Of a stretch of DNA of 64,000 nucleotides, positions 1 to 64,000 are shown in pieces; position 1 is the first letter of the stretch; every line of letters begins with the position of its first letter. The stretch covers positions 372,001-436,000 of the forward strand of contig JAMPEH010000001.1 in the NCBI GenBank assembly GCA_023665245.1, read 5' to 3'. Source of the DNA: Muribaculaceae bacterium. Lineage in GTDB: Bacteria > Pseudomonadota > Alphaproteobacteria > Rs-D84. Under the pieces are notes generated by a model. It saw nothing but the letters and a program-made list of their open reading frames with translations, ran no database searches and had not been told where the DNA came from. The position numbers and the translations under genes are program-made.

Positions 1-1
1 C

Positions 2-229
2 TATGGCCGGGTTCAATATGGGATTTTTGTACTGGGGTACCCGTCATGGTTTGCCAACACATCACTGATGAAATTATATTCATTGCAATTGACAATTAAT
101 AACATACTGGTGCGCGATTATGTCCCGGTTTTGGATTGGGATGGGCGGCCCGCACTGTATGATTTTATCAGCAACAAATTATTTTATAATATTGGCAGTG
201 GTGAATTCCTGTACGGTGAAATTAAATAG
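2..229 (+). CDS. C-terminal part of a surface/secreted protein (5' truncated)
   Basis: An open frame runs in from the window edge and stops at TAG 227-229, giving about 75 residues. The tail reads ...KLYSLQLTIN-NILVRDYVPV-LDWDGRPALYDFIS..FFYNIGSGEFLYGEI. This matches the closing segment of LamG-like or adhesin-like proteins that I recall from gut bacteria (pattern VRDFVPV...GLYD....FF.N.GSG.F). No start is visible. The gene is followed by a promoter and structured leader, so it probably ends its own transcript. The upstream part should be a large exported protein. Family placement is by motif memory only. Confidence 0.6.
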   Translation, partial: YGRVQYGIFVLGYPSWFANTSLMKLYSLQLTINNILVRDYVPVLDWDGRPALYDFISNKLFYNIGSGEFLYGEIK

Positions 230-256
230 TTAGGAATATCGTCCTTTAAAGTTTTA

Positions 257-285
257 TTGGAAATTAGCAATATTATTGTTATAAT
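257..285 (+). promoter_or_regulatory. Sigma70-type promoter of leader B1
   Basis: -35 TTGGAA (257-262), 17-nt spacer, -10 TATAAT (280-285). The start should fall near 292. The TTGAA that opens the leader lies 5 nt after the -10, exactly as at the two other class B leaders. Confidence 0.75.
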
Positions 286-291
286 AGGCAT

Positions 292-547
292 TGAATCCGA
301 TGGAAATTGGGTTCGGTGGCTGTGATAAGCCAGTATCAAGTCGGTGCAAGAGCACCGTAAAAACTTTATTGTGTCTCGGTTGCTTTTGCTCCGTGATATT
401 ATCCCCGTATAACGGTCGGGGTGTTGTTGGTTATAAAATACAGGAAACTGAAAGGCCAACAAAATCATGACTTGATCTGATTTATCACCACCCCGGCCGT
501 CAATTTCATTGACGGCTTTATCATAATATTAACAACAAGGATTGATT
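292..547 (+). promoter_or_regulatory. Structured leader RNA, class B (copy B1), attenuator-like
   Basis: A non-coding leader of about 256 nt. It starts TTGAATCC, then shares the segment ending TTGGGTTCGG with the class B leaders upstream of 63540 and 22950. A GGTGC/GCACC hairpin follows. CCCCG (403-407) can pair with CGGGG (417-421). Alternatively 413-423 can pair over 11 positions with 489-499. A terminator-like hairpin is GCCGTCAA (496-503) / TTGACGGC (509-516) followed by TTTA. The second and third structures overlap by four bases, so they exclude each other, as in a transcription attenuator. It precedes a small membrane protein gene. The ligand is unknown. Confidence 0.7.
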
Positions 548-709
548 ATGTTATTTTGGGGATTGGCAACATTACATATGTTTATATTACTTTTTATTGG
601 CGGGCCGGCGGGCGCAATAGTTGGCGGATGCTATACCATTGTCATATTTTTGATTGCCAGATTTATCGCACGGAACAGATGCACTCCATTTTGCAAATCG
701 GAAAAATAA
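548..709 (+). CDS. Small membrane protein, 53 aa
   Basis: ATG 548, AAGGAT ribosome site about 7 nt upstream, stop TAA 707-709. The product is almost entirely hydrophobic from residue 1 to 40 with a glycine-rich turn (GGPAGAIVGG), suggesting two short membrane helices or one hairpin. A basic tail (ARFIARNR) carries two further cysteines. It lies directly behind a class B leader and ahead of a strong terminator, so it is a single-gene unit. I do not recognise the family. It is the only leader-controlled product here that is not a secreted Cys-rich protein. It might be a membrane partner for those proteins, which is speculation. Confidence 0.65.
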   Translation: MLFWGLATLHMFILLFIGGPAGAIVGGCYTIVIFLIARFIARNRCTPFCKSEK

Positions 710-712
710 AAA

Positions 713-740
713 CCGCCCCAAATGGGGCGGCATTTTTTAG
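713..740. terminator. Bidirectional intrinsic terminator
   Basis: CCGCCCC/GGGGCGG hairpin (713-730). ATTTTTT follows on the + strand, and TTTTTATTTTT follows on the - strand. It ends the small membrane protein gene and the convergent accDA gene. Confidence 0.85.
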
Positions 741-2494
741 TGTTCTTCGGTTGTATGTTCGGGTTGATAAATTTCAACGTCGCGCGTCATTGCGATGAAT
801 TTATCGCCGCGCCGGCCGGTTAATTCATTAACTGGGATTTCTTGCAATTGCGTAATCTGTTCTGCAACCGCCGATGATAACAATTCCATTGTTGTTTGCC
901 AATCGGTATGTGCGCCGCCTGCCGGTTCATCAATAATTTTATCAATTACGTTTAAATTCGCCATATCACGCGCCGTCAATTTCATCGCCGCCGCCGCAGT
1001 GGCGCGGAATTTATTATCCTTCCATAAAATACTGGCACACGATTCCGGCGCAATTACAGAATAAATCGCATTTTCCAACATTAATACGCGATCACCGGTC
1101 CCAATTGCAATTGCCCCGCCAGAACCACCTTGGCCTACGTTTACTGCCACATACGGCGCACGCATATTTAGGCCCGCGGCGATTGATGACGCAACCGCCT
1201 GGGATTGGCCGCGTTCTTCACCCTCGCGCCCGGCAAATGCACCGGCCGTATCAAACAATGATATCAGTGGCAAATTAAACTTTTCAGCCAACTTCATCAT
1301 GCGGATTGCCTTGCGATAGCCTTCGGGATTAACCATTCCAAAGCGATGCTTTTGACGGGTTTCAATTGTGCGACCCTGTTCTTGACCGATTATGACAGCT
1401 GGGATTCCGCGCCAGTATCCGATACCAGACCCCATTGCTGCATCTTCGCCAAAGCAACGGTCGCCGGCCAGATATGTCCAATCGTCAACAATGCCATTGA
1501 TATAATCCAAAAAGTGCGGGCGATTTTCGTTTCGTGCCAACAGTACTTTGTCATACGCATCTGTTTCGCCCATGCCGCGTGGCTTTTTAGATGCATCAAA
1601 TTCCGGTGTCGTCACATTGATTGTTTTTGGCGCCCGTGGCTGTTTGGTCAATATGTTTAAAATCCGAACCAGTGCATCATGCATATCTGCACGCTTTACC
1701 ACCATATCAACCATGCCGTGTTCATACAAGTATTCGGCGGTTTGGAAATTAGACGGTAATTTTTCACGTATATTTTGTTCGATTACACGACGACCGGCAA
1801 ATCCGATACGCGCACCAGATTCTGCGATATGAATATCCCCCAGCATTGCAAACGATGCCGTCACACCACCGTATGTCGGGTCTGTCAAAATAACAATGTA
1901 TGGAATTCCATTTGCATGCAGTTTATTAACTGCAACAGTTGTACGCGCCATTTGCATTAATGACAATACGTTTTCTTGCATGCGGGCGCCACCACTGGCA
2001 ACAACCATGACAAATGGCTGCTTTAATTCAATGGCATGTTCCATACTGGCGACAATACCGTCGCCGGCAGCACGTCCCATAGAGCCCATAATAAAATCAC
2101 CGTTCAACACACATATCGTTGTTGGAATGCCACCAATAACACCATCTGCGGCGACAACAGCCTCGGTATTACCTGTTTCGGAACGGGCATCGGACAATCT
2201 TTCTTTATAAGAGATACGGTCTGTAAATTCCAACGGATCATCTGATGCCGTCGGCAAATCCAAGCGCTGCCACTCGTTATTATCAAACAACAGGTCAAAT
2301 CGCTGCTTTGGACTCATAATAAATGCCCGGCCACATAATGGGCATATATATAGATTGTCCTTGTAATCCTTGTAATATACCAATTTGCCACAGGATTCGC
2401 ATTTTATCCACATTAAACGACGCACGCGGTCATAACGTTCGCGATTTGCGTTTTTTATCCCTGATTTTTTACCAAATAACATTTTATTATCCAT
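737..2494 (-). CDS. accDA: Fused acetyl-CoA carboxylase carboxyltransferase, beta plus alpha subunits
   Basis: 585 aa. The product transfers the carboxyl group from carboxybiotin to acetyl-CoA to make malonyl-CoA for fatty acid synthesis. The N-terminal part is AccD: a zinc ribbon with Cys32, Cys35, Cys51 and Cys54, then the crotonase-like body with GGARMQE and DPTYGGVTASFA. The C-terminal part from about residue 310 is AccA: FLDYINGIVDDW, GRTIETR...FGMVNPEGYRKA, FDTAGAF.G..EERGQ, GQGGSGGA, APESCASILWK. The two are separate genes in most bacteria. The start overlaps the end of the HU/IHF gene by 8 nt, so the genes are probably co-translated. An ATG four codons further in (2482) is an alternative start. 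Confidence 0.93.
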   Translation of the reverse strand: MDNKMLFGKKSGIKNANRERYDRVRRLMWIKCESCGKLVYYKDYKDNLYICPLCGRAFIMSPKQRFDLLFDNNEWQRLDLPTASDDPLEFTDRISYKERLSDARSETGNTEAVVAADGVIGGIPTTICVLNGDFIMGSMGRAAGDGIVASMEHAIELKQPFVMVVASGGARMQENVLSLMQMARTTVAVNKLHANGIPYIVILTDPTYGGVTASFAMLGDIHIAESGARIGFAGRRVIEQNIREKLPSNFQTAEYLYEHGMVDMVVKRADMHDALVRILNILTKQPRAPKTINVTTPEFDASKKPRGMGETDAYDKVLLARNENRPHFLDYINGIVDDWTYLAGDRCFGEDAAMGSGIGYWRGIPAVIIGQEQGRTIETRQKHRFGMVNPEGYRKAIRMMKLAEKFNLPLISLFDTAGAFAGREGEERGQSQAVASSIAAGLNMRAPYVAVNVGQGGSGGAIAIGTGDRVLMLENAIYSVIAPESCASILWKDNKFRATAAAAMKLTARDMANLNVIDKIIDEPAGGAHTDWQTTMELLSSAVAEQITQLQEIPVNELTGRRGDKFIAMTRDVEIYQPEHTTEEH

Positions 2495-2765
2495 TCATTT
2501 TCTTGGTTAATTCACGGCTGGGCTTGAACAAGATTGTTGTGCTGGCCGGTAAATCCATCGGTTTACCTGTACACGGGTTATATCCAACCTTGGTTGCGCG
2601 GGCGCGTGGCTGAAACGTGCCAAATCCACGAATTTCTATTCTGTTGCCATCAGCCACCGACTGAATCATGTAATCCGATACCGTATCTAATACCGCCGCC
2701 GCATCGTTGGCACGCATGTGTTTAAATTTTACTTGAATAGACCGCACTATATCTGAACGTTTCAT
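2487..2765 (-). CDS. ihfB: HU/IHF-family DNA-binding protein
   Basis: 92 aa, the usual length for the family. It is a small basic nucleoid protein that binds and bends DNA as a dimer. The diagnostic stretch IEIRGFGTF, then R.R, then GYNP.TG, is present with a C-terminal helix ending in KK. The beta-IHF assignment rests on IEIRGFGTF. An HU label is equally defensible. The ribosome site AAAGGAAAG sits a few bases before ATG 2765. The gene leads a two-gene unit with accDA, an unusual partner since ihfB often follows rpsA. Confidence 0.85.
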   Translation of the reverse strand: MKRSDIVRSIQVKFKHMRANDAAAVLDTVSDYMIQSVADGNRIEIRGFGTFQPRARATKVGYNPCTGKPMDLPASTTILFKPSRELTKKMNG

Positions 2766-2914
2766 AATTTCTTTCCTTTATCTTGCCAAACATAATTATT
2801 TATATCTTAGCATATTTTATCAAGAGTAAAGTTTTTTAATTTAAGAATACGTTCTTACAGACATATTCAATGCACGGCGATAACCTGAAAACCGTATTGC
2901 AAAAGGAGAGAGCC

Positions 2915-3685
2915 ATGCAAGACACACAAAAAAACATTGGACCGAAACGCTGTACATCGATGCCGCTAATCGGCGACGCCGCACCAGAGTTTACCGCCCA
3001 ATCAACAAATGGAACAATTCATTTTCCAACAGACTATGCCGGCAAATGGATTGTACTGTTTTCACATCCGTCTGACTTTACCCCGGTATGCACGTCAGAA
3101 TTCATGACATTTCAAAAAATGATTGATGAATTTCGTGAACTGGATACGGAATTGGTCGGTTTGTCCGTCGGAACATTAACATCGCATTTGGCCTGGGTTG
3201 GCGCAATCAGCGAAATAAAATGGAAAGACATGGAAAATACGGAAATCACATTTCCGATAATTGATGATTTGGGAATGCACGTTGCCAAACAATACGGCAT
3301 GATTCATCCCAATGCATCAGGCACCACGGCTGTGCGTGCGGTATTTATTATTGACCCCACGGGTATAATCCGGGCGATTATATATTATCCGGCCGCCGTC
3401 GGACGCAATTTCCAAGAAATCAAACGTTTGATTGTCGCCCTGCAGGTGCATGATGAATTTGGTGTTTCAACACCGGCAGACTGGACACCTGGGGATGATA
3501 TTTTGGTATCCAGTCCGGCAACCAGTCGCGACATGCGCGATATAAAAAATCGCGGTGCAGACTATGACATAAAGTCTTGGTTCTTGGTGTTCAAAAAATT
3601 GTCTGCGGACAAAATAAAAGAACGCCTGGGTGCCAAGAAATCAAACACCAAATCAAAAACACAAAACCAAAAGGCATCACGATAA
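2915..3685 (+). CDS. 1-Cys peroxiredoxin (Prx6/AhpC-TSA family)
   Basis: 256 aa from ATG 2915, chosen because AAGGAG (2903-2908) sits 6 nt upstream. An in-frame ATG at 2870 has no such site. It reduces peroxides with a peroxidatic cysteine. The active site HPSDFTPVCTSE places that residue at Cys59. No cysteine is found in the C-terminal half, so the resolving cysteines of archaeal-type Tpx are absent and it should act as a 1-Cys enzyme needing an outside thiol. The tail after about residue 235 is Lys/Ser/Thr/Gln-rich, low in complexity and unusual. The gene is divergent from ihfB. The dyad AAGAA-TACG-TTCTT near 2844-2857 lies between them. Confidence 0.9.
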   Translation: MQDTQKNIGPKRCTSMPLIGDAAPEFTAQSTNGTIHFPTDYAGKWIVLFSHPSDFTPVCTSEFMTFQKMIDEFRELDTELVGLSVGTLTSHLAWVGAISEIKWKDMENTEITFPIIDDLGMHVAKQYGMIHPNASGTTAVRAVFIIDPTGIIRAIIYYPAAVGRNFQEIKRLIVALQVHDEFGVSTPADWTPGDDILVSSPATSRDMRDIKNRGADYDIKSWFLVFKKLSADKIKERLGAKKSNTKSKTQNQKASR

Positions 3686-3733
3686 GAGATATCCGTCTGG
3701 ACGCTTACAAGAATGGGATTTCGACACCCCCAC

Positions 3734-3766
3734 AACACGCACGGCACTTGCACGGCGTGTTTTTTC
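3734..3766 (+). terminator. Intrinsic terminator of the peroxiredoxin gene
   Basis: AACACGC (3734-3740) pairs with GCGTGTT (3755-3761) and is followed by a T run. The next gene on the opposite strand ends at 3779. Confidence 0.75.
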
Positions 3767-3778
3767 TTTGTCACCAAA

Positions 3779-6723
3779 TCAGAGAGTGTTTTGCCAGCCC
3801 ATAAGTCTATGCACTTTAGCAACTGTTTCGTAAATAGTATTTCCGTGCGCACCACCCATTAATTGATTTATATAGGCTTGCTGACCGTTCCAGTCTGGCA
3901 ATGGACTATTAGCAGCAGTTCCGACAATTCCCCTTCCGCCAGCAGACTGACGACCTATTGTTTCTAAAACATATTCTGTATCACGCAAATCGCCCAAGCT
4001 GCCGTCCAGCGCGTTGGCTATTTGTTGTAAATACGGACTGTTATAATGCTTTATAATATCTTCAAGCGTTCCCTTTTGGAACCAATTTGGGTTGCTCATT
4101 CCGACACCCCCGTATCCCCCAAAAAATTCCCACATCCCAGTTGGAACAGTCGTTTTCCCAGCAGTACCTGTTGATACATAAAAAGGTACGGCCACGTGTG
4201 CTCCTGTTCTGGTATTTGTTAAACCAACCAATGCAACAGGACGCCCGCCAATCTGTCCGACTTCTCCTAATCTAGCAATAACATCACCAGAATTCATCAG
4301 CGTTATACCCGTGTAAGAATTGGCATTGGTTGCACGATACAAATTATCCATATTCGTTTTGACAAGGTTCTGGCCATTATAACTTACATCACTGCCCAGG
4401 TCTGCTATCTTGGATTGATGCACTGCAACAATTACATATTCTTCGGAATTGGCGCCACCACGCGTACCCTGACGTATTGCAATGTATCCATTATTTTGTA
4501 ATTCTGCGACCATCTGTTGTGCCTGTGAACTGCTATAACGTCCACGGGAAACAGACGTACCACGTAATGATACAAAATCACGTGCAAGTATATTTGATAT
4601 TTGGGAACCGTGACTTGCTCCATTACGCAACCAATTCCCAGATTGTCTTTCCCATGCACTGAACATATTCTTGTCAGAAAAGCCAAGGAATCTGCGCCCT
4701 GCTTGGGTTGTGCCACTGGATACATACATACCATTTTCCCGTAATGTACGAATAATCTCTGTGATTTCTGTATTGCTTTTGTTGCCAACATACATACGTA
4801 CATATGTTTGCCCACCAAGTGTAGAACTGTCAACCGCATCCATTATAGGTAAATATTTTTTTGAAAAAGTCATCATTCGCCATTTGCCTAACTTTGCCGC
4901 CAGTCGTGGCGCACGCGTTGCCAATTTCGTCAGCACCGATTGTGGGTCAACAACCAATCCAACCGCCAGCATCATCGGCATCACTATAGATGCGGTTTTG
5001 GTTTCTATATTTACCGTAGATACATTCATTGCTGATTCAAATTCATTATCTGATAACATATCTGACAATCTGTCTATGTGATTAAAAACCGCATTGATTG
5101 TATCAGGATCATCCAAACCATCAAATGTTGCCTGTAATGTATTGAAATACTCTGTAATAATACTTTTAGCACATTGCGTGTTTTTACATGGAACAGCCTG
5201 TTTTAAAAATTTAGTTGCCTGGTGATGTGGGTTATTTTCAACCCATTCTGATGCCAGTTCAAATCCAATACTGAACCCAACATCTGCACCGACTGCCGCA
5301 ATAACAACCGCTGCGGAACCACCACTGGCATATGTCACAACACCAGCCAAAACCGCACTGCCAATTGTTATCGCCGTATTACTTATTGTATAATACATTG
5401 ACACATTATTTAATTCACAATATCCGTCATTTGCATTCCATTTTGTGCCACCCGTGATTTGTGAACTAATGGATTCGCATTGCTGACGCGTTAACATTGA
5501 ACATTTTTTGCCCTTGTATCTGCCACCATTAATCATACACTCTATCCCAGAACGCCCTGATGTAATCTCGTAATCCATACTTTCTGCCAGGTCATCAAAT
5601 ACAAAATCAACACTTCCTTCGCCAGATACATGACAACGCAATACATCATCTGATATTAATCCAGATAAATCAGTTGTATCCTCAAAGTGTCTGATATTAC
5701 TATCACAGGATATTCCCGAACGCGCCACACCAGGAAACAGATAGTGTAAATACGATTCTACCAGTGGTACCGCTAAATCAGATCTGATTTGAACATTACG
5801 AAATGCATAACTATCAACACCTTTGATATGCGATAATTCCAATCTGCTTGTTTTTTGTGCATATCGGGCAATACGACAGATTTCGTCATAATACATTTCT
5901 GTATAATTACCAGCGATATTACGTATTGTTATGCATTGTTCTTTATCAATATTGTCGCAATATAGATATTGTTCGGGTAATACACCGGTGGTTTCGGTAC
6001 CACCCATCAGTTTGCACGCGGCCTTTGCCTGGCTGAGTGCGGCAGTATCATCAACATCTTGATTTAAATCATCAAATTCAAATTCGTATGCGTTGCCACC
6101 TGCGCTGCATCTGATATAATCTTGCCCCAACGGACTGGTTATGCCACGTCGCGTTTCAACATCAGAGTGGCACGTTAATCTAATGTTTTTTTGCAAACCC
6201 CACTGATTTATAAATTGCCGTCCAATCGCCGTCTGGGTTTGTAAATCTGCAAAATCCTTGATACATTGTCCACCAGCATCGTCGCACGATTTTTTATAAA
6301 CAAGCAATGAGCCATCGCGACCAACACATTGGTATGTCTTGCCATCCGAACTTTTAGTCCAAACACCATTCATTTTTGTAATGCAATTTTGTTGCGTTGA
6401 CGAGCCTGTGCCAAAACCAGACAAAGTCATCATTTTATTCAGCATATTACGACATAATCTAAAACCATCATCTTGTTTAAGATCAAAATTTGCCGCAACA
6501 CAAACACGATAAATACCTGCAACAGATATTTTTCCTGTTTCGGCATCCATTTGTTCCTGATACGTATCAGCTGCTGATTGCTGATATCGCGGGTTAACAT
6601 ATTCATTTATTGCTTGTTCAACCGCATCACTGGTAAATGCAACCCAGTTCGTATCCGTCACGGTAAAATCTGCATGTGAATTGCCACAAACGACTAATAA
6701 TGCGAACGCAATCAGTATTTTCT

Positions 6724-6727
<4 letters not shown>
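3779..6727 (-). CDS. Large exported protein of unknown function, 982 aa
   Basis: The start is ATG 6727, giving a clear signal peptide (MKKILIAFALLVVCGNSHA, then DFTV). The upstream gene ends TGA 6724-6726, so the two share ATGA and are translationally coupled. GGGAG lies about 8 nt before the ATG. The N-terminal half has many paired cysteines (for example CNLRLTCH-like and CRIARYA contexts), consistent with disulfides outside the cytoplasm. Around residues 445-500 is a long Gly/Ala-rich hydrophobic stretch (ITIGSAVLAGVVTYASGGSA) that could insert in a membrane. The C-terminal 350 residues are soluble and cysteine-poor. I recognise no family. A secreted effector or surface protein is possible but unproven. 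Confidence 0.85.
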
Positions 6728-7686
<959 letters not shown>

Positions 7687-7721
7687 TATGAATTAAAATT
7701 CTACACTTTCCCATATTCAGG

Positions 7722-7750
7722 ATATTAGTTAAATCACAAAATAAATACAA
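7722..7750 (-). promoter_or_regulatory. Promoter of the repeat-bearing exported protein
   Basis: Reading the - strand: -35 TTGTAT (7750-7745), 17-nt spacer, -10 TAATAT (7727-7722), then 7 nt, then ATG 7714. The transcript should start at or one base before that ATG. Confidence 0.6.
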
Positions 7751-7765
7751 GTGTTTTTTATTAAA

Positions 7766-8110
7766 TTAAAACACCAACGGCAAATCGCGGATATCCATTG
7801 GCACGCCATCACGATCCGGATACCATTGGTATTTATCCATTAAAACTTTCTTTTCTTTGTCGAATTTTACGCCTTCGGATTTTAATGCCTTGTATTGCTG
7901 TTCAAAAAATCCGGCACCACATAGGCTGCCATCTTTAAATACAACCCGATGCCACGGCAGGTGCCATGATGCCTTGTTATTAGATGCGTATCCAACAAAC
8001 CGCGCCATACGTGGACGCCCAATCATACGGGCAATTTGACCAAATGTCGCGACCCGGCCCGCGGGGATTCGTGCAACAATATCATAAACCTGTTCGTTAA
8101 ATGTAGCCAT
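7766..8110 (-). CDS. Alkyltransferase-like (ATL) DNA-repair protein
   Basis: 114 aa, the DNA-binding domain of O6-methylguanine methyltransferase alone. The wing-helix region VATFGQIARMIGRPR.AR.VGYA and the recognition segment PWHRVV are present. The methyl-accepting Cys of PCHRV is replaced by Trp, which defines ATL proteins (YbaZ/Atl1). These bind alkylated guanine and hand it to nucleotide excision repair. The start at 8110 is preferred over 8116 because the promoter TTGACA-16-TAAAAT lies 7 nt upstream, implying a leaderless message. The gene is single and divergent from the tRNA-Ser gene. Confidence 0.88.
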   Translation of the reverse strand: MATFNEQVYDIVARIPAGRVATFGQIARMIGRPRMARFVGYASNNKASWHLPWHRVVFKDGSLCGAGFFEQQYKALKSEGVKFDKEKKVLMDKYQWYPDRDGVPMDIRDLPLVF

Positions 8111-8117
8111 GTGCAAT

Positions 8118-8145
8118 ATTTTACAACAACCATCACCAATGTCAA
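8118..8145 (-). promoter_or_regulatory. Promoter of the ATL gene
   Basis: - strand -35 TTGACA (8145-8140), 16-nt spacer, -10 TAAAAT (8123-8118), then 7 nt to ATG 8110. Confidence 0.7.
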
Positions 8146-8156
8146 ATACAAAGCCC

Positions 8157-8184
8157 TTGCAAAAAGAATTATAACCTGTATAAT
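8157..8184 (+). promoter_or_regulatory. Promoter of tRNA-Ser
   Basis: -35 TTGCAA (8157-8162), 16-nt spacer, -10 TATAAT (8179-8184), 10 nt before the tRNA. Confidence 0.75.
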
Positions 8185-8194
8185 ACTGCGCACC

Positions 8195-8284
8195 GGAGAC
8201 GTGGCAGAGTGGTTGAATGTACCTGACTCGAAATCAGGCATAGTCGCAAGGCTATCAAGGGTCCGAATCCCTTCGTCTCCGCCA
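8195..8284 (+). tRNA. tRNA-Ser (anticodon CGA)
   Basis: Acceptor GGAGACG pairs with CGTCTCC, discriminator G, and CCA is encoded. The anticodon arm is CCTGA-CTCGAAA-TCAGG, giving CGA. A long variable arm (about CATAGTCGCAAGGCTATC) marks a class II serine tRNA. The T arm is GGGTCCGAATCCC-like. It reads UCG. Confidence 0.97.
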
Positions 8285-8314
8285 GATATTCCCCACCCAC
8301 AAAGGGAAAATCCC

Positions 8315-9289
8315 ATGGCAAGAGGTTTGTGTCTTATGTGTCCGCAAAATATCAATTCCAATATAACTTATGACAAGAAACGCACAGACATAACGTTCTG
8401 TACAATACTGTTTCAAATACCATCACCAGGAAATCTGGATTCTTTGAAACGTATGGACAGAAAGTTTGAAAATTTCTATCTGCCATCATTACAACGTTTA
8501 ATAGAAACTTTTGAACGTGTGGCATTGTGGTGCGATGAACAAACCGCACAATTTTTAACTGCGCGTGGTTTAGATAAACAGATTAACATGCATGTAATGC
8601 GCTTTCAGGATTTGCCACATTATACCGAACGGGACGAGTGGCTAAAAATCCTGCACAGCATGAAAAATAATGTTGGATTTTTATTACATCATAAAACACC
8701 GGAACAATGGATTGATTATATGATATTGATTGCCGCCAAGCCGGCAGTCATAGATTGGGCGGCAAAAAATAATAAATTTAATTCGGATTATTTTATGTGG
8801 ATTGATGCCGGGTGCTTTAATCCAATATACCAGGAATTCTGGGAAAATTGGGCCGTGGGGGGGGGCAGAATTGCCGCGTATCCCGACCGCTGTCGGTTTA
8901 CAATTGCGCCTACGCTGGGTAAATCAAGGCCGCATTTTGTGCCAAAACCGCTGTATCAAATTTGGAAAAAGTTTCAACCTAAAATTCAGCCTGCAACTGC
9001 ATCGCGTCTGGCACGACAATCATTGACAGATATTGCAATGATAAATGCAGACTATGATGTTCCTGCGACCAGTTTTATTATCCCATATAAATGGGCGACC
9101 AAATTCTATGAACAATTTGAAACTGTACGTAAAATCATGAAACGTCATGGATTGGTTTCAACCGAACAGGCCGTGTTTCAAGCAATGATGAAATTTGATA
9201 CGTGTGACATGTTCGAAGTATCTTATATCCACGGATACACCGGGGTATATGCCGCCGTTGCGGGCGAACATGCCGACCACATGCTATAA
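8315..9289 (+). CDS. HtrL/YibB (WlaTC)-like glycosyltransferase family protein
   Basis: 324 aa from ATG 8315, with AAAGGGA a few bases upstream. The N-terminus ITFCTILFQIP, the conserved FLLHHKTPEQWIDYMILIAAKP region and SDYFMWIDAGCFNP resemble the HtrL_YibB/WlaTC family, whose members sit in lipooligosaccharide or capsule loci. The YFMWIDAG motif would be the donor-binding acidic site of a GT-A-like fold. The protein has no signal peptide, so it is cytoplasmic. It follows tRNA-Ser after a 30-nt gap and may be cotranscribed with it. The substrate cannot be told from sequence. The family call is from motif memory. Confidence 0.6.
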   Translation: MARGLCLMCPQNINSNITYDKKRTDITFCTILFQIPSPGNLDSLKRMDRKFENFYLPSLQRLIETFERVALWCDEQTAQFLTARGLDKQINMHVMRFQDLPHYTERDEWLKILHSMKNNVGFLLHHKTPEQWIDYMILIAAKPAVIDWAAKNNKFNSDYFMWIDAGCFNPIYQEFWENWAVGGGRIAAYPDRCRFTIAPTLGKSRPHFVPKPLYQIWKKFQPKIQPATASRLARQSLTDIAMINADYDVPATSFIIPYKWATKFYEQFETVRKIMKRHGLVSTEQAVFQAMMKFDTCDMFEVSYIHGYTGVYAAVAGEHADHML

Positions 9290-9294
9290 TAAGT

Positions 9295-9323
9295 TTGACA
9301 TTTCGTCGCGCACTTGATATCAT
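9295..9323 (+). promoter_or_regulatory. Promoter upstream of cysS
   Basis: -35 TTGACA (9295-9300), 17-nt spacer, -10 TATCAT (9318-9323). It leaves a 5' UTR of about 135 nt before cysS in which I see no clear structure. Confidence 0.6.
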
Positions 9324-9464
9324 ATTAACTGATATGACAATTCAATTTATTAATTTTTACTGTTGTCGTTAATATTTGCATTTCGCAAACATCTTTTGTT
9401 TGCAACAGATTTTATACTCCATTAACATTTTTCTGATAAAAATTTAATCAAAGGAAAGGCAACT

Positions 9465-10892
9465 ATGACTATCAGACTATATAATACAATGACGCGTAAA
9501 ATAGAAGATTTTGTGCCACTGGTACCCGGCAAGGTCAGCTTTTATTCTTGCGGCCCGACGGTTTATCATTATGCACATATCGGTAATTTGCGCAGTTTTG
9601 TTCTGGCTGATTTATTAAAACGTATGTTTATCGAAAATGGATTTGATGTACGAAATGTTATGAACATTACAGATGTCGGCCATCTGACCAGTGACGATGA
9701 TGATTCTGGCGAAGACAAAATGGAAAAGGGTGCGGCACGTGATAATAAATCTGTTTGGGATATTGCGAAATTTTATACAGATGAATTTTTGCGCGACAGT
9801 AACGATATGAACTTGTTGTCGCCAACTGAACGTCCACGTGCCACAGAATATATACAACAACAAATTGATTTGGTGCAACGCCTGGTGGATTTAGGATACA
9901 CATACGAAATTCCAGGCGATGGCATATATTATGACACATCTAAATTTGCAGCATATGGTCAATTGACAGGTGGTAATTTGTCTGGTAATCGGGCTGGGGC
10001 GCGTGTTGAATTTAACGATGCAAAGCGTAATCCGACAGATTTTGCGTTATGGAAATTTTCGCCGACAGATAAAAAGCGTCAAATGGAATGGAACAGTCCA
10101 TGGGGCGTTGGATTCCCGGGATGGCACATAGAGTGCAGTGCAATGTCAATGGCATTACTGGGCAATCATTTTGATATCCATACCGGTGGCATAGATTTGT
10201 CGCGTATTCACCATGCAAACGAAATTGCGCAAAGCGAGCCTATCACCGGTGCCCCATGGGTAATATATTGGGTGCATTCGGAATTTTTGGTGGATAAAAG
10301 TGGTGACAAGATGTCAAAATCCAACGGTGAATTCTTGACATTAAGTGTCTTGAAAAATCATGGTTTTGATCCAATGGCGTATCGATATATGTTGTTGTTG
10401 GGACATTATCAATCACAATTGGCGTTTTCTTGGCAGGGATTGGAATCTGCTGCAAACGGGTATAGTAATTTGGTGCGACGTATTGCTGATATATTAGCCG
10501 ACAAGAATCCAGGCGCAATCAATGACGAAATCTATAGCGTATGGCATGATAAAATATTGGTGCAAGTGTCCGATAACCTAAAAACAGCCGAGGCATTGGT
10601 GTCAACCCAGGAATTACTGAAAGACGCATCTGTAAATCCTGCAACCAAAATTGCGTTGTTGGAATTTATTGACAGATTACTGGGGTTGCGGCTGATTGAA
10701 CATGCATCAAAATTGGTGTCTGCGCAGTCAGAAACCGCACCTGCCCAGATTGTTGCACTGTCGGATGCGCGTACCGCTGCCAAGGCTGCACGTGATTGGG
10801 CTACGGCCGATGCGTTGCGTGCCCAGATAGACACCGCTGGTTGGACGGTCGTTGATACCAAAGACGGTGTAAAACTGGTCAAAAAAGTTTAA
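9465..10892 (+). CDS. cysS: Cysteinyl-tRNA synthetase
   Basis: 475 aa. It charges tRNA-Cys and is a class I enzyme. The N-terminus RLYNTMTRK...FYSCGPTVYHYAHIGNLRSFV holds the zinc-binding Cys and the HIGH motif in the variant form HIGN. GWHIECSAM and HHANEIAQSE supply the other zinc ligands, and KMSKSNG is intact. The C-terminal anticodon-binding region is ordinary in length. The ribosome site AAAGGAAAGG lies just before ATG 9465. A strong terminator follows, so it is a single-gene unit. Confidence 0.97.
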   Translation: MTIRLYNTMTRKIEDFVPLVPGKVSFYSCGPTVYHYAHIGNLRSFVLADLLKRMFIENGFDVRNVMNITDVGHLTSDDDDSGEDKMEKGAARDNKSVWDIAKFYTDEFLRDSNDMNLLSPTERPRATEYIQQQIDLVQRLVDLGYTYEIPGDGIYYDTSKFAAYGQLTGGNLSGNRAGARVEFNDAKRNPTDFALWKFSPTDKKRQMEWNSPWGVGFPGWHIECSAMSMALLGNHFDIHTGGIDLSRIHHANEIAQSEPITGAPWVIYWVHSEFLVDKSGDKMSKSNGEFLTLSVLKNHGFDPMAYRYMLLLGHYQSQLAFSWQGLESAANGYSNLVRRIADILADKNPGAINDEIYSVWHDKILVQVSDNLKTAEALVSTQELLKDASVNPATKIALLEFIDRLLGLRLIEHASKLVSAQSETAPAQIVALSDARTAAKAARDWATADALRAQIDTAGWTVVDTKDGVKLVKKV

Positions 10893-10911
10893 TGTGTTGC
10901 CAGAACAACTA

Positions 10912-10941
10912 AATCCCCCGCGTTTGCGGGGGTGTTTTTTA
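10912..10941 (+). terminator. Intrinsic terminator of cysS
   Basis: CCCCCGC / GCGGGGG hairpin followed by GTTTTTT. Confidence 0.9.
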
Positions 10942-10953
10942 TATAAAAATATC

Positions 10954-10982
10954 TTGAAAGCAGGGGACTTTTGGTGTATATT
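10954..10982 (+). promoter_or_regulatory. Promoter of trcR
   Basis: -35 TTGAAA (10954-10959), 17-nt spacer, -10 TATATT (10977-10982), giving a short 5' UTR of about 18 nt. Confidence 0.7.
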
Positions 10983-11007
10983 GCCCCGAGATACAAGAGG
11001 ATATTTC

Positions 11008-11526
11008 ATGAATTACCCATATATGCCTAAATCAACAGCCCTGTGGTTAATTGAAAACACAGCACTGACTTTTGAACAAATTGCAGATTTCTGCGGTATG
11101 CACGAATTAGAAGTAAAAAACATCGCAGATGCAGAAACTTATAAAATCCAGGGTCTGAACCCAATCTTGAACGGTCAATTAACCCGTGAAGATATTGAGG
11201 CGTGCGAAGCCGACCCGGCGAAACGCCTGACATTGCGCGAAGAAATTGTTGCCGCGCAAAGTGCCCAAAACAAGCGTGGTGTTGGATACACACCAAAATT
11301 ACATCGTCAAAACAGATTGGGCGGTATTTTATGGATTATTAAAAATTATCCAGAACTGTCTGATGGCCAGGTTGCACGCCTGATGCGCAGTACAAACCCG
11401 ACGGTTGCATCTATCCGCAACAAAACGCATAAATCATATTCGTTGATTCAAATCCAAAGCCCATTGGTATTGGGGCTGATATCTGAATCTGCGTTACATG
11501 ACGCGGTTGCAAAGGCAAAGAAATAA
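11008..11526 (+). CDS. trcR: TrcR-type cell-cycle transcriptional regulator (DUF1013)
   Basis: 172 aa from ATG 11008, with AAGAGG 7 nt upstream. The opening [20 protein letters not shown], then [15 protein letters not shown], then [22 protein letters not shown], is the hallmark of DUF1013/TrcR proteins restricted to Alphaproteobacteria. These are helix-turn-helix regulators linked to cell-cycle control with CtrA and GcrA. The second half has another HTH-like stretch ([22 protein letters not shown]). It sits directly before rpoD, 41 nt away, so the two may be cotranscribed. This gene is the best lineage marker in the window. Confidence 0.9.
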
Positions 11527-11567
11527 TCTTTAATCTGATTCACACAAAAAACGGCAAGGGTTGTCTG

Positions 11568-13649
11568 ATGGCAAAAAAACTGGATGAAGAAACAAAGTTA
11601 GTTATAGAATCATTTCCGGAAAATTTGCGGAAATTGGCGTTGTCTGCGACAGAAATCGGCTATCTGTCGCAGTCTGATTTGGATTCCGCAATCGAGGCGG
11701 ATGAAATTCCATCGGATGAACAAGAAGGCTATACTGCATTTTTTCAACAGGATTTAGGACTGGAAATTCTGGAACTGGATAACTTTGCACAGAGTATGGA
11801 AAAATACTATGACGAAGACAATGACGAGCCACGCGACAAAACACGCAACTTGTTAAATGCAGATGCAGAACAGGTTGATGTCAATGATGACGACTATGAA
11901 CACTTTGCCAAACAATTGGAACGCAGTTCAACAGGCAATTTGGTTTTGGGTGTCCAAGATTCAGTTCAATCGTATTTAAAACAAATCGGTACAGTTCAAT
12001 TATTGACCGCCGCAGGCGAGGTCGCAATTGCCCAACGTATCGAGGCAGCATCCCGTCTGATGGTATATGGCCTGTGCGAAAGTCCAATGACAATCCAGGC
12101 AATGTTGGATTGGTACCAGCAATTATTAAACGAAGATATTCGTCTGCGCTATATCGTGAATTTGGAAGTCATGTATTCATCTGACGCCGAACAAAAATCA
12201 TTGGCGGCACTGTCCGAGGCTTTGAAATCCAAGGGCGTTGAACACGTTGATGAATTGGATGATGACGAATTGGATGATTTGGAAGAATCCACCGCCACCG
12301 AAGAAGATGACGAAGATGAAGATGTCGATGAAGAAGACGGTATCAAAAAAGAAGACACGCCGCGTGGCACATCTGGTGTGCCAATCCCAGTAATGGAAGA
12401 ATCATTGATGCCAATGGTTCTGGATTTGTTTGCCAAGATTAAACGCATATTTAACAATATGCAGAAACTGCAAACCAAGCGTCTGGAAAACCTGATGACA
12501 TCTGATACGCCGGATGCGGCACTGGAAAAGAAATACGCAAAAATGCGTCTGGAATTGTTTGAACACGTCAGCAAAATTCGTCTGAACGATGACCGTAATG
12601 CCGAAATTTTGGAACAGTTGACCAAACGCGACCAATTATTAATGGGACTGGAAGGCAAATTGTTGCGCCTGGCCTTGGCAAACAAGATAAAACGTGAAGA
12701 TTTCCTGGCCGAATATGCCGGCAATGAATTGAACCGTAATTGGGTTAAAAAGTTGGCCAAGCACAAGAATCCTGCATGGGCGAACTTTGCCAAAAAGCAC
12801 GAGGCAGATATTCTAAAAATCCAGGAAAGTATTACCGCCATCGCCCAAGAGACTGGCCAGCCCACCGCCGAATATAAAAAGGTTGTTGAATTGGTTCGTC
12901 GTGGCCAGGTCGAGGCCGCCCGTGCCAAACGCGAAATGATAGAGGCGAACCTGCGTCTGGTTATAAAATTTGCCAAAAAATCCAGCAATCGCGGTCTGGG
13001 CTTGGATTTTTCAGACTTGGTTCAGGATGGTAATATCGGATTGATGAAGGCTGTTGATAAATTTGATTATCGTTTGGGTAATAAGTTTTCAACATATGCC
13101 ACAAACTGGATTCAACAGGGAATTTCACGCAGCATTGCCGACCAGGCCCGCACAATTCGTATCCCTGTGCACATGATTGATAATATTCACAAGATACAAC
13201 GTGCGTCACGTCAGTTTATGCATAAATACGGACGCCAGCCAACGGCCGAAGAATTGTCCAAGATTATCTATCTGCCGGTGGACAAGATTCATAAAGCGAT
13301 GAAGGTTAATCTGAAACCAATTTCATTAGAGGCACCCGTTGGTTCCGAAGATGACAGTTCACGTATTGAAATCATCGCAGATGAAACAGCGAAAAATCCG
13401 TTTACATCGGCGGCCCAGAAAAACCTGCGTAATATTGTCACACAAATATTACTGGAATTGGATCCAAAAGAAGCAACAGTTCTGTGTAAACGTTTTGGTA
13501 TCAATACTAACAAGACCAGCACGTTGGAAGAAGTTGGTGAAGATATCGGCGTGACGCGTGAACGTATCCGCCAGATTGAACAAAAGGCACTGCAAAAATT
13601 AAAACACCCCAGCCGTGCCCGTAAACTGCGCAGTTTCTTAGAAGAATAA
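11568..13649 (+). CDS. rpoD: RNA polymerase primary sigma factor (sigma70)
   Basis: 693 aa. Region 1.1 spans the first 80 residues. A long non-conserved insert holds an extremely acidic block around residues 225-262 (runs of Glu and Asp), typical of primary sigma factors. Region 2 starts at about residue 455 ([14 protein letters not shown], then [33 protein letters not shown]). Region 4 near the C-terminus contains [19 protein letters not shown] and [14 protein letters not shown]. The promoters found here (TTGACA-like, 16-18 nt, TATAAT) fit this factor. A terminator follows. Confidence 0.98.
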
Positions 13650-13660
13650 TATATACAAAT

Positions 13661-13684
13661 ATCCCGCATACGCGGGATGTTTTA
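13661..13684 (+). terminator. Intrinsic terminator of rpoD
   Basis: ATCCCGC-ATAC-GCGGGAT followed by GTTTT. Confidence 0.85.
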
Positions 13685-13701
13685 CATAAAGGCGATTATA
13701 A

Positions 13702-14298
13702 ATGAAAAATACTGTTTTATTTTGTTGTGGTCTGTCAGGCAGCGGGAAGAGTTATTTTATTAAAAACATACTGCCCTGTGGTTCGTTCTATAAATTAAAA
13801 TCTGCAACCACACGACCAATGCGGCCGGGCGAACAACACGGACGCGAATATTATTTTGTTGATGAAATATATTTTGACACTACGCCATTGGTGACGCGTC
13901 TGTTTGTAAATCAGGCATTTTGGCAACCAGGTAAACCGAAATGGCTTTATGGTGTGCCAGAATTCGAAGTGTTGAATAACATTGGTAAAAACTTTGTTTA
14001 TGATGTTATTCAACCGCAATACGCCCGCCAAATGCGCGATTGGTTTGTTGCACACGGCATGCAGTCAACCTATGATTTCAAGACATTATATTTTATTCCG
14101 CCCGAAAATAACTTTAAAATTGCCGCAGACCGTGCAAATATGCCAGATGACCGTAGTGTACGCACAACAAATACTTGTAACCCGATTGATTTCCTTCGTA
14201 CAGATTTGGATGTCGATTTTATGCTGAAATCCAGCGCTGATGAAACGATAATCCCAACATCCCTGCAGCAATACCTGCAAAACATAAAAACACGATGA
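13702..14298 (+). CDS. Guanylate-kinase-like P-loop protein
   Basis: 198 aa. Walker A is GLSGSGKSYF at residues 9-18. KSATTRPMRPGEQHGREYYFVDE matches the GMP-binding stretch of guanylate kinases (S.TTR..R.GE..G..Y.FV). After that the similarity fades: the usual lid region is diverged and the C-terminus is unrelated by eye. It could be the guanylate kinase that makes GDP, or a diverged paralogue with another substrate. AAAGGCG precedes the ATG. It stands alone behind the rpoD terminator. Confidence 0.6.
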   Translation: MKNTVLFCCGLSGSGKSYFIKNILPCGSFYKLKSATTRPMRPGEQHGREYYFVDEIYFDTTPLVTRLFVNQAFWQPGKPKWLYGVPEFEVLNNIGKNFVYDVIQPQYARQMRDWFVAHGMQSTYDFKTLYFIPPENNFKIAADRANMPDDRSVRTTNTCNPIDFLRTDLDVDFMLKSSADETIIPTSLQQYLQNIKTR

Positions 14299-14332
14299 TA
14301 TTTTTTGTGCCAGTATCCATTGTTATTAATTG

Positions 14333-14359
14333 CCCCGTCACATTGGAAACGTGACGGGG
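14333..14359. terminator. Hairpin between convergent genes
   Basis: CCCCGTCAC / GTGACGGGG with an 8-9 nt loop. No clear T run follows on either strand, so terminator function is only likely from its position. Confidence 0.45.
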
Positions 14360-14407
14360 TGATGATAAAAGAAAACTCTGTGGCCATACGGATGTTTGTG
14401 TACGAAG

Positions 14408-15094
14408 TTAACTCTTGTATGGGCAGGTGCTGGTAATTTTAAATGTACCAGTAGTGTCATAATATGTCCCAGCCGAAATATAGCATCCTGTAATAGATGT
14501 TGCGCCGGCACTGCTGTTACCGCGTGCCAATATTGTCTTGGTTGAATTTGTGTACACACCAGTCCAGTTTGGGCATCGGGTACATCCTGATGTGCCATTT
14601 GTACTGCTGCCGTAATATCCTGCGGCACAACGGTATTTGGTTGATGCAACACAATCTGTGTTATAGACGGTTTGCTTTTGATATCCGGTGCCGGACGCCG
14701 CCCAATCGGTATCGTCTGGACAATTTTTAACGCATGTATGATATGGATACGGTTCTTTGTTTATATCTTCATCTGGCTCATACCAGCAGAGATAATCAAG
14801 TGCAATGCCAGTTGTATCTTCGTCAATGTATTCCAAGCTATATCCCGATGGACACGTTGCGCATGATTGAACGTAATAACATTTACCATCTGTTTCGTGC
14901 CACATAAAACTCTCGGTTTGATTCATTGTAGCGCAATTGTTGGCGCCAATAAGGGCTGATGTTTTGTCGGTACAGTTGCTATACTCGCTCTTCAGAGCAC
15001 TATAATCGCCCCAGTCGTCGCAATATGCAAATGCATTGCCGTGCACACTAATAATTGCCAGCACAGTGGGTGTGATAATAAATTTTGTTTTCAT
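14408..15094 (-). CDS. Secreted cysteine-rich protein with the shared C-terminal module
   Basis: 228 aa. The signal peptide is MKTKFIITPTVLAIISVHGNAFA, then YCDDWG. The mature protein has about 20 cysteines, many in CxxC or CP pairs, and ends in a module also found at four other loci here: RCAAGYYGSS.NGTSGC..CP.W..VYT, then TSITGCYISAGTYYDTTGTFK.T..CPYKS. No membrane anchor is visible. It should be exported to the periplasm or surface and stabilised by disulfides. It is a single gene under class A leader A1. I know no function; a surface or adhesion role is inference. Confidence 0.85.
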   Translation of the reverse strand: MKTKFIITPTVLAIISVHGNAFAYCDDWGDYSALKSEYSNCTDKTSALIGANNCATMNQTESFMWHETDGKCYYVQSCATCPSGYSLEYIDEDTTGIALDYLCWYEPDEDINKEPYPYHTCVKNCPDDTDWAASGTGYQKQTVYNTDCVASTKYRCAAGYYGSSTNGTSGCTRCPNWTGVYTNSTKTILARGNSSAGATSITGCYISAGTYYDTTGTFKITSTCPYKS

Positions 15095-15335
15095 TGTTGA
15101 AACTCCTGCGTTTGGTTAAACAAAAAACCACCGTTTTTATTGGTGGTTCAGGAGGTTCAGAACAATCCACAGAATTGCGTCGCGTATTGGTTATTCCGCG
15201 AACCCTCCTGAACCGAACGTTCAGGAGTTATCTTCGTTGCATATATTAAAAATGACGCATTTAATGCGCCACAGGTATATGTTCCAACGCCGTGGCAGAG
15301 GTTCTGACGCCTCATCAACGGAATACCCGTTGACA
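15095..15335 (-). promoter_or_regulatory. Structured leader RNA, class A (copy A1), attenuator-like
   Basis: It starts with the hairpin TCAACGG-GTATT-CCGTTGA and then ATGAGGCGT...ACCTCTG. C-rich strand 1 lies at 15220-15227, the G-rich strand at 15201-15214 and C-rich strand 2 at 15145-15157 (+ coordinates). The terminator hairpin is at 15127-15147 with a T run on the - strand. The G-rich strand can pair with either C-rich strand, and strand 2 overlaps the terminator stem. The ribosome site CAGGAG is complementary to the CTCCTG of both C-rich strands. Confidence 0.75.
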
Positions 15336-15341
15336 ATATTC

Positions 15342-15370
15342 ATTGTATGCAATTATAGGATTTTAATCAA
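15342..15370 (-). promoter_or_regulatory. Promoter of leader A1
   Basis: - strand TTGATT (15370-15365), 17-nt spacer, TACAAT (15347-15342), then 8 nt to the 5' hairpin. This matches the spacing at A2 and A3. Confidence 0.65.
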
Positions 15371-15384
15371 GGAAATATTCAGTA

Positions 15385-17310
15385 TTACACATTGGCTTTC
15401 AGTGCCATGTAAACCTGACCTAAATCTGTTTTTATTAATGTTGCAGATAATTTATCTGAATTGTCCGCGGCGCGGGCACTGGATAATATCTTGTCAAAAC
15501 TGCGCACAAATTGTGTCGCCTGGGAACGGAATACCGCGTCAGACTTCATCATGTCGCGCACGCGTTTTTTATCCGCCGCCGCCAACATCTTGGCCAGCCA
15601 TTTTGAAAATATAGTTTTATCCCCGTCGTGATATTTTTTCCATACGACATCCGGAATATCTGCACCGGCGGCACGGATTAAATCCAATGATTGTTCATGC
15701 ATTTTTTCAAACATGCGTTCGCTTTGTTTCAAGAAATCGCCGCCACTGATACGGCCAACATTTTCAGATGGTGCATTTTTTATCGCGTCCATTGGCGCCG
15801 ATGCACGCGCAACCATCATTTGCTTGTTCAATGTCTGCATGGTATTTACCGCCTTGGCATAATCAGACATTAAATCAATCATTTGCTGGCGTGATTGACT
15901 GGCTAATTCTTCTAATTTAATTGCAGACTGGGTGACTGTATCCGTAGATTCTGAAACAGTCGTTTTCATTGCGTTAATCTTATCATTTAATCCCGCAACA
16001 ATCTTGTTCAGATTGTCACTGGCCGCAACAGAATCACGTGACAAATCGGGCAGGGCGGCAAAATACTTTTCAATCAATGCCGACAACGGCTGTAATTGTG
16101 CGGTGGTGTCGGTTGACATCTTTATCAGGTTTGCAGATTGTCCCGATAATTGTGCGTGTGCGGTGTTCATCTTTATCAATGTTTCGCGAACACCGGTTGC
16201 CATTGCCTTAACAGATTCAGAAAACGCACCGGCGGCTGATTTTGTGTTTTCCAGTGTTGTATTTGCAACACCAGATACCGTTTTGATTTCTGATACAACA
16301 CCTGTTGCGAATTCTTTGATTTCGCCATTAAACCGATTTGTTAATGTGGCCAGTTCTGACGATATGCCACGAACAGATGTTTCCGTTGTGCCGGCGGTCG
16401 CCATTAATTTTTCAACCACATCAGACAGTTTGCGAATTTGTTTGTCTATTGATGATTCTGCCAAACGAACCTGGCCACCAACAGTATTGGATGTAATTGT
16501 CAGTGTGTTTACCTGGCTGGTTAATTGTTTCTTGGATTGTTTACCAAATGTATCTAATTTCGTCAGATATTTATCAATTAAATCATTATTATGTGTCATC
16601 ACAGATTCATAATCTGTCGCAGCCGTCTTTACATTATTAAATTCTGTGGCTGTATTTTGCGCCAGGGCCGACAACGCAGATTGTAATTCCTGGGCACCGG
16701 TGGTCAGTTCCTGATTCTGTTGTTTGTTGTTTTCAAATTCTGACTTTAATCCATCGGATAAAGTCTTGCCAGATTCTATCCATGCATCAATATGGTCGCG
16801 AATCTGTGAAATCTTATCGGTTGTATCTTGTGATGTTTTATCAATTTGTGCCAGTAATTCGTTGATAGTATTGCTGAATTTGTCTGTTGATACTTCTACA
16901 TCGTGCCATCCGTTTGATTCAACAATTGCACGCAGTCCATCAACTGTATTGTCCAGACGTCCAGACATAGTGGTCAATCGCTTGGTTGCATCATCCGCCA
17001 ATGTCACCAGATTACTGTTTTGTGTATCCAGTTGTTGACGCAATTCGTTTGCACTGGCAATTTGCGCATTTAAAGTATCGCGCATTGTCTGAAAACTGAC
17101 TTCTATTTTTTGAATTTCGTCGGCTAATATCGTATTCAGCACGCGTACCGCATCCTGAACCTTGGCACGTTCTGGGCGCGTCATTATCTGCAACAGTGAT
17201 TCCATAACCTTTTGTGAGCGTCGCGACACAAAAAATAACACAATTAACGCGACAAACATCAAAAAACAGATAACACCACTGCCAATCAATAAGATTTGAA
17301 CCAGATTCAT
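15385..17310 (-). CDS. Membrane-anchored coiled-coil protein of unknown function
   Basis: 641 aa. One N-terminal membrane helix (about residues 5-30, GSGVICFLMFVALIVLFFVS) is followed by roughly 480 residues of Ala/Ser/Thr/Gln-rich coiled coil resembling methyl-accepting or RmuC-like helices. No HAMP or signalling motif is seen. A compact C-terminal domain (WKKYHDGDKTIFSKWLAKML, then FVRSFDKIL.SA, LGQVYMALK) recalls a conserved domain that I associate with alphaproteobacterial membrane coiled-coil proteins. The ribosome site AGGGGGAAA precedes ATG 17310. It is divergent from addA. A structural or envelope-organising role is a guess. Confidence 0.75.
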   Translation of the reverse strand: MNLVQILLIGSGVICFLMFVALIVLFFVSRRSQKVMESLLQIMTRPERAKVQDAVRVLNTILADEIQKIEVSFQTMRDTLNAQIASANELRQQLDTQNSNLVTLADDATKRLTTMSGRLDNTVDGLRAIVESNGWHDVEVSTDKFSNTINELLAQIDKTSQDTTDKISQIRDHIDAWIESGKTLSDGLKSEFENNKQQNQELTTGAQELQSALSALAQNTATEFNNVKTAATDYESVMTHNNDLIDKYLTKLDTFGKQSKKQLTSQVNTLTITSNTVGGQVRLAESSIDKQIRKLSDVVEKLMATAGTTETSVRGISSELATLTNRFNGEIKEFATGVVSEIKTVSGVANTTLENTKSAAGAFSESVKAMATGVRETLIKMNTAHAQLSGQSANLIKMSTDTTAQLQPLSALIEKYFAALPDLSRDSVAASDNLNKIVAGLNDKINAMKTTVSESTDTVTQSAIKLEELASQSRQQMIDLMSDYAKAVNTMQTLNKQMMVARASAPMDAIKNAPSENVGRISGGDFLKQSERMFEKMHEQSLDLIRAAGADIPDVVWKKYHDGDKTIFSKWLAKMLAAADKKRVRDMMKSDAVFRSQATQFVRSFDKILSSARAADNSDKLSATLIKTDLGQVYMALKANV

Positions 17311-17385
17311 GCGCTTTCCCCCTATATCACTTGCGATTTCATGGGATTTATACTAAAATTCACATAATAAAGCAAGGGTATAAAT

Positions 17386-20067
17386 ATGTCTTTTACACGC
17401 GCACAGTTGGATGCGGTAAACCCAATGCAAAGCGCATTTGTTCAGGCAAACGCCGGAACCGGAAAAACAACCGTCTTGACGGGGCGTCTGTTGCGAATAT
17501 TATTTTCAATGGAATCGTTGGATTCGACCGGGGTTTTGTGTCTGACATATACCAAGGCGGGTGCTGGCGAAATGCGCAACAGAATACTGCGCGAAATGCG
17601 ACGTCTGGCAATGGCGGATGATGATACACTGGCCGAATTGGTGGGACAAATAATATCACCACGTACCGTCACGTCTGATGATATGCGACATGCGCGCGAT
17701 ATATTTTATGCATACATTGACAATCCTGATATCTTGAACGTAAAAACAATTCATAGTTTTTGCGAAGAAATCCTGCGACGTTTCCCATTAGAGGCCGGTC
17801 TTTCACCTGCATGGACAATGGCAACAGATTCAATGCAGAATATTTTACGGCGCGATGCATTTCTGCAAATGATACGTATTGCAAAAAGTGCAGGTGACGG
17901 CTCGCCAAACATTATAAATGCGTTTGATACGATTTTGGATATTGTATCCGAAGATTCACGTTCATTTGGTCGTCTGATGGCGATGTTGGGTGGTCAATAT
18001 AAATACTTTTTTGGATTAAACAATTATGATAATTATAGAAAATACTTTGTTGATACGACTAAGAAGTTTTTAAATATACAGAATCCAATTGTTGATGAAG
18101 TTGATATAAATTCTCTGCAAAATATTATTGCACAGGCAAAAAACGTTAAAAATCCGCCAAATTATATTATCGATATTATCACAAAAACTCAACAGTATAT
18201 TGATAAAACGATAGATTTTGATAATTACAAATATGCGTATTTGACACGCAGTGAACAGACCAAAATTGCCAACGTTGCCAAGAAAGATTTTTTGGTTGCA
18301 GAACAAAATCGCGTTTATGAAATTGATCAGTACAACAAACGCAAAAACGTCTTTGATAACACAATCGCATTATTTGATTTGTCGGCGGAATTTGCACGCG
18401 TATACCAAGAATTAAAAAAACAACATGATTTATTGGATTTTGAAGACTTGATTTTATACACGCGAAATCTGTTTTCTAACCAAGAAACCATGGGCTGGGT
18501 TTTGTCACAAATGAACACGTCAATAAACCATATTTTGGTAGACGAGGCCCAAGATACCAGTCCCGACCAATGGAATATAATTGTGTCACTGGTACATACG
18601 ATTATGTCTGTGCCGGATTATGATACAATTCCGCCAACATCGTTCGTTGTGGGCGATACCAAGCAGTCTATCTTTGGATTCCAGGGCGCCGACCCGCATG
18701 CGTTTTCAGAAAGTCGTGACGTGTTCGAACACCAGATAGAAGAAAGCAGATTGATTTTTAAAGAACCTGTTCTGGACGTAAACTATCGTTCTGTTGCGCC
18801 AATTTTGGAAACGGTTGATGAATTTTTTAATGTATTGCCCGGATTTTATAACAATACCCATAAATGCAGTGACAAGAACAAGGGTGTCAAAGGTTGTGTA
18901 GAGGTTCATAATGTTGTATATGCCGACGAAGATAACGGGATGAATTTATCTGTATATCTGGATAAAATCGCCGACGAAATCGCGGGCTTGATACAATCTG
19001 GATACGCACGCGCATCAGATATAATGGTGCTGGTGCGCGACCGTAATCCAATGGCGCCAATAATGGTTAATAAATTAAAGGCACGTAATATTCAGGTCGC
19101 GGGCAGTGATCGTATCCAGTTGCCAGATTTTCCGGTGATACGCGACCTGATGCATTTGGTGCGTTTCTGTATTGATACGTCAAATGATTATAGTTTATGT
19201 TGTATATTAAAAAGTCCATTGTTCCGATTGATAGAACGTGATATTTTTAATTTATGCAAAATCAAGAATACAGAAAACACCGCACGGAAACAACAATCAG
19301 ACAATCCCACTTTAATGACGGTATTTGACGCATTGGAATCACAACATCCGGATATATACGCGTATTTAACCGACGTTGTAAAATGGGCATCTGATTTATC
19401 GGCGTATTCATTTTTTACGCGTGTGTTGGCGCACGATGATGCCCGCACCAGTATGATTGCGGCACTGGGTAATCAAATCGTTGAACCATTGGAAGAATTT
19501 ATGACGATATGTCTGTCGTATGAACGTACCGAACCTGGTACTATGCGCGATTTTATAAAGTGGTTTATAACCGGCGCCAGTGAAATTAAGCGTGATGTAA
19601 ACCATGCCGATGGTGCGCGCGTTATCACAGTACACGGCAGCAAAGGATTACAGTCCAAGGTTGTATTTATGATTGATACGGCCAAAATGCCCAAGGGTGA
19701 CGCAATCGCCCCCATTACAACAAACACATTGGCACAACATGGAATAACTGCAAACGCGGTTATGCCGCCGGTGTGGCTGTGGTTGACGGGGGTGTCACAA
19801 CGTGATAGTTTTGATGAATCTGGCCCAGACGCATGTATGCAACATGTTTTGCAAGATGCCGCGACCGCCCGCAATGCAGAATACTATCGATTATTGTATG
19901 TCGCGATGACACGTGCGTGCGAACGATTGTATATCTATGGATTCAAATCAACCAAGGGTGTGGTATCACCAGACACATGGATTGCAAAATTATGGGATAT
20001 ACTGTCGCGTGACGACACGCGTTTTACCGACGAAACAAAACAAGTAATCAGGATATCAAATGACTGA
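17386..20067 (+). CDS. addA: AddA helicase part (split double-strand-break repair helicase-nuclease)
   Basis: 893 aa. It has all UvrD/AddA helicase motifs: Walker A ANAGTGKTT near residue 25, the HSFCEEILRRFP motif, DEAQDTSPDQW near 385, GDTKQSIFGFQGA near 422, HGSKGLQSKVV near 750 and YVAMTRACERL near 838. It stops where AddA proteins normally continue into the nuclease domain. The next frame supplies that domain, starting inside the stop (ATGACTGA). In AddAB the enzyme resects broken ends for RecA loading. No addB is seen nearby. AAGGG precedes the ATG. Confidence 0.9.
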   Translation: MSFTRAQLDAVNPMQSAFVQANAGTGKTTVLTGRLLRILFSMESLDSTGVLCLTYTKAGAGEMRNRILREMRRLAMADDDTLAELVGQIISPRTVTSDDMRHARDIFYAYIDNPDILNVKTIHSFCEEILRRFPLEAGLSPAWTMATDSMQNILRRDAFLQMIRIAKSAGDGSPNIINAFDTILDIVSEDSRSFGRLMAMLGGQYKYFFGLNNYDNYRKYFVDTTKKFLNIQNPIVDEVDINSLQNIIAQAKNVKNPPNYIIDIITKTQQYIDKTIDFDNYKYAYLTRSEQTKIANVAKKDFLVAEQNRVYEIDQYNKRKNVFDNTIALFDLSAEFARVYQELKKQHDLLDFEDLILYTRNLFSNQETMGWVLSQMNTSINHILVDEAQDTSPDQWNIIVSLVHTIMSVPDYDTIPPTSFVVGDTKQSIFGFQGADPHAFSESRDVFEHQIEESRLIFKEPVLDVNYRSVAPILETVDEFFNVLPGFYNNTHKCSDKNKGVKGCVEVHNVVYADEDNGMNLSVYLDKIADEIAGLIQSGYARASDIMVLVRDRNPMAPIMVNKLKARNIQVAGSDRIQLPDFPVIRDLMHLVRFCIDTSNDYSLCCILKSPLFRLIERDIFNLCKIKNTENTARKQQSDNPTLMTVFDALESQHPDIYAYLTDVVKWASDLSAYSFFTRVLAHDDARTSMIAALGNQIVEPLEEFMTICLSYERTEPGTMRDFIKWFITGASEIKRDVNHADGARVITVHGSKGLQSKVVFMIDTAKMPKGDAIAPITTNTLAQHGITANAVMPPVWLWLTGVSQRDSFDESGPDACMQHVLQDAATARNAEYYRLLYVAMTRACERLYIYGFKSTKGVVSPDTWIAKLWDILSRDDTRFTDETKQVIRISND

Positions 20068-20497
20068 CACATTAAAATCTTTGTTAAATGAAATGCATGC
20101 CACAGATGCGGCAACGTCACATGGTACGTACGTTCACACATGTCTGCAAAATATATGCGCGACAAGCATAGACGATAGCAATCCGTTTGTCGCACACATC
20201 AAATCCAATCCGGATTTAATGCGATTGTTCGACGAAAAATCACGTGGCGAAGTGCCGGTGGCCGGATACATAAATAACCAATTTGTCAGTCGTCGTATTG
20301 ACCGCCTGCGCATTGATACAGACGCAAAAACAATTGATATCTTGGATTATAAAACGGATACAGACCGAACAATACGTCGCCATCACTATGTTGTGCAGTT
20401 GGGCGAATATAAAAAATTAATATCCGAAATCTATCCAGATTTTGACATCAAATGCCATATATTATGGACACACGACTGGACGCTGGAAGATATATAA
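20060..20497 (+). CDS. Separate AddA C-terminal nuclease domain
   Basis: 145 aa. It carries the RecB-type PD-(D/E)XK nuclease signature in order: GTYVHTCLQN, EVPVAGYI, SRRIDRLRID, IDILDYKTD and YVVQLGEYKKLI. Together with the preceding frame (893 + 145) it adds up to a near-normal AddA length. It starts 8 nt inside the helicase frame, so it is either a translationally coupled second polypeptide or the product of a frameshift in a once single gene. The intact active site argues that it is functional. Confidence 0.85.
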   Translation: MTDTLKSLLNEMHATDAATSHGTYVHTCLQNICATSIDDSNPFVAHIKSNPDLMRLFDEKSRGEVPVAGYINNQFVSRRIDRLRIDTDAKTIDILDYKTDTDRTIRRHHYVVQLGEYKKLISEIYPDFDIKCHILWTHDWTLEDI

Positions 20498-20502
20498 AAT
20501 CC

Positions 20503-20532
20503 TTGAAACAGGGCGCAAAACCCTTGTATAAT
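20503..20532 (+). promoter_or_regulatory. Promoter of recN
   Basis: -35 TTGAAA (20503-20508), 18-nt spacer, -10 TATAAT (20527-20532), then 7 nt to ATG 20540. This predicts a leaderless message. I see no SOS-type operator. Confidence 0.75.
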
Positions 20533-20539
20533 TTCACAC

Positions 20540-22189
20540 ATGTTAACGAATTTACAAATTTCTAATATCGTATTAATTGAAAAACTGAATCTGGAATTCG
20601 GCCAAGGTCTGAACATATTAACCGGTGAAACCGGTGCTGGTAAAAGTATTCTGTTGGATGCACTGTCACTGGCACTGGGGGCGCGTTCTGATGCCGGACT
20701 GGTGCGCCATGGTTGTGATGTGGCATCTGTGATTGCCGAATTTGACGGGGCAGGTGACGAATTAAAACAAATACTATTTGATAATGGTATTGATTATGAC
20801 GACGCGATAATATTGCGTCGCACATTATCGGCGGATGGCAAGAGTCGCGCATGGATTAATGATACGCCTGTATCCATCAAAACGTTAAAGCAGGTTGGTG
20901 ATGCATTGGTTGAAATGCATGGTCAATTTGCAAACCATGCATTATTAAATCAGGCGACACATCGCGCGACATTAGATGCGTTTGCCACAACCGCGATTGA
21001 TGGATTCGAAAAACTGTTATCTGATACGCGTAATGCATACGCGCAATATCACGATGCCGATAAACGTATGCAACAATTACAAGATATGCTGACGCGGTCG
21101 GCGACCGAACGTGATTTCCTGGCACATAATGTCAATGAATTGCAGGCATTAAATCCACAGCCTGGCGAAGAAGATGATTTATCCACACGCCGCGCCGCGA
21201 TGATGAATGCAGAAAAAGACGCCGCAATATTAGCCGAGGCAATTGAAACACTATCACCACGTGGTCAGTCATTGGATTCAATAATCTTTTCAGTGGCGCA
21301 TATTTTGCAACGTATCAAGACAGAACCAAATCCATATCAGACGCAGATTGATAAATTATATGACATTGCAGAAAGCATATCTGACATTGCTGGCACATTA
21401 ACGCCGACGAATGTTGATATTGATAACCTGGACGCAATCGAAGAACGTCTGTTTGCCATCCGTGCTGCAGCACGCAAGCATCGCATATCTGCTGATGAAT
21501 TGCCGGCAAAGTTGCAACAAATGTCAGACCAGCTAAACGCGATTGATAATTCGGATGCGGAATTAAAAAAGGCCGCCGCAGCCGTATCGCAAATGCGTGC
21601 CACATTTGATAAATACGCCGCACAATTAACAACTGCCCGTTGCAATGCATCCGACATGTTGCGAACACGTATATTGCACGAATTGCCTGAACTAAAATTG
21701 GCCCAAGCGGATTTTATGGTTGATATTGTACCTGCCACGCCATTGGCGTTTGGATGCGACGACGTCGCATTTATGATAAAGACCAATCCGGGCACACCGT
21801 TCGCACCACTGCATCGGGCGGCATCTGGTGGTGAATTGGCACGATTAATGTTGGCGATGCGCGTTGTTTTGGCAGGCGCGGATAATTCACATACATTTAT
21901 CTTTGACGAGGTTGATACCGGTATCAGTGGTGCAACCGCCAGTGCGGTCGGCCTGCGTCTGAATCGATTGGCGTCTGCATCCCAGGCATTGGTTATTACC
22001 CATTCTGCCCAGGTTGCAGGTTATGCCGACCGTCATTTTAAGATTGAAAAATCGTCCGTTGGCGATACCACAACAACGCGTGTGCGCGAAATATCTGCCG
22101 ACGAACGATTAAACGAAATCGCACGCATAATCAGTGGTGCCGAAATCACCCCAGAATCACTGACCATGGCACAGACATTGATTAAGTAA
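20540..22189 (+). CDS. recN: DNA repair ATPase RecN
   Basis: 549 aa, normal family length. It is an SMC-like ATPase in double-strand-break repair. Walker A GETGAGKS is at residues 29-36, with N-terminal L..LQISNIVLIE..L.F. Coiled coil fills the middle. The ABC signature and Walker B are in the C-terminal lobe (ASGGELARLMLA, then FDEVDTGISG near residue 455) with the D-loop VITHSAQVA. It follows the split addA, so recombinational repair genes are grouped. No ribosome site precedes the ATG, which fits leaderless initiation. Confidence 0.96.
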   Translation: MLTNLQISNIVLIEKLNLEFGQGLNILTGETGAGKSILLDALSLALGARSDAGLVRHGCDVASVIAEFDGAGDELKQILFDNGIDYDDAIILRRTLSADGKSRAWINDTPVSIKTLKQVGDALVEMHGQFANHALLNQATHRATLDAFATTAIDGFEKLLSDTRNAYAQYHDADKRMQQLQDMLTRSATERDFLAHNVNELQALNPQPGEEDDLSTRRAAMMNAEKDAAILAEAIETLSPRGQSLDSIIFSVAHILQRIKTEPNPYQTQIDKLYDIAESISDIAGTLTPTNVDIDNLDAIEERLFAIRAAARKHRISADELPAKLQQMSDQLNAIDNSDAELKKAAAAVSQMRATFDKYAAQLTTARCNASDMLRTRILHELPELKLAQADFMVDIVPATPLAFGCDDVAFMIKTNPGTPFAPLHRAASGGELARLMLAMRVVLAGADNSHTFIFDEVDTGISGATASAVGLRLNRLASASQALVITHSAQVAGYADRHFKIEKSSVGDTTTTRVREISADERLNEIARIISGAEITPESLTMAQTLIK

Positions 22190-22233
22190 TTTTTTGTTTA
22201 GAGTACAATTACAATGATGCGCAAACATGTCGT

Positions 22234-22255
22234 CACCCCGTCGCAAGTCGGGGTG
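22234..22255. terminator. Hairpin between convergent recN and the 22275 gene
   Basis: CACCCCG / CGGGGTG with loop TCGCAAGT. No strong T run. It resembles the GACGGGGTGACG palindromes elsewhere in the window, so it may be a repeat fragment serving as a terminator. Confidence 0.45.
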
Positions 22256-22274
22256 GAACTTTAAGGCCGTGTCA

Positions 22275-22649
22275 CTAACTCTTGTATGCGCAATTGCCTG
22301 TTAATTTAAATGTGCCGGTTGCATCATAATACGTGCCTGATGCAATGTAACAACTTGTCGCGGCGGTACTGGCCGTTGCAGACGTTGCAGATACTTGGGT
22401 CGTTTTGGCGGACGTTGTATAAACACCTGACCATGGCGAACACGATGAACATGATGTTGCTGTTCCGGATGTAGATTTATATGTTCCTGCCGCACAAGCC
22501 AAACAATTTTGACTGGATAAATAATAGCCTGCATTGCATGACGTAAAAACGCTGCGTATAATGCATGTTGTTGATTGTGGCGCTGCGTTCGCCGTGCCCA
22601 ACAATTCGATAACGCACATAAATATAAGTAAATATCTTTGCATTTTCAT
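22275..22649 (-). CDS. Secreted cysteine-rich protein with the shared C-terminal module
   Basis: 124 aa. The signal peptide is MKMQRYLLIFMCVIELLGTANA, then APQST. The mature chain is nearly all module: CNAGYYLSSQNCLACAAGTYKS, SCSSCSPWSGVYTTSAKTTQV, then TSCYIASGTYYDATGTFKLTGNCAYKS. The pattern is like growth-factor-receptor or GCC2/GCC3 cysteine repeats. It lies 4 nt behind the 22654-22950 gene and shares its class B leader. Function unknown. Confidence 0.82.
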   Translation of the reverse strand: MKMQRYLLIFMCVIELLGTANAAPQSTTCIIRSVFTSCNAGYYLSSQNCLACAAGTYKSTSGTATSCSSCSPWSGVYTTSAKTTQVSATSATASTAATSCYIASGTYYDATGTFKLTGNCAYKS

Positions 22650-22653
22650 CCTC

Positions 22654-22950
22654 TTAATCTAGTAATGGCGCACAAGTGCAACTCTTGCTGTATACTTGTT
22701 TTTGAATATAGCCACTGCCGGCAGTGGTCGAAAAAGTTTGACTGGTATCCGTGGTATATGTACCACTGCATGTTGTGCCGGATGAACCACCCGACGTTGT
22801 GCAACATGTGCGACACGTTCCGTCACTGCACATTTTGCAACCAACCGACGAACATGTTTGTCCGCTGCTTAGTGGGCATGGCGCACAATCGGCATACGCG
22901 TCACCAATAGCAATGCATACGCAACATACGATAAATATTATTTTCTGCAT
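22654..22950 (-). CDS. Small secreted cysteine-rich protein
   Basis: 98 aa with a signal peptide ending AYA before DCAPCPLSSG. About 14 cysteines sit in dense CxxC/CC clusters (CKMCSDGTCRTCC). It lacks the shared C-terminal module, but the neighbour 4 nt downstream has it, so the pair may work together. GAGGGGA precedes the ATG and is complementary to the TCCCC strand of its leader. The function cannot be told; metal binding is an alternative to disulfide bonding. Confidence 0.78.
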   Translation of the reverse strand: MQKIIFIVCCVCIAIGDAYADCAPCPLSSGQTCSSVGCKMCSDGTCRTCCTTSGGSSGTTCSGTYTTDTSQTFSTTAGSGYIQKQVYSKSCTCAPLLD

Positions 22951-23227
22951 TTTTCCCCTCGTTATATTTTATAAAAACCGTCAATAGAATTTGACGGTCG
23001 GGGAGTTAAGAAAATCATATATAAGAATGACCCCGGCGGCCTTTGGGTGCGAAACGCACCCTGTGGTATAGCCGACGGCTCCCCGACCAACTGTGTCGAC
23101 CGGGGCAATGAGTACAATATAAAAGGCGCAAACGCGCCGCATTGTACCTGCGGATTACAATGTGTTTTTCACATCGCTTATATATGGGTTTTCTTACGAC
23201 CCCGAACCCACTATCCCTTTGAGTTCA
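22951..23227 (-). promoter_or_regulatory. Structured leader RNA, class B (copy B2), attenuator-like
   Basis: It starts TTGAACTC, then AAAGGGAT and GTGGGTTCGGG. A hairpin GATGTG-AAAAA-CACATT follows. C-rich strand 1 is at 23101-23105, the G-rich strand at 23079-23088 and C-rich strand 2 at 22996-23005. The terminator is CCGTCAA/TTGACGG (22978-22997) followed on the - strand by TTTTTAT. The same alternative pairing as in the other copies is possible. Confidence 0.75.
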
Positions 23228-23233
23228 ATATGA

Positions 23234-23262
23234 ATTATAAATTATCTGGAAATAAAAATCAA
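23234..23262 (-). promoter_or_regulatory. Promoter of leader B2
   Basis: - strand TTGATT (23262-23257), 17-nt spacer, TATAAT (23239-23234). It lies just behind the stop codon of xseA. Confidence 0.7.
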
Positions 23263-23265
23263 TTG

Positions 23266-24501
23266 CTAAACATTAATAATGCCATCTGCAAATTCGACGG
23301 ATGCAATTTTCTGATCACCTGTCGCGCGACTGATAATATTATTATCTGCATCACGGGCGATTGCATATCCACGTGCTAAAACATTTTTATAACTTAATGA
23401 ATTTAGCATCTGGCCCAAATGTTCAACGCGCTGATTCAGGTTCTGCATTTTATTTTGCAGTATTATCGGAAATGTTGCCGTCGCATCCATTTTCTGACGT
23501 GCAGATACAATTTTTGTGTTGATAATAATTCCCAACGTGCGCGACACGTCATCCAAGCGTTGTGCCTGTTCCATCAGCATTTGACGCGGACTTTTGATAT
23601 TTATCGATTCAATGCGCGATTTCGCATTGGTCAGCCGTGTTGTAAAGTTCGATGACATACGGTGCCACAAATTATCCAATTCTTGAAATAATACCAATTT
23701 GGTTGGAACCACTGCCTCGGCAGCGCCGGTGGGTGTTGGTGCGCGAAAGTCTGCCGCATAGTCAATCAACATCCAATCTGGTTCGTGTCCGACGCCAGAA
23801 ATCAACGGTATCTGACTGGTGGCCGCGGCACGAACAACGATTTCTTCGGAAAACGGCAACAGGTCTTCCAGTGCGCCACCACCACGCGCAACGATAATTA
23901 CATCAACATTTTGCATTTTGTTAAAGTATTCAATGCCGGCTGCAACCTCTGTCGCGGCGGTGGCACCCTGAACCGTTGCAGGGTACAGCAACACCCGCAC
24001 AGGAAAACGTTCACGCAGACGATTTTGAATATCTTGAAATGCGGCACCTGTTGGACTGGTGACAACACCGATGCAACGCGGCAATCGGGGCAGGAGCTTT
24101 TTCCGGGATGCATCAAACAGACCTTCGCGGGCCAGTTTTTGTTTGCGTTCTTCCAACATTTTCAGAATTGCACCCACGCCCGCCATTTCAATTTCATTAA
24201 TAATAATTTGATAATTACTGCGTGCAGGATATGTTGTGAAACGCCCGGTTATTATAACCTCCATCCCTTCTTCTAGCTTAAATGCAACCGGTGTTCCACG
24301 CCAAATAATCGCAGATATCGTCGCACCCGAATCCTTTATCGTCATATACATGTGGCCCGACGTTGCGCGTGTTATTTGTGATAATTCGCCACGAATTTTT
24401 ATTCGCGGGAATGCAGATTCAACAACGCCCTTTAATAATGCGGATGCGTCCGACACACTAAATACATTATCAAGATTTACCAACGGTTCCGGTTGCTGCA
24501 T
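23266..24501 (-). CDS. xseA: Exodeoxyribonuclease VII large subunit
   Basis: 411 aa. It degrades single-stranded DNA with XseB and acts in repair. The N-terminal OB fold (FPRIKIRGELSQ, GHMYMTIKD) is followed by the catalytic domain (RCIGVVTSPTGAAFQDI, VDVIIVARGGGALEDLLPF, ISGVGHEPDWMLIDYAADFRAPTPTGAAE). The C-terminal coiled coil and the ARGYAIARD strand are present. xseB is not in the window. The gene follows the 24509-24997 gene after 7 nt and should be on the same transcript. Confidence 0.96.
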   Translation of the reverse strand: MQQPEPLVNLDNVFSVSDASALLKGVVESAFPRIKIRGELSQITRATSGHMYMTIKDSGATISAIIWRGTPVAFKLEEGMEVIITGRFTTYPARSNYQIIINEIEMAGVGAILKMLEERKQKLAREGLFDASRKKLLPRLPRCIGVVTSPTGAAFQDIQNRLRERFPVRVLLYPATVQGATAATEVAAGIEYFNKMQNVDVIIVARGGGALEDLLPFSEEIVVRAAATSQIPLISGVGHEPDWMLIDYAADFRAPTPTGAAEAVVPTKLVLFQELDNLWHRMSSNFTTRLTNAKSRIESINIKSPRQMLMEQAQRLDDVSRTLGIIINTKIVSARQKMDATATFPIILQNKMQNLNQRVEHLGQMLNSLSYKNVLARGYAIARDADNNIISRATGDQKIASVEFADGIINV

Positions 24502-24508
24502 AGTTTTA

Positions 24509-24997
24509 TTACCTGTCTAGTTTTTGTCTGATTTCATTAATGAATTGATTTTTGTTTGGCGTGCGCATGTCAGACATGCGTTTGTTAATCGGTTCACCCA
24601 ACTCATACGGGACAACCAGTGGTGCGAACTGATCACCTGTGGTATCAAAAGGCGCACCAGTATCCAATTCGCGCAAGAATACAACCGGTGCATAATCCCA
24701 TGCGCCCAACTTTATTGCTGATGGCAACCATATATCATCGCCACCATACAAATTATATATCGCAATAGTAGACAGGGCACAAAATCCCTTGGGCCACGGG
24801 GTAAAACCCAAAAATTGCATATCACCAACATAGCGGTCACGAAACAAGTGGTCTTTGTAACTATCGCGCAATACCTGGGTTATTTGAACCAGACTGTATT
24901 GTGCATCAAAATGTTGCAATGCACGCCGGTCAATCTGGGCGGCGCGTTCCAATATTCGCTGTGTCGCGGCATCATAATTTTTTATATAGTTTTGCAT
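24509..24997 (-). CDS. Conserved hypothetical protein, possibly YunG-like
   Basis: 162 aa, cytoplasmic. The core GFCALSTIAIYNLYGGDDIW, then DYAPVVFLRELDTGAPFDTTGDQF, recalls YunG-type proteins, which have a conserved Cys in a helix and a D.T.DQF element. Cys in FCAL and His/Asp residues would make a papain-like site, but this is uncertain. It has its own promoter inside the end of tsaD and no ribosome site, so it is probably translated from a leaderless message that continues into xseA. Confidence 0.6.
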   Translation of the reverse strand: MQNYIKNYDAATQRILERAAQIDRRALQHFDAQYSLVQITQVLRDSYKDHLFRDRYVGDMQFLGFTPWPKGFCALSTIAIYNLYGGDDIWLPSAIKLGAWDYAPVVFLRELDTGAPFDTTGDQFAPLVVPYELGEPINKRMSDMRTPNKNQFINEIRQKLDR

Positions 24998-25003
24998 GCG
25001 ATT

Positions 25004-25032
25004 ATTATATCAAAAAATACAATCAATTACAA
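25004..25032 (-). promoter_or_regulatory. Promoter of the 24997 gene and xseA
   Basis: - strand TTGTAA (25032-25027), 17-nt spacer, TATAAT (25009-25004), then 6 nt to ATG 24997. The -35 overlaps the tsaD stop. Confidence 0.65.
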
Positions 25033-26157
25033 TTGTGTCAATGGCCACCGTGGACGTGGCGCAATTGGTTCGGTGACGATACGCCCCGCGCGATAGTTTT
25101 CGATGCCTGCCCATGCAATCATTGCGCCGTTATCTGTACACAGATTCATCGGTGGCGCGGCAAAGACGACGCCATGTTTCGTTGCCAGGCGTTCCATTGC
25201 ACTGCGGATTGCACTGTTTTTTGCAACGCCACCGGCAACAACCAACGTTTTTGGATTCGCGTCAATAACGCGTTCATCTTTGAACGCATTACCCAATCGG
25301 TTTATTATACAATCAACCACAGACGCCTGGAAAGACGCACAGAAATCATTTATAAATTCATCTGTATACGGCGCATCGGTACGCGACAAAAATGTACGTG
25401 CCGCCGTTTTTATCCCACTGAACGAAAAATCACATCCGGGCTTATTACATAATGGACGCGGGAAATCAAATGCCATCGGATTGCCGTTTTCGGCACGCCG
25501 GTCAACAATTGGCCCGCCTGGATATCCCAGGCCTAACATTTTTGCAACTTTATCAAAAGCCTCGCCTGCGCTGTCATCCAATGTTTGACCAATTAATTCA
25601 TATTGACCGACACCACGCACCAATAAAATCTGACAATGTCCGCCCGATGCCAACATCAATAAATACGGAAATTCAACCACCACATCACCATCACCGCCAC
25701 TGGCATTTGCCGCATGCAGACGCGGTACCAGTGCGTGACCTTCCAGATGATTAACCGCGACCAATGGTTTGTTGCAGGCTTGTGCAATACCTGTGGCCGC
25801 CATCCATCCAACCAATACGCCACCAATCAGTCCCGGGCCCGCAGTCGCCGCAACAACATCAATATCATCTATATTTTTACCGGCCGCCGCCAGTGTCTGA
25901 TTTATAACCGCATCAATTGCCAGGATATGTGCACGTGCAGCCAATTCAGGTACAACCCCACCATATTTTTGGTGTTCTGGAATTTGTGAATAAATTATAT
26001 GCGACAATATATTGCGATTTGAATCAACAATTGCCGCCGACGTTTCATCACACGAAGATTCAATTCCCAGACACAATATCGGCCGCGCCGTGTCAGCATT
26101 GTGCACGATTGCATCCAGTTTTCCCATATCCATACGTATCAGTTTATCGTCTGTCAT
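25027..26157 (-). CDS. tsaD: tRNA N6-adenosine threonylcarbamoyltransferase TsaD
   Basis: 376 aa. It forms t6A37 in tRNAs reading ANN codons together with TsaB, TsaE and TsaC. The Kae1 core is complete: LGIESSCDETSAAIVD, HQKYGGVVPELAARAH, GPGLIGGVLVG, the metal motif NHLEGHALVPRL, FPYLLMLASGGHCQ, GYPGGPIVDRRA and CTDNGAMIAWAG. The N-terminal 25 residues are an unusual extension, and Met11 may be the true start. It overlaps the next gene upstream by ATGA (26154-26157), so the two are coupled. Confidence 0.96.
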   Translation of the reverse strand: MTDDKLIRMDMGKLDAIVHNADTARPILCLGIESSCDETSAAIVDSNRNILSHIIYSQIPEHQKYGGVVPELAARAHILAIDAVINQTLAAAGKNIDDIDVVAATAGPGLIGGVLVGWMAATGIAQACNKPLVAVNHLEGHALVPRLHAANASGGDGDVVVEFPYLLMLASGGHCQILLVRGVGQYELIGQTLDDSAGEAFDKVAKMLGLGYPGGPIVDRRAENGNPMAFDFPRPLCNKPGCDFSFSGIKTAARTFLSRTDAPYTDEFINDFCASFQASVVDCIINRLGNAFKDERVIDANPKTLVVAGGVAKNSAIRSAMERLATKHGVVFAAPPMNLCTDNGAMIAWAGIENYRAGRIVTEPIAPRPRWPLTQL

Positions 26158-26849
26158 TTTATTTTCACCAATGCTATACCAATATTATTTTCCATCTTGC
26201 GTCGCATTTGCACATATGTGTCAAAGTCAGTATCGACAACACAGCCCTGTCCACTGGATGCATGTCGTAATACCGTGCCGCCCGGCAATAAAAATCCCAT
26301 ATGCACAACCGCGATATCGGTGCCTATCTTATCACATTTTTGGCAATTACCAACAATAAATAGAACAATTAATGGCACGTCATTATTTATAGACGTTAAC
26401 TTGTTATACGGTATATATTCCAAATCAATCGACACCGGCGGTGTATCTGATTTTATCCCATGCACTGTACGCAGCCACGCCGCACGATTAATGATAACAT
26501 GCCGAATATCGGTTGTACCATATTCCGCACTAACATTTTGAACCAAGTCGGCATTATTTTTTAACCAGTCAGATTCTATAAAATGATTGCGATTTATAAA
26601 ACTAACATTGCCACAACGGTATCTGATTTTTGTTAATTTATCGATATCGCCACCGGCCAAGACCGTTTCAACAAATGTCGTGCAATCAAATGCATCATTG
26701 CGTATCAATGGGTCGTCATCGGGTGCCACACCTTCACCCAATGGGTCACGAACATATTTCGCCCCCAGGTATTGTGCACCAACATCAAAAAATTGCGGCG
26801 TTGTCACGCATCCGCACAACGCCGCCAAAATAAGAATAAATCGCCACAT
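26154..26849 (-). CDS. DUF1460 amidase-like (NlpC/P60-type) exported protein
   Basis: 231 aa. The N-terminus is a short signal sequence with a possible lipobox (LCGC at about residue 14). The body has FDCTTFVETVLA with the catalytic Cys, RCGNVSFINRNHFIESDW and AVVHMGFLL.GG..LRHAS with the His. These are the marks of DUF1460 N-acetylmuramoyl-L-alanine amidase-like proteins acting on peptidoglycan. It follows the 26851 gene by 1 nt and overlaps tsaD, so it is inside one operon. The substrate is inferred from the family only. Confidence 0.82.
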   Translation of the reverse strand: MWRFILILAALCGCVTTPQFFDVGAQYLGAKYVRDPLGEGVAPDDDPLIRNDAFDCTTFVETVLAGGDIDKLTKIRYRCGNVSFINRNHFIESDWLKNNADLVQNVSAEYGTTDIRHVIINRAAWLRTVHGIKSDTPPVSIDLEYIPYNKLTSINNDVPLIVLFIVGNCQKCDKIGTDIAVVHMGFLLPGGTVLRHASSGQGCVVDTDFDTYVQMRRKMENNIGIALVKIK

Positions 26850-26850
26850 A

Positions 26851-27159
26851 TTACAAATTTTCTTTTAATTGAATACCTGTATTACATAACGCAATCGCTG
26901 TTTGTACCGCCATTTCAGACGCATCGGGCAGGGCGGCCATTTTATCCACACACCGAACTGCTAGTTCTAAATTATCGTCAGACGCCAACAGCATACGCGC
27001 AGATGCCGTACGACGTTCCAGTGGCGCACGCTGCCAATCTTTTAATGTGCCGATTTCCAGGTTATCAGTGTTTTTTACTGTGCATGCAAATACCACCAAC
27101 ACCAATATCAACACTGCGATGCCAATTAACAATTTCAGATATCTTTTTATAAAATTCAT
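26851..27159 (-). CDS. Small membrane-anchored protein
   Basis: 102 aa from ATG 27159, chosen because AAAGGACGG lies about 8 nt upstream. An earlier ATG at 27186 overlaps the neighbour. One N-terminal helix (LLIGIAVLILVLVVFACTV) is followed by a soluble helical domain with SARMLLASDDNLELAVRCVDKMA. FAC could be a lipobox. Function not recognised. It is transcribed with the DUF2155 gene upstream and the DUF1460 gene downstream. Confidence 0.7.
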   Translation of the reverse strand: MNFIKRYLKLLIGIAVLILVLVVFACTVKNTDNLEIGTLKDWQRAPLERRTASARMLLASDDNLELAVRCVDKMAALPDASEMAVQTAIALCNTGIQLKENL

Positions 27160-27178
27160 CCTTTCCGTCCTTTTGTTA

Positions 27179-27526
27179 TTATTCACACTTTACCAACCAA
27201 ACATCATAGTCAGCATTTTGCAGCGGGTTATAGCCTGGTTCATTACGACTCATCCAATTGCTAAAAATCACACCATCTGTTGGATGCGATATTTCAACAA
27301 ATGCAAAAAAGTCTTCGGCCTGGAACGGGTCTGTCTGTTTGCACGCGCGGACAACTATGCTTAATTTTTCAAAACGTGCCTTGGAATCGACAGGAACGCT
27401 AACCATTTGTGATTTGCCTGCGGCCTTGTTCATAACGCGCAAAACCGCCGTCTGATGGTCAACGTATGCGTTTGCCCCGCCTATAAATGCAAAACCCAAT
27501 ACCAAAGATATAATAATTTTTTTCAT
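27179..27526 (-). CDS. Exported DUF2155 protein
   Basis: 115 aa from ATG 27526. The signal peptide is MKKIIISLVLGFAFIGGANA, then YVDHQ. The body AVLRVMNKAAGKSQMVSVPV, FEKLSIVVRACKQTDP, FAFVEI, VIFSNWMSRNEPGYNPLQNADYDVWLVKC matches DUF2155, an alphaproteobacterial periplasmic family of unknown role with two conserved cysteines. The promoter lies 7 nt upstream of the ATG, so it heads the operon as a leaderless message. Confidence 0.88.
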   Translation of the reverse strand: MKKIIISLVLGFAFIGGANAYVDHQTAVLRVMNKAAGKSQMVSVPVDSKARFEKLSIVVRACKQTDPFQAEDFFAFVEISHPTDGVIFSNWMSRNEPGYNPLQNADYDVWLVKCE

Positions 27527-27533
27527 ACCTTGT

Positions 27534-27562
27534 ATTTTATCTTGCAGGCCGAGCAAAGTCAA
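27534..27562 (-). promoter_or_regulatory. Promoter of the DUF2155-tsaD operon
   Basis: - strand TTGACT (27562-27557), 17-nt spacer, TAAAAT (27539-27534), then 7 nt to ATG 27526. Confidence 0.75.
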
Positions 27563-27629
27563 ATTGTTAAACATAGATACCTATAACTGTATTGACAAAA
27601 AGAATTTTGTGTGCAAAAATCAAATCGAT

Positions 27630-28553
27630 ATGAAATACATTGATACAAAAACTTATGATTTATTACGCACGCGGTCAAATCCATACTTGGCCGAACAGGA
27701 TTTTTTAGAATGCAAATTATTATCACAACTGTTTGAAAATCCTGATTTGTTTAATCAGTGCGTATTTGCCGGCGGTGCATCATTGGCAAAATCATACGGA
27801 TTAACATATCGCACATGCCAAGATTTGGACATTTCATGTATTGATTTTCGTGAAATTCCAGAAAATCGCACAAAGCGCCAACTAACCCAATACAAACGTG
27901 ATTTCAAAGAATTCATATTTGATAAAATCCTGGCCGAGGTTAAATATACCATCAATCAATACAATTATTTTTCTGTTCTGACAGACCGGCAAATCGCCCG
28001 TGGTACGCAATCATCGCCTGTACTGCATCTGTTTGCTAATTCTGTCTTGGATAATCATCAGATACAAATAAGCATTGAATTTATCCCGCGCAATTACGCG
28101 CCAGACCAAATATCTGTACGTACCGTCACGCCGTACAGTACAAATAACCCCATTGGCCATATCCCAACAGTTGCATTCCAGCAAACATTTTGGGATAAGA
28201 TTTATGCTTTGCACGCAAATACACAACTTGAAAATCCACATTGTACATATGGATTTTCCCGCCACTACTATGATGCAGCACTGGTTTCTGATACAGTAGA
28301 CCTGGCACAAACATATGGTATGTTATTCAATATCGCAAAACGACAATCCGCATACACAACATATAATTTGCCAGAAATAAAATCTATGTCAGACGTATGT
28401 TTGATACCATCAAATGACACATTGAATAAACTGGCCACAGATTACGCCGTCTTGGCGACAACATGTCGCAAAACACCACCGACGTGGCAACAAATCATTT
28501 CAAAATTAAAACAGATAAACAGTGCGATAAATAATTTGCAAGTACAAAGGTAA
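27630..28553 (+). CDS. AbiEii/AbiGii-type nucleotidyltransferase toxin-like protein
   Basis: 307 aa from ATG 27630; a TTG at 27564 would add 22 residues. The nucleotidyltransferase core FAGGASLAKSYGLTYRTCQDLDIS matches AbiEii (GG.SL...... R...D.D). The middle (ISIEFIPRNYAPD) and the helical end (TFWDKIYALHA, FSRHYYDAALV) fit the family. In AbiE systems this is the toxin, and AbiEi is a winged-helix antitoxin encoded upstream. No AbiEi gene is present on either side. It may be an orphan or have an unrelated partner. It stands 5 nt before the phosphoesterase gene, so the two form a unit. Confidence 0.8.
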   Translation: MKYIDTKTYDLLRTRSNPYLAEQDFLECKLLSQLFENPDLFNQCVFAGGASLAKSYGLTYRTCQDLDISCIDFREIPENRTKRQLTQYKRDFKEFIFDKILAEVKYTINQYNYFSVLTDRQIARGTQSSPVLHLFANSVLDNHQIQISIEFIPRNYAPDQISVRTVTPYSTNNPIGHIPTVAFQQTFWDKIYALHANTQLENPHCTYGFSRHYYDAALVSDTVDLAQTYGMLFNIAKRQSAYTTYNLPEIKSMSDVCLIPSNDTLNKLATDYAVLATTCRKTPPTWQQIISKLKQINSAINNLQVQR

Positions 28554-28558
28554 AAAAC

Positions 28559-29083
28559 ATGACTGCATTTGTATATTCAGACCCGCATTTTGATTCAGAA
28601 TCTATCATTATTAATGGCAAACGCCCATTTGCCAATGTGCATGACATGAACGCAAAATTAATTGAAAATTATAATGCGGTCGTGACCAAGCAAGATATAT
28701 GCTGGTGGCTGGGCGATGTAATGTACGGTGCAACCAAGGATAAAGTACGCAAAATACTATCGCGTATGCGTGGGCGCAAATTTTTAATAATGGGCAATCA
28801 CGACCGGTCCCATTCGCGCACATGGTGGCTGGATTGCGGATTTGAACGCGTGTTTGAACACCCGATATATAACGCCGAACAATATATAATGTTATCGCAT
28901 GAACCATTACCAGAATTTGGAAACATGCGCCCAATGGTAAATATTCACGGCCACATACACATCCAAGATTATGGTTTCGCAAATCATCAGGGCTGTATAA
29001 ACGTATGTGTTGAAAAAACAGATTATCGCCCCGTTCCACTGATAAATCCATATTTGAAACAAACGCGTGTTTTCCAACGCTAA
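28559..29083 (+). CDS. Calcineurin-like metallophosphoesterase
   Basis: 174 aa. The metal-site motifs are in order: SDPHFD (DxH) at residues 7-12, WLGDVMYG (GD), MGNHDRS (GNHD), LSHEPL (H) and HGHIH. This is the compact YfcE/MJ0936-like class of phosphodiesterases. AAAGG precedes the ATG. It lies 5 nt after the AbiEii-like gene. Because AbiEii is a nucleotidyltransferase, a phosphodiesterase partner could reverse its modification, which is speculation. Confidence 0.88.
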   Translation: MTAFVYSDPHFDSESIIINGKRPFANVHDMNAKLIENYNAVVTKQDICWWLGDVMYGATKDKVRKILSRMRGRKFLIMGNHDRSHSRTWWLDCGFERVFEHPIYNAEQYIMLSHEPLPEFGNMRPMVNIHGHIHIQDYGFANHQGCINVCVEKTDYRPVPLINPYLKQTRVFQR

Positions 29084-29094
29084 ACTAAATATAA

Positions 29095-29124
29095 CAAAAA
29101 AATCCCGCATTTGCGGGATTTAAC
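29095..29124. terminator. Bidirectional terminator
   Basis: AAAAAATCCCGCA-TTTG-CGGGATTT. It can end both the phosphoesterase transcript and the rplS operon. Confidence 0.8.
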
Positions 29125-29143
29125 AAATACAAACAGATGTTTA

Positions 29144-29536
29144 TTATTTGTTTGCGTTTCTTTCTGCAGATGCCGCCGCCAAGTCTTCGACGATACGCGC
29201 CTTTTTGCCAGACAATCCACGCAGGAAGAACAATTTTGCGCGACGTACTTTACCAATACGCACCTTTTCAATTTTTTCAATTGCAGGGCTGTACAGTGGG
29301 AATTTACGTTCCACACCAACACCGTATGATTCACGACGCACTGTAAAGGATGCATTATTTCCCGTGCCACCATCGCGTGCGATAACAACACCTTCAAACA
29401 TCTGGATACGGAACTTGTCACCATCTTTGATTTTGACATGAACTTTTAATGTATCACCGGCTTTGAAGTTCGGGATAACCTTGTCGCCTTTTAATTTAGC
29501 AACTTGTTGTGCTTCAATTTTTTTAATAATGCTCAT
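29144..29536 (-). CDS. rplS: Large-subunit ribosomal protein L19
   Basis: 130 aa. The family motifs are all present: [79 protein letters not shown]. The last 15 residues are a short Ala/Asn/Lys tail. It is the last gene of the rpsP operon, 2 nt after trmD. Confidence 0.98.
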
Positions 29537-29538
29537 TT

Positions 29539-30219
29539 TTACTTTTCCTTTATTAAATCCGGACGACGTTCTTTGGTTATGTCATCCGATTGTTGTTTCC
29601 GCCACCGTTCGATATTGCCGTGGTGACCGGACAGCAGGACTTCTGGGACTTTATGTCCACGCCATGCCGACGGGCGGGTGTATAACGGCCATTCCAGCCC
29701 CCCGATTTCGAAACTTTCGTTTTGTGTGGCGTCATTTCCACCACCCAATACATTATCCATCACACGAACGCAACTGTCAATAAAAACCTGGGCAGCAATT
29801 TCACCCCCGGACAGTATGTAATCACCAATGGATAATTCCATTATATCATATTCATCAATTATACGCTGATCGATTCCTTCGTATCGACCACACAGCAGGG
29901 TGTATGTTGCATCATGTGTCCCCGAAAATTCGCGCACCAATTTCTGGTTCAGCGTTGCCCCACGTGGGGAAAAATATATTATCTTGCCACGATTTTTTAT
30001 AGCATCCAACGCATCACCCAAAACGTCTGGACGCATTACCTGGCCGACACCACCGCCGAATTGTTCGTCATCAACACTGCCATATTTGTCATGTGCATAA
30101 TCGCGAATATTAATCACATCATACGACCATTGCCCGCGTGATAGCGCACGCCCAACAACCCCGCCGCCCAACGTGCCAGGAAACATATCTGGGAAAATGG
30201 TCAGTATGTTAAAGTGCAT
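29539..30219 (-). CDS. trmD: tRNA (guanine-N1)-methyltransferase TrmD
   Basis: 226 aa from ATG 30219 ([15 protein letters not shown]). It methylates G37 of tRNAs to prevent frameshifting. SPOUT motifs: [51 protein letters not shown], and the C-terminal [21 protein letters not shown]. The genes are packed rimM - small ORF - trmD - rplS. Confidence 0.97.
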
Positions 30220-30224
30220 CTGTC

Positions 30225-30467
30225 TTACCGTGATTTTCTGTATGCACAGTCCAGGCAAATCTGGCGAATTGTTGCCAAATCCTGAATATTGCGTCCACCG
30301 ACAAACATATTACAGCGACCATTATCGGTAAACGACACCTGCGCAACCTTGCCACGACGAACAGAATATTGATGTATCGGGCAATCATACACATCATTTT
30401 TATTTGTTATCTTTGTACACTCTGTATTAAATCTCATTAACAATGAGTCAACTTCTACATTTATCAT
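30225..30467 (-). CDS. Small Cys-containing ORF between rimM and trmD
   Basis: 80 aa, unrecognised. It fills the gap between rimM (12 nt) and trmD (5 nt) with no other reading, which favours a real gene. Cysteines sit in YDCPIHQYS, GRCNMF and ICLDCAYR, which could make a metal site. The first Met (30467) has no clear ribosome site; Met11 is an alternative start. A second Cys-containing small ORF lies between rpsP and rimM. Confidence 0.55.
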   Translation of the reverse strand: MINVEVDSLLMRFNTECTKITNKNDVYDCPIHQYSVRRGKVAQVSFTDNGRCNMFVGGRNIQDLATIRQICLDCAYRKSR

Positions 30468-30479
30468 ATTTTATAATAC

Positions 30480-30947
30480 CTATATAATTTTTATCTGTTT
30501 ATTTGCCATATCAACGATAACATCAGAAAAAGATATCATGTCACCGTTGTCTAATTCTATGATGTCGCCTGCGCCAAAATTCTGGAAGCAGTCGATAATT
30601 CCAATCTTTTTACCGTTTCGCAAAACGTCAAAACCAATCAAGTCCGCCTGATAGTATTCGCCGTCACGCACATCGGGCAGGGCATTGCGCGATATAAACA
30701 GTTCCGTACCACGTAATCCCTCGACAGATGTTCGGTCATCAAATCCTGTGATATGCGCAATAATAACATCTGATGTTGGATTTAGGCGCCGCACAAACTT
30801 AAAATCCGAACTTTCAAATTTATCTGATAAAATCATCAGTTTTTGCAAATCATTTGGGTGCGCCGTATACGTTTGAACGCGCACATCACCCCGAATACCA
30901 TGGGGTGCAACAATTTTTCCAACCAAGATTTTATTACTATCTGTCAT
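30480..30947 (-). CDS. rimM: 16S rRNA processing protein RimM
   Basis: 155 aa from ATG 30947 (MTDSNKILVGKIVAPHGIRGDVRV). It assists maturation of the 30S head with S19. The N-terminal RimM barrel is followed by a PRC-barrel (YYQADLIGFDVL..GKKIGII, GAGDIIELD). Its place in the classic rpsP-rimM-trmD-rplS order confirms the call. Confidence 0.95.
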   Translation of the reverse strand: MTDSNKILVGKIVAPHGIRGDVRVQTYTAHPNDLQKLMILSDKFESSDFKFVRRLNPTSDVIIAHITGFDDRTSVEGLRGTELFISRNALPDVRDGEYYQADLIGFDVLRNGKKIGIIDCFQNFGAGDIIELDNGDMISFSDVIVDMANKQIKII

Positions 30948-30955
30948 ATGCTGTT

Positions 30956-31132
30956 TTAACGCTGGCGCTGTGTCAGACGGGGGCACTGCCATGAATGTGC
31001 CATGCATCCACAATGTGATTTATTAAACCAAAACGCGCCACTTCGCAACGCAACCGCCATCTGGCGACGTTCTTCACTATCGCGATATTTTGCATCACAA
31101 TCAATTGATTTATTATACGGACATTTTTGCAT
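30956..31132 (-). CDS. Small Cys-rich ORF between rpsP and rimM
   Basis: 58 aa from ATG 31132, with GGGGG about 6 nt upstream. Six cysteines occur: QKCPYNKSIDCDAKYR, then SHCGCMAHSWQC. The CP(Y/I) start recalls the DCPIHQYS segment of the other small ORF in this operon, and the spacing could suit a zinc or Fe-S site. I do not recognise a family. Its position inside a translation-factor operon suggests a ribosome-linked or simply co-expressed role. Confidence 0.5.
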   Translation of the reverse strand: MQKCPYNKSIDCDAKYRDSEERRQMAVALRSGAFWFNKSHCGCMAHSWQCPRLTQRQR

Positions 31133-31193
31133 AAATGACCCCCAACTTAAATTAAACATACCCGGGTTGACCCGGATATGCCCGGTTGTAAAA

Positions 31194-31607
31194 TTATTCT
31201 GCAACAGCTTCAGCAGATGCTTCTTTCGCAGCAGCCTCTGCCGCGGCTTTTTCTTCGGCAATCTTAGCCAACTTTTCTGCTTTATCTTTAATCTTCATCT
31301 GTGTTTTTTCAGATTGCAGATGTTTCTTGGTCTGAACCGGCACAGGTTTTGCAGCAACCAATCCTGCCTTGGCCAAGAATTTGTATACACGGTCAGATGG
31401 TTTTGCACCCTTGGCCAACCATGCCTTTACTTCGTCTATTTTCAAGACAACGCGTTTTTCGTTGTCACGTGCCAGCATTGGGTCATATTTACCAACGACT
31501 TCCAAAACACTGCCAGAATTACGCGCATTGCGTGAATCTGTGACGACGACGTGATAATACGGACGTTTTTTTGCACCAAAACGCGCCAATCTGATAACAG
31601 TTGCCAT
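31194..31607 (-). CDS. rpsP: Small-subunit ribosomal protein S16
   Basis: 137 aa from ATG 31607, with AAGGAG upstream. MATVIRLARFGAKKRPYYHVVVTDSR and LEVVGKYDP are typical. Residues from about 95 on form an extra Lys/Ala/Glu-rich tail (KAEKLAKIAEEKAAAEAA), longer than in E. coli (82 aa) but common in Alphaproteobacteria. It is the first gene of the operon ending with rplS. Confidence 0.97.
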   Translation of the reverse strand: MATVIRLARFGAKKRPYYHVVVTDSRNARNSGSVLEVVGKYDPMLARDNEKRVVLKIDEVKAWLAKGAKPSDRVYKFLAKAGLVAAKPVPVQTKKHLQSEKTQMKIKDKAEKLAKIAEEKAAAEAAAKEASAEAVAE

Positions 31608-31737
31608 AATTTTACTCCTTTTTATACTAACTGTTTGCCCACAAAGAAAACCAACATCAAGAGCAAGAACTTGCCGGTTGATGTACCACATGCATACCGC
31701 ATACTGGCTGATTCATAATGGCAATCTGTGGGAATTG

Positions 31738-31766
31738 CGTATAAATTATATATTAATTTTTGTCAA
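31738..31766 (-). promoter_or_regulatory. Promoter of the rpsP operon
   Basis: - strand TTGACA (31766-31761), 17-nt spacer, TATACG (31743-31738). It leaves a leader of about 125 nt. Confidence 0.6.
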
Positions 31767-31858
31767 AAGTCAAATTGTTATTGAAATAAAATATACGTTA
31801 TTGATATCCTAGACATAAAATCACACAGGCACAAACCATACACAGGGGCATACAATCA

Positions 31859-32239
31859 ATGAAAAAACATATAATTCTATTGTCATTATTGGCATTTTGC
31901 GCCTGTCACAGTACAAACCCGGATTTTATCGCCCTGGAAGAGGCATTACAAACACCCGGTACAACAATTATTGGCATGGGCACGGATGAATCTGCATTTG
32001 TTCGTATTCCTGCAACGGCCAAGATACTAAAAATCGCCAGCAATGAAAAAAATGCAAAATTTTGGACGCCATTACAATCTGGTGATATCACAGATTATGC
32101 AATGGCAGGCACATGCCTGATAAATGCACGTGTGGATTACATTGGCAATTGTCCATATCGCATATATTGTGGCCCCCAGGCGGCATTAATCGCAGCAATT
32201 GCAACCAATACACCATACGCCGTTGAAATTTGCAAATAG
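31859..32239 (+). CDS. Small putative lipoprotein, paralogue 1
   Basis: 126 aa. The signal sequence MKKHIILLSLLAFCAC ends in a lipobox-like FCAC with Cys16. The mature part VRIPATAKILKIASNEKNAKFW, then GTCLINARVDYIGNCPYRIYCGP and PYAVEICK aligns with the next gene (LPATDALKDVASRVKNSMFK, DGFCIVDIIP.., CYYRVFCGD, YSVEVCK). Both keep four cysteines in the same order. Function unknown; a small envelope lipoprotein. Confidence 0.75.
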   Translation: MKKHIILLSLLAFCACHSTNPDFIALEEALQTPGTTIIGMGTDESAFVRIPATAKILKIASNEKNAKFWTPLQSGDITDYAMAGTCLINARVDYIGNCPYRIYCGPQAALIAAIATNTPYAVEICK

Positions 32240-32315
32240 CCATCATTTATAATTTGCAAACAGAAAAATGCGTGATAATATCAAAACCATAGAAACAACA
32301 AAAAAGGAGAACCAT

Positions 32316-32726
32316 ATGCAGAAACTAGCACTGGCCGCACTGTTGGCATTACCATTATGCGCATGTGACAACAGCCCAAAAACTGCCACCGCCCAAGACT
32401 TTGACACCGTACAAAATGAAATGAACGCAAATCCACCTGCGGAAATTATATCGGTTGGTGGGTCTGGCGACTTTACCGTATACCTGCCGGCAACAGACGC
32501 ATTAAAAGATGTTGCATCACGTGTCAAGAATTCTATGTTCAAATCTGCACCAATTGCCGCCGAACAAATCAAAGACGGTTTCTGCATTGTTGATATCATT
32601 CCACAAAAAACAATGGAAGATGAAGGCACACCAGACAACAAATGCTATTATCGCGTATTCTGCGGTGATGCAACAACAAACTTTGCGGAACTGTATTCAG
32701 TCGAAGTCTGCAAAGGCGACGAATAA
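32316..32726 (+). CDS. Small putative lipoprotein, paralogue 2
   Basis: 136 aa from ATG 32316, with AAGGAG at the right distance. The signal sequence MQKLALAALLALPLCAC gives lipobox LCAC at Cys17. It is paralogous to the preceding gene, 76 nt upstream, with the conserved cysteines in GFCIVDI, KCYYRVFCGD and VEVCK. The more standard ribosome site suggests higher expression than paralogue 1. A terminator follows. Confidence 0.78.
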   Translation: MQKLALAALLALPLCACDNSPKTATAQDFDTVQNEMNANPPAEIISVGGSGDFTVYLPATDALKDVASRVKNSMFKSAPIAAEQIKDGFCIVDIIPQKTMEDEGTPDNKCYYRVFCGDATTNFAELYSVEVCKGDE

Positions 32727-32749
32727 TAATTTAATTAATTATTCATAAA

Positions 32750-32779
32750 TAAAAATCCCCCATGATGGGGGATTTTTTA
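32750..32779. terminator. Bidirectional terminator
   Basis: AAAAATCCCCCAT-GA-TGGGGGATTTTTT between the lipoprotein genes and convergent gdhA. Confidence 0.88.
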
Positions 32780-34030
32780 ATACCATCCACGTAATTTCAT
32801 CGCAGTTGCCACGCGTTTTATTGAGTGCATATATGCAGCCTCGCGCATGGTCACATTATATTCTGTCTTGATTTTGTAAATCGCGTCAAATGCATCTTTC
32901 ATCGCGACGGTTTCTTTTTGTTCGACCTCGGCCTCGTCCCAATAGTAGCCATAGCGGTTTTGAACCCACTCAAAATAAGACACTGTCACACCACCTGCAT
33001 TGGCCAGAATATCCGGCACAATGGTCACGCCACGTGCGTTCAGTATTTCTTCGCCACCCAATGTGGTCGGGCCGTTTGCACCTTCTACAATCAGATTTGT
33101 TTTGATTAACGGTGCCGTCTGTTCATTTATGGTGTTTTCCATTGCACAAGGCGCCAAAACGTCAACATCCAACGCCCAAAATTCATCAGGTGTAATTTCT
33201 GTTGCCCCTGGGAACCCTTTAATGCTGCCGTTATTTTCTGATTTGAAATTCATCAATGCATCAATATCCAAACCATCTTTGTTAAATAATGTTGTGTTCC
33301 ACTCTGCAATAGCAACAATTTTTGCACCCATATCACTGCTACATTTCGCGGTAAATGAACCAACATTACCAAATCCTTGGATTGCGATACGTGCACCGTG
33401 CATTTCTTTGTTTTTCGTTTTTAATGCCTCGGCAATAATGATTGAAATCCCCAGGCCCGTTGCCTTGGCACGCCCCTTGGAGCCCATTAGTTCCACAGGT
33501 TTGCCAGTAAACGTTCCAAACGATTGTTCGCCAGACAATTTAATATATTCATCAATCATCCACGCCATAATCTGGCCATTGGTATTAACGTCCGGGGCCG
33601 GCACATCTTTCTTTTCACCCAGAATAGGGTAAATCGCATCCACATACCCACGACACAAACGTTCCAGTTCACCAGTCGACAGTTCTTTTGGGTCAACAAT
33701 AATACCACCCTTGCCACCACCGTACGGAATACCTGTGACAGAACACTTAAATGTCATCCATATTGACAGGGCGGCAACTTCATCCCGTGATACCATCGGA
33801 TGAAAACGCACGCCACCCTTGGATGGCCCAACCGCCGTGTTATGCTGTGCACGGAATCCAGTAAAGACACGTATTGACCCATCGTCCATACGAACTGGGA
33901 TGGATACCTCTAACATACGTTGTGGATTTTTCAAAATCTCATAAACCGTATCTGGCATACCTAACTTATCACACGCAACCTTTACCCGACGTTGCGCGGC
34001 CATTAACGGATTCATATTTTCATTTGCCAT
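32777..34030 (-). CDS. gdhA: Glutamate dehydrogenase
   Basis: 417 aa from ATG 34030, with AAGGAG upstream. It interconverts glutamate and 2-oxoglutarate plus ammonia. Substrate side: GPSKGGVRFHP, MTFKCSVTGIPYGGGKGGIIVDP with the catalytic Lys, PAPDVNTNGQIMAW. Nucleotide side: the GFGNVGS Rossmann motif near residue 210, then CAMENTI and VEGANGPTT. The length fits the small hexameric class I type (NAD-linked or dual). A Glu-like residue at the end of the second Rossmann strand (IAEW) hints at NAD, but this is weak. Confidence 0.95.
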   Translation of the reverse strand: MANENMNPLMAAQRRVKVACDKLGMPDTVYEILKNPQRMLEVSIPVRMDDGSIRVFTGFRAQHNTAVGPSKGGVRFHPMVSRDEVAALSIWMTFKCSVTGIPYGGGKGGIIVDPKELSTGELERLCRGYVDAIYPILGEKKDVPAPDVNTNGQIMAWMIDEYIKLSGEQSFGTFTGKPVELMGSKGRAKATGLGISIIIAEALKTKNKEMHGARIAIQGFGNVGSFTAKCSSDMGAKIVAIAEWNTTLFNKDGLDIDALMNFKSENNGSIKGFPGATEITPDEFWALDVDVLAPCAMENTINEQTAPLIKTNLIVEGANGPTTLGGEEILNARGVTIVPDILANAGGVTVSYFEWVQNRYGYYWDEAEVEQKETVAMKDAFDAIYKIKTEYNVTMREAAYMHSIKRVATAMKLRGWY

Positions 34031-34122
34031 ATTTTTCTCCTTTCGGTTTTGTTTCGGCAATAAATAACGGTATGCCCAAAATAAATATAAATCAACCGGA
34101 AAAAGTACGGCAAGTTTTCCAC

Positions 34123-34151
34123 TGGACATTTGCCTATAAAAGATATAAAAT
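34123..34151 (+). promoter_or_regulatory. Promoter of tRNA-Gly
   Basis: TGGACA (34123-34128), 17-nt spacer, TAAAAT (34146-34151), 12 nt before the tRNA. Confidence 0.55.
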
Positions 34152-34163
34152 TGGGCATCAATT

Positions 34164-34237
34164 GCGGGCGTGGTATAATGGCAGCACGTCAGCTTCCCAA
34201 GCTGAAGACGAGGGTTCGATTCCCTTCGCCCGCACCA
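34164..34237 (+). tRNA. tRNA-Gly (anticodon CCC)
   Basis: Acceptor GCGGGCG pairs with CGCCCGC, discriminator A, and CCA is encoded. The anticodon arm is TCAGC-TTCCCAA-GCTGA, so CCC reads GGG. The T arm is AGGG-TTCGATT-CCCT. The last 17 nt are repeated at 34412-34428. Confidence 0.96.
34221..34237 (+). repeat. 17-bp direct repeat, copy 1 (tRNA-Gly 3' end)
   Basis: TCCCTTCGCCCGCACCA, identical to 34412-34428. An att-like arrangement. Confidence 0.9.
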
Positions 34238-34245
34238 GAAATTAA

Positions 34246-34272
34246 ACCGCCGTTTGGGCGGTATTATTTTTG
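34246..34272 (+). terminator. Terminator after tRNA-Gly
   Basis: ACCGCC-GTTTG-GGCGGT followed by ATTATTTTT. Confidence 0.8.
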
Positions 34273-34273
34273 G

Positions 34274-34542
34274 TATGTGGGCGCGGAAGAGAACCCGACA
34301 GAGTCGCCAACAGCGACGAGAGGGTTCGGGACGATAGCCGATTACAAAAGCAACGCGCATTGTAATCGTTGCGTGTCGTGAGCAGCACCGACAGGTGCGA
34401 CCAGCGAACTCTCCCTTCGCCCGCACCATACTTCGCGTCGGAGACGCTTCGTATGGCGCAGCCAAACGGAACGGAGACGATTACGCGAAGTAATGACCTC
34501 CGTAGCGCAACGCGCGTAGTAGGTCTAATACAAGCCACCGCC
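34274..34542 (+). other. Hairpin-dense GC-rich segment with duplicated tRNA-Gly 3' end
   Basis: About 270 nt with no convincing gene. It contains nested inverted repeats: GAACCC...GGGTTC enclosing GTCGC...GCGAC; ATTACAA...TTGTAAT; GCACC-GACA-GGTGC; ATTAC-GCGAA-GTAAT. It also contains TCCCTTCGCCCGCACCA (34412-34428), an exact copy of the 3' end of the tRNA-Gly 191 bp upstream. GACGAGAGGGTTCG (near 34317) resembles the tRNA T-arm start. It looks like the upstream part of a small mobile or tRNA-targeted cassette ending in the GIY-YIG gene. Confidence 0.6.
34412..34428 (+). repeat. 17-bp direct repeat, copy 2
   Basis: Exact copy of the tRNA-Gly 3' end, outside any tRNA that could fold. Confidence 0.9.
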
Positions 34543-34791
34543 ATGTTTTATGTATATCTAATCAAATCACAAAAATTTCCTGAACAACGATACGTTGGCT
34601 TTACAGAAAATTTGAAACAACGGTTGCACGAACATAATTCTGGCTCGTCACCACATACCAAGAAATTCGCACCATGGAAATTAATTACATACGTGGCATT
34701 TTCTGATAAACATGCTGCACTTGCGTTCGAAGCATACTTAAAGAAAAGTTCCGGTCACGCATTCGCAAACAAACGATTGTGGACAGAATAA
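34543..34791 (+). CDS. Stand-alone GIY-YIG nuclease domain protein
   Basis: 82 aa. The GIY-YIG core is YVYLIKS.....YVGFTENLKQRLHEHNSG, with the first Tyr pair, catalytic Arg and an N/H pair, followed by APWKLITYVAFSDKHAALAFEAYLKKSSGHAF with the catalytic Glu in FEAYLKK. This is the UPF0213/YhbQ-like single-domain class. No ribosome site is obvious before ATG 34543. It lies behind a tRNA and a hairpin-dense segment, so it may be part of a small mobile cassette rather than a housekeeping gene. Confidence 0.85.
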   Translation: MFYVYLIKSQKFPEQRYVGFTENLKQRLHEHNSGSSPHTKKFAPWKLITYVAFSDKHAALAFEAYLKKSSGHAFANKRLWTE

Positions 34792-34808
34792 ATATATCTT
34801 TTTACCAT

Positions 34809-34837
34809 TTGCAATTATGACTTATATTAGATATAAT
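34809..34837 (+). promoter_or_regulatory. Promoter of leader A2
   Basis: TTGCAA (34809-34814), 17-nt spacer, TATAAT (34832-34837), then 8 nt to the 5' hairpin. Confidence 0.75.
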
Positions 34838-34843
34838 CCCTAT

Positions 34844-35087
34844 GTCGCCGGGCGTTCCGGTGATGAGGCGTGGAAACCTCTGCAATCGCGTCAGAATATA
34901 ATCTTGTGGCGCATAAATGCGCTATTTTTTATTCTGATGACAAATTATCTCCTGACCCATGGTCAGGAGGGTTGTGAATAATGCGCGTTTTGCGCAAAAT
35001 AAGCACGCAATTCGATTGATTGTTTCCAACCTCCTGACCACTCAAAGACTTGGGTGGTTTTTCATTTTGAAAAACAGGAGTTAAGAA
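34844..35087 (+). promoter_or_regulatory. Structured leader RNA, class A (copy A2), attenuator-like
   Basis: The 5' hairpin is CGCCGG-GCGTT-CCGGTG (34846-34862), then ATGAGGCGT with GAGG/CCTC pairing, then TGTGGCGCATAAATGCG. CTCCTGACC (34949-34957) can pair with GGTCAGGAG (34961-34969). The same G-rich strand, extended to 34973, can pair with AACCTCCTGACC (35028-35039). The terminator hairpin is ACCACTCAA (35037-35045) / TTGGGTGGT (35050-35058), followed by five T. The ribosome site AACAGGAG follows. This is the clearest copy of the switch. Confidence 0.8.
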
Positions 35088-35732
35088 ATGAGAACATTTA
35101 TATTAAGCACAGTGATTATTATACCTGTATTAGCACCATATAACCTGTATGCGTCCGATGTACGTGTCGATTGCGATGGTGGATACACCTATAACACGTG
35201 TGCCGAATCTAACCCAAGTGGCGCATACACATCAGGATGCCCAACGTTTGGTGTCACAAATACTGTTGACCGTCAAAAGTGTGCCACACTTAATGTAAAA
35301 TGGTGGCGTGGTTTGGGCTTTTATTCTTGCGACACATGTGTCAGCGGTGCAACAATAAAAGTAAAGGATGAAACTATTTCCAGTTGTGGCGTTCATTACA
35401 CTTATTGCGAATGCACAACAACATGCAGTACGACATCCTGGGTCAGCCTGCGCACCGGATACGAATCCCGCAAATATTGCAATGTATGCAGCCAAAGCAC
35501 CCAGTATCAATGCGCGGCTGGATATTACGGCAGTTCATCAAACGGGACATCAGGCTGCACCCAATGTCCAACATGGACGGATGTTTATACAACATCTGCA
35601 AAGACAACACAGGTGCGTGGGACGAGTGCCGCCGGCGCCACCGCAATCACTGGATGCTATGTCGCGGCGGGCACATATTACGATACAACCGGTACATTAA
35701 AAACGACCGGTAATTGTGCGTACAAGAGTTAG
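35088..35732 (+). CDS. Secreted cysteine-rich protein with the shared C-terminal module
   Basis: 214 aa. A hydrophobic N-terminus ends near LYASDV, so cleavage follows about residue 21. About 24 cysteines are present, including CECTTTCSTTSW and CNVCSQSTQ. The last 70 residues repeat the module of the 14408-15094 protein almost residue for residue (QCAAGYYGSSSNGTSGCTQCP, AITGCYVAAGTYYDTTGT, CAYKS). The ribosome site CAGGAG lies before ATG 35088. It is a single gene behind leader A2. Exported, disulfide-rich, role unknown. Confidence 0.85.
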   Translation: MRTFILSTVIIIPVLAPYNLYASDVRVDCDGGYTYNTCAESNPSGAYTSGCPTFGVTNTVDRQKCATLNVKWWRGLGFYSCDTCVSGATIKVKDETISSCGVHYTYCECTTTCSTTSWVSLRTGYESRKYCNVCSQSTQYQCAAGYYGSSSNGTSGCTQCPTWTDVYTTSAKTTQVRGTSAAGATAITGCYVAAGTYYDTTGTLKTTGNCAYKS

Positions 35733-35751
35733 TGATATTGGTCTTAAAGTC

Positions 35752-35778
35752 ACACCCCGTCCTGCGACGGGGTGACGA
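35752..35778. repeat. GACGGGGTGACG palindrome
   Basis: CACCCCGTC-CTGC-GACGGGGTG followed by ACG. The same unit occurs at 41190-41214, and diverged forms near 38728 and 48095. Here it may end both convergent transcripts. Confidence 0.7.
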
Positions 35779-35787
35779 CATTAGTGT

Positions 35788-36300
35788 CTACTTACATTTA
35801 CCCATCATTCTAATGACATCAACCAAAACATCTGATAAGTATTGTCCTGGCTTTAATTCGATTTTGTTTGGACACGCATCTTGTTTCATACCATTAATAA
35901 ACGCATCCCAATTATTTCGAATTAATTCAATAAATCCCTGGCCAGAACCGCGCAACATATATCGCTGCAACATTTCTGCTTTCATTTCATACGCCGGATA
36001 AACCAGGGCATGTGAAATCTGAGCCTTGCTTAATGCGTTTCTTACGTTGTCATGCGACGATACAAATATAATATCCGCGGTTTCCAAATGTGTCTGGATG
36101 TGTTTTATATAATTGTTCGGAAAATCCGGATGTCTTAGTTTCTTGCCATCCGCACCCAACTTGATTTCGCCATTCTGATGTCTGTCCCAAGAAAAATCGG
36201 AAGAATCGGAATCAAAAACATTTTTCAAACTGCGTTTCAATTGTTGACACGCATATGTCTTACCAATTCCAGGGAACCCAGATATAACCAGTGTATACAT
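35788..36300 (-). CDS. P-loop nucleotide kinase-like protein
   Basis: 170 aa. The N-terminus MYTLVISGFPGIGKTYACQQL has Walker A GFPGIGKT. A DSDSSDFSW segment and IIFVSSHDNVRNAL resemble the acceptor and Walker B strands of adenylate-kinase-like folds. It is not a standard adenylate or guanylate kinase, and the substrate is unknown. AAAGGCG precedes the ATG. It lies 14 nt downstream of the LysM gene and is probably in the same transcript. Confidence 0.65.
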   Translation of the reverse strand: MYTLVISGFPGIGKTYACQQLKRSLKNVFDSDSSDFSWDRHQNGEIKLGADGKKLRHPDFPNNYIKHIQTHLETADIIFVSSHDNVRNALSKAQISHALVYPAYEMKAEMLQRYMLRGSGQGFIELIRNNWDAFINGMKQDACPNKIELKPGQYLSDVLVDVIRMMGKCK

Positions 36301-36314
36301 TTTAACGCCTTTTA

Positions 36315-37463
36315 TTATTCTTTTGTTGGAATTTGCAACAATTGCTTTGGATAAATCAAATCTGGATTTTCAATATTATTACGTTCTGCAATTATGCTGA
36401 ACAACACACCGCGACGCAAGAAATTACGCGCAATAATCCACAAACAATCACCACGACGTACTGTATAGAACGTATCATCGTCACCTGTCATTTCAGGCAT
36501 AATGAATTTATGTGTAATTGTTGAAACTGTGCGACCATCACCATCATGCAAACGCACGTCCAATTTATATTCATTACCCGGCACCAATTCATCAACATCT
36601 GCGCCCAAACCAAAGTGTTTATGGTCTGATACACGTGCAAATCCGATATATTTATCGTTCAAAGATAATGATACACGCAGGCGTGGCAACGCATCACCCG
36701 TCACAACAATACGTCCATTGTCCAAATAATCAATTTTTGAAACAACCAAGTCCCCATCATGCAAAACCGTTGGGGATTGCAACAGTGTACTGCCATCACG
36801 TGTCATCAACAGTGATACAGAATTTTTATAATCATGCGGCGAAACATACACAAAAACCTTGTCCACCGATTTAACATCTGGTTCTGTTCCAATCAATGAA
36901 ATCGTGTAATTGCCAGCGGCCCATGGATTACGCGGTGCATATACGAATTCACCACTGTAATCAGTGCGTTCTGTCGCAACAATTTTGCCATTTACAACAA
37001 TTGATACATTTTGATGTGGCAACCAACGTCCAGCAATAACAATCATGCCGCCTTTCTCGATACGCACAATATCAAACGACGGTGCGTCGCCTTTGTATTC
37101 AGATTTTTCAATATCTTGTTCAACAACCGGTTGTAATACCGTCACACGTGGGCCGCATGTATTACGCACAAACGCAACCCAGATTGCAACCAATATCACC
37201 ATCAATGCACACATAATCGGGAACCAATACGCCCGCAAGCCTGAACGCTGGGTTGCATATCGATTGTTGTCTGATGAATCCGCCGCGATATTAACCGCAG
37301 GCTTTGCTGGGGCAGGGCGCGCAAATATATTCATCGACGCCAAGAATTTACGTGCGAACGCACTGCGATTTTCTTTCCAAGATTTCTGCTGAACAATTGC
37401 GTTATCAATCAGTGCATCTGTTGACTGTTTGTTTTTTTGCTTTTTGGTATACTTTTTCGACAT
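36315..37463 (-). CDS. Membrane-anchored LysM domain protein
   Basis: 382 aa. A basic cytoplasmic N-terminus of about 80 residues is followed by one membrane helix (residues about 82-103, WFPIMCALMVILVAIWVAFV), then two Ig-like beta modules (about 150-210 and 240-310). A C-terminal LysM domain (FYTVRRGDCLWIIARNFL...IIAERNNIENPDLIYPKQLLQIP) should bind peptidoglycan. The plan resembles alphaproteobacterial LysM proteins that link the inner membrane to the cell wall. It is divergent from pfkA. Confidence 0.88.
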   Translation of the reverse strand: MSKKYTKKQKNKQSTDALIDNAIVQQKSWKENRSAFARKFLASMNIFARPAPAKPAVNIAADSSDNNRYATQRSGLRAYWFPIMCALMVILVAIWVAFVRNTCGPRVTVLQPVVEQDIEKSEYKGDAPSFDIVRIEKGGMIVIAGRWLPHQNVSIVVNGKIVATERTDYSGEFVYAPRNPWAAGNYTISLIGTEPDVKSVDKVFVYVSPHDYKNSVSLLMTRDGSTLLQSPTVLHDGDLVVSKIDYLDNGRIVVTGDALPRLRVSLSLNDKYIGFARVSDHKHFGLGADVDELVPGNEYKLDVRLHDGDGRTVSTITHKFIMPEMTGDDDTFYTVRRGDCLWIIARNFLRRGVLFSIIAERNNIENPDLIYPKQLLQIPTKE

Positions 37464-37567
37464 CTGAAATTCCTTAATCTTTACATATGGACAAATTATC
37501 GCAAATTATATTTCTTTGTCAATTTATTTATGATATAATTTAGCCTGAAAATCAAAGGAAAAAAGCG

Positions 37568-38647
37568 ATGAAACGAATAGGAATCATGACCACAGGCGGG
37601 GATTGTTCTGGATTAAACACTGTAATCCAACGTGTATACACCGGCGCAACGCTGCGCGGATGGGAATTGATTGGTATTATGGACGGTACAGACGGCTTGT
37701 ATGAAACACCGCCAAAAACAATTAATTTTAACGACGAAACATTACCAATAGAAATCGCACGTCTGTCAGGCAGTTTTCTGCACAATGGACACGCCGGCGC
37801 CCAGAATTTTGAAACGGCGGCCCAAAATGGCACATTGGATAAGTTTAACAAGCGATTGAAAAAAGCCTTGGCATCACTAAATCTGGACGCATTGATTCTG
37901 GTTGGCGGCAACGGCAGTCTGTCGCTGGCATGGTGTAATCGCGAAATATATTCTGGGCTTCAATTAATTGGCATCCCCAAAACCATTGATATGGATATAC
38001 CACTGACGGACAAGACAATTGGATTTGACACCGCGGTACAACAATTGACCAGTTTTTGTGACCAATTAATGATGACCGCACGTAGTCATCATCGCTGGTT
38101 TGTGGTACAATCAATGGGTCGTGATTGTGGGGCGTTGGCATTAAATGCCGGCATTGCAATTGGTGCGTCTGCGATATTGATACCTGAAATCAAATTTGAC
38201 ATCAATGCATTGGTTGAACATATAAAAAATCAACCCACAGATTATGGCATTATCATTGTATCAGAGGGCATTTCACTGCGTGGCCATTCTGGCAAACCAG
38301 CCGACATTATTTCACGCAAACTGACCGCAAACGGTATCGTAAACCGCACCGCATTTCCAGAACACACGCAACGCAGTGGTGACACCACCGCATACGACAG
38401 AATTCTGGCCACAAAGTTCGCAGATTGCGCATTACACGCGATTGAAAACAACGAAACATACGTCATGACGGCAATACAGGATTGCAAGTGCAAGACGGTT
38501 AGTCTGGCTGATTTTTATAATTCTGGCGACATATCAGACGACCCACGAATAAAGGGTATGCAGACATCAGACGCCTATGTCGAACCAGACAATCCGTTAT
38601 TGCACCTGGCGCACGACATGGGAATATACATTGGAATGGCAAGATAA
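37568..38647 (+). CDS. pfkA: 6-phosphofructokinase
   Basis: 359 aa. It phosphorylates fructose 6-phosphate in glycolysis. TTGGDCSGLN, PKTIDMDIPLTDKTIGFDTA, MGRDCGALAL, PE..FD and HTQRSGDTTAYDRILA are family marks. The donor-site motif is GGNGS (about residues 112-116) instead of GGDGS, so the Mg-binding Asp is Asn. The Gly is kept, which argues against a pure PPi enzyme, yet PKTID has Lys where ATP-PFKs of E. coli type have Gly. The G/K combination occurs in ATP-using group III enzymes, so the donor is uncertain. AAAGGA precedes ATG 37568; TATAAT lies at 37534-37539. Confidence 0.88.
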   Translation: MKRIGIMTTGGDCSGLNTVIQRVYTGATLRGWELIGIMDGTDGLYETPPKTINFNDETLPIEIARLSGSFLHNGHAGAQNFETAAQNGTLDKFNKRLKKALASLNLDALILVGGNGSLSLAWCNREIYSGLQLIGIPKTIDMDIPLTDKTIGFDTAVQQLTSFCDQLMMTARSHHRWFVVQSMGRDCGALALNAGIAIGASAILIPEIKFDINALVEHIKNQPTDYGIIIVSEGISLRGHSGKPADIISRKLTANGIVNRTAFPEHTQRSGDTTAYDRILATKFADCALHAIENNETYVMTAIQDCKCKTVSLADFYNSGDISDDPRIKGMQTSDAYVEPDNPLLHLAHDMGIYIGMAR

Positions 38648-38678
38648 TCAACGCAGTTTCCAGGCACATGTTGCAGAA

Positions 38679-38807
38679 CGGCATCCATTGTGTTCTGCTA
38701 GTGCCAGGATAGTCGAGGAACACAGTAGACACCGTCCTTCGACGGTGTGACGATATACCCAAAACACCACTGTCATTGCGAGTCCGCTAGGGCGTGGCAA
38801 TCCAGAA
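38679..38807. repeat. Intergenic palindromic repeats (types R2 and R1)
   Basis: An R2 unit, TCCATTGTGTTCTGC...GAGGAACACAGTAG followed by CCGTC-CTTC-GACGGTGTGACG, runs about 38679-38752. An R1 unit, TGTCATTGCGAGTCC...GGCGTGGCAATCCAG, is at 38771-38805. The rest of the 288-bp gap up to 38886 shows nothing else. Confidence 0.75.
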
Positions 38808-38886
38808 AAAAGAGACCTTGTGACAACAACATAAAAAAATGTAGTGCCAGAGAAACCAAATATTCTCCGCGCTCTGTTCTTAACAA

Positions 38887-38918
38887 AAGCCCCGTCGTAT
38901 TGACGGGGACGTTTTTGA
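38887..38918. terminator. Terminator after dnaK
   Basis: GCCCCGTC-GTATT-GACGGGG with a T run on the + side and CTTTTG on the - side. It is placed just downstream of dnaK. Confidence 0.75.
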
Positions 38919-38935
38919 AAGAAAGGAATCACAAA

Positions 38936-40828
38936 TTATTTCTTTTCAGAAAAATCTGCGTCGCGTGTACCATCATCGGCCGGTTTGTCTGCGCCTGATT
39001 CTGCGGATTGTGCCGCCTGTTGCGCTTTATAAACCGCTTCGCCCAGTTTCATCGCCTTTTCGGTCAATTTTTCTGTCTTTTCTTTCAGTGATTCTGCGGT
39101 TGCATCGGCTTTTGCAATTTCATCTGCCAATTCTTTTTTTGCATCTTCAATTGCGGTCTTGTCGGTTTCGCTGATTTTGTCACCGTGTTCTTTCAATGAT
39201 TTTTCAATTGTAAAGATTGCGGTTTCGGCGTTATTTTTTGCCTCGGCCAATTCGCGTTTTTTCTTGTCCGCTTCGGCATTGGCGGCGGCTTCATCAACCA
39301 TTTTCTTGATATCTTCTTCGGACAGACCGCCATCAGATTTAATAGAAATCGTCTGTTCTTTGCCTGTACCCTTGTCTTTTGCCGATACGTGTACAATGCC
39401 GTTTGCGTCAATATCAAATGACACTTCAATCTGTGGCATACCACGTGGTGCAGGGGCAATCCCCTCTAAATTAAACTGGCCCAGCAATTTGTTATCCGCT
39501 GCCATGTCGCGTTCACCCTGGAACACACGGATAGTCACCGCAGACTGATTATCTTCGGCGGTTGAAAATACCTGTGATTTCTTGGTTGGAATTGTTGTAT
39601 TGCGGTCAATCAAGCGTGTGAATACGCCACCCAATGTTTCAATACCCAACGACAATGGTGTCACATCCAACAACAGAACGTCTCTGACATCACCCTTTAA
39701 AACACCACCCTGAATTGCGGCACCCAACGCCACAACTTCATCAGGATTTACACCCTTGTGTGGTTCACGGCCAAAGAATTCTTTAACAACTTCTTGAACC
39801 TTTGGCATACGGGTTTGACCACCAACCAAGATTACTTCATTAATCTGTGATTTTGACAAACCTGCATCTTTCAATGCCTTTTGGCACGGTTCAATTGTGC
39901 GGGCAATTAAATCGTCAACCAGTTGTTCCAATTTTGCGCGTGTCAATGTTGTATTAAAATGTTTCGGGCCCGTGCTATCGGCCGTCAAGAAGGGCAGGTT
40001 AATATCAGTTGTTGTCTTGGACGACAGTTCAATTTTTGCTTTTTCTGCGGCTTCTTTCAAACGCTGCAATGCCAGTTTATCATTTGACAGATCAATGCCA
40101 GATTGTGCCTTGAATTCATCAATCAAGTATTTCAAAATACGCGCGTCAAAGTCAGAACCACCCAACGCGGTATCACCATTTGTTGCCTTTACTTCAAATA
40201 CCCCGTCAACAATTTCCAAGATAGATACGTCGAACGTACCACCACCCAGGTCATAAACGGCAACAACACCATCTTTATCCTTGTCCAAGCCATACGCCAA
40301 CGCAGCGGCCGTTGGCTCGTTTACAATACGCAATACGTTCAAACCAGCAATGCGACCGGCGTCTTTGGTTGCCTGACGCTGGGAATCATTAAAATATGCC
40401 GGCACTGTAATAACCGCATCTGTCACAGGTTCGCCCAAATATGCCTCGGCATCTTTTTTTAACTTTGCCAAAATCATTGCAGAAATCTGGGATGGGGCAT
40501 ATTTTTTGCATTCCATTTCAACCCATGCGTCACCATTGTCACCTTTTACAATTTTGTATGGAACGCGTGCGGCAATCTCTTTGACAGCCGGACTATCATA
40601 GCGCAATCCCATCAAACGCTTGATTTCATAGATTGTGTTTTCTGGATTTGTCACTGCCTGATTCTTGGCAGTAATGCCCACCAATTGTTCGCCACCCGAC
40701 GTCAACGCCACAACAGACGGTGTTGTACGTTGTCCTTCGGAATTTTCGATAATTTTTGGATCATTTCCCTCCATAAAAGCCATGGCGGAATTCGTTGTTC
40801 CCAAATCGATACCTAATACTTTTGCCAT
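38936..40828 (-). CDS. dnaK: Chaperone DnaK (Hsp70)
   Basis: 630 aa, full length. It is an ATP-driven folding chaperone working with DnaJ and GrpE, neither of which is adjacent. The ATPase domain has [16 protein letters not shown], the [10 protein letters not shown] phosphate loop and [12 protein letters not shown]. The substrate domain has [18 protein letters not shown]. The C-terminus ends in an acidic DADFSEKK tail. ATG 40828 is preceded by AACAGGAG. Confidence 0.98.
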
Positions 40829-40861
40829 AATTTTACTCCTGTTAAAGTTTTGCTTGCTTCA

Positions 40862-40890
40862 CATATAGTTAACATCAAAACCCATTTCAA
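40862..40890 (-). promoter_or_regulatory. Promoter of dnaK
   Basis: - strand CTTGAAA (with TTGAAA at 40890-40885), 17-nt spacer, CTATATG (TATATG at 40867-40862). The CTTGAA/CTATAT form fits an alphaproteobacterial heat-shock (RpoH) promoter as well as sigma70. Confidence 0.6.
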
Positions 40891-41012
40891 GACCATAGGT
40901 AAAAAATAATATATAATCTTGCCATCACACCAACACGGACCGCGCGACATGTCGCATAGATGGGCGCTGGCAGGAATAGGGGCCAGAAAAATTTACAGAC
41001 TAAAAACTTGTG

Positions 41013-41283
41013 TCACCCCGTGGCTTGACCACGGGGCCCAGGTTAATATGTCTTTTACATATTTTCATAAACCTGGATCCCGGTGCTGGACAACGGGATG
41101 ACAAATTCTCACACGTCGTCATACCGGCCGCCGGTATCCACTATGTTCTGGAATATCCTAGCGTCAGGAGAATCGATGAACACAATAGCCCCCGTCCTGC
41201 GACGGGGTGACGGCAAGGGAGAACGTCGGGCGCTTTATCCACACTGTAATTGCGAGTCCATCAGGGCGTGGCAATCCAGAAAA
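41013..41283. repeat. Cluster of palindromic repeats R3, R2 and R1
   Basis: The 539-bp gap between dnaK and the giant gene has no gene. It holds R3 (GTCACCCCGTGG...CCACGGGGCCCAGG, 41013-41044) and a related ACCTGGATCCCGG...CGGGATGAC unit (about 41072-41102). R2 follows (GTCATACCGGC...GCCGGTATCCAC at about 41108-41130, with its AACACAATAG and GACGGGGTGACG parts to 41214). R1 is at about 41242-41283 (AATTGCGAGTCC...GTGGCAATCCAG). Confidence 0.8.
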
Positions 41284-41343
41284 GCACATTTGGTTTAAAG
41301 TCCAGGGCCGGATACTCTCTGTACTTTATTCATTAAAAAAATC

Positions 41344-41367
41344 CCCACCGTTTGGTGGGGATTTTTC
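41344..41367. terminator. Terminator of the giant surface-protein gene
   Basis: ATCCCCACC-GTTT-GGTGGGGAT with AT-rich runs on both sides, immediately after the stop codon. Confidence 0.88.
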
Positions 41368-44300
41368 TTACTTGCTATCGTCATGGACGCGATAGGTCAC
41401 GTTGCCATCTTTGATTATCAGGTATCCATCCAACGCGCCACTGGTCATATTACCATAGTACGTTGTATCGCCAACCTTTACATTCAACGACGGTGTTGTC
41501 TTTTTCACACTGCGCAGATATACCTTGTCCGCACCCACGTTCAAAATACGTCCACAGTCTGCGGCTTCGTCTGCGCCCGCGCCATACCCAATGGTGGTCA
41601 GGCCACTTGCACACGCCGTACGGGTCAACACATTCGCCGCCGACCAGTATCCCGCACCAACCTGAACACATGCATTATTCCACAGGTTTTCCAACGTACT
41701 GGCACTTGGTTGTGTGGCACCACCGTTTGCCGCCGCATTATAATATCCGGCATTGCATTTCAGTTCAGACGTATTGACCCAACATATCTTGCCACTGGCG
41801 GCGATACCATAACTGTTGGCATCCTTGTCAATATAGCAGTGATATGCTGTCATACTGCCATTTGGAACCGACTTTGCATTAAAGGTCGCATTACATCCCT
41901 CACGCACAGTGTGATCGCCATCTTTACCGGTATTCCAATAACCATATGATTTCACATCGGTTGCATTGGTTGCCGTCGGGCACGCGGTACAAGATGCTTG
42001 CCCTGTTGATGCCGCATACGTCGCACCTGTACATGCCGCACGATTACCAACATTTGGCCAATATACTGCTGTTGCCGGACATTGATATCCTGCCTCGCAT
42101 GTGGTTAATGCGGTTGCTGTATTTGCTGTCAGATACTTACCACTTATTGTATTTGCCGCGATATAGCAATCTGTGTTTGCATCAGACCCGGCTGCACTGT
42201 TTGTATACAATCCACCACCCAGGGCAGAGCACGCCGTCCCCGTATTCGCCGCCGTACCGCCATCTGTGTTGTAATAGATATTTGCAGTACTGTTGCAATA
42301 TCTGCCTGCGGTACAACTTGTCACACCGGCGCCTGCACTTGCCACCTGTTGACCTGCCTTCAAGGTCAGATAGCATTGCCCAACCTTTGATGCACCCGCC
42401 GCACTTTGTGTATACTTGCTGGATGTGCCACTGGCGCATGTCGCACTGCCACCTGTCGTGGTACCTGTTCCATAATAGATGGTGACACCACCCACACAAT
42501 AGTTCCCCGCAACACAGGTTTCCTGACCCTTTGTGGCAGTCTTTACATACTTACCCGCATCCGTCGTCAGATAACAACTGTCTGAACTGGTTGTGCCGAT
42601 TGCACTCTGGGTATAGTTGTTGCTTGTCGCACTGCTACATGTCGGACATGTATTGCCACTCTTATATCTGCCGGCGGCACACTTATCAACTGTACACAGG
42701 GCAGAACTTGACCATGTCGACAACCCATCAATTGCCGTGCACGATGCGCTACATGCCGTATTACCTGTTCCAGTATTGGTTGTACCGTTTACACAAGTTG
42801 AGCAAGATGTTTGCCCCTTTGCGTTGTTATATTTACCCGTTTCACACTTGGTACAACTTGTTTGTGTACCTGCCGCACTGGTATAAGACCCGGCTGCGCA
42901 CTGTTCGCATGTCTGACCACTTACAAATGAACCAGCCTTTGCTTGGAACGCTACACTTATCGCTGCGTCTGTCGGCCATGCAGGTGAGGTTGTCGCCACC
43001 TTTTGCAGTTGTCCTGCCGAACAATACGAACTTACATTTGTCGCATTACGCACTTCTACACAACTTGTATTTGATGACCACCCAGTACCAGCACTGTCTT
43101 TCTTACTCCAGTTCGTCTCAACCGCAGGGCAGGCTGTACAACTGCTGGTTCCTGCATTCGACGCATAGTAGACATTATGTGCCGCCTTGTATGTCCAGTT
43201 CGGGCATGTGCTGACCGCCGTGTCGGTAAGTTTTGCAATATACTTTCCCGCCGCCACACTGGCATAGCACTGTGTTGCCGCTGACGAACCAGTCCCAGTC
43301 GTCAAGTTATACAATCCACCCGTCCCACTTATTGCACTGCACGCTACAGGTGCCGCAGTATCTCCTGTGCAATAACTGTTCTTGGCACATGTTGAACATG
43401 TTCTGCTGTCGCCACTGCCTGTCACATAGGAACCTGGATTTGCATTTACCGTGACCGATTCCGTTGCGGTATTCCATGTAGTTGTGTCTTTCGCTGTCTT
43501 TTGCAATGTTCCACTCTTACACAGACTGCTAATATCGGTAGCTGCTCTAGTTTCCACACACGCTGTCACAGCTTGTTTCGCAGTAGACCCCGCATACGCA
43601 TACCCACTAGTCAATGTCGGGCAACTCTTACAACTACTCTGACCCGTCGCATCCTGATACTGACCTATAGCACACGCACTCTGACTCGTCGCACCAGTCC
43701 CACTTACATAGTATCCCTTGCCAGCCGATGTACAACTAGTCTGGGTATTTACTGCACTCGTATATGACCCCGCCGCACACTGACTACAGGTCTGACCATT
43801 CACATACGAACCTGCCTTTGCTTGCAGTGCTGTCGTCACACTCGTCGTGCCCCACGCACTCGCACTGCTTTGCGTCTTCGTCAGTACACCAGCACTACAA
43901 TTACTGCTTATTGCTGTACCTGTCTTCGTCTCTTTACAGGTCGTATAACTACTCTGACCAGTGCCACCACCCGCTGCCGTCCAGCCTTCTTCCGCAGCTA
44001 AACACGCTGTACAACTCGTCGCCGTTCCTCCAGCACTCCACGTACGACCACTACATTGTGTACAGCTCTGACCACTCACTATAGAACCAGCCTTTGCCTG
44101 GAACGCTACACTTATTGACGCCGCCGTCGGCCATTTGTTATCACTCGTCGCGTTCTTCTTTAACTGACCAGCACTACAATTACTACTTACACTCGTCGCT
44201 GCCTTTGTCTCATAGCAACTCGTTGCAGCAGTCCAACCAGTACCCGTCCCAGCTGTCCATGTACTCTCCGCTGCTACACACGCCGTACAACTTGTCGCAC

Positions 44301-47300
44301 TGCTGCCATTCGTCGTCTGGAACGTTGCACCAGTACACTGTGCACACGTCGTATTGTCTCCACTGCCACTCAAGTGCGACCCAGCCTTCGCTGTCAATGT
44401 ACTCGTCGCTGCATTCCATGTGCTCGCGTCTTTCGCTGTCTTTGTTAACAGACCACCATAGCAGTATCCACTTACATCTGCTGCTGCCTTGGTTTCTGTA
44501 CACGCTGTCACAGCTTGTTTCGCAGTAGACCCCGCATACGCATACCCACTAGTCAATGTCGGGCAACTCTTACAACTACTCTGACCCGTCGCATCCTGAT
44601 ACTGACCTATAGCACACGCACTCTGACTCGTCGCACCAGTCCCACTTACATAGTATCCCTTGCCAGCCGATGTACAACTAGTCTGGGTATTTACTGCACT
44701 CGTATATGACCCCGCCGCACACTGACTACAGGTCTGACCATTCACATACGAACCTGCCTTTGCTTGCAGTGCTGTCGTCACACTCGTCGTGCCCCACGCA
44801 CTCGCACTGCTTTGCGTCTTCGTCAGTACACCAGCACTACAATTACTGCTTATTGCTGTACCTGTCTTCGTCTCTTTACAGGTCGTATAACTACTCTGAC
44901 CAGTGCCACCACCCGCTGCCGTCCAGCCTTCTTCCGCAGCTAAACACGCTGTACAACTCGTCGCCGTTCCTCCAGCACTCCACGTACGACCACTACATTG
45001 TGTACAGGTTGCACTGGCTGTATTGTTGTTCGCTATTATGTAGCCACCACTCGCCGATACCGCATACGTACTTGCAGGCCACGCTGTACCGCTATATGAC
45101 ATCGTATTACTTGTCACACTCGCACACCCAGTTATAGTCTTAGACGGTGCTGTATACCGACACGTAGTGTTCGCATTACGTGGAGATACAGACGTATAAC
45201 TTCCTCCACTCGGGCTTGCACCACTTAATGAACTGCACTGATTCTGTACACCACTGGCACACCATGTTCCACTGCCACACTGACTCTGGCCAGTACAGTT
45301 ATTATTACTGCTGTTGCACCCAGTCGTATAATACCCACTGCTTACTGTGCTACAGCTACTCGCACCAGCACCACTGTACTGCGTACGACCACTACATGCA
45401 CTACACGATGATGTACTGCCATAGTTCACATTATGCTGCGCCTTATACGTTCCGGCCGTACATGTTCCCCAGTTAGAACTGGTCTGACCAGCAGTGCCTA
45501 TATAATGTCCACCAGTCACTGTTATATAACATGAACTGCGTAATGCATGGCTCGCAGCCGCCGTACCACTGTTTGAATAACCTGTATCACACGCTGTACA
45601 ACTACTTGCGCCCACAGCAGACCATGTGTTAGTTCCACATACCGCCGCTGTATAGCCACTCAATGCAGACGTACATGCACTGGATGTTGCACCACCAGTA
45701 GAGTACGTTCCCGCAGGACACGAACCGGTATATGAATATGTTGCAGTTCCACCAGTCGTATTATAATAAATTTTTGATGTGCTGGTACAATAGCGTCCGG
45801 CAGGACATGCTGATTTACCAGCGCCAGCACTTGCAACGCGATAACCTGCAGACAACGTCAAATAACATTGTCCTATACTACTGGCACCCGCTGTTGAACT
45901 TGTATATTTTCCACCAGTTTCTTCAGAACAAGAGAAAATGGTATCATTATCCGTCTCTTCCATCAATCCAGTACCATCAGAATCAATCACCATCCCTCCC
46001 GGGCAATAACTGCCTGCAGGACAGGTCAACTGAGCACCACCTTCTTCGGCAATGTATTTACCCGCAGAAACCGTCACACAACACCACGCATCGCTGCTTT
46101 TATTACCACGACTATCTGGGTAATTACCATTGTAATAATCACTACAACTTTCTGCGGTACAAGAGCCACTCTCCACAAATTTCCCATTAGGTATTACTGA
46201 TTGCCCTGTGGCCGTTGTGGATGTTGTATAATATCCTGTATCAACATTTTTACACGAATTAGCGGCCGTACCAGTTGCCGCTGGATGGTATTTGCCACAT
46301 CCACACGCAGACCAAACCGCATAAACCGTCACTGTTCCGCCATTAGTTGTGGTTAACCCAGTGGTACTGGTCATGCCTGATGTTGCCGAAGAACTGGTTG
46401 ACCAACCGACTATCTTATACCCACCACGATAATATGTTGTTGCACTCAATGATGCTAATGTACATGCACTGCCATAAGTACAAGTTGTATCGCCTGGAAC
46501 CGTTCCGCCACCATTATTCAAATTATATTTCACTGTATATGTGTTCGCAGTACAAGAGGATGCCCCAGCAGAACTGTGATACCCCGCAGCACAAGAATTG
46601 CGACCAAACGTTGTGGTATGCACTGTGGATTGATTACTGGAATTACACGCAACCTCACTTTTACCCGGGCAGTAATAGCCAGCTTCGCATTGTTTTACTT
46701 CGGAATAGTATGCATATGCACCACATCCTGTTTTTGTTGTCAAATACCAGCCAGGCGCCGCAGACATATAATTCCAGCTTTCTGTATTTTCATATTTTTT
46801 CGTTGATGAATTATATTTCACATACTCATACAACCCTGCGCGATCACCAGCATTATACCATGCCAAAGAAGTACATTCAGTTTCTGCTTTTAGCCCAGTT
46901 CGAGATTCTATACCCGCACTGCGAAATTTAGCATTATAGAAAGGCGCCGCACTCAACCCATTGGCACGTTTATTTGTGGTTGCATCTGGACATGCATTTA
47001 AACCATAATTGGTTGGCGGATTTTGAACATTTGAGAAACCAGGACAATAATTCCCACCAGTACATATTTCACACGAACTGCCATTCCAATATGTCCTAGC
47101 CGCACACGATTCTCCGCACACAGGTGCCGCCGTATCACCGGCGCATGTACACCCAGACGGACACGCTGTACACGCATTGCCTACTTTAGATGTGCCATTA
47201 TACGAACCATTATAGGTCATATAATACCCCAACGAACACGACGTATACTGTTTAATACTATCGCAAGTATAGCCTGCGGCAAACGCATTAGACGTAAAAA

Positions 47301-47343
47301 CAACAGCACTAAATAATGCCAAAACACGTAGAATTCTGTACAT
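41368..47343 (-). CDS. Giant cysteine-rich surface protein, 1991 aa
   Basis: The start is ATG 47343 with signal peptide MYRILRVLALFSAVVFTSNAFA, then AGYTC. GGGAAAA and GAAG lie upstream. The chain is dozens of short Cys-rich units of the form C..C..G.Y......A....SC, like growth-factor-receptor and GCC2/GCC3 repeats. Around residues 268-342 is one Listeria-Bacteroides (InlB-type) beta repeat (YTVKYNLNNGGG...GYKIVGWST...VTVYAVWS). Residues about 779-948 and 1093-1262 are identical at DNA level. The tail (VYLRSVKKTTPSLNVKVGDTTYYGNM...GYLIIKDGNVTYRVH) lacks cysteine and could be a sorting or anchoring domain. It has no class A or B leader. Adhesion or surface coat is inferred. Confidence 0.9.
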   Translation of the reverse strand: MYRILRVLALFSAVVFTSNAFAAGYTCDSIKQYTSCSLGYYMTYNGSYNGTSKVGNACTACPSGCTCAGDTAAPVCGESCAARTYWNGSSCEICTGGNYCPGFSNVQNPPTNYGLNACPDATTNKRANGLSAAPFYNAKFRSAGIESRTGLKAETECTSLAWYNAGDRAGLYEYVKYNSSTKKYENTESWNYMSAAPGWYLTTKTGCGAYAYYSEVKQCEAGYYCPGKSEVACNSSNQSTVHTTTFGRNSCAAGYHSSAGASSCTANTYTVKYNLNNGGGTVPGDTTCTYGSACTLASLSATTYYRGGYKIVGWSTSSSATSGMTSTTGLTTTNGGTVTVYAVWSACGCGKYHPAATGTAANSCKNVDTGYYTTSTTATGQSVIPNGKFVESGSCTAESCSDYYNGNYPDSRGNKSSDAWCCVTVSAGKYIAEEGGAQLTCPAGSYCPGGMVIDSDGTGLMEETDNDTIFSCSEETGGKYTSSTAGASSIGQCYLTLSAGYRVASAGAGKSACPAGRYCTSTSKIYYNTTGGTATYSYTGSCPAGTYSTGGATSSACTSALSGYTAAVCGTNTWSAVGASSCTACDTGYSNSGTAAASHALRSSCYITVTGGHYIGTAGQTSSNWGTCTAGTYKAQHNVNYGSTSSCSACSGRTQYSGAGASSCSTVSSGYYTTGCNSSNNNCTGQSQCGSGTWCASGVQNQCSSLSGASPSGGSYTSVSPRNANTTCRYTAPSKTITGCASVTSNTMSYSGTAWPASTYAVSASGGYIIANNNTASATCTQCSGRTWSAGGTATSCTACLAAEEGWTAAGGGTGQSSYTTCKETKTGTAISSNCSAGVLTKTQSSASAWGTTSVTTALQAKAGSYVNGQTCSQCAAGSYTSAVNTQTSCTSAGKGYYVSGTGATSQSACAIGQYQDATGQSSCKSCPTLTSGYAYAGSTAKQAVTACTETKAAADVSGYCYGGLLTKTAKDASTWNAATSTLTAKAGSHLSGSGDNTTCAQCTGATFQTTNGSSATSCTACVAAESTWTAGTGTGWTAATSCYETKAATSVSSNCSAGQLKKNATSDNKWPTAASISVAFQAKAGSIVSGQSCTQCSGRTWSAGGTATSCTACLAAEEGWTAAGGGTGQSSYTTCKETKTGTAISSNCSAGVLTKTQSSASAWGTTSVTTALQAKAGSYVNGQTCSQCAAGSYTSAVNTQTSCTSAGKGYYVSGTGATSQSACAIGQYQDATGQSSCKSCPTLTSGYAYAGSTAKQAVTACVETRAATDISSLCKSGTLQKTAKDTTTWNTATESVTVNANPGSYVTGSGDSRTCSTCAKNSYCTGDTAAPVACSAISGTGGLYNLTTGTGSSAATQCYASVAAGKYIAKLTDTAVSTCPNWTYKAAHNVYYASNAGTSSCTACPAVETNWSKKDSAGTGWSSNTSCVEVRNATNVSSYCSAGQLQKVATTSPAWPTDAAISVAFQAKAGSFVSGQTCEQCAAGSYTSAAGTQTSCTKCETGKYNNAKGQTSCSTCVNGTTNTGTGNTACSASCTAIDGLSTWSSSALCTVDKCAAGRYKSGNTCPTCSSATSNNYTQSAIGTTSSDSCYLTTDAGKYVKTATKGQETCVAGNYCVGGVTIYYGTGTTTGGSATCASGTSSKYTQSAAGASKVGQCYLTLKAGQQVASAGAGVTSCTAGRYCNSTANIYYNTDGGTAANTGTACSALGGGLYTNSAAGSDANTDCYIAANTISGKYLTANTATALTTCEAGYQCPATAVYWPNVGNRAACTGATYAASTGQASCTACPTATNATDVKSYGYWNTGKDGDHTVREGCNATFNAKSVPNGSMTAYHCYIDKDANSYGIAASGKICWVNTSELKCNAGYYNAAANGGATQPSASTLENLWNNACVQVGAGYWSAANVLTRTACASGLTTIGYGAGADEAADCGRILNVGADKVYLRSVKKTTPSLNVKVGDTTYYGNMTSGALDGYLIIKDGNVTYRVHDDSK
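43558..44065 (-). repeat. 508-bp perfect direct repeat, copy 2 in gene order
   Basis: Identical by eye to 44500-45007. The offset is 942 bp (314 codons), so recombination between copies would keep the reading frame. Confidence 0.9.
44500..45007 (-). repeat. 508-bp perfect direct repeat, copy 1 in gene order
   Basis: Partner of 43558-44065. The absence of even silent differences implies a recent duplication or ongoing gene conversion. Confidence 0.9.
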
Positions 47344-47375
47344 TTTTCCCACTTCTTTTTCTCTATACACACCGC

Positions 47376-47405
47376 ATTTTAGAAAAATCCGTTTATGTCA
47401 TGCAA
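47376..47405 (-). promoter_or_regulatory. Possible promoter of the giant gene
   Basis: - strand TTGCAT (47405-47400), 18-nt spacer, TAAAAT (47381-47376). It gives a short leader of about 26 nt. Confidence 0.5.
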
Positions 47406-47501
47406 GTAAAAATTCATGTGTTTTATTACTTATTTTCACAATCGCGTCATAACTATCGGTTTTTGCATGGATTTTTTTGCATTGTCATTGTGTGGAATGG
47501 A

Positions 47502-48123
47502 TTTTCTGGATTGCCACGCCCTGACGGGCTCGCAATGACAAGTGTGGCCAATGGATGCCGTCCTCCGCCGGCATGACGGGGTGTTAGGCTCTTTGTCATT
47601 GCGAGGAGTTGTTGTCGGCGATACAATCGTCGCAATAACGACGTGGCAATCCAGTTAATTAATACTATTTGCCACTTTATTAATGCTAAATACATATTAA
47701 CCTGGGCCCCGTGGTCAAGCCACGGGGTGACACAAGTTTTTATTCTGTAAACTTTAATAGACCCACTCCTGTTCTTTGAAAAACAATTATCAATCGTTTT
47801 TCAAATTCAGTGCAGGAGTGACAAGTTGTGTTATATGTGCTATTATGAAAAAGTATGATTATTGCACGTATGTTTTTTGTCTTGCTCTAATTGTCACCCC
47901 TGCGTAGGCAGGGGTAGGGTCTATAAACCTTATAATCTTTATTTTCTGGATTGCCACGCGGTCCGTCTTCGCTGGCGCTACGTCGCGACTTTGCTCGCAA
48001 TGACAAGGGTGGATACTTCTTACACCGTCATACCGGCGGCGGCCGGTATCCACTGTGTTCTGTAATCCCCTAGTGCTAGGAGAGTCGAGGAACACAATAG
48101 CCCCTGTCCTGCGACGGCATGAC
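47502..48123. repeat. Cluster of palindromic repeats R1, R2, R3 and R4
   Basis: This 811-bp gap (47344-48154) has no gene. It holds R1 inverted (47502-47540), a GCCGTC...GGCATGACGG unit (about 47555-47578) and a long R1 (47593-47653). R3 is inverted (TTAACCTGGGCCCCGTGG...GGGGTGACAC, 47698-47733). R4 reads GTCACCCCTGC...GCAGGGGTAGGGTCTATA (about 47894-47924). R1 recurs inverted (47941-48003), and R2 is complete (about 48027-48123). The same families lie on the other side of the giant gene. Confidence 0.8.
47763..47822. repeat. 60-bp perfect-ended inverted repeat
   Basis: CACTCCTG ... CAGGAGTG encloses GAAAAAC ... GTTTTTC around AATTATCAATC. It could be a hairpin RNA element, a protein-binding site or a very small MITE remnant. 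No gene uses it obviously. Confidence 0.6.
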
Positions 48124-48154
48124 GGCGATAAAAAAACGCCCGGGTGGGCGTTTG

Positions 48155-48571
48155 TTAATCGATACCGTTTAAACTGCGCAGCATTTTCATTATTATTTCA
48201 CGCTGTTCATCACTGGGCAGTTTCCAATACATATGTATCAACTGTAAAGACTCATTTTTTCCCAATGGGTCATCTTTGCCCGGTTCGCGCACGCGCAGGC
48301 CAGATTTTGCCTGACGCGGATTTTCTTCGACATAGCCCGGCAGACCATAAAAGAAAAATGATATTGGCGTTTCTAGGGCCGCACTTAAATCAAACAGGCG
48401 CGACGCAGATATACGATTGCCCGCAGTTTCATATTTCTGAATCTGTTGAAATGTGACACCACACAACGCCGCCAAGTCTTTCTGGGACAGGCCCATCATC
48501 ATACGGCGCAACTGAACACGCTGGCCGACATGTGCATCAACCGCCGTCGGCGCAAAAGGTTTTCCACTCAT
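48155..48571 (-). CDS. XRE-family transcriptional regulator
   Basis: 138 aa. The helix-turn-helix GQRVQLRRMMMGLSQKDLAALCGVTFQQIQKYETAGNRISASRLFDLSAAL covers residues 16-66. It is followed by ISFFFYGLP and a C-terminal helix EQREIIMKMLRSL. This is the common alphaproteobacterial single-domain regulator whose HTH reads (S/T)FQQ(V/I)QKYE. Targets are unknown. It is divergent from gpmI and next to the repeat cluster. Confidence 0.88.
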   Translation of the reverse strand: MSGKPFAPTAVDAHVGQRVQLRRMMMGLSQKDLAALCGVTFQQIQKYETAGNRISASRLFDLSAALETPISFFFYGLPGYVEENPRQAKSGLRVREPGKDDPLGKNESLQLIHMYWKLPSDEQREIIMKMLRSLNGID

Positions 48572-48693
48572 TTTATTATCTATCTCTTGTTGTTAAAAAA
48601 AATCCGTATTTAGTTATACATTTTTTCTTTTTCTTTTGCAATCAAAAAACGGATATGATACGTTGTGTGCGCAAAAATTAGAAAGGAAGAATT

Positions 48694-50172
48694 ATGACAA
48701 AACCATTAGTTTTATGCATTATGGACGGCGTCGGAATTAATCCAGAACGCACACATAATGCCGTCGCATTGGCGCGTATGCCGTTCTTTAACAGTTTGTT
48801 GGAAAAATACCCGCACTCTAAATTAGACGCCAGCGGGCCGGCCGTGGGTCTGCCACCGCATACAATGGGCAATTCAGAGGTTGGACACATCACCATGGGG
48901 GCAGGGCGCGTTGTAAATCAATTCTTGCGCCGGTTTCAGTTAGAAGACTGGGGCAACAATCCGGCGTTGTGTGAATTTATCGATGGCGTGCGTCGCGATG
49001 GCGGTATCGTGCATTTTGCAGGATTAATGTCTGATGGGCGCGTTCATGCCGATATAAACGACATGCTGGTTATCATGCGTCGTGTACTGGATTGCGGGTT
49101 AAAATTATGCATACACTTTATCGCAGACGGCCGTGATACATTGCCACAATCTGCACCAGAATACATAAAATTAATCCAAGACACACTGGCGGATTACTTG
49201 GCCAATGGACGTGCATTTTTTGGAACACTGTCTGGACGTTATTACACGATGGACAGAAACCAAAACCTGGACCGCACGGCGTTGGCATTTGACGCAATTG
49301 CATGCGCCAGGTCTGAATACCACGCACCAACGATTGATGTGGCATTATCCGACGCATACACCCGTGGCGAAACCGATGAATTTATAAAGCCAATCGTCAT
49401 CAATGGCGACGCGGCAATACGTCCATGTGATGGATTCTTGTTCGGTAATTACCGCAGTGACCGCGCACGCCAGATTGTACGCGCGATGCTGGAAACAAAA
49501 TGCCATATGTTATGCTTTTCCCAATATGGCGAAGGATTAAATGAACATTGCCCGGCATTATTACCAGACGTTGCCGTTGAAAACACGTTGGGTGATGTTT
49601 TGGCGGCAAATAACAAGAGTCAGTTGCGTATCGCCGAAACAGAAAAATATAACCACGTCACATATTTCTTTGACGCAGAACGCAATGTTGATTTACCGGG
49701 AATGAACAAAGTCCTGATTGCGTCACCAGATGTCGCAACATTTGATATGAAACCAGAAATGTCTGCCGTTGAAATTACCGACAGTTTATTGCCACTGTTG
49801 GGTAAATTTGATGTTGTAATTCTGAACTATGCCAATGGGGACATGGTTGGCCATACCGGAAACGAAGATGCAACAATTCACGCAATGGAAACACTGGATG
49901 CGCAGTTGGCGCGACTGGTGCCGGCGGTTTTAGATTTAGGTGGCACAATCTTGATTACCGCAGACCACGGCAATGCAGAAAAATTGTGGGATGCGGAAAA
50001 CAACCTGCCATGGACGGCACATACGACAAATCCTGTAAACTTTATCGTTGTATCAAATAATCCATCACGCGCGGTACACGACGGCGGATTGGCCGATATT
50101 GCACCAACGATGTTAAAATTGTTAAATATCCCACAGCCCAGCGACATGACCGGCCGACCTTTGATTGATTAA
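48694..50172 (+). CDS. gpmI: 2,3-bisphosphoglycerate-independent phosphoglycerate mutase
   Basis: 492 aa. It interconverts 3- and 2-phosphoglycerate with two Mn ions. LCIMDGVGIN supplies the first metal Asp, and GNSEVGHITMGAGR holds the catalytic Ser near residue 61. FIADGRDT, FGTLSGRYYTMDR, FGNYRSDRARQI, NYANGDMVGHTG and LITADHGNAEK complete both metal sites. The first Gly-Trp-Gly of the classic D-G-W-G is here D-G-V-G. AAAGGAAG precedes the ATG. The gene pairs metabolically with pfkA. Confidence 0.97.
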   Translation: MTKPLVLCIMDGVGINPERTHNAVALARMPFFNSLLEKYPHSKLDASGPAVGLPPHTMGNSEVGHITMGAGRVVNQFLRRFQLEDWGNNPALCEFIDGVRRDGGIVHFAGLMSDGRVHADINDMLVIMRRVLDCGLKLCIHFIADGRDTLPQSAPEYIKLIQDTLADYLANGRAFFGTLSGRYYTMDRNQNLDRTALAFDAIACARSEYHAPTIDVALSDAYTRGETDEFIKPIVINGDAAIRPCDGFLFGNYRSDRARQIVRAMLETKCHMLCFSQYGEGLNEHCPALLPDVAVENTLGDVLAANNKSQLRIAETEKYNHVTYFFDAERNVDLPGMNKVLIASPDVATFDMKPEMSAVEITDSLLPLLGKFDVVILNYANGDMVGHTGNEDATIHAMETLDAQLARLVPAVLDLGGTILITADHGNAEKLWDAENNLPWTAHTTNPVNFIVVSNNPSRAVHDGGLADIAPTMLKLLNIPQPSDMTGRPLID

Positions 50173-50175
50173 AAA

Positions 50176-50206
50176 AACACCCGCCGCACGGCGGGATTTT
50201 TAATTT
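50176..50206. terminator. Bidirectional terminator after gpmI
   Basis: CCCGCCG-CAC-GGCGGG followed by ATTTTTAATTTTT. On the - strand it is followed by a T run. The convergent gene ends at 50200. Confidence 0.85.
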
Positions 50207-50871
50207 TTATAATAAGCATCTTCCGTACACTTATAACGACCAGTCGAATCAGAAAAATTATAAGAACTACTTTTTGCAATATAACAATCCGTTATTATTG
50301 CATTTTCACCCGGCATCGAATTTGCCATATAATGGCTATCGTTTTGTGGATACGGGCATGCGGTACAACCAGATGTGCCGTCGTCACTGGCGACGCCATA
50401 ATAACCAGACGAACATGTATATTCTGTTGAAATTTTGCAAGCTTTGTTTGCCAGCAATCTATCACACTCTCGGATAATCATGCTTGCTATGCCGTTTCCA
50501 TCATCGTCGAAATCGTCATCTGACACACAGCTGGAATCACACGGTTTGGCACATATTGTAAGTGTGATTTTTGTATTATCAATGTCGTTGCAAGAATCGG
50601 TCCAATCAATTTCTGCGTTGGACAGTGTTATCAAGCTGTATCCACGATTACATGCGGTGCATTGTGGTGTTGAAAATATTGCACTTGAACTTAAAATTAC
50701 GCTATAATAATTTGTATAAGTAACACTGGTGCAATATTGAATATAATCACGGGCCTGATATGGAATGTATCCAGTAGGTGTATCCGTTGTCGTTGTTGTA
50801 CACATGTCTGCATTTGCACAGTTAGAATAAATCGATAATGCAACCAGCGTGAAGATTATTTTATGTTTCAT
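50200..50871 (-). CDS. Secreted cysteine-rich protein, diverged module
   Basis: 223 aa from ATG 50871, with CAGGAG upstream. The signal peptide is MKHKIIFTLVALSIYSNCANA, then DMCTTTT. About 16 cysteines. It has one acidic loop (SDDDFDDDGNG) that resembles a calcium-binding DxDxDG motif. The end (TEYTCSSGYYGVASDDGTSGCTACPYPQ, then AIITDCYIAKSS, TGRYKCTEDAYYKN) is a diverged form of the shared module. Single gene behind leader A3. Role unknown. Confidence 0.82.
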   Translation of the reverse strand: MKHKIIFTLVALSIYSNCANADMCTTTTTDTPTGYIPYQARDYIQYCTSVTYTNYYSVILSSSAIFSTPQCTACNRGYSLITLSNAEIDWTDSCNDIDNTKITLTICAKPCDSSCVSDDDFDDDGNGIASMIIRECDRLLANKACKISTEYTCSSGYYGVASDDGTSGCTACPYPQNDSHYMANSMPGENAIITDCYIAKSSSYNFSDSTGRYKCTEDAYYKN

Positions 50872-51105
50872 TGTTCGTTCTCCTGTTTTTTCTAATGAAA
50901 AACCACCCAAATTTGAGTGGTCAGGAGGTTAACGACAATTGCATGAATTGTGGCGCGTATTGAATATTCCGCGCCCCTCCTGAACCCCAAAAGTACAGGA
51001 GAAAAACTCATTGAAATCTTAGCCAATCGCGCCCAAATAGGCACTAGGCTTCTATTCCAATGCATGCACAGGGTCGTTACACCCCATCACCAGAACACCT
51101 GGTGA
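50872..51105 (-). promoter_or_regulatory. Structured leader RNA, class A (copy A3), attenuator-like
   Basis: The 5' hairpin is CACCAG-GTGTT-CTGGTG, then GATGGGGTGT with GGGT/ACCC pairing. C-rich strand 1 is at 50994-51001, the G-rich strand at 50975-50986, C-rich strand 2 at 50919-50930. The terminator is ACCACTCAAA/TTTGGGTGGT (50902-50921) with a T run on the - strand. Shared with A1 is GAATA..CAATACGCG.C.CAATTC between the G-rich strand and strand 2. Confidence 0.75.
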
Positions 51106-51112
51106 CGTTTAT

Positions 51113-51141
51113 ATAATAATATTCAGTGTAAAATAAAGCAA
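51113..51141 (-). promoter_or_regulatory. Promoter of leader A3
   Basis: - strand TTGCTT (51141-51136), 17-nt spacer, TATTAT (51118-51113), 8 nt before the 5' hairpin. Confidence 0.6.
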
Positions 51142-51145
51142 CTTA

Positions 51146-51595
51146 TTATTTGTTTGTGCGGCGGGCACGGAAAAATTCGCGCAACATTTCGGCGGACGCG
51201 TCGGCGTATTGTGGCAATTGGGTAATTTGCGGATGCCATAAATGTTTATCTGTATCAAGTACACGCGCGTTTGATGTTATACCGCCGCCTTTTTCATCAG
51301 TTGCCGCAAAATAGATATTGCGAATACGCGAAAAAGATATCGCGGTCGCACACATTGCGCACGGTTCCAACGTCACATAGATATCACAATCTGTTAAAAA
51401 TTTGTGTCCCAGTTTTCGGCACGCACGATTTATCGCAACAATTTCAGCATGCAGTGTTGGATTATGCCGCAATTGCACCTGATTTTCACCACGGGCGATA
51501 ATTTTACCATCAAATACAATTACCGCGCCGATTGGTACATCGTCGTGTGATTTTGCACGTGCGGCACAATTTAAGGCTTGTTTCATAAAATCCAT
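51146..51595 (-). CDS. tadA: tRNA-specific adenosine deaminase TadA
   Basis: 149 aa from ATG 51595. It converts A34 to inosine in tRNA-Arg(ACG). Zinc site and catalysis: LHAEIVAIN (HAE) and LEPCAMCATAISFSRI (PCxxC). N-terminal DVPIGAVIVFDGKIIARGEN is typical. The start is uncertain by three codons (51586). A possible promoter TTGCAA-16-TAAAGT lies 7 nt upstream, so it may be leaderless, back to back with rsmD. Confidence 0.95.
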   Translation of the reverse strand: MDFMKQALNCAARAKSHDDVPIGAVIVFDGKIIARGENQVQLRHNPTLHAEIVAINRACRKLGHKFLTDCDIYVTLEPCAMCATAISFSRIRNIYFAATDEKGGGITSNARVLDTDKHLWHPQITQLPQYADASAEMLREFFRARRTNK

Positions 51596-51605
51596 ACGAT
51601 ATACT
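51578..51605 (+). promoter_or_regulatory. Promoter of rsmD
   Basis: TTGTTT (51578-51583), 16-nt spacer, TATACT (51600-51605), then 7 nt to ATG 51613, which predicts a leaderless message. Confidence 0.6.
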
Positions 51606-51630
51606 TTACAGTATGGATTCAAAATTGCAA
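51603..51630 (-). promoter_or_regulatory. Possible promoter of tadA
   Basis: - strand TTGCAA (51630-51625), 16-nt spacer, TAAAGT (51608-51603), 7 nt to ATG 51595. It overlaps the rsmD promoter and its first codons. Confidence 0.4.
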
Positions 51631-52155
51631 ATTATTTCAGGTGCATATCGCGGGCGGAAACTTGTATTGCCGCCAAATGCACGTCCAACCCAGAACAGGG
51701 CACGCATCGCACTGTTTAACATGATTCAATCATTGAACATTATGCCAACGCATGTTTGGGACGCATTTGCGGGGTCTGGCGCCTTTGGGATAGAGTGCCT
51801 GTCACGTTTCCCAAATGCACATGTTGTTTTTTCAGATATTACGCCCGTGACCGTGCGAAAAAATCTGTCACAGTTAAATATTGGGCCACGTGCAACGGTT
51901 ATACCGTGTGATGCGATGTCACGCATTTCACAATTTGGCGCAACGTCGGATTTAATCTTTATTGACCCACCGTATGCAGAACACGCACTGGGCGCATCAT
52001 TTGTGCGCAAATTGGCGATGTCGGCCCGCATTGGCACAATCTTAATCTGGGAACAAGAAACCGCCAATCCATACACCCCCGACGAAAACACATGGGAAAT
52101 CCTGCGCGACAAGACATACGGCCGTGCCCGGTTTCTGATTTTACAACGCCGATAA
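51613..52155 (+). CDS. rsmD: 16S rRNA (guanine966-N2)-methyltransferase RsmD
   Basis: 180 aa. Motif I VWDAFAGSGAFGIECLSR and motif IV LIFIDPPYAEH are intact. The N-terminal IISGAYRGRKLVLPPNA.PTQNR.R.ALFN is the family's RNA-binding opening. It modifies G966 in the P-site region of 16S rRNA. The transcript probably starts at the ATG, since no ribosome site is present. It ends 1 nt before the convergent 52157 gene. Confidence 0.95.
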   Translation: MDSKLQIISGAYRGRKLVLPPNARPTQNRARIALFNMIQSLNIMPTHVWDAFAGSGAFGIECLSRFPNAHVVFSDITPVTVRKNLSQLNIGPRATVIPCDAMSRISQFGATSDLIFIDPPYAEHALGASFVRKLAMSARIGTILIWEQETANPYTPDENTWEILRDKTYGRARFLILQRR

Positions 52156-52156
52156 A

Positions 52157-52999
52157 TTACCGTGTCTTTTGAAACACAATCGCCATCCACGGATACAGCG
52201 CCGGATTATTATTAATGGAAACATCCGCATGCAGATTTCTTATCATTGTGCTAATCAATCGAACAGTCCGCAGATTTTCATTATCCGTACTGGTGCACAG
52301 CATATATCCGCCATCGCGCAAATGTGGCCACAGACTTTTGATTGCGTCAAATACAGACTTTGGCGAATCCTTGTACCATAAATAATGGTCAAAGATATTT
52401 GATACATTGATGATGTCGTATTCGCCTTCTATGTAATGATGCACATTTATCAAATCCGCCCAGATAAAGTCAAGCGGCGTATGTGCACACGCCCGCATTT
52501 TTGCGAATTGCGCTGTATCTGTTGGAAAACGCAGTTTGCGCGATACATGTTGTGAAAATGCGGTCTGATTACAATACGTATTGATAATTTTTTGCATTAA
52601 CGGACGGGTACGCATTGGCATATTATCAACAATGCGCATAAACGCAGCATGCTGGCGCGTGCCGATTTTATCCACCCCATCCAAACGGGTCAGATTTTGT
52701 ACTGCATCCTGATATTCATCCAGATTCGCGGTTGTCTGTAATGCGGACGTTTTAAAATCCATAACCGCACATGCATTTACCGTAATATCAAACGTATCAA
52801 CATGCGATGCGCCGGTGGCGGCATGCAACAGCGGCTGGTCACCAGATGCAGCAACAGTCAAAACACGTGGATTTTGTACCCGCATCAATGACAACCAGTT
52901 TGTAATAGGTTCGTTCGTTGCGTGATATGCGCGGCAATACTGGGCGCCACGCGCCATCAGAGCATCATGTAAATCAAATTTAAATTCACCATTAAACAT
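52157..52999 (-). CDS. DUF3419/BtaA-like SAM-dependent transferase
   Basis: 280 aa. VLTVAASGDQPLLHAATGASHVDTFDITVNACAVMDFKTSAL resembles the SAM-binding entry of DUF3419 (BtaA) proteins, which transfer 3-amino-3-carboxypropyl groups to lipids. Later, DIINVSNIFDHYLW, LWPHLRDGGYMLCTS and YPWMAIVFQK fit a class I methyltransferase fold. It has no signal peptide. The substrate is not known, so an ordinary methyltransferase is an equal alternative. Confidence 0.6.
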   Translation of the reverse strand: MFNGEFKFDLHDALMARGAQYCRAYHATNEPITNWLSLMRVQNPRVLTVAASGDQPLLHAATGASHVDTFDITVNACAVMDFKTSALQTTANLDEYQDAVQNLTRLDGVDKIGTRQHAAFMRIVDNMPMRTRPLMQKIINTYCNQTAFSQHVSRKLRFPTDTAQFAKMRACAHTPLDFIWADLINVHHYIEGEYDIINVSNIFDHYLWYKDSPKSVFDAIKSLWPHLRDGGYMLCTSTDNENLRTVRLISTMIRNLHADVSINNNPALYPWMAIVFQKTR

Positions 53000-53150
53000 G
53001 TTATGTACATTACACTAAAACTATATATTGTCAATATTTAATTAAATAAAAGGCTTGATTTTTCGATAGTTTTAGTAAATAATACCACACGCACGGCACC
53101 CTTGGAGGCCGCGCACAACAAAAACAAACCATGCTATGAAAGGATAAAAA

Positions 53151-53762
53151 ATGGCAATTAAATTAAATGCAGAAATTCGCGCGCGCACAGGCAAGGGGGC
53201 CAGCCGCAGCATCCGCAACAATAAAAACATCCCCGCTGTTATCTATGGTGAGAAAAAAGAACCTGTCACCATCGAATTAAATGGTCGTGACTTTGAAATG
53301 TTAATCAGAACACCGGGATTGCGGACAAAATTGTTCCAAATTGAAACTGGCAACGGTACCGAAGACGCCATGTTGATGGATATTCAATATCATCCGGTTA
53401 ACGACAATGTTATTCACGTTGACTTTAAACGTATTGATGTAAAATCACCTGTCAACGTTGTTGTTCCTGTCGAAGTTGTTAACGCAGAAACATCCAAGGG
53501 TCTGAAACTGGGCGGCGTATTGAACTTTGCAGTACGTAAGGTTGCATTGCGCGGTTTGGTTGACGTAATTCCAGAAAAAATTACTGTTGATTTGACCAAC
53601 CTGACAATTGGTGACGTGGTTCACGGAACAGACTTAGTATTGCCAAACGGTATTGAATTGGGCCTGCACCAGGCAGAATTGGCGTTTGTCACAATCGGTG
53701 GTAAAATGCCAGAAGAAGCGGGCGACGCACCAAAGGCCGCCGCGGCACCAGCCAAGAAATAA
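53151..53762 (+). CDS. rplY: Large-subunit ribosomal protein L25 (CTC form)
   Basis: 203 aa, the long form with an N-terminal 5S-rRNA-binding L25 domain (NAEIRARTGKGASRSIRNNKNIPAVIYG) and a C-terminal TL5 beta domain (VNVVVPVEVVNAETSKGLKLGGVLN, VTIGGKMPEE). It ends in an Ala/Pro/Lys tail. The upstream 150 nt hold TTGATT and AATAAT spaced 17 nt near 53064-53090, a possible promoter. A terminator follows. Confidence 0.96.
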   Translation: MAIKLNAEIRARTGKGASRSIRNNKNIPAVIYGEKKEPVTIELNGRDFEMLIRTPGLRTKLFQIETGNGTEDAMLMDIQYHPVNDNVIHVDFKRIDVKSPVNVVVPVEVVNAETSKGLKLGGVLNFAVRKVALRGLVDVIPEKITVDLTNLTIGDVVHGTDLVLPNGIELGLHQAELAFVTIGGKMPEEAGDAPKAAAAPAKK

Positions 53763-53789
53763 TAAATATATATTATTTCACAATATTCA

Positions 53790-53817
53790 AAATCCCCCAA
53801 ACGGGGGATTTTTATTT
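53790..53817. terminator. Terminator after rplY
   Basis: AAAATCCCCC-AAAC-GGGGGATTTTT. Confidence 0.9.
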
Positions 53818-53877
53818 TATAATTTGCCACACTTACACCCACAATGACAATTCTGGATACTTTCTTTCACACCATCA

Positions 53878-55089
53878 CTATAACAAAGTGACGGCATTAT
53901 CTTTAACCAAGCCAATAGGGCGACCACTGCTGGACGACGCAGAAGACGCACCACCATTTTTCACACATGCCTGATATTCTTCTGGTGTGGTCATCGTCCA
54001 GCACTGATTATCAACATCTGTATTCGTGTTTCTGGTCTGGCCCTTGCCATATTGCAAATCCATCTTGGTATATGCCGCGGCATTTTCACACTTGCCAGAT
54101 GTTTTATTAAAATATTCACCGGAATTGCATGAAACACAAACGCCTGTACTAGGGTTCGCGCCACCCTTGACACCATTGGCACATTCAACACAATCCGCAC
54201 TGCCCAGGGACGGGAATGCATATCCTGGCTCGGAACAGAAATATTTTACACATGATGATGATTCTTCAATTGTATGTGACGCACTGGTATATTTTGATTT
54301 ATCAAAATTTGCACAGAACGTCATATTCTGGGTCATGCACAAATCCGCATTTATCGGTTCACAATCAGACCCGGCGGAATTCGGTCTGTATCCACTGGCA
54401 CACAGTATTTTTTCCGTCCCTGCAATCCCAACAGACGAAACAAATGAATCAATGCTTTTCCAATTGTCACGCCCACAACAAACCTGAACAGGGGCCGCAA
54501 ACACACCATGTTCCATATATTTTGTGATACCCAATACAACGTCACATTCCGGGTCGGTACCCCATTGGGCAAATCCGATAATTTCACTTTCGACCATGCC
54601 ATTACGTTCGCCGGATGTCTTCATGCTTAATCCGGCATATTTACCCCCAGACGATTTATTCTGTGGCTTTACATCACACGATGATGGCACATTATCAACC
54701 GGCATGCAATTTGTTCCAGAATATCCCGATTCACACAACCACGCGCATTTATCCGTATTAAAACCCGTGGGACGATAATATTCTGTCCAAGATTTCTTTT
54801 TCTTGCGCTTGTTCGCACACTGAATTTGATACGGGCAAAAATATCCACCATGTTCAACAATCTTGTTGGCAACCAAACCGACCAGTCCCCACTCGTCGCC
54901 ATACGTGCCATGCGTACCAGCCTTGCCAATGCCACCCGCCAATATAAAATCACCATACGTTGCAGATGCCGCCGCCCCGGACACCCATCCCCACCAAGAT
55001 GCCTCGGCCCCTTTGGCAACATTAATCGCATGCGCATTACCTGTCATCAACACCATGCCCACAAAACCAGCAATAATACGTTTATTCAT
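53878..55089 (-). CDS. Secreted cysteine-rich protein, 403 aa
   Basis: The start is ATG 55089, with GGGGAT upstream. The signal peptide is MNKRIIAGFVGMVLMTGNAHA, then INVAKGAEASWWGWVSG. The middle has many cysteines (CPYQIQCANKRKKKKSW, CAWLCESGYSGTNC, an EGF-like pattern). The end has EGF/TNFR-like units (CVECANGVKGGANPSTGVC, SCNSGEYFNKTSGKC). It lies 17 nt behind the 819-residue exported protein gene. It has no class A or B leader of its own. Function unknown. Confidence 0.82.
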   Translation of the reverse strand: MNKRIIAGFVGMVLMTGNAHAINVAKGAEASWWGWVSGAAASATYGDFILAGGIGKAGTHGTYGDEWGLVGLVANKIVEHGGYFCPYQIQCANKRKKKKSWTEYYRPTGFNTDKCAWLCESGYSGTNCMPVDNVPSSCDVKPQNKSSGGKYAGLSMKTSGERNGMVESEIIGFAQWGTDPECDVVLGITKYMEHGVFAAPVQVCCGRDNWKSIDSFVSSVGIAGTEKILCASGYRPNSAGSDCEPINADLCMTQNMTFCANFDKSKYTSASHTIEESSSCVKYFCSEPGYAFPSLGSADCVECANGVKGGANPSTGVCVSCNSGEYFNKTSGKCENAAAYTKMDLQYGKGQTRNTNTDVDNQCWTMTTPEEYQACVKNGGASSASSSSGRPIGLVKDNAVTLL

Positions 55090-55106
55090 CGTTGTTTTAT
55101 CCCCGA

Positions 55107-57566
55107 TTATGGTGCCACATAGCACACACCGTTTTCATAATATCCATTGCCCAATAAATTGCATTGTGATTCATACCACGCGTCTGTAAATGTGCACTCG
55201 TCCTTGGTACGGTCATACGATGCAACAGGCGTAGCCCCGTCCGAATCCGTATTATACGCCAGACAACGCAACATAGTGGTATTTTCAACGCACTGGCCTA
55301 AATTCTTGTCACCAGATGACGAATTACCATATACAGTAGTATAGAACGCGACCAACTGTTTAACAGGATTGCCGTTCAAATCATTTTCTTCATCGCCATC
55401 CATCCAGTATCCGTCCAGATTTTCGCACGTTTCCATTAACTGATATTCCAACTGTTCACGTATATCATTAATAGCCTTTTCAACCTGAGTCTGGGTTTGC
55501 AATGGCAACGACGCATAGTCATTTGTGCCGGCCGTCGGGTCACTGCAATTTTGAACCGCAAAGTTCCTGATATTATCCGCCACAGATGCATTTGCACCAG
55601 CTTTAAACGATACATCACCCGCATTACCCATTTCTTTGGTTCGGCAATTCCACGGGAATCCCATTGTACCGGCGGTCGGTGTGCACAAATCTTTGACATA
55701 GTTATCAATGGCTGTGGCGCATCCTTCGGCGACACGAACGCTATCAACCGTATCAACATAGTTCAACAATGCAGTCAACCCACAACGTTTGCCACTGGCA
55801 TCATTAGCCGTCACCAGTTTCCCATTACCATCAAATGAACACCCATCTGTATCACCATACAGTGATGCACACGCCGTCACCTTGGCCTGACACATGGACT
55901 TGGCCGCGTATGCCGACAGGGCACCTGCCGCCTGGGCAGTGGTATCATCAAACGATTTCAAACCATCAGATTGCGTATCATAACATTCCTTCATTGTGGC
56001 AACGCATGTGGACTTTGTATTCTCAATCAATGCATCTTGGGCCTGGGCAATTTCAATTAATGCGCTACGCTTGAATTCCGTCCAGACAATATCAGCCATA
56101 TCACGACATGTATCCAGTGCCGTCGTGGCAAACATACGCTTTTCATCCAAGAACGAATTAAACTGTGGATTTTGGCCCAACAAATCTGTTCCAGCACTGG
56201 CGCCACCCAATGTAATCAAGTTTTCCAATTCAAACAAACGCTGGGACGGTACTGCATTACCATTTATATCAACATACGCCCCGGTATAATCCAGACACTT
56301 TTTATAATTTTCACCACACGCCGTATCCGCAGTAATAGCGTTTTTAACCTTGGCAATACACTCGTTAACATCGGCCGAATTATGTGTGCGATATTCTTCC
56401 AAGCGTGCTTCACGCAGATATTTTTCCGCCGTGCGCACTGTTTGCTTAACAGACTCGCGCTGGGATTCAACCTTTTTTTCATATGCATTGCAATCCTGGG
56501 AAATCAATATGCTGTATGAACTTTTTGCCATGTTCAATACAGCCTTGTCACCGCAAGAATCTGCAACAATTTTCAAACACTGTGCATTGGCCTGGTTATA
56601 TAACTCCGCACCTTCCAGTTGCGATAAATCAACCGTGCCCCCCAAATTTCCAAACAACGAATCCGACCCATCACCAGACCAAATATCATCAACATCTGCG
56701 GTAAAGTCCAACGACAAAATCCCCAATGACGTAGATGACGACGTGCTACTGGTGGCTTTTTTCTTGCCAGATAATAATTCGCCAATTTCATTTAATGTTT
56801 TTTGGGCTGCACTGGTGTCTTTTTTTATCGCAGCCTCGCCCACAGTGGCAGAATACATTGCGTTAACTTCGGCCGCCGTCTTGTCCACCGCGTTCAAATT
56901 ATTATCTTCAAATTGCATTAATAATGTTTTGGCTTCATCCAGTGCTGCCTCGGTATCACGGAACTCTGTGAAACGCGCACTGCAAAAACAACGACGATAT
57001 GTATCATTAGCCTTGGCACACAATTGATCCATACATGTTGCGTATGCATCACGACACGTTGAATATCCAGTCCCCATTTTTGACACATCATCAAACACCG
57101 CCGTCGCACGTGCCATGCCCGCACGGGACACGCTACTGGTCGCACTGCGTGCAGACGACCCCACATTCTGGGCCGTGGCCGACCGCACAACATTTGATGA
57201 CGCCGCACGTGATACAGATGCACTGCCACGTACCGGTGACGATATTGATACAGATGGTGCCTTGCGTATTGTGCGACCACTGCGCGATACGGTTGCATTT
57301 ACAACCGCCGGCGCCGATATTGTTCCACGCGCAACCGTTGACGTTGTCGCACGGCGTGTTGCCGCACGCGATACAGTTGTCCCCGATGTTGATGCCACAA
57401 CGTTGCCAGATGCACGTCTGGATTCCGTCGCATCACTGCGCGGCGCAGATACAACCGCCACCCCAGATCGCGGATTTGGCGCCTGGCTGGCAAACGCACC
57501 CGTTGCCAGCCCCATGGCAGCAACCAAGACAGAAACACTGCAAAAATTCGTCGTATTAAATTTCAA
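55107..57566 (-). CDS. Large exported protein with Ser/Arg/Thr-rich N-terminal region, 819 aa
   Basis: A signal peptide ends near TGAFAS, then comes a low-complexity region (about residues 30-155) rich in Ser, Arg, Thr, Ala and Val with repeated VSR-A and SAT elements. The rest is helical with paired cysteines in the form CxxxYxxCM..LC (CRDAYATCMDQLCAKANDTYRRCFC), CGENYKKC, CVATMKEC and CQAKVTAC. A C-terminal globular end is CTFTDAWYESQC....GYYENGVCY. I recognise no family. The Arg-rich exported N-terminus is odd and could bind acidic polymers. First of a pair with the 53878 gene. Confidence 0.82.
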   Translation of the reverse strand: MKFNTTNFCSVSVLVAAMGLATGAFASQAPNPRSGVAVVSAPRSDATESRRASGNVVASTSGTTVSRAATRRATTSTVARGTISAPAVVNATVSRSGRTIRKAPSVSISSPVRGSASVSRAASSNVVRSATAQNVGSSARSATSSVSRAGMARATAVFDDVSKMGTGYSTCRDAYATCMDQLCAKANDTYRRCFCSARFTEFRDTEAALDEAKTLLMQFEDNNLNAVDKTAAEVNAMYSATVGEAAIKKDTSAAQKTLNEIGELLSGKKKATSSTSSSTSLGILSLDFTADVDDIWSGDGSDSLFGNLGGTVDLSQLEGAELYNQANAQCLKIVADSCGDKAVLNMAKSSYSILISQDCNAYEKKVESQRESVKQTVRTAEKYLREARLEEYRTHNSADVNECIAKVKNAITADTACGENYKKCLDYTGAYVDINGNAVPSQRLFELENLITLGGASAGTDLLGQNPQFNSFLDEKRMFATTALDTCRDMADIVWTEFKRSALIEIAQAQDALIENTKSTCVATMKECYDTQSDGLKSFDDTTAQAAGALSAYAAKSMCQAKVTACASLYGDTDGCSFDGNGKLVTANDASGKRCGLTALLNYVDTVDSVRVAEGCATAIDNYVKDLCTPTAGTMGFPWNCRTKEMGNAGDVSFKAGANASVADNIRNFAVQNCSDPTAGTNDYASLPLQTQTQVEKAINDIREQLEYQLMETCENLDGYWMDGDEENDLNGNPVKQLVAFYTTVYGNSSSGDKNLGQCVENTTMLRCLAYNTDSDGATPVASYDRTKDECTFTDAWYESQCNLLGNGYYENGVCYVAP

Positions 57567-57626
57567 GTTTTTATTCTCTCTGACTGTATTTTATCATTTT
57601 TGCACATTGTGAATCAATACCATTTT

Positions 57627-58223
57627 TTATTCTATGCAACAATTAACGGCATTTTTAACCCAATTGCCCAACTTGCGTACTGTTGATTTAGATTGTTCTG
57701 CATCCGACGCTTTATTTTTATCCATGTCAAATTCACCAGACTTTAACGGACATTGCGTCATTGCATGTTCATATACCGCCGGCGCTGCACGCTGAACGCC
57801 CGTCAAATCAATCAAATCCATATTTATACCCCAAAACAGCGAATATAAATCATAGGCCTTGTTAAATAAATTATATGCATCCGTTGTGTTTCCCGCGGCC
57901 AATGCCTTGGTGCCAACTTCCATCAATCGCATAGACGCCGCCAACAGATGTTTAGATATACACCATACTTCGCCATTTTCTGATGTTGATTTTTTTACAA
58001 TGCGCCCCATCAAATCTTTGCGCATATCACGCACAGTATTGATTAAATCATAGAAACCTGTTTTTTGCGTTTTGGCACCACTGAAAAAGAAATGCTCTTC
58101 CAGCGAAATCAGATTCATCAATGCAATTGATAAATCCTGGTCAGACGACAAATCTAATGGATTAACCTTTTTAGACGCATCAACTTTCTCAATCATTTCC
58201 GCCATAGTCATCTTTTTCTTCAT
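57627..58223 (-). CDS. Cytoplasmic helical protein of unknown function
   Basis: 198 aa from ATG 58223, with AAGGTG upstream. No signal peptide. It is mostly helical with a TPR-like pair (LLAASMRLMEVGTKALAAGNTTDAYNLFNKAYDLYSLFW) in the middle and a charged, Cys-ending tail (AVNCCIE). It stands 16 nt behind the CPVC membrane protein gene and 60 nt ahead of the 819-residue exported protein gene, so it may be an assembly or export helper. That is inference from position only. Confidence 0.7.
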   Translation of the reverse strand: MKKKMTMAEMIEKVDASKKVNPLDLSSDQDLSIALMNLISLEEHFFFSGAKTQKTGFYDLINTVRDMRKDLMGRIVKKSTSENGEVWCISKHLLAASMRLMEVGTKALAAGNTTDAYNLFNKAYDLYSLFWGINMDLIDLTGVQRAAPAVYEHAMTQCPLKSGEFDMDKNKASDAEQSKSTVRKLGNWVKNAVNCCIE

Positions 58224-58239
58224 AACTTGCACCTTTTAT

Positions 58240-58737
58240 TTACTTTGTAATTAACCAGAATACCAATGTTGCAACCATCAAAAACGACAACGGCACAACA
58301 ACTTTTTGAAATGCGAATTGCGCATGTCCACCATTGGCACGCTTAATCCGAATATACCACCGTGCACCAAAATAGAACGCAACCGTACCAACAATAACAC
58401 CTAACATAAACTTGTCAATCCCCCACAGGGTATTTGCACCAAACGTGATATTCGGCATCAAATATACACATCCCAACAGGCCATAGTACACCACAAACGG
58501 CAATACAATCTGAAGCCCAAAATTCGTCACCCCACGCTTTTTTAACCACCCCACTGTCCAAAAGAACAGCGACAAAGTCAATCCACCGACCCATATACCG
58601 GTAATAACATCATCAACCCCCAACAGGCGGGCCCCTTCGAGTCCTGCGCCAACTGCAACAGTACATACCGGACATACCGCCATTGCACTGTGTGTGATTA
58701 ACATTGCCAGAAATCCCAATCCCAGTGATTTTTTCAT
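58240..58737 (-). CDS. Polytopic membrane protein with N-terminal CPVC
   Basis: 165 aa. A signal-like N-terminus (MKKSLGLGFLAMLITHSAMA) is followed by VCPVCTVAVGAGLEGARLLGVDD, then three or four membrane helices. The CxxC sits just outside the membrane, suggesting thiol-disulfide exchange or metal binding. I recall similar CPVCTVAVGAGLGL..WLGID proteins of unknown function in several uncultured bacteria. It heads a run with three more genes, two of them for cysteine-containing exported proteins, so a link to disulfide formation is tempting. AAAGG precedes the ATG. Confidence 0.72.
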   Translation of the reverse strand: MKKSLGLGFLAMLITHSAMAVCPVCTVAVGAGLEGARLLGVDDVITGIWVGGLTLSLFFWTVGWLKKRGVTNFGLQIVLPFVVYYGLLGCVYLMPNITFGANTLWGIDKFMLGVIVGTVAFYFGARWYIRIKRANGGHAQFAFQKVVVPLSFLMVATLVFWLITK

Positions 58738-58798
58738 AAACTTAAAACCTTTCCTTATCTTTATTATTTTTTATCCTACAAAAAACGAGCGATACGGG

Positions 58799-59644
58799 TC
58801 AATATGATTTTATAACCGCCCGCATATGTGCACTGCGTGCGCGTGGGTTGATGTCTAATTCCGCCTGGGTCGGCTTTTGCATACGCAATAATTCAAATGG
58901 CGCCGTCTGTACCACCGGCATACGTGGGTCACCAGGCACACATGTCCAATCACGAAATGTATTTTTCACAAGTCTATCTTCCAGCGAATGAAACGTCACA
59001 CACACGCATTTACCACCAACATTAAGCAATTGTGGCACCGCAGCCAATGCGCGTTCAACTTCGCCCAGTTCATCATTTACCGCGATACGCAATGCCTGGA
59101 ATACAGGCGCCACATCTTTTGGATTATGAATTAATGATTTCAATTCAAATGTTGTACGTGGCGCGGCACGCTTGATAGCGTCCGCCAATGCACCGGCGCG
59201 TGCCACATCGCCATAATCACGCAAAATACGCGCCAATTCAGCCACAGGCACCCGTACGATTAGTTCTGCGGCCGTTTCACCCGTTTCGGACATACGCATA
59301 TCTAAATCTGCATCCGCACGAAATGAAAATCCACGTTCTGGAATATCAATCTGCATAGACGAAATACCCAAATCAAATACGATTGCGTCATATGTATCTG
59401 TCAAATTCGCCATATCTGAAAACGGTCGCGGTATAAAATTAAACCGATCGCCATATTCTGATTTTATTGCATTAACATCAACAATAACATTTGGATCACG
59501 GTCAAACGCCGTCACAATTGCGCCACGTGATAAAAATGCCCGCGTATATCCACCCGCACCAAACGTCGCATCAATTACACTGGCACCATTTAAATCGCCC
59601 AACGTATCCAATACCGCATTTAAAAGAACAGGAATATGTTTCAT
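58799..59644 (-). CDS. rsmH: 16S rRNA (cytosine1402-N4)-methyltransferase RsmH
   Basis: 281 aa. HIPVLLNAVLDTLGDLNGASVIDATFGAGGYTRAFLSRG, YDAIVFDLGISSMQIDIPERGFSFRADADLDMRM, VTFHSLEDRLVKNTFR and the RSAHMRAV end are all family marks. It usually heads the division/cell-wall cluster, but here it follows dnaE with a 1-nt overlap (TAATG) and no ftsL or pbp gene follows. Confidence 0.96.
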   Translation of the reverse strand: MKHIPVLLNAVLDTLGDLNGASVIDATFGAGGYTRAFLSRGAIVTAFDRDPNVIVDVNAIKSEYGDRFNFIPRPFSDMANLTDTYDAIVFDLGISSMQIDIPERGFSFRADADLDMRMSETGETAAELIVRVPVAELARILRDYGDVARAGALADAIKRAAPRTTFELKSLIHNPKDVAPVFQALRIAVNDELGEVERALAAVPQLLNVGGKCVCVTFHSLEDRLVKNTFRDWTCVPGDPRMPVVQTAPFELLRMQKPTQAELDINPRARSAHMRAVIKSY

Positions 59645-62600
59645 TATTGAATATCCACCTTTATCCCCAGACCTACAAAGTCTGCCGCCGTATTCGCCCC
59701 CAGTTCAACACCATTTGGCAAAGAAATTGTCACAGTCTTACCATTTGTATGAATATTTAATTCAACACGCGTCGCGCCACGGGGCAGGGTTGTCAGTGCC
59801 TTTTTAACATCAACCAACACATTTTGATTCCAAATATCCAATGTAATTTTGCGTGCAATTTTTGCAACCCATTGGGTCAGCGGCGTAATAGAATCAACAA
59901 ATATTGATGCCCGGTCATCACGCACAGACGTTTTACCAGAAATCAAAACAACATTTTCTGCAGATAAAATCTGTGCAAAATCCATTGCCGATTGTCCAAA
60001 AGCAACCGCATCAATATTACCAAAACTGTCCGACGCATTAATCGTTATCATTTCCTTGCCCGTCTTGGTACGACGACGTGAAAAAGATCCAACGTTTGCG
60101 GCAATTTGTACTGGTTTTCTGTCACCTAAATTCATCAAAGTCGCACTGGTTGCCAGTTTGGCACGTGATATCAAATGCTTATATTGGTCAATCGGATGCG
60201 CCGATATATAGAACCCCAATGCCGACAACTCATTTTCCAAACGCTGGGCAAATGTCCACGGTTCCGTCTTTGGCAGATTTTTTACCAACCGATTTTCTGT
60301 CACATCATCTTCAACCGTATTTTCAAACAGCGACAAAGAATTGCCACCACCGCGGGATTTTGACGCATACGATAAAATCGCATCCGCGTTCATAAATATA
60401 GACGCCCGGTTTGGTTCCAGTGAATCCAAAACGCCAACCTTGGCAAAGGCTTCTAAAATGCGTTTATTTACAATCGGCGAACAACGTTTTGCAAAATCCG
60501 TCAGATTTTTAAATTTGCCATTTGCATTGCGTTCGGCAACAATCGCATCTGTCGCAGCCGTGCCTACACCCTTTAATGCCGCCAGTCCATACACAATCTT
60601 GCCATCTTTGACCGTGAACAGCGATTCACTTTTATTAATATCAGGCGCAACAATCGGAATATTAAAGTTTGTCTTGGCATCATCAACAAATATTGCCAAT
60701 TGATCGGTATCGTTCAGATTACTGGACATCGACGCCGCCAAAAATTCGGGCGTATAGTTTGCCTTTAGATACGCGCACTGGTTTGCAACAATGGAATACG
60801 CAATCGCGTGCGATTTATTAAACGCGTACTTGGCAAATTCTTTGAACTTTTCCCACAGGTCTTTGGCAGTTGCGCGGTCCAGTGTTCCTTCTTTTTCACA
60901 GCCTTCAAAGAACAAGCCTTCCAGTTCATTCAATTTTTCAATCAGTTTTTTACCCATAGCCTTGCGCACGGTATCAGACTGACCGCGTGTAAATCCAGCC
61001 AGCACACGCGTCAATTGCATAACCTGTTCTTGGTAAACAATAATTCCATACGTTTCTTTTAATATCGGTTCGGCACGCGGATGCACATATTCAATTTTTT
61101 CTTCGCCATGCATACGGGCAATAAATTGCGGAATAAACGCAATTGGGCCCGGTCGGTTCAACGCATTTAATGCAGATATTTCCAAGAAACTGGTCGGATG
61201 CATCTTGCGCAAGGTCTGCTGAACAAACGTCGCATCAAATTGGAATATACCTTCGGTCAGCCCCCGTTGCCACAACTCCATTGTTTTGGCATCATCAACC
61301 GGAATTTTATCAAGGTCGATATTTATCCCGCGCGTCTGCTGAATTAAACGCACTGCATACTTTAACACAACCAGCGTTTCCAGCCCCAGAAAGTCAAACT
61401 TAATCAATCCCGCCGATTCCAAATAATGGCCGTCAAACTGACACGACGGCAACGGGTTCGCGGGGTCGCGATAAACAGGCGCAATTTTGGTCGTAGGCCG
61501 GTCACCAATAACAACACCACACGCATGCTGGCCCAGGTTGCGCAACGAGCCTTCTAATTCTTCGGCAATCGTCACAACCTTGTTCATATCGTCATCAGTC
61601 TGTAATATATCGCGTATTTCTGCGGATGTATCCACCGCATCTTTTAATGTCTTGGCATCCTGGGGAATTAATTTAGAAAATCTGTCAGACTTAGAATAGG
61701 GCATACCAAACACACGACCAATATCACGAATTGCACCACGTGCCTGTAAACTGCCAAACGTGATGATACGACATACAGAATCATGCCCATATTTATCACA
61801 TATATACGCCAACACGCGTTCAATTCCTGTTGGTTCAAAGTCAACGTCAAAATCGGGCATTGAAATACGGTCTGGATTCAAGAAACGTTCAAACAACAAC
61901 CCATACTTTAACGGGTCAACATGCGTAATACCCAACGCCCACGCCACAATAGACCCCGCACCCGACCCACGACCAGGCCCCGTTAAAACGTCGTTATTTC
62001 GGCACCAATTGATATAGTCCGCAACAATCAGGAAATACCCCGGGAATCCCATTCCGATAATAACGCCCAGTTCAAATTCTGCCTGTTCATAATACGGGGC
62101 GGTGTCGGTAATATTATGTTCACGCAAACGCGCCGCCAGACCATTCACCGTATCGTCGCGCAACATTTGACACTCGGCCTCTAAGTCATCACCGAAACGC
62201 GGCAACAGTGGCTTTTCATGAACATTTACATAGAACGCGCATCGTTGCGCAATACGAACGGTATTTTCTATCGCCTCGGGCAGGTCGCTGAATATTTCCG
62301 CCATTTCCGCCGGGCTTTTAAAATATTGCTCGGATGATTTGCGGGGCCGTTCTGGGTCAATAACCTTGGTCTGGCCCAATACGCAACTTAACGCGTCCGC
62401 AGCTTCGTACTCACTTTGCGCACCAAACATAACATCATTTGTTGCAACAATTGGAATATTTAATTCACGCGCAATCTTTAAAAATCCAGGTTCTGTTTTG
62501 ATTTCATCGGCCAGACCATGCCGCTGGATTTCCATATAGAATCGATTGCCAAATATGTCCAGAAATTGTTTGGCATAAATCTGTGCCTGCGCTTCTTGGC

Positions 62601-63054
62601 CATTGATTAATGCCATACCAATCGGCCCCGTATGCGCCCCAGACAGACAAATCAACCCACCACTGTGCGATGCCAATTCATCAATCGTTATATATGGCCC
62701 CAAATGATGATTATCCGTACGCATATACATAATACGACTGAGTTCACACAGATTCAGATACCCATCATGATTTTGCGCCAATAATATAATATGCGACAAC
62801 GCATTGCTGCGCAGAATTTTCGGGTCGGCATTATGCTGATTCAGTGTGATTTCAATACCAATAATCGGCTGAATCTTATTTTTTGGCATAACATCCGAAA
62901 ATTCGGCACACCCCGACATCAAATTATTATCCGTCAGTGCACATGCAAACATATTATTTTGGGCACATAATGCCGGGATCCCCTTAACCTTGATAGTACT
63001 GACCCCCATAGACAGGCGCGAATGTGTGCGAAGATGAATAAATTGACTTTTCAT
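59644..63054 (-). CDS. dnaE: DNA polymerase III alpha subunit
   Basis: 1136 aa from ATG 63054 (MKSQFIHLRTHSRLSMG), the replicative polymerase. The PHP domain covers about residues 1-280. The catalytic acidic motif PDFDVDFEP lies near residue 400, with GRGSGAGSIVAWALGITHVDP just before it. GIIVYQEQVMQ, the thumb/fingers region NKSHAIAYS, and the OB-fold and tau-binding C-terminus are present. A promoter TTGCGA-18-TATTTT lies 6 nt before the ATG and no ribosome site is seen, so it is probably leaderless. It is coupled to rsmH. Confidence 0.97.
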   Translation of the reverse strand: MKSQFIHLRTHSRLSMGVSTIKVKGIPALCAQNNMFACALTDNNLMSGCAEFSDVMPKNKIQPIIGIEITLNQHNADPKILRSNALSHIILLAQNHDGYLNLCELSRIMYMRTDNHHLGPYITIDELASHSGGLICLSGAHTGPIGMALINGQEAQAQIYAKQFLDIFGNRFYMEIQRHGLADEIKTEPGFLKIARELNIPIVATNDVMFGAQSEYEAADALSCVLGQTKVIDPERPRKSSEQYFKSPAEMAEIFSDLPEAIENTVRIAQRCAFYVNVHEKPLLPRFGDDLEAECQMLRDDTVNGLAARLREHNITDTAPYYEQAEFELGVIIGMGFPGYFLIVADYINWCRNNDVLTGPGRGSGAGSIVAWALGITHVDPLKYGLLFERFLNPDRISMPDFDVDFEPTGIERVLAYICDKYGHDSVCRIITFGSLQARGAIRDIGRVFGMPYSKSDRFSKLIPQDAKTLKDAVDTSAEIRDILQTDDDMNKVVTIAEELEGSLRNLGQHACGVVIGDRPTTKIAPVYRDPANPLPSCQFDGHYLESAGLIKFDFLGLETLVVLKYAVRLIQQTRGINIDLDKIPVDDAKTMELWQRGLTEGIFQFDATFVQQTLRKMHPTSFLEISALNALNRPGPIAFIPQFIARMHGEEKIEYVHPRAEPILKETYGIIVYQEQVMQLTRVLAGFTRGQSDTVRKAMGKKLIEKLNELEGLFFEGCEKEGTLDRATAKDLWEKFKEFAKYAFNKSHAIAYSIVANQCAYLKANYTPEFLAASMSSNLNDTDQLAIFVDDAKTNFNIPIVAPDINKSESLFTVKDGKIVYGLAALKGVGTAATDAIVAERNANGKFKNLTDFAKRCSPIVNKRILEAFAKVGVLDSLEPNRASIFMNADAILSYASKSRGGGNSLSLFENTVEDDVTENRLVKNLPKTEPWTFAQRLENELSALGFYISAHPIDQYKHLISRAKLATSATLMNLGDRKPVQIAANVGSFSRRRTKTGKEMITINASDSFGNIDAVAFGQSAMDFAQILSAENVVLISGKTSVRDDRASIFVDSITPLTQWVAKIARKITLDIWNQNVLVDVKKALTTLPRGATRVELNIHTNGKTVTISLPNGVELGANTAADFVGLGIKVDIQ

Positions 63055-63060
63055 GTTCGC

Positions 63061-63090
63061 AAAATAGCAAAATTGCCCCATGGGTCGCAA
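63061..63090 (-). promoter_or_regulatory. Promoter of dnaE-rsmH
   Basis: - strand TTGCGA (63090-63085), 18-nt spacer, TATTTT (63066-63061), then 6 nt to ATG 63054. Confidence 0.5.
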
Positions 63091-63138
63091 CCATATATTT
63101 AACAAAAATACGATTTTTTGATTGACACGCCATCCACG

Positions 63139-63540
63139 TTAATTGCTGTACGTGCAATTACTGGTCAATGTAAATGTACCCGTGGCATCATAGTACGTGC
63201 CAGCAGGAATATAACACCCAGTAATAACTAACCTTCCGTTACCAGATGTGGCGGCCGCCGTCAAAGTATGCGCCGCATCAGTATAGATACCCGTCCATTC
63301 GGGACACCGATTACATCCCGTAAGACCATCAGTGGTTGTACCATAATATCCAACTGGACAATCTTTCTCCAAAGACGCACCACCGCATATCATGCCATCT
63401 GGACATCTCTTGCCGGTTGCAACAACCGAACCATCACTGCACAGGCATGACAACGTACTTGTACCAGGCCCAAGCGACGCTGCATACGCTGGTGACAATG
63501 CCAATAACGCGGTTGGTATAATAATTAAACATGTTTTCAT
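63139..63540 (-). CDS. Secreted cysteine-rich protein with the shared C-terminal module
   Basis: 133 aa. The signal peptide is MKTCLIIIPTALLALSPAYA, then ASLGPG. The mature start CLCSDGSVVATGKRCPDGMICGG resembles a small Cys knot. The last 70 residues are the shared module (CPVGYYGTTTDGLTGCNRCPEWTGIYT, VITGCYIPAGTYYDATGTFTLTSNCTYSN). GGGAG precedes the ATG. Single gene behind leader B3. Role unknown. Confidence 0.84.
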   Translation of the reverse strand: MKTCLIIIPTALLALSPAYAASLGPGTSTLSCLCSDGSVVATGKRCPDGMICGGASLEKDCPVGYYGTTTDGLTGCNRCPEWTGIYTDAAHTLTAAATSGNGRLVITGCYIPAGTYYDATGTFTLTSNCTYSN

Positions 63541-63807
63541 TTTCGATACTCCCTATTGTTTTTTGGTTAAACAAAAACCACCAAAATCATTGGTGGTCGG
63601 GAAGTTCAAAAATCATAATTCAAAATGATCCCGTGGAATTTCGGATAAACCTTATAACCACAGCTTCCCGACCAAAATGGCCGGGATAAAACAATCACCC
63701 GTTCAGACAGCCGTCCGCGCCGGTGTGTGTTTTGGATATCAATGCGAAACACCGCATCGTTGAATTATGGGATTTTGAAGTCCCGAACCCAAATCCCTTT
63801 GGATTCA
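63541..63807 (-). promoter_or_regulatory. Structured leader RNA, class B (copy B3), attenuator-like
   Basis: It starts TTGAATCCAAAGGGATTTGG, where TTGAAT can pair with a later ATTCAA and GGGATTT with AAATCCC. The hairpin GATGCG-GTGTTT-CGCATT follows. C-rich strand 1 is at 63679-63685, the G-rich strand at 63664-63673, C-rich strand 2 at 63595-63604. The terminator is ACCACC/GGTGGT (63577-63597) with TTTTTG on the - strand. Confidence 0.78.
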
Positions 63808-63813
63808 ACATAA

Positions 63814-63842
63814 ATTATAGAATAGGGCGCCCTTAAAAACAA
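63814..63842 (-). promoter_or_regulatory. Promoter of leader B3
   Basis: - strand TTGTTT (63842-63837), 17-nt spacer, TATAAT (63819-63814). Confidence 0.65.
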
Positions 63843-63860
63843 GGGAATAAAGAAATGCTT

Positions 63861-63889
63861 TTGACACAAAATATGTAATTCGATATAAT
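63861..63889 (+). promoter_or_regulatory. Promoter of the 63907 gene
   Basis: TTGACA (63861-63866), 17-nt spacer, TATAAT (63884-63889), both near consensus. Confidence 0.85.
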
Positions 63890-63906
63890 AATACAAAGGA
63901 TTACAG

Positions 63907-64000
63907 ATGAAATATCGAAATATTATCAAACTGTCTGGTGCATTTGGAATAATACTGGTTGGCGCAATGTCGTGCGCATCATCACGTGACGGCACAACAA
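63907..64000 (+). CDS. N-terminus of a putative lipoprotein (3' truncated)
   Basis: ATG 63907, with AAAGGA upstream. The visible 31 residues are a basic start (MKYRNIIK), a hydrophobic core (GAFGIILVG) and lipobox AMSC before ASSRDGTT. The strong promoter suggests abundant expression. The gene runs off the window, so nothing more can be said. Confidence 0.75.
   Translation, partial: MKYRNIIKLSGAFGIILVGAMSCASSRDGTT

Follow-up and report, generated by a model that had tools for sequence, protein, structure and literature searches.

In transcription-terminating riboswitches and attenuators, among them c-di-GMP and T-box leaders, an antiterminator and a terminator located in the 5′ leader exclude each other, and c-di-GMP riboswitches control surface genes. 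A structured RNA also stands upstream of phage antirepressors in the IsrK, C4 and c4-a1b1 families (RF01394, RF01695 and RF03163), a likeness to the phage leaders described below. For IsrK, a terminated short RNA activates in trans the translation of a read-through mRNA with two alternative structures (PMC4825925). The sRNA-Xcc1 family (RF02221) was cloned from Xanthomonas as an 88-nt RNA with mapped ends, abundant in exponential phase (PMC2996969), and lies in Xanthomonas upstream of symE in an integron cassette found in 13 species (PMC12444791). Seven copies are treated as trans sRNAs in Xylella (PMC12189769), Aeromonas salmonicida J223 has 15 copies (PMC8780938), and the Rfam structure was improved by two covarying pairs in release 15 (PMC11701678). 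Published work reports RF02221 from plant-pathogen, Haemophilus, Aeromonas, and E. coli genomes, and discuss it in part as a virulence sRNA.

The DNA analyzed here is a 64,000-nt stretch, hereafter the window. Six leaders were located where a sequence-only reading had placed them, with the order of parts it had described: promoter, 5′ hairpin, strand 1, G strand, strand 2 overlapping the terminator, ribosome site, and gene. Two subtypes were distinguished. Type I comprises leader a (291-519, plus strand; matched by the covariance models R1 and R2) before a 53-aa ORF (548-709), leader c (22973-23228, minus strand) before the gene at 22654-22950, and leader f (63573-63808, minus strand) before the gene at 63139-63540. 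Type II comprises leader b (15123-15334, minus strand; R1 and R3) before the gene at 14408-15094, leader d (34844-35062 from P1 to the U-tract, plus strand; folding, R1 and R3), and leader e (50898-51106, minus strand) before the gene at 50200-50871. The claim that five of the six precede Cys-rich proteins was borne out, the exception being leader a, whose ORF contains 3 Cys; Pfam gave no match for the five Cys-rich window proteins or ORF a. Unconstrained folding produced the same ground plan in all six leaders, namely P1, a long-range ladder P0-P2a-P2b, the inner hairpins H1, H2, and H3, and a terminator overlapping strand 2. With this ladder and the additional helices P5 and P4, the common fold exceeds its first description.

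Leader d illustrates this anatomy on the plus strand. Its promoter (34809-34837) consists of TTGCAA, a 17-nt spacer, and TATAAT, and is followed by P1, an 8-bp 5′ hairpin in the minimum free energy (MFE) structure (34844-34864). MFE and covariation indicate that the GAGG at 34865-34868 pairs either with the CCTC of strand 2, forming P0 (OFF), or with the CCTC at 34877-34880, the 3′ strand of the local ON-state helix P5 suggested by covariation. The 5′ strand of P2a (34871-34877; MFE and covariation) has its partner at 35022-35028, and the locus-specific 5′ strand of P2b (34883-34888; MFE) at 35013-35018. Strand 1, CTCCTGACC (34949-34957), forms H2 with the G strand according to sequence, MFE, and covariation. 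The G strand, GGTCAGGAGG (34961-34970), pairs with strand 1 in H2 or with strand 2 in the antiterminator, as indicated by partner swaps and covariation. Downstream lie the H3 hairpin with its AATA-type internal loop (approximately 34971-35008; MFE and covariation) and P4, an ON-state hairpin in which CAAT and ATTG pair around the P2b 3′ strand (35008-35022; covariation). Strand 2, CCTCCTGACC (35030-35039; sequence and partner swaps), overlaps the 5′ arm of the intrinsic terminator, whose MFE hairpin and U-tract span 35036-35062. The three strands are exactly those that had been quoted for 34949-35039. A Shine-Dalgarno sequence, CAGGAG (35075-35080), precedes gene d (35088-35732), which encodes a secreted-type Cys-rich protein of 214 aa without Pfam match.

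Cross-finding by covariance models confirmed that the six leaders are one RNA family, beyond chance. The type II model R1, built from b, d, e, and one outside leader, found leader a at E 1e-6, part of f at 3e-5, and c only at 0.22. Reciprocally, the type I model R2, built from a, c, f, and five outside leaders, also found leader d at E 1e-7; b appeared only at 0.014 and e was absent at E ≤ 0.1. R3, built from alphaproteobacterial leaders only and without any window sequence, found d, e, b, and f at E 6e-28 to 1e-9 and c at 0.006, and missed leader a at E ≤ 1. At E < 0.01, the three models revealed no leader in the window beyond the six. By eye, the P1 loops are often GGGA/GGAA (GNRA-type) in type I and GNRTT pentaloops in type II, and docking with H3 is possible. 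Elsewhere in the window, no family leader stands before a 2000-aa Cys-rich repeat protein (41368-47370, minus strand, GTG start as listed), near which R3 gave weak partial matches just beyond the 3′ end only (41320-41361, E 0.025). At the beginning of the ORF at 6724-7680 (minus strand), a short tandem DNA repeat encodes repeated MYVC units, and the start may be variable.

To quantify the pairing, we used a census of 130 leaders and A8, a 42-row alignment without window sequences. The census leaves out G038:180581-180791 (whose gene encodes a Cys-rich secreted-type protein), L029 (a duplicate of L002), the partial L058:1-66, L004 (the same stretch as L001), weak or partial R1/R2 matches, and R2 loci duplicating earlier ones. 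The P0-P2a-P2b ladder was parsed in 126/130 unconstrained MFE structures, with P2b varying from locus to locus and matched on both sides. A P1-like hairpin was present in 124/130 leaders and a U-rich tail at the leader end in 128/130; the terminator claimed earlier is supported. A TANNNT box lay at most 16 nt before P1 in 125/129 leaders, compared with 38/129 for an upstream control window; P1 is therefore near the transcript start. Since P1 starts at most 7 nt after the end of the -10-like box, there is no room before it for the ribosome site of a leader-peptide attenuator.

Analysis of A8 revealed covariation of both folds. The OFF helices were paired in 90.5% of cells and scored 0.548, against 0.216±0.008 in shuffles (0/500 as high), which, like partner swaps, ignore the relatedness of paralogues. 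The slid control, which takes relatedness into account, reached at most 0.119 but favours the A8 structure, because this was drawn from the rows' own MFEs. Cells changed on both sides numbered 403 versus 133±9 in shuffles, and P2a was paired in 42/42 rows throughout its seven positions, at which as many as five pair types occurred. The ON helices were paired in 93.0% of cells and scored 0.378 against 0.177±0.011 shuffled (0/500) and at most 0.139 slid, with 80 versus 23±4 cells changed on both sides; one of five ON measures (pairs changed on both sides, 12 versus 8.6) was reached by 7/500 shuffles. The weakest helices were P2b (68-77% of cells paired) and P5 (81%).

Partner swaps gave a matching picture for the G strand, which pairs with its own strand 2 over 9.90 bp versus 7.34±0.12 for swapped partners (maximum 7.75) and 5.48 for shuffled letters (n=123). 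By group, the values were 9.67 versus 8.29 swapped in short leaders, 9.66 versus 8.38 in type I, and 10.23 versus 9.91±0.05 in the type II-long group, a small effect. Own-partner excess was also found for P5 (GAGG with CCTC; 3.29 bp versus 2.71±0.055, n=126) and for P4 of type II (4.67 versus 3.97±0.087, n=82). P4 of type I showed no swap signal (2.71 versus 2.74), perhaps owing to truncation of the segment used or to invariance of the helix. That the G strand pairs with either strand 1 or strand 2, each excluding the other, is thus supported by own-partner excess and by OFF and ON covariation scores above 500 shuffles, and the co-variation first noticed between the six loci holds on far more sequences, both folds scoring above 500/500 shuffles on the 42 rows. 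For the alphaproteobacterial leaders, a ribosome-site interaction of the P4/P2a region was also considered and proved weak or absent, at 5.21 versus 5.03±0.08 swapped (maximum 5.22, n=125).

Sequence, homology, covariation of both helix sets, the positions of promoter and terminator, and gene context are the basis on which we consider each leader likely to be a cis-acting bistable RNA deciding transcription termination before its gene. Strand 2 is common to P0, the terminator, and the antiterminator, the G strand to H2 and the antiterminator, and GAGG to P0 and P5, and the P2 strands overlap P4 and P5, so that the ON helices exclude the distinctive OFF helices. The predicted default, the OFF fold, would contain P1, P0, P2a, P2b, H1, H2 (strand 1 with the G strand), H3, and the terminator. 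In the ON fold, the G strand would take strand 2, removing P0 and the 5′ arm of the terminator, and P5 and P4 would form from the freed P0/P2 strands. Computed MFEs favour OFF by 13.8 kcal/mol at full length and by 8.2 at the moment strand 2 is completed (n=125, without pseudoknots); termination is probably the default, and this preference implies that ON would need a strong trigger or kinetic help. An input, whether metabolite, second messenger, protein, or trans RNA, would shift the folds toward ON, and the resulting readthrough would jointly activate surface and accessory genes. At the level of sequence and covariation, the leaders share one mark of a riboswitch, namely alternative folds linked to an expression platform.

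The genes behind the leaders were characterized in a census weighted to top-scoring model matches. By a simple hydrophobicity rule, 103/122 downstream proteins were secreted-like, compared with 29% of 830 background ORFs, and 90/122 contained at least 5% Cys, compared with 8.4% of the same background. Both properties were combined in 19/35 downstream proteins of G038 alone, one of them encoded by a dubious 45-aa ORF. Among 18 other alphaproteobacterial downstream proteins submitted to Pfam, 14 had a family above cut-off, three had weak HTH matches only, and one had none. The 14 include glycosyltransferases, LicD, Stealth, outer-membrane barrels, an autotransporter with Chlam_PMP repeats, PKD, HTH and LysR regulators, and an N-6 DNA methylase. 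Short leaders were also observed before small HTH (Cro/XRE-type) genes in G038 and G001 (L078:878, L088:7498, L110:13890, and L006:349); two of these ORFs are above Pfam cut-offs and two are weak.

The covariance-model search of related genomes that had been proposed showed that the leaders recur widely. R1 matched 135/142 genomes drawn from the family and 160/190 drawn from the order; copy numbers in these large draws are floors, because 8-16 candidates were scored per genome. At E ≤ 0.01, R1 gave 53 and 37 matches in two ~1-Mb genomes. R2 matched 12/13 chosen genomes with 2-42 copies each, counts that overlap with those of R1 because R2 also picks up type II. The genome G038 (contig C1 alone, 1,001,484 bp) has 36 full leaders, of which 35 entered the census. 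A search with protein d yielded three loci, in records titled Alphaproteobacteria bacterium and uncultured Rickettsiales bacterium, with the leader before the gene in 3/3. At the class level, R1 matched 14/289 genomes and R3 31/289, and at the phylum level R3 matched 7/299; the remaining genomes of both draws, with zero matches at E ≤ 1e-4, provide a control for specificity. In ten class-level genomes outside the order draw, eleven leaders (L143-L153) kept the architecture in their MFE structures. Their genes, where an ORF was found, encode outer-membrane barrels, lipoproteins, and a restriction-type protein, assigned by eye except for Mrr_cat.

Comparison with Rfam qualified the novelty of the system, which had been put forward as undescribed; as stated, this was not borne out. 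A match to a known family, which the sequence-only reading had named as evidence against it, was obtained at a distance, in relatives, and the window leaders themselves have no RF02221 match. At the six leader places, no Rfam family scored over its gathering score; at E ≤ 10, only chance-level matches to unrelated families touched leader c, and RF02221 was absent from the window, leader c included. An Rfam scan of class-level genomes revealed RF02221 in 3/10, one over the cut-off (56.2 bits, E 2.4e-7) and aligned to the ON fold. By direct search, 15/19 genomes matched at E ≤ 0.01, against 0/14 controls, with the best E values in G390 (1.2e-9) and G002 (9.2e-9). The curated cut-off of 53 bits was passed in one of the 19, G390 (56.2 bits), which lies outside the order draw; other relatives reach 51.8. 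In G038, each of the five RF02221 matches lay within a leader that R1 or R2 had located, in the same orientation. In G390, a second, opposite-strand RF02221-like match lies nearby (L144 4354-4438 and 3976-4059; also 310975-311058, minus strand), and these paired matches suggest divergent leaders around one locus.

The 87 positions of RF02221 correspond to the 3′ half of the leader, comprising the closing stem of G strand and strand 2, H3 with its AATACAA..AATA loop, and the P4 hairpin. Its consensus helices are those of the ON fold, which are supported by covariation in related leaders. Unlike the leaders, the Rfam entry is typed as an sRNA gene and models neither the 5′ half nor the terminator. 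A wholly new RNA is ruled out by the RF02221 homology of the relatives; by this homology, the alphaproteobacterial leaders would be sRNA-Xcc1 relatives that start with a hairpin, contain an anti-antiterminator, and end in a terminator.

Searching with the printed RF02221 consensus at E ≤ 0.01 retrieved 15 phage and 4 plasmid-collection records, and at E ≤ 0.1 it matched 191/5426 E. coli genomes, mostly part-length. In six of the records, the next gene begins 39-70 nt past the match and is annotated as Ant, KilA-N, ORF6N, or BRO (one each) or as hypothetical (two). One such element (H4, NZ_CP093017.1, 288566-288613) was seen before a BRO-family gene beside mercury-resistance genes on a Pseudomonas replicon. 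Scanning viral contigs for the motif gave at least 120 stretches. Set one started from 80 loci, with 69 remaining once sufficient flank was required, 47 after removal of duplicates, 43 with an ORF, and 39 after the length filter; the held-out set comprised the other 40 of 120 loci (36 with flank, 25 unique, 25 with an ORF, 23 parsed). Antirepressor types (P22_AR, KilA-N, AntA, Bro-N, and ORF6N) were identified by Pfam in 10/10 downstream proteins sent, out of 43.

Judged from their sequences, the parsed phage copies of RF02221 also have the 5′ half. In the 39 leaders of set one, P2a pairs over 6.77 bp versus 5.49±0.17 swapped and P2b over 6.51 versus 4.13±0.17; in the 23 held-out leaders, the values were 6.26 versus 5.02±0.18 and 6.52 versus 4.21±0.22. 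P4 of at least 3 bp was found in 38/39 set-one leaders (no control). The P4 loop pairs with the ribosome-site region of its own gene over 7.10 nt versus 4.26±0.18 swapped (held-out set: 6.22 versus 4.44±0.23), and the P2b 5′ region shares with that ribosome-site region an identical stretch of 6.97 nt versus 4.57±0.16. The phage loop is thus complementary to both the 5′ half and the ribosome site of the gene. T-runs of at least 6 occurred in the 185-nt 5′ region of 41/43 set-one leaders, at varying positions, versus 15.6% of random windows, and in 23/25 of the held-out set; a hairpin before the T-run was noticed by eye only, in examples. A competition involving strand 1 and the G strand was also tried for phages and rejected, at 3.98 versus 4.07±0.12 (n=41). 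R3 matched 9/23 phage, plasmid, and E. coli loci (17 of the 120 viral loci plus six phage, plasmid, and E. coli loci) at full length at E < 0.01, with a best E of 2.4e-10, which extends the homology to the 5′ half; R1 found 0/6 phage, plasmid, and E. coli loci and R2 1/6 (E 0.0036, partial).

The two forms differ in several respects. The alphaproteobacterial form has P1 in 124/130 leaders, a terminal terminator, and H2, with T-runs upstream of the G strand in 9/123 and little or no ribosome-site match. The phage form has a P1-like hairpin in 8/38 leaders, T-runs in the 5′ region, and the ribosome-site match. Given this pairing and the antirepressor genes, the phage form looks like a translation switch with an IsrK-like logic. 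We consider it evenly balanced whether sRNA-Xcc1 is mainly the 3′ half of a ~200-nt bistable leader core, and not a trans sRNA, with a phage switch domesticated by the alphaproteobacterial lineage. If so, a terminator within the phage 5′ region would yield a short 5′ RNA, which would act in trans as IsrK does, and the P4 loop of the read-through RNA would pair with the 5′ half or with the ribosome site of the antirepressor. Locus-specific P4 loops would set translation, and perhaps immunity specificity, and the alphaproteobacterial lineage would have put the terminator at the leader end and multiplied the switch into a genome-wide surface-gene regulon.

Other explanations were weighed against the same data. 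The size of the leaders, their conserved H3 internal loops, the two subtypes with the same expression platform, and the position of copies before envelope genes would suit a classical riboswitch whose P2/H3 junction binds one small molecule, the copies being its regulon. We regard this as possible but tentative, because none of the 14 Pfam-named downstream proteins (18 sent) points to one metabolite, and the phage homologues precede antirepressors and pair with the ribosome site, which RNA-RNA control fits as well. A protein antiterminator, HTH or RNA-binding, that binds the conserved loops and causes readthrough seems somewhat unlikely: the HTH genes that some leaders precede could be autoregulatory, but they are unlike in length and Pfam family.

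Processing or termination of the leaders to free trans-acting sRNAs, with the terminator as the end of an sRNA gene, would agree with the accounts of sRNA-Xcc1 as an abundant exponential-phase 88-nt RNA with mapped ends (PMC2996969) and of its trans treatment in Xylella (PMC12189769). We find this improbable for the leaders, since a start codon lies 17-40 nt past the leader in 122/129 and an SD-like triplet is present in 125/129, the terminator overlaps with strand 2, whose sequence covaries with that of the G strand, and the locus-specific P2b argues for pairing within one molecule. High copy number and many stem-loops could likewise be ascribed to repetitive palindromic DNA elements devoid of any regulatory role, but this is hardly credible for elements that, in most of the 129 cases, follow a promoter-like box, precede a start codon, and run in the direction of the gene, and whose alternative helices covary.

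The best reading remains a bistable leader core that would act on antirepressor translation in phages and that, in these Alphaproteobacteria, would have been coupled to a terminator and multiplied. As far as the openly licensed PMC literature was searched, no account was found of the leaders, nor of RF02221 as an antirepressor leader, and the words alphaproteobacter-, antirepressor, and prophage are absent from the main text of an ncRNA survey of 50 bacterial genomes (PMC11109978). The interpretation as a cis switch is new to the same extent, because earlier work treats RF02221 as an sRNA acting in trans. Should the best reading hold, dozens of genes, the majority of them surface genes, would be under the control of a single RNA switch in ~1-Mb genomes of uncultured Alphaproteobacteria. 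It would offer a testable handle on surface regulation in reduced genomes, suggest a function for RF02221, and connect phage antirepressor control with host gene regulation.

With respect to known systems, IsrK and C4 are RNA families distinct from the RF02221/leader family. Membership of the window leaders in these families was rejected, the window having no RF01394, RF01695, or RF03163 match at E ≤ 10. At E ≤ 0.01, 12/12 phage, plasmid, and E. coli loci matched RF02221 and none matched those three families; reciprocally, the Gifsy-1 isrK stretch matched RF01394, RF01695, and RF03163 and neither RF02221 (E ≤ 1) nor R3 (E ≤ 10). In their predicted operation, the leaders resemble terminating riboswitches and attenuators, none of which has an Rfam match in the window. 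They differ from these systems in that their core is common with phage leaders that apparently act at the ribosome site.
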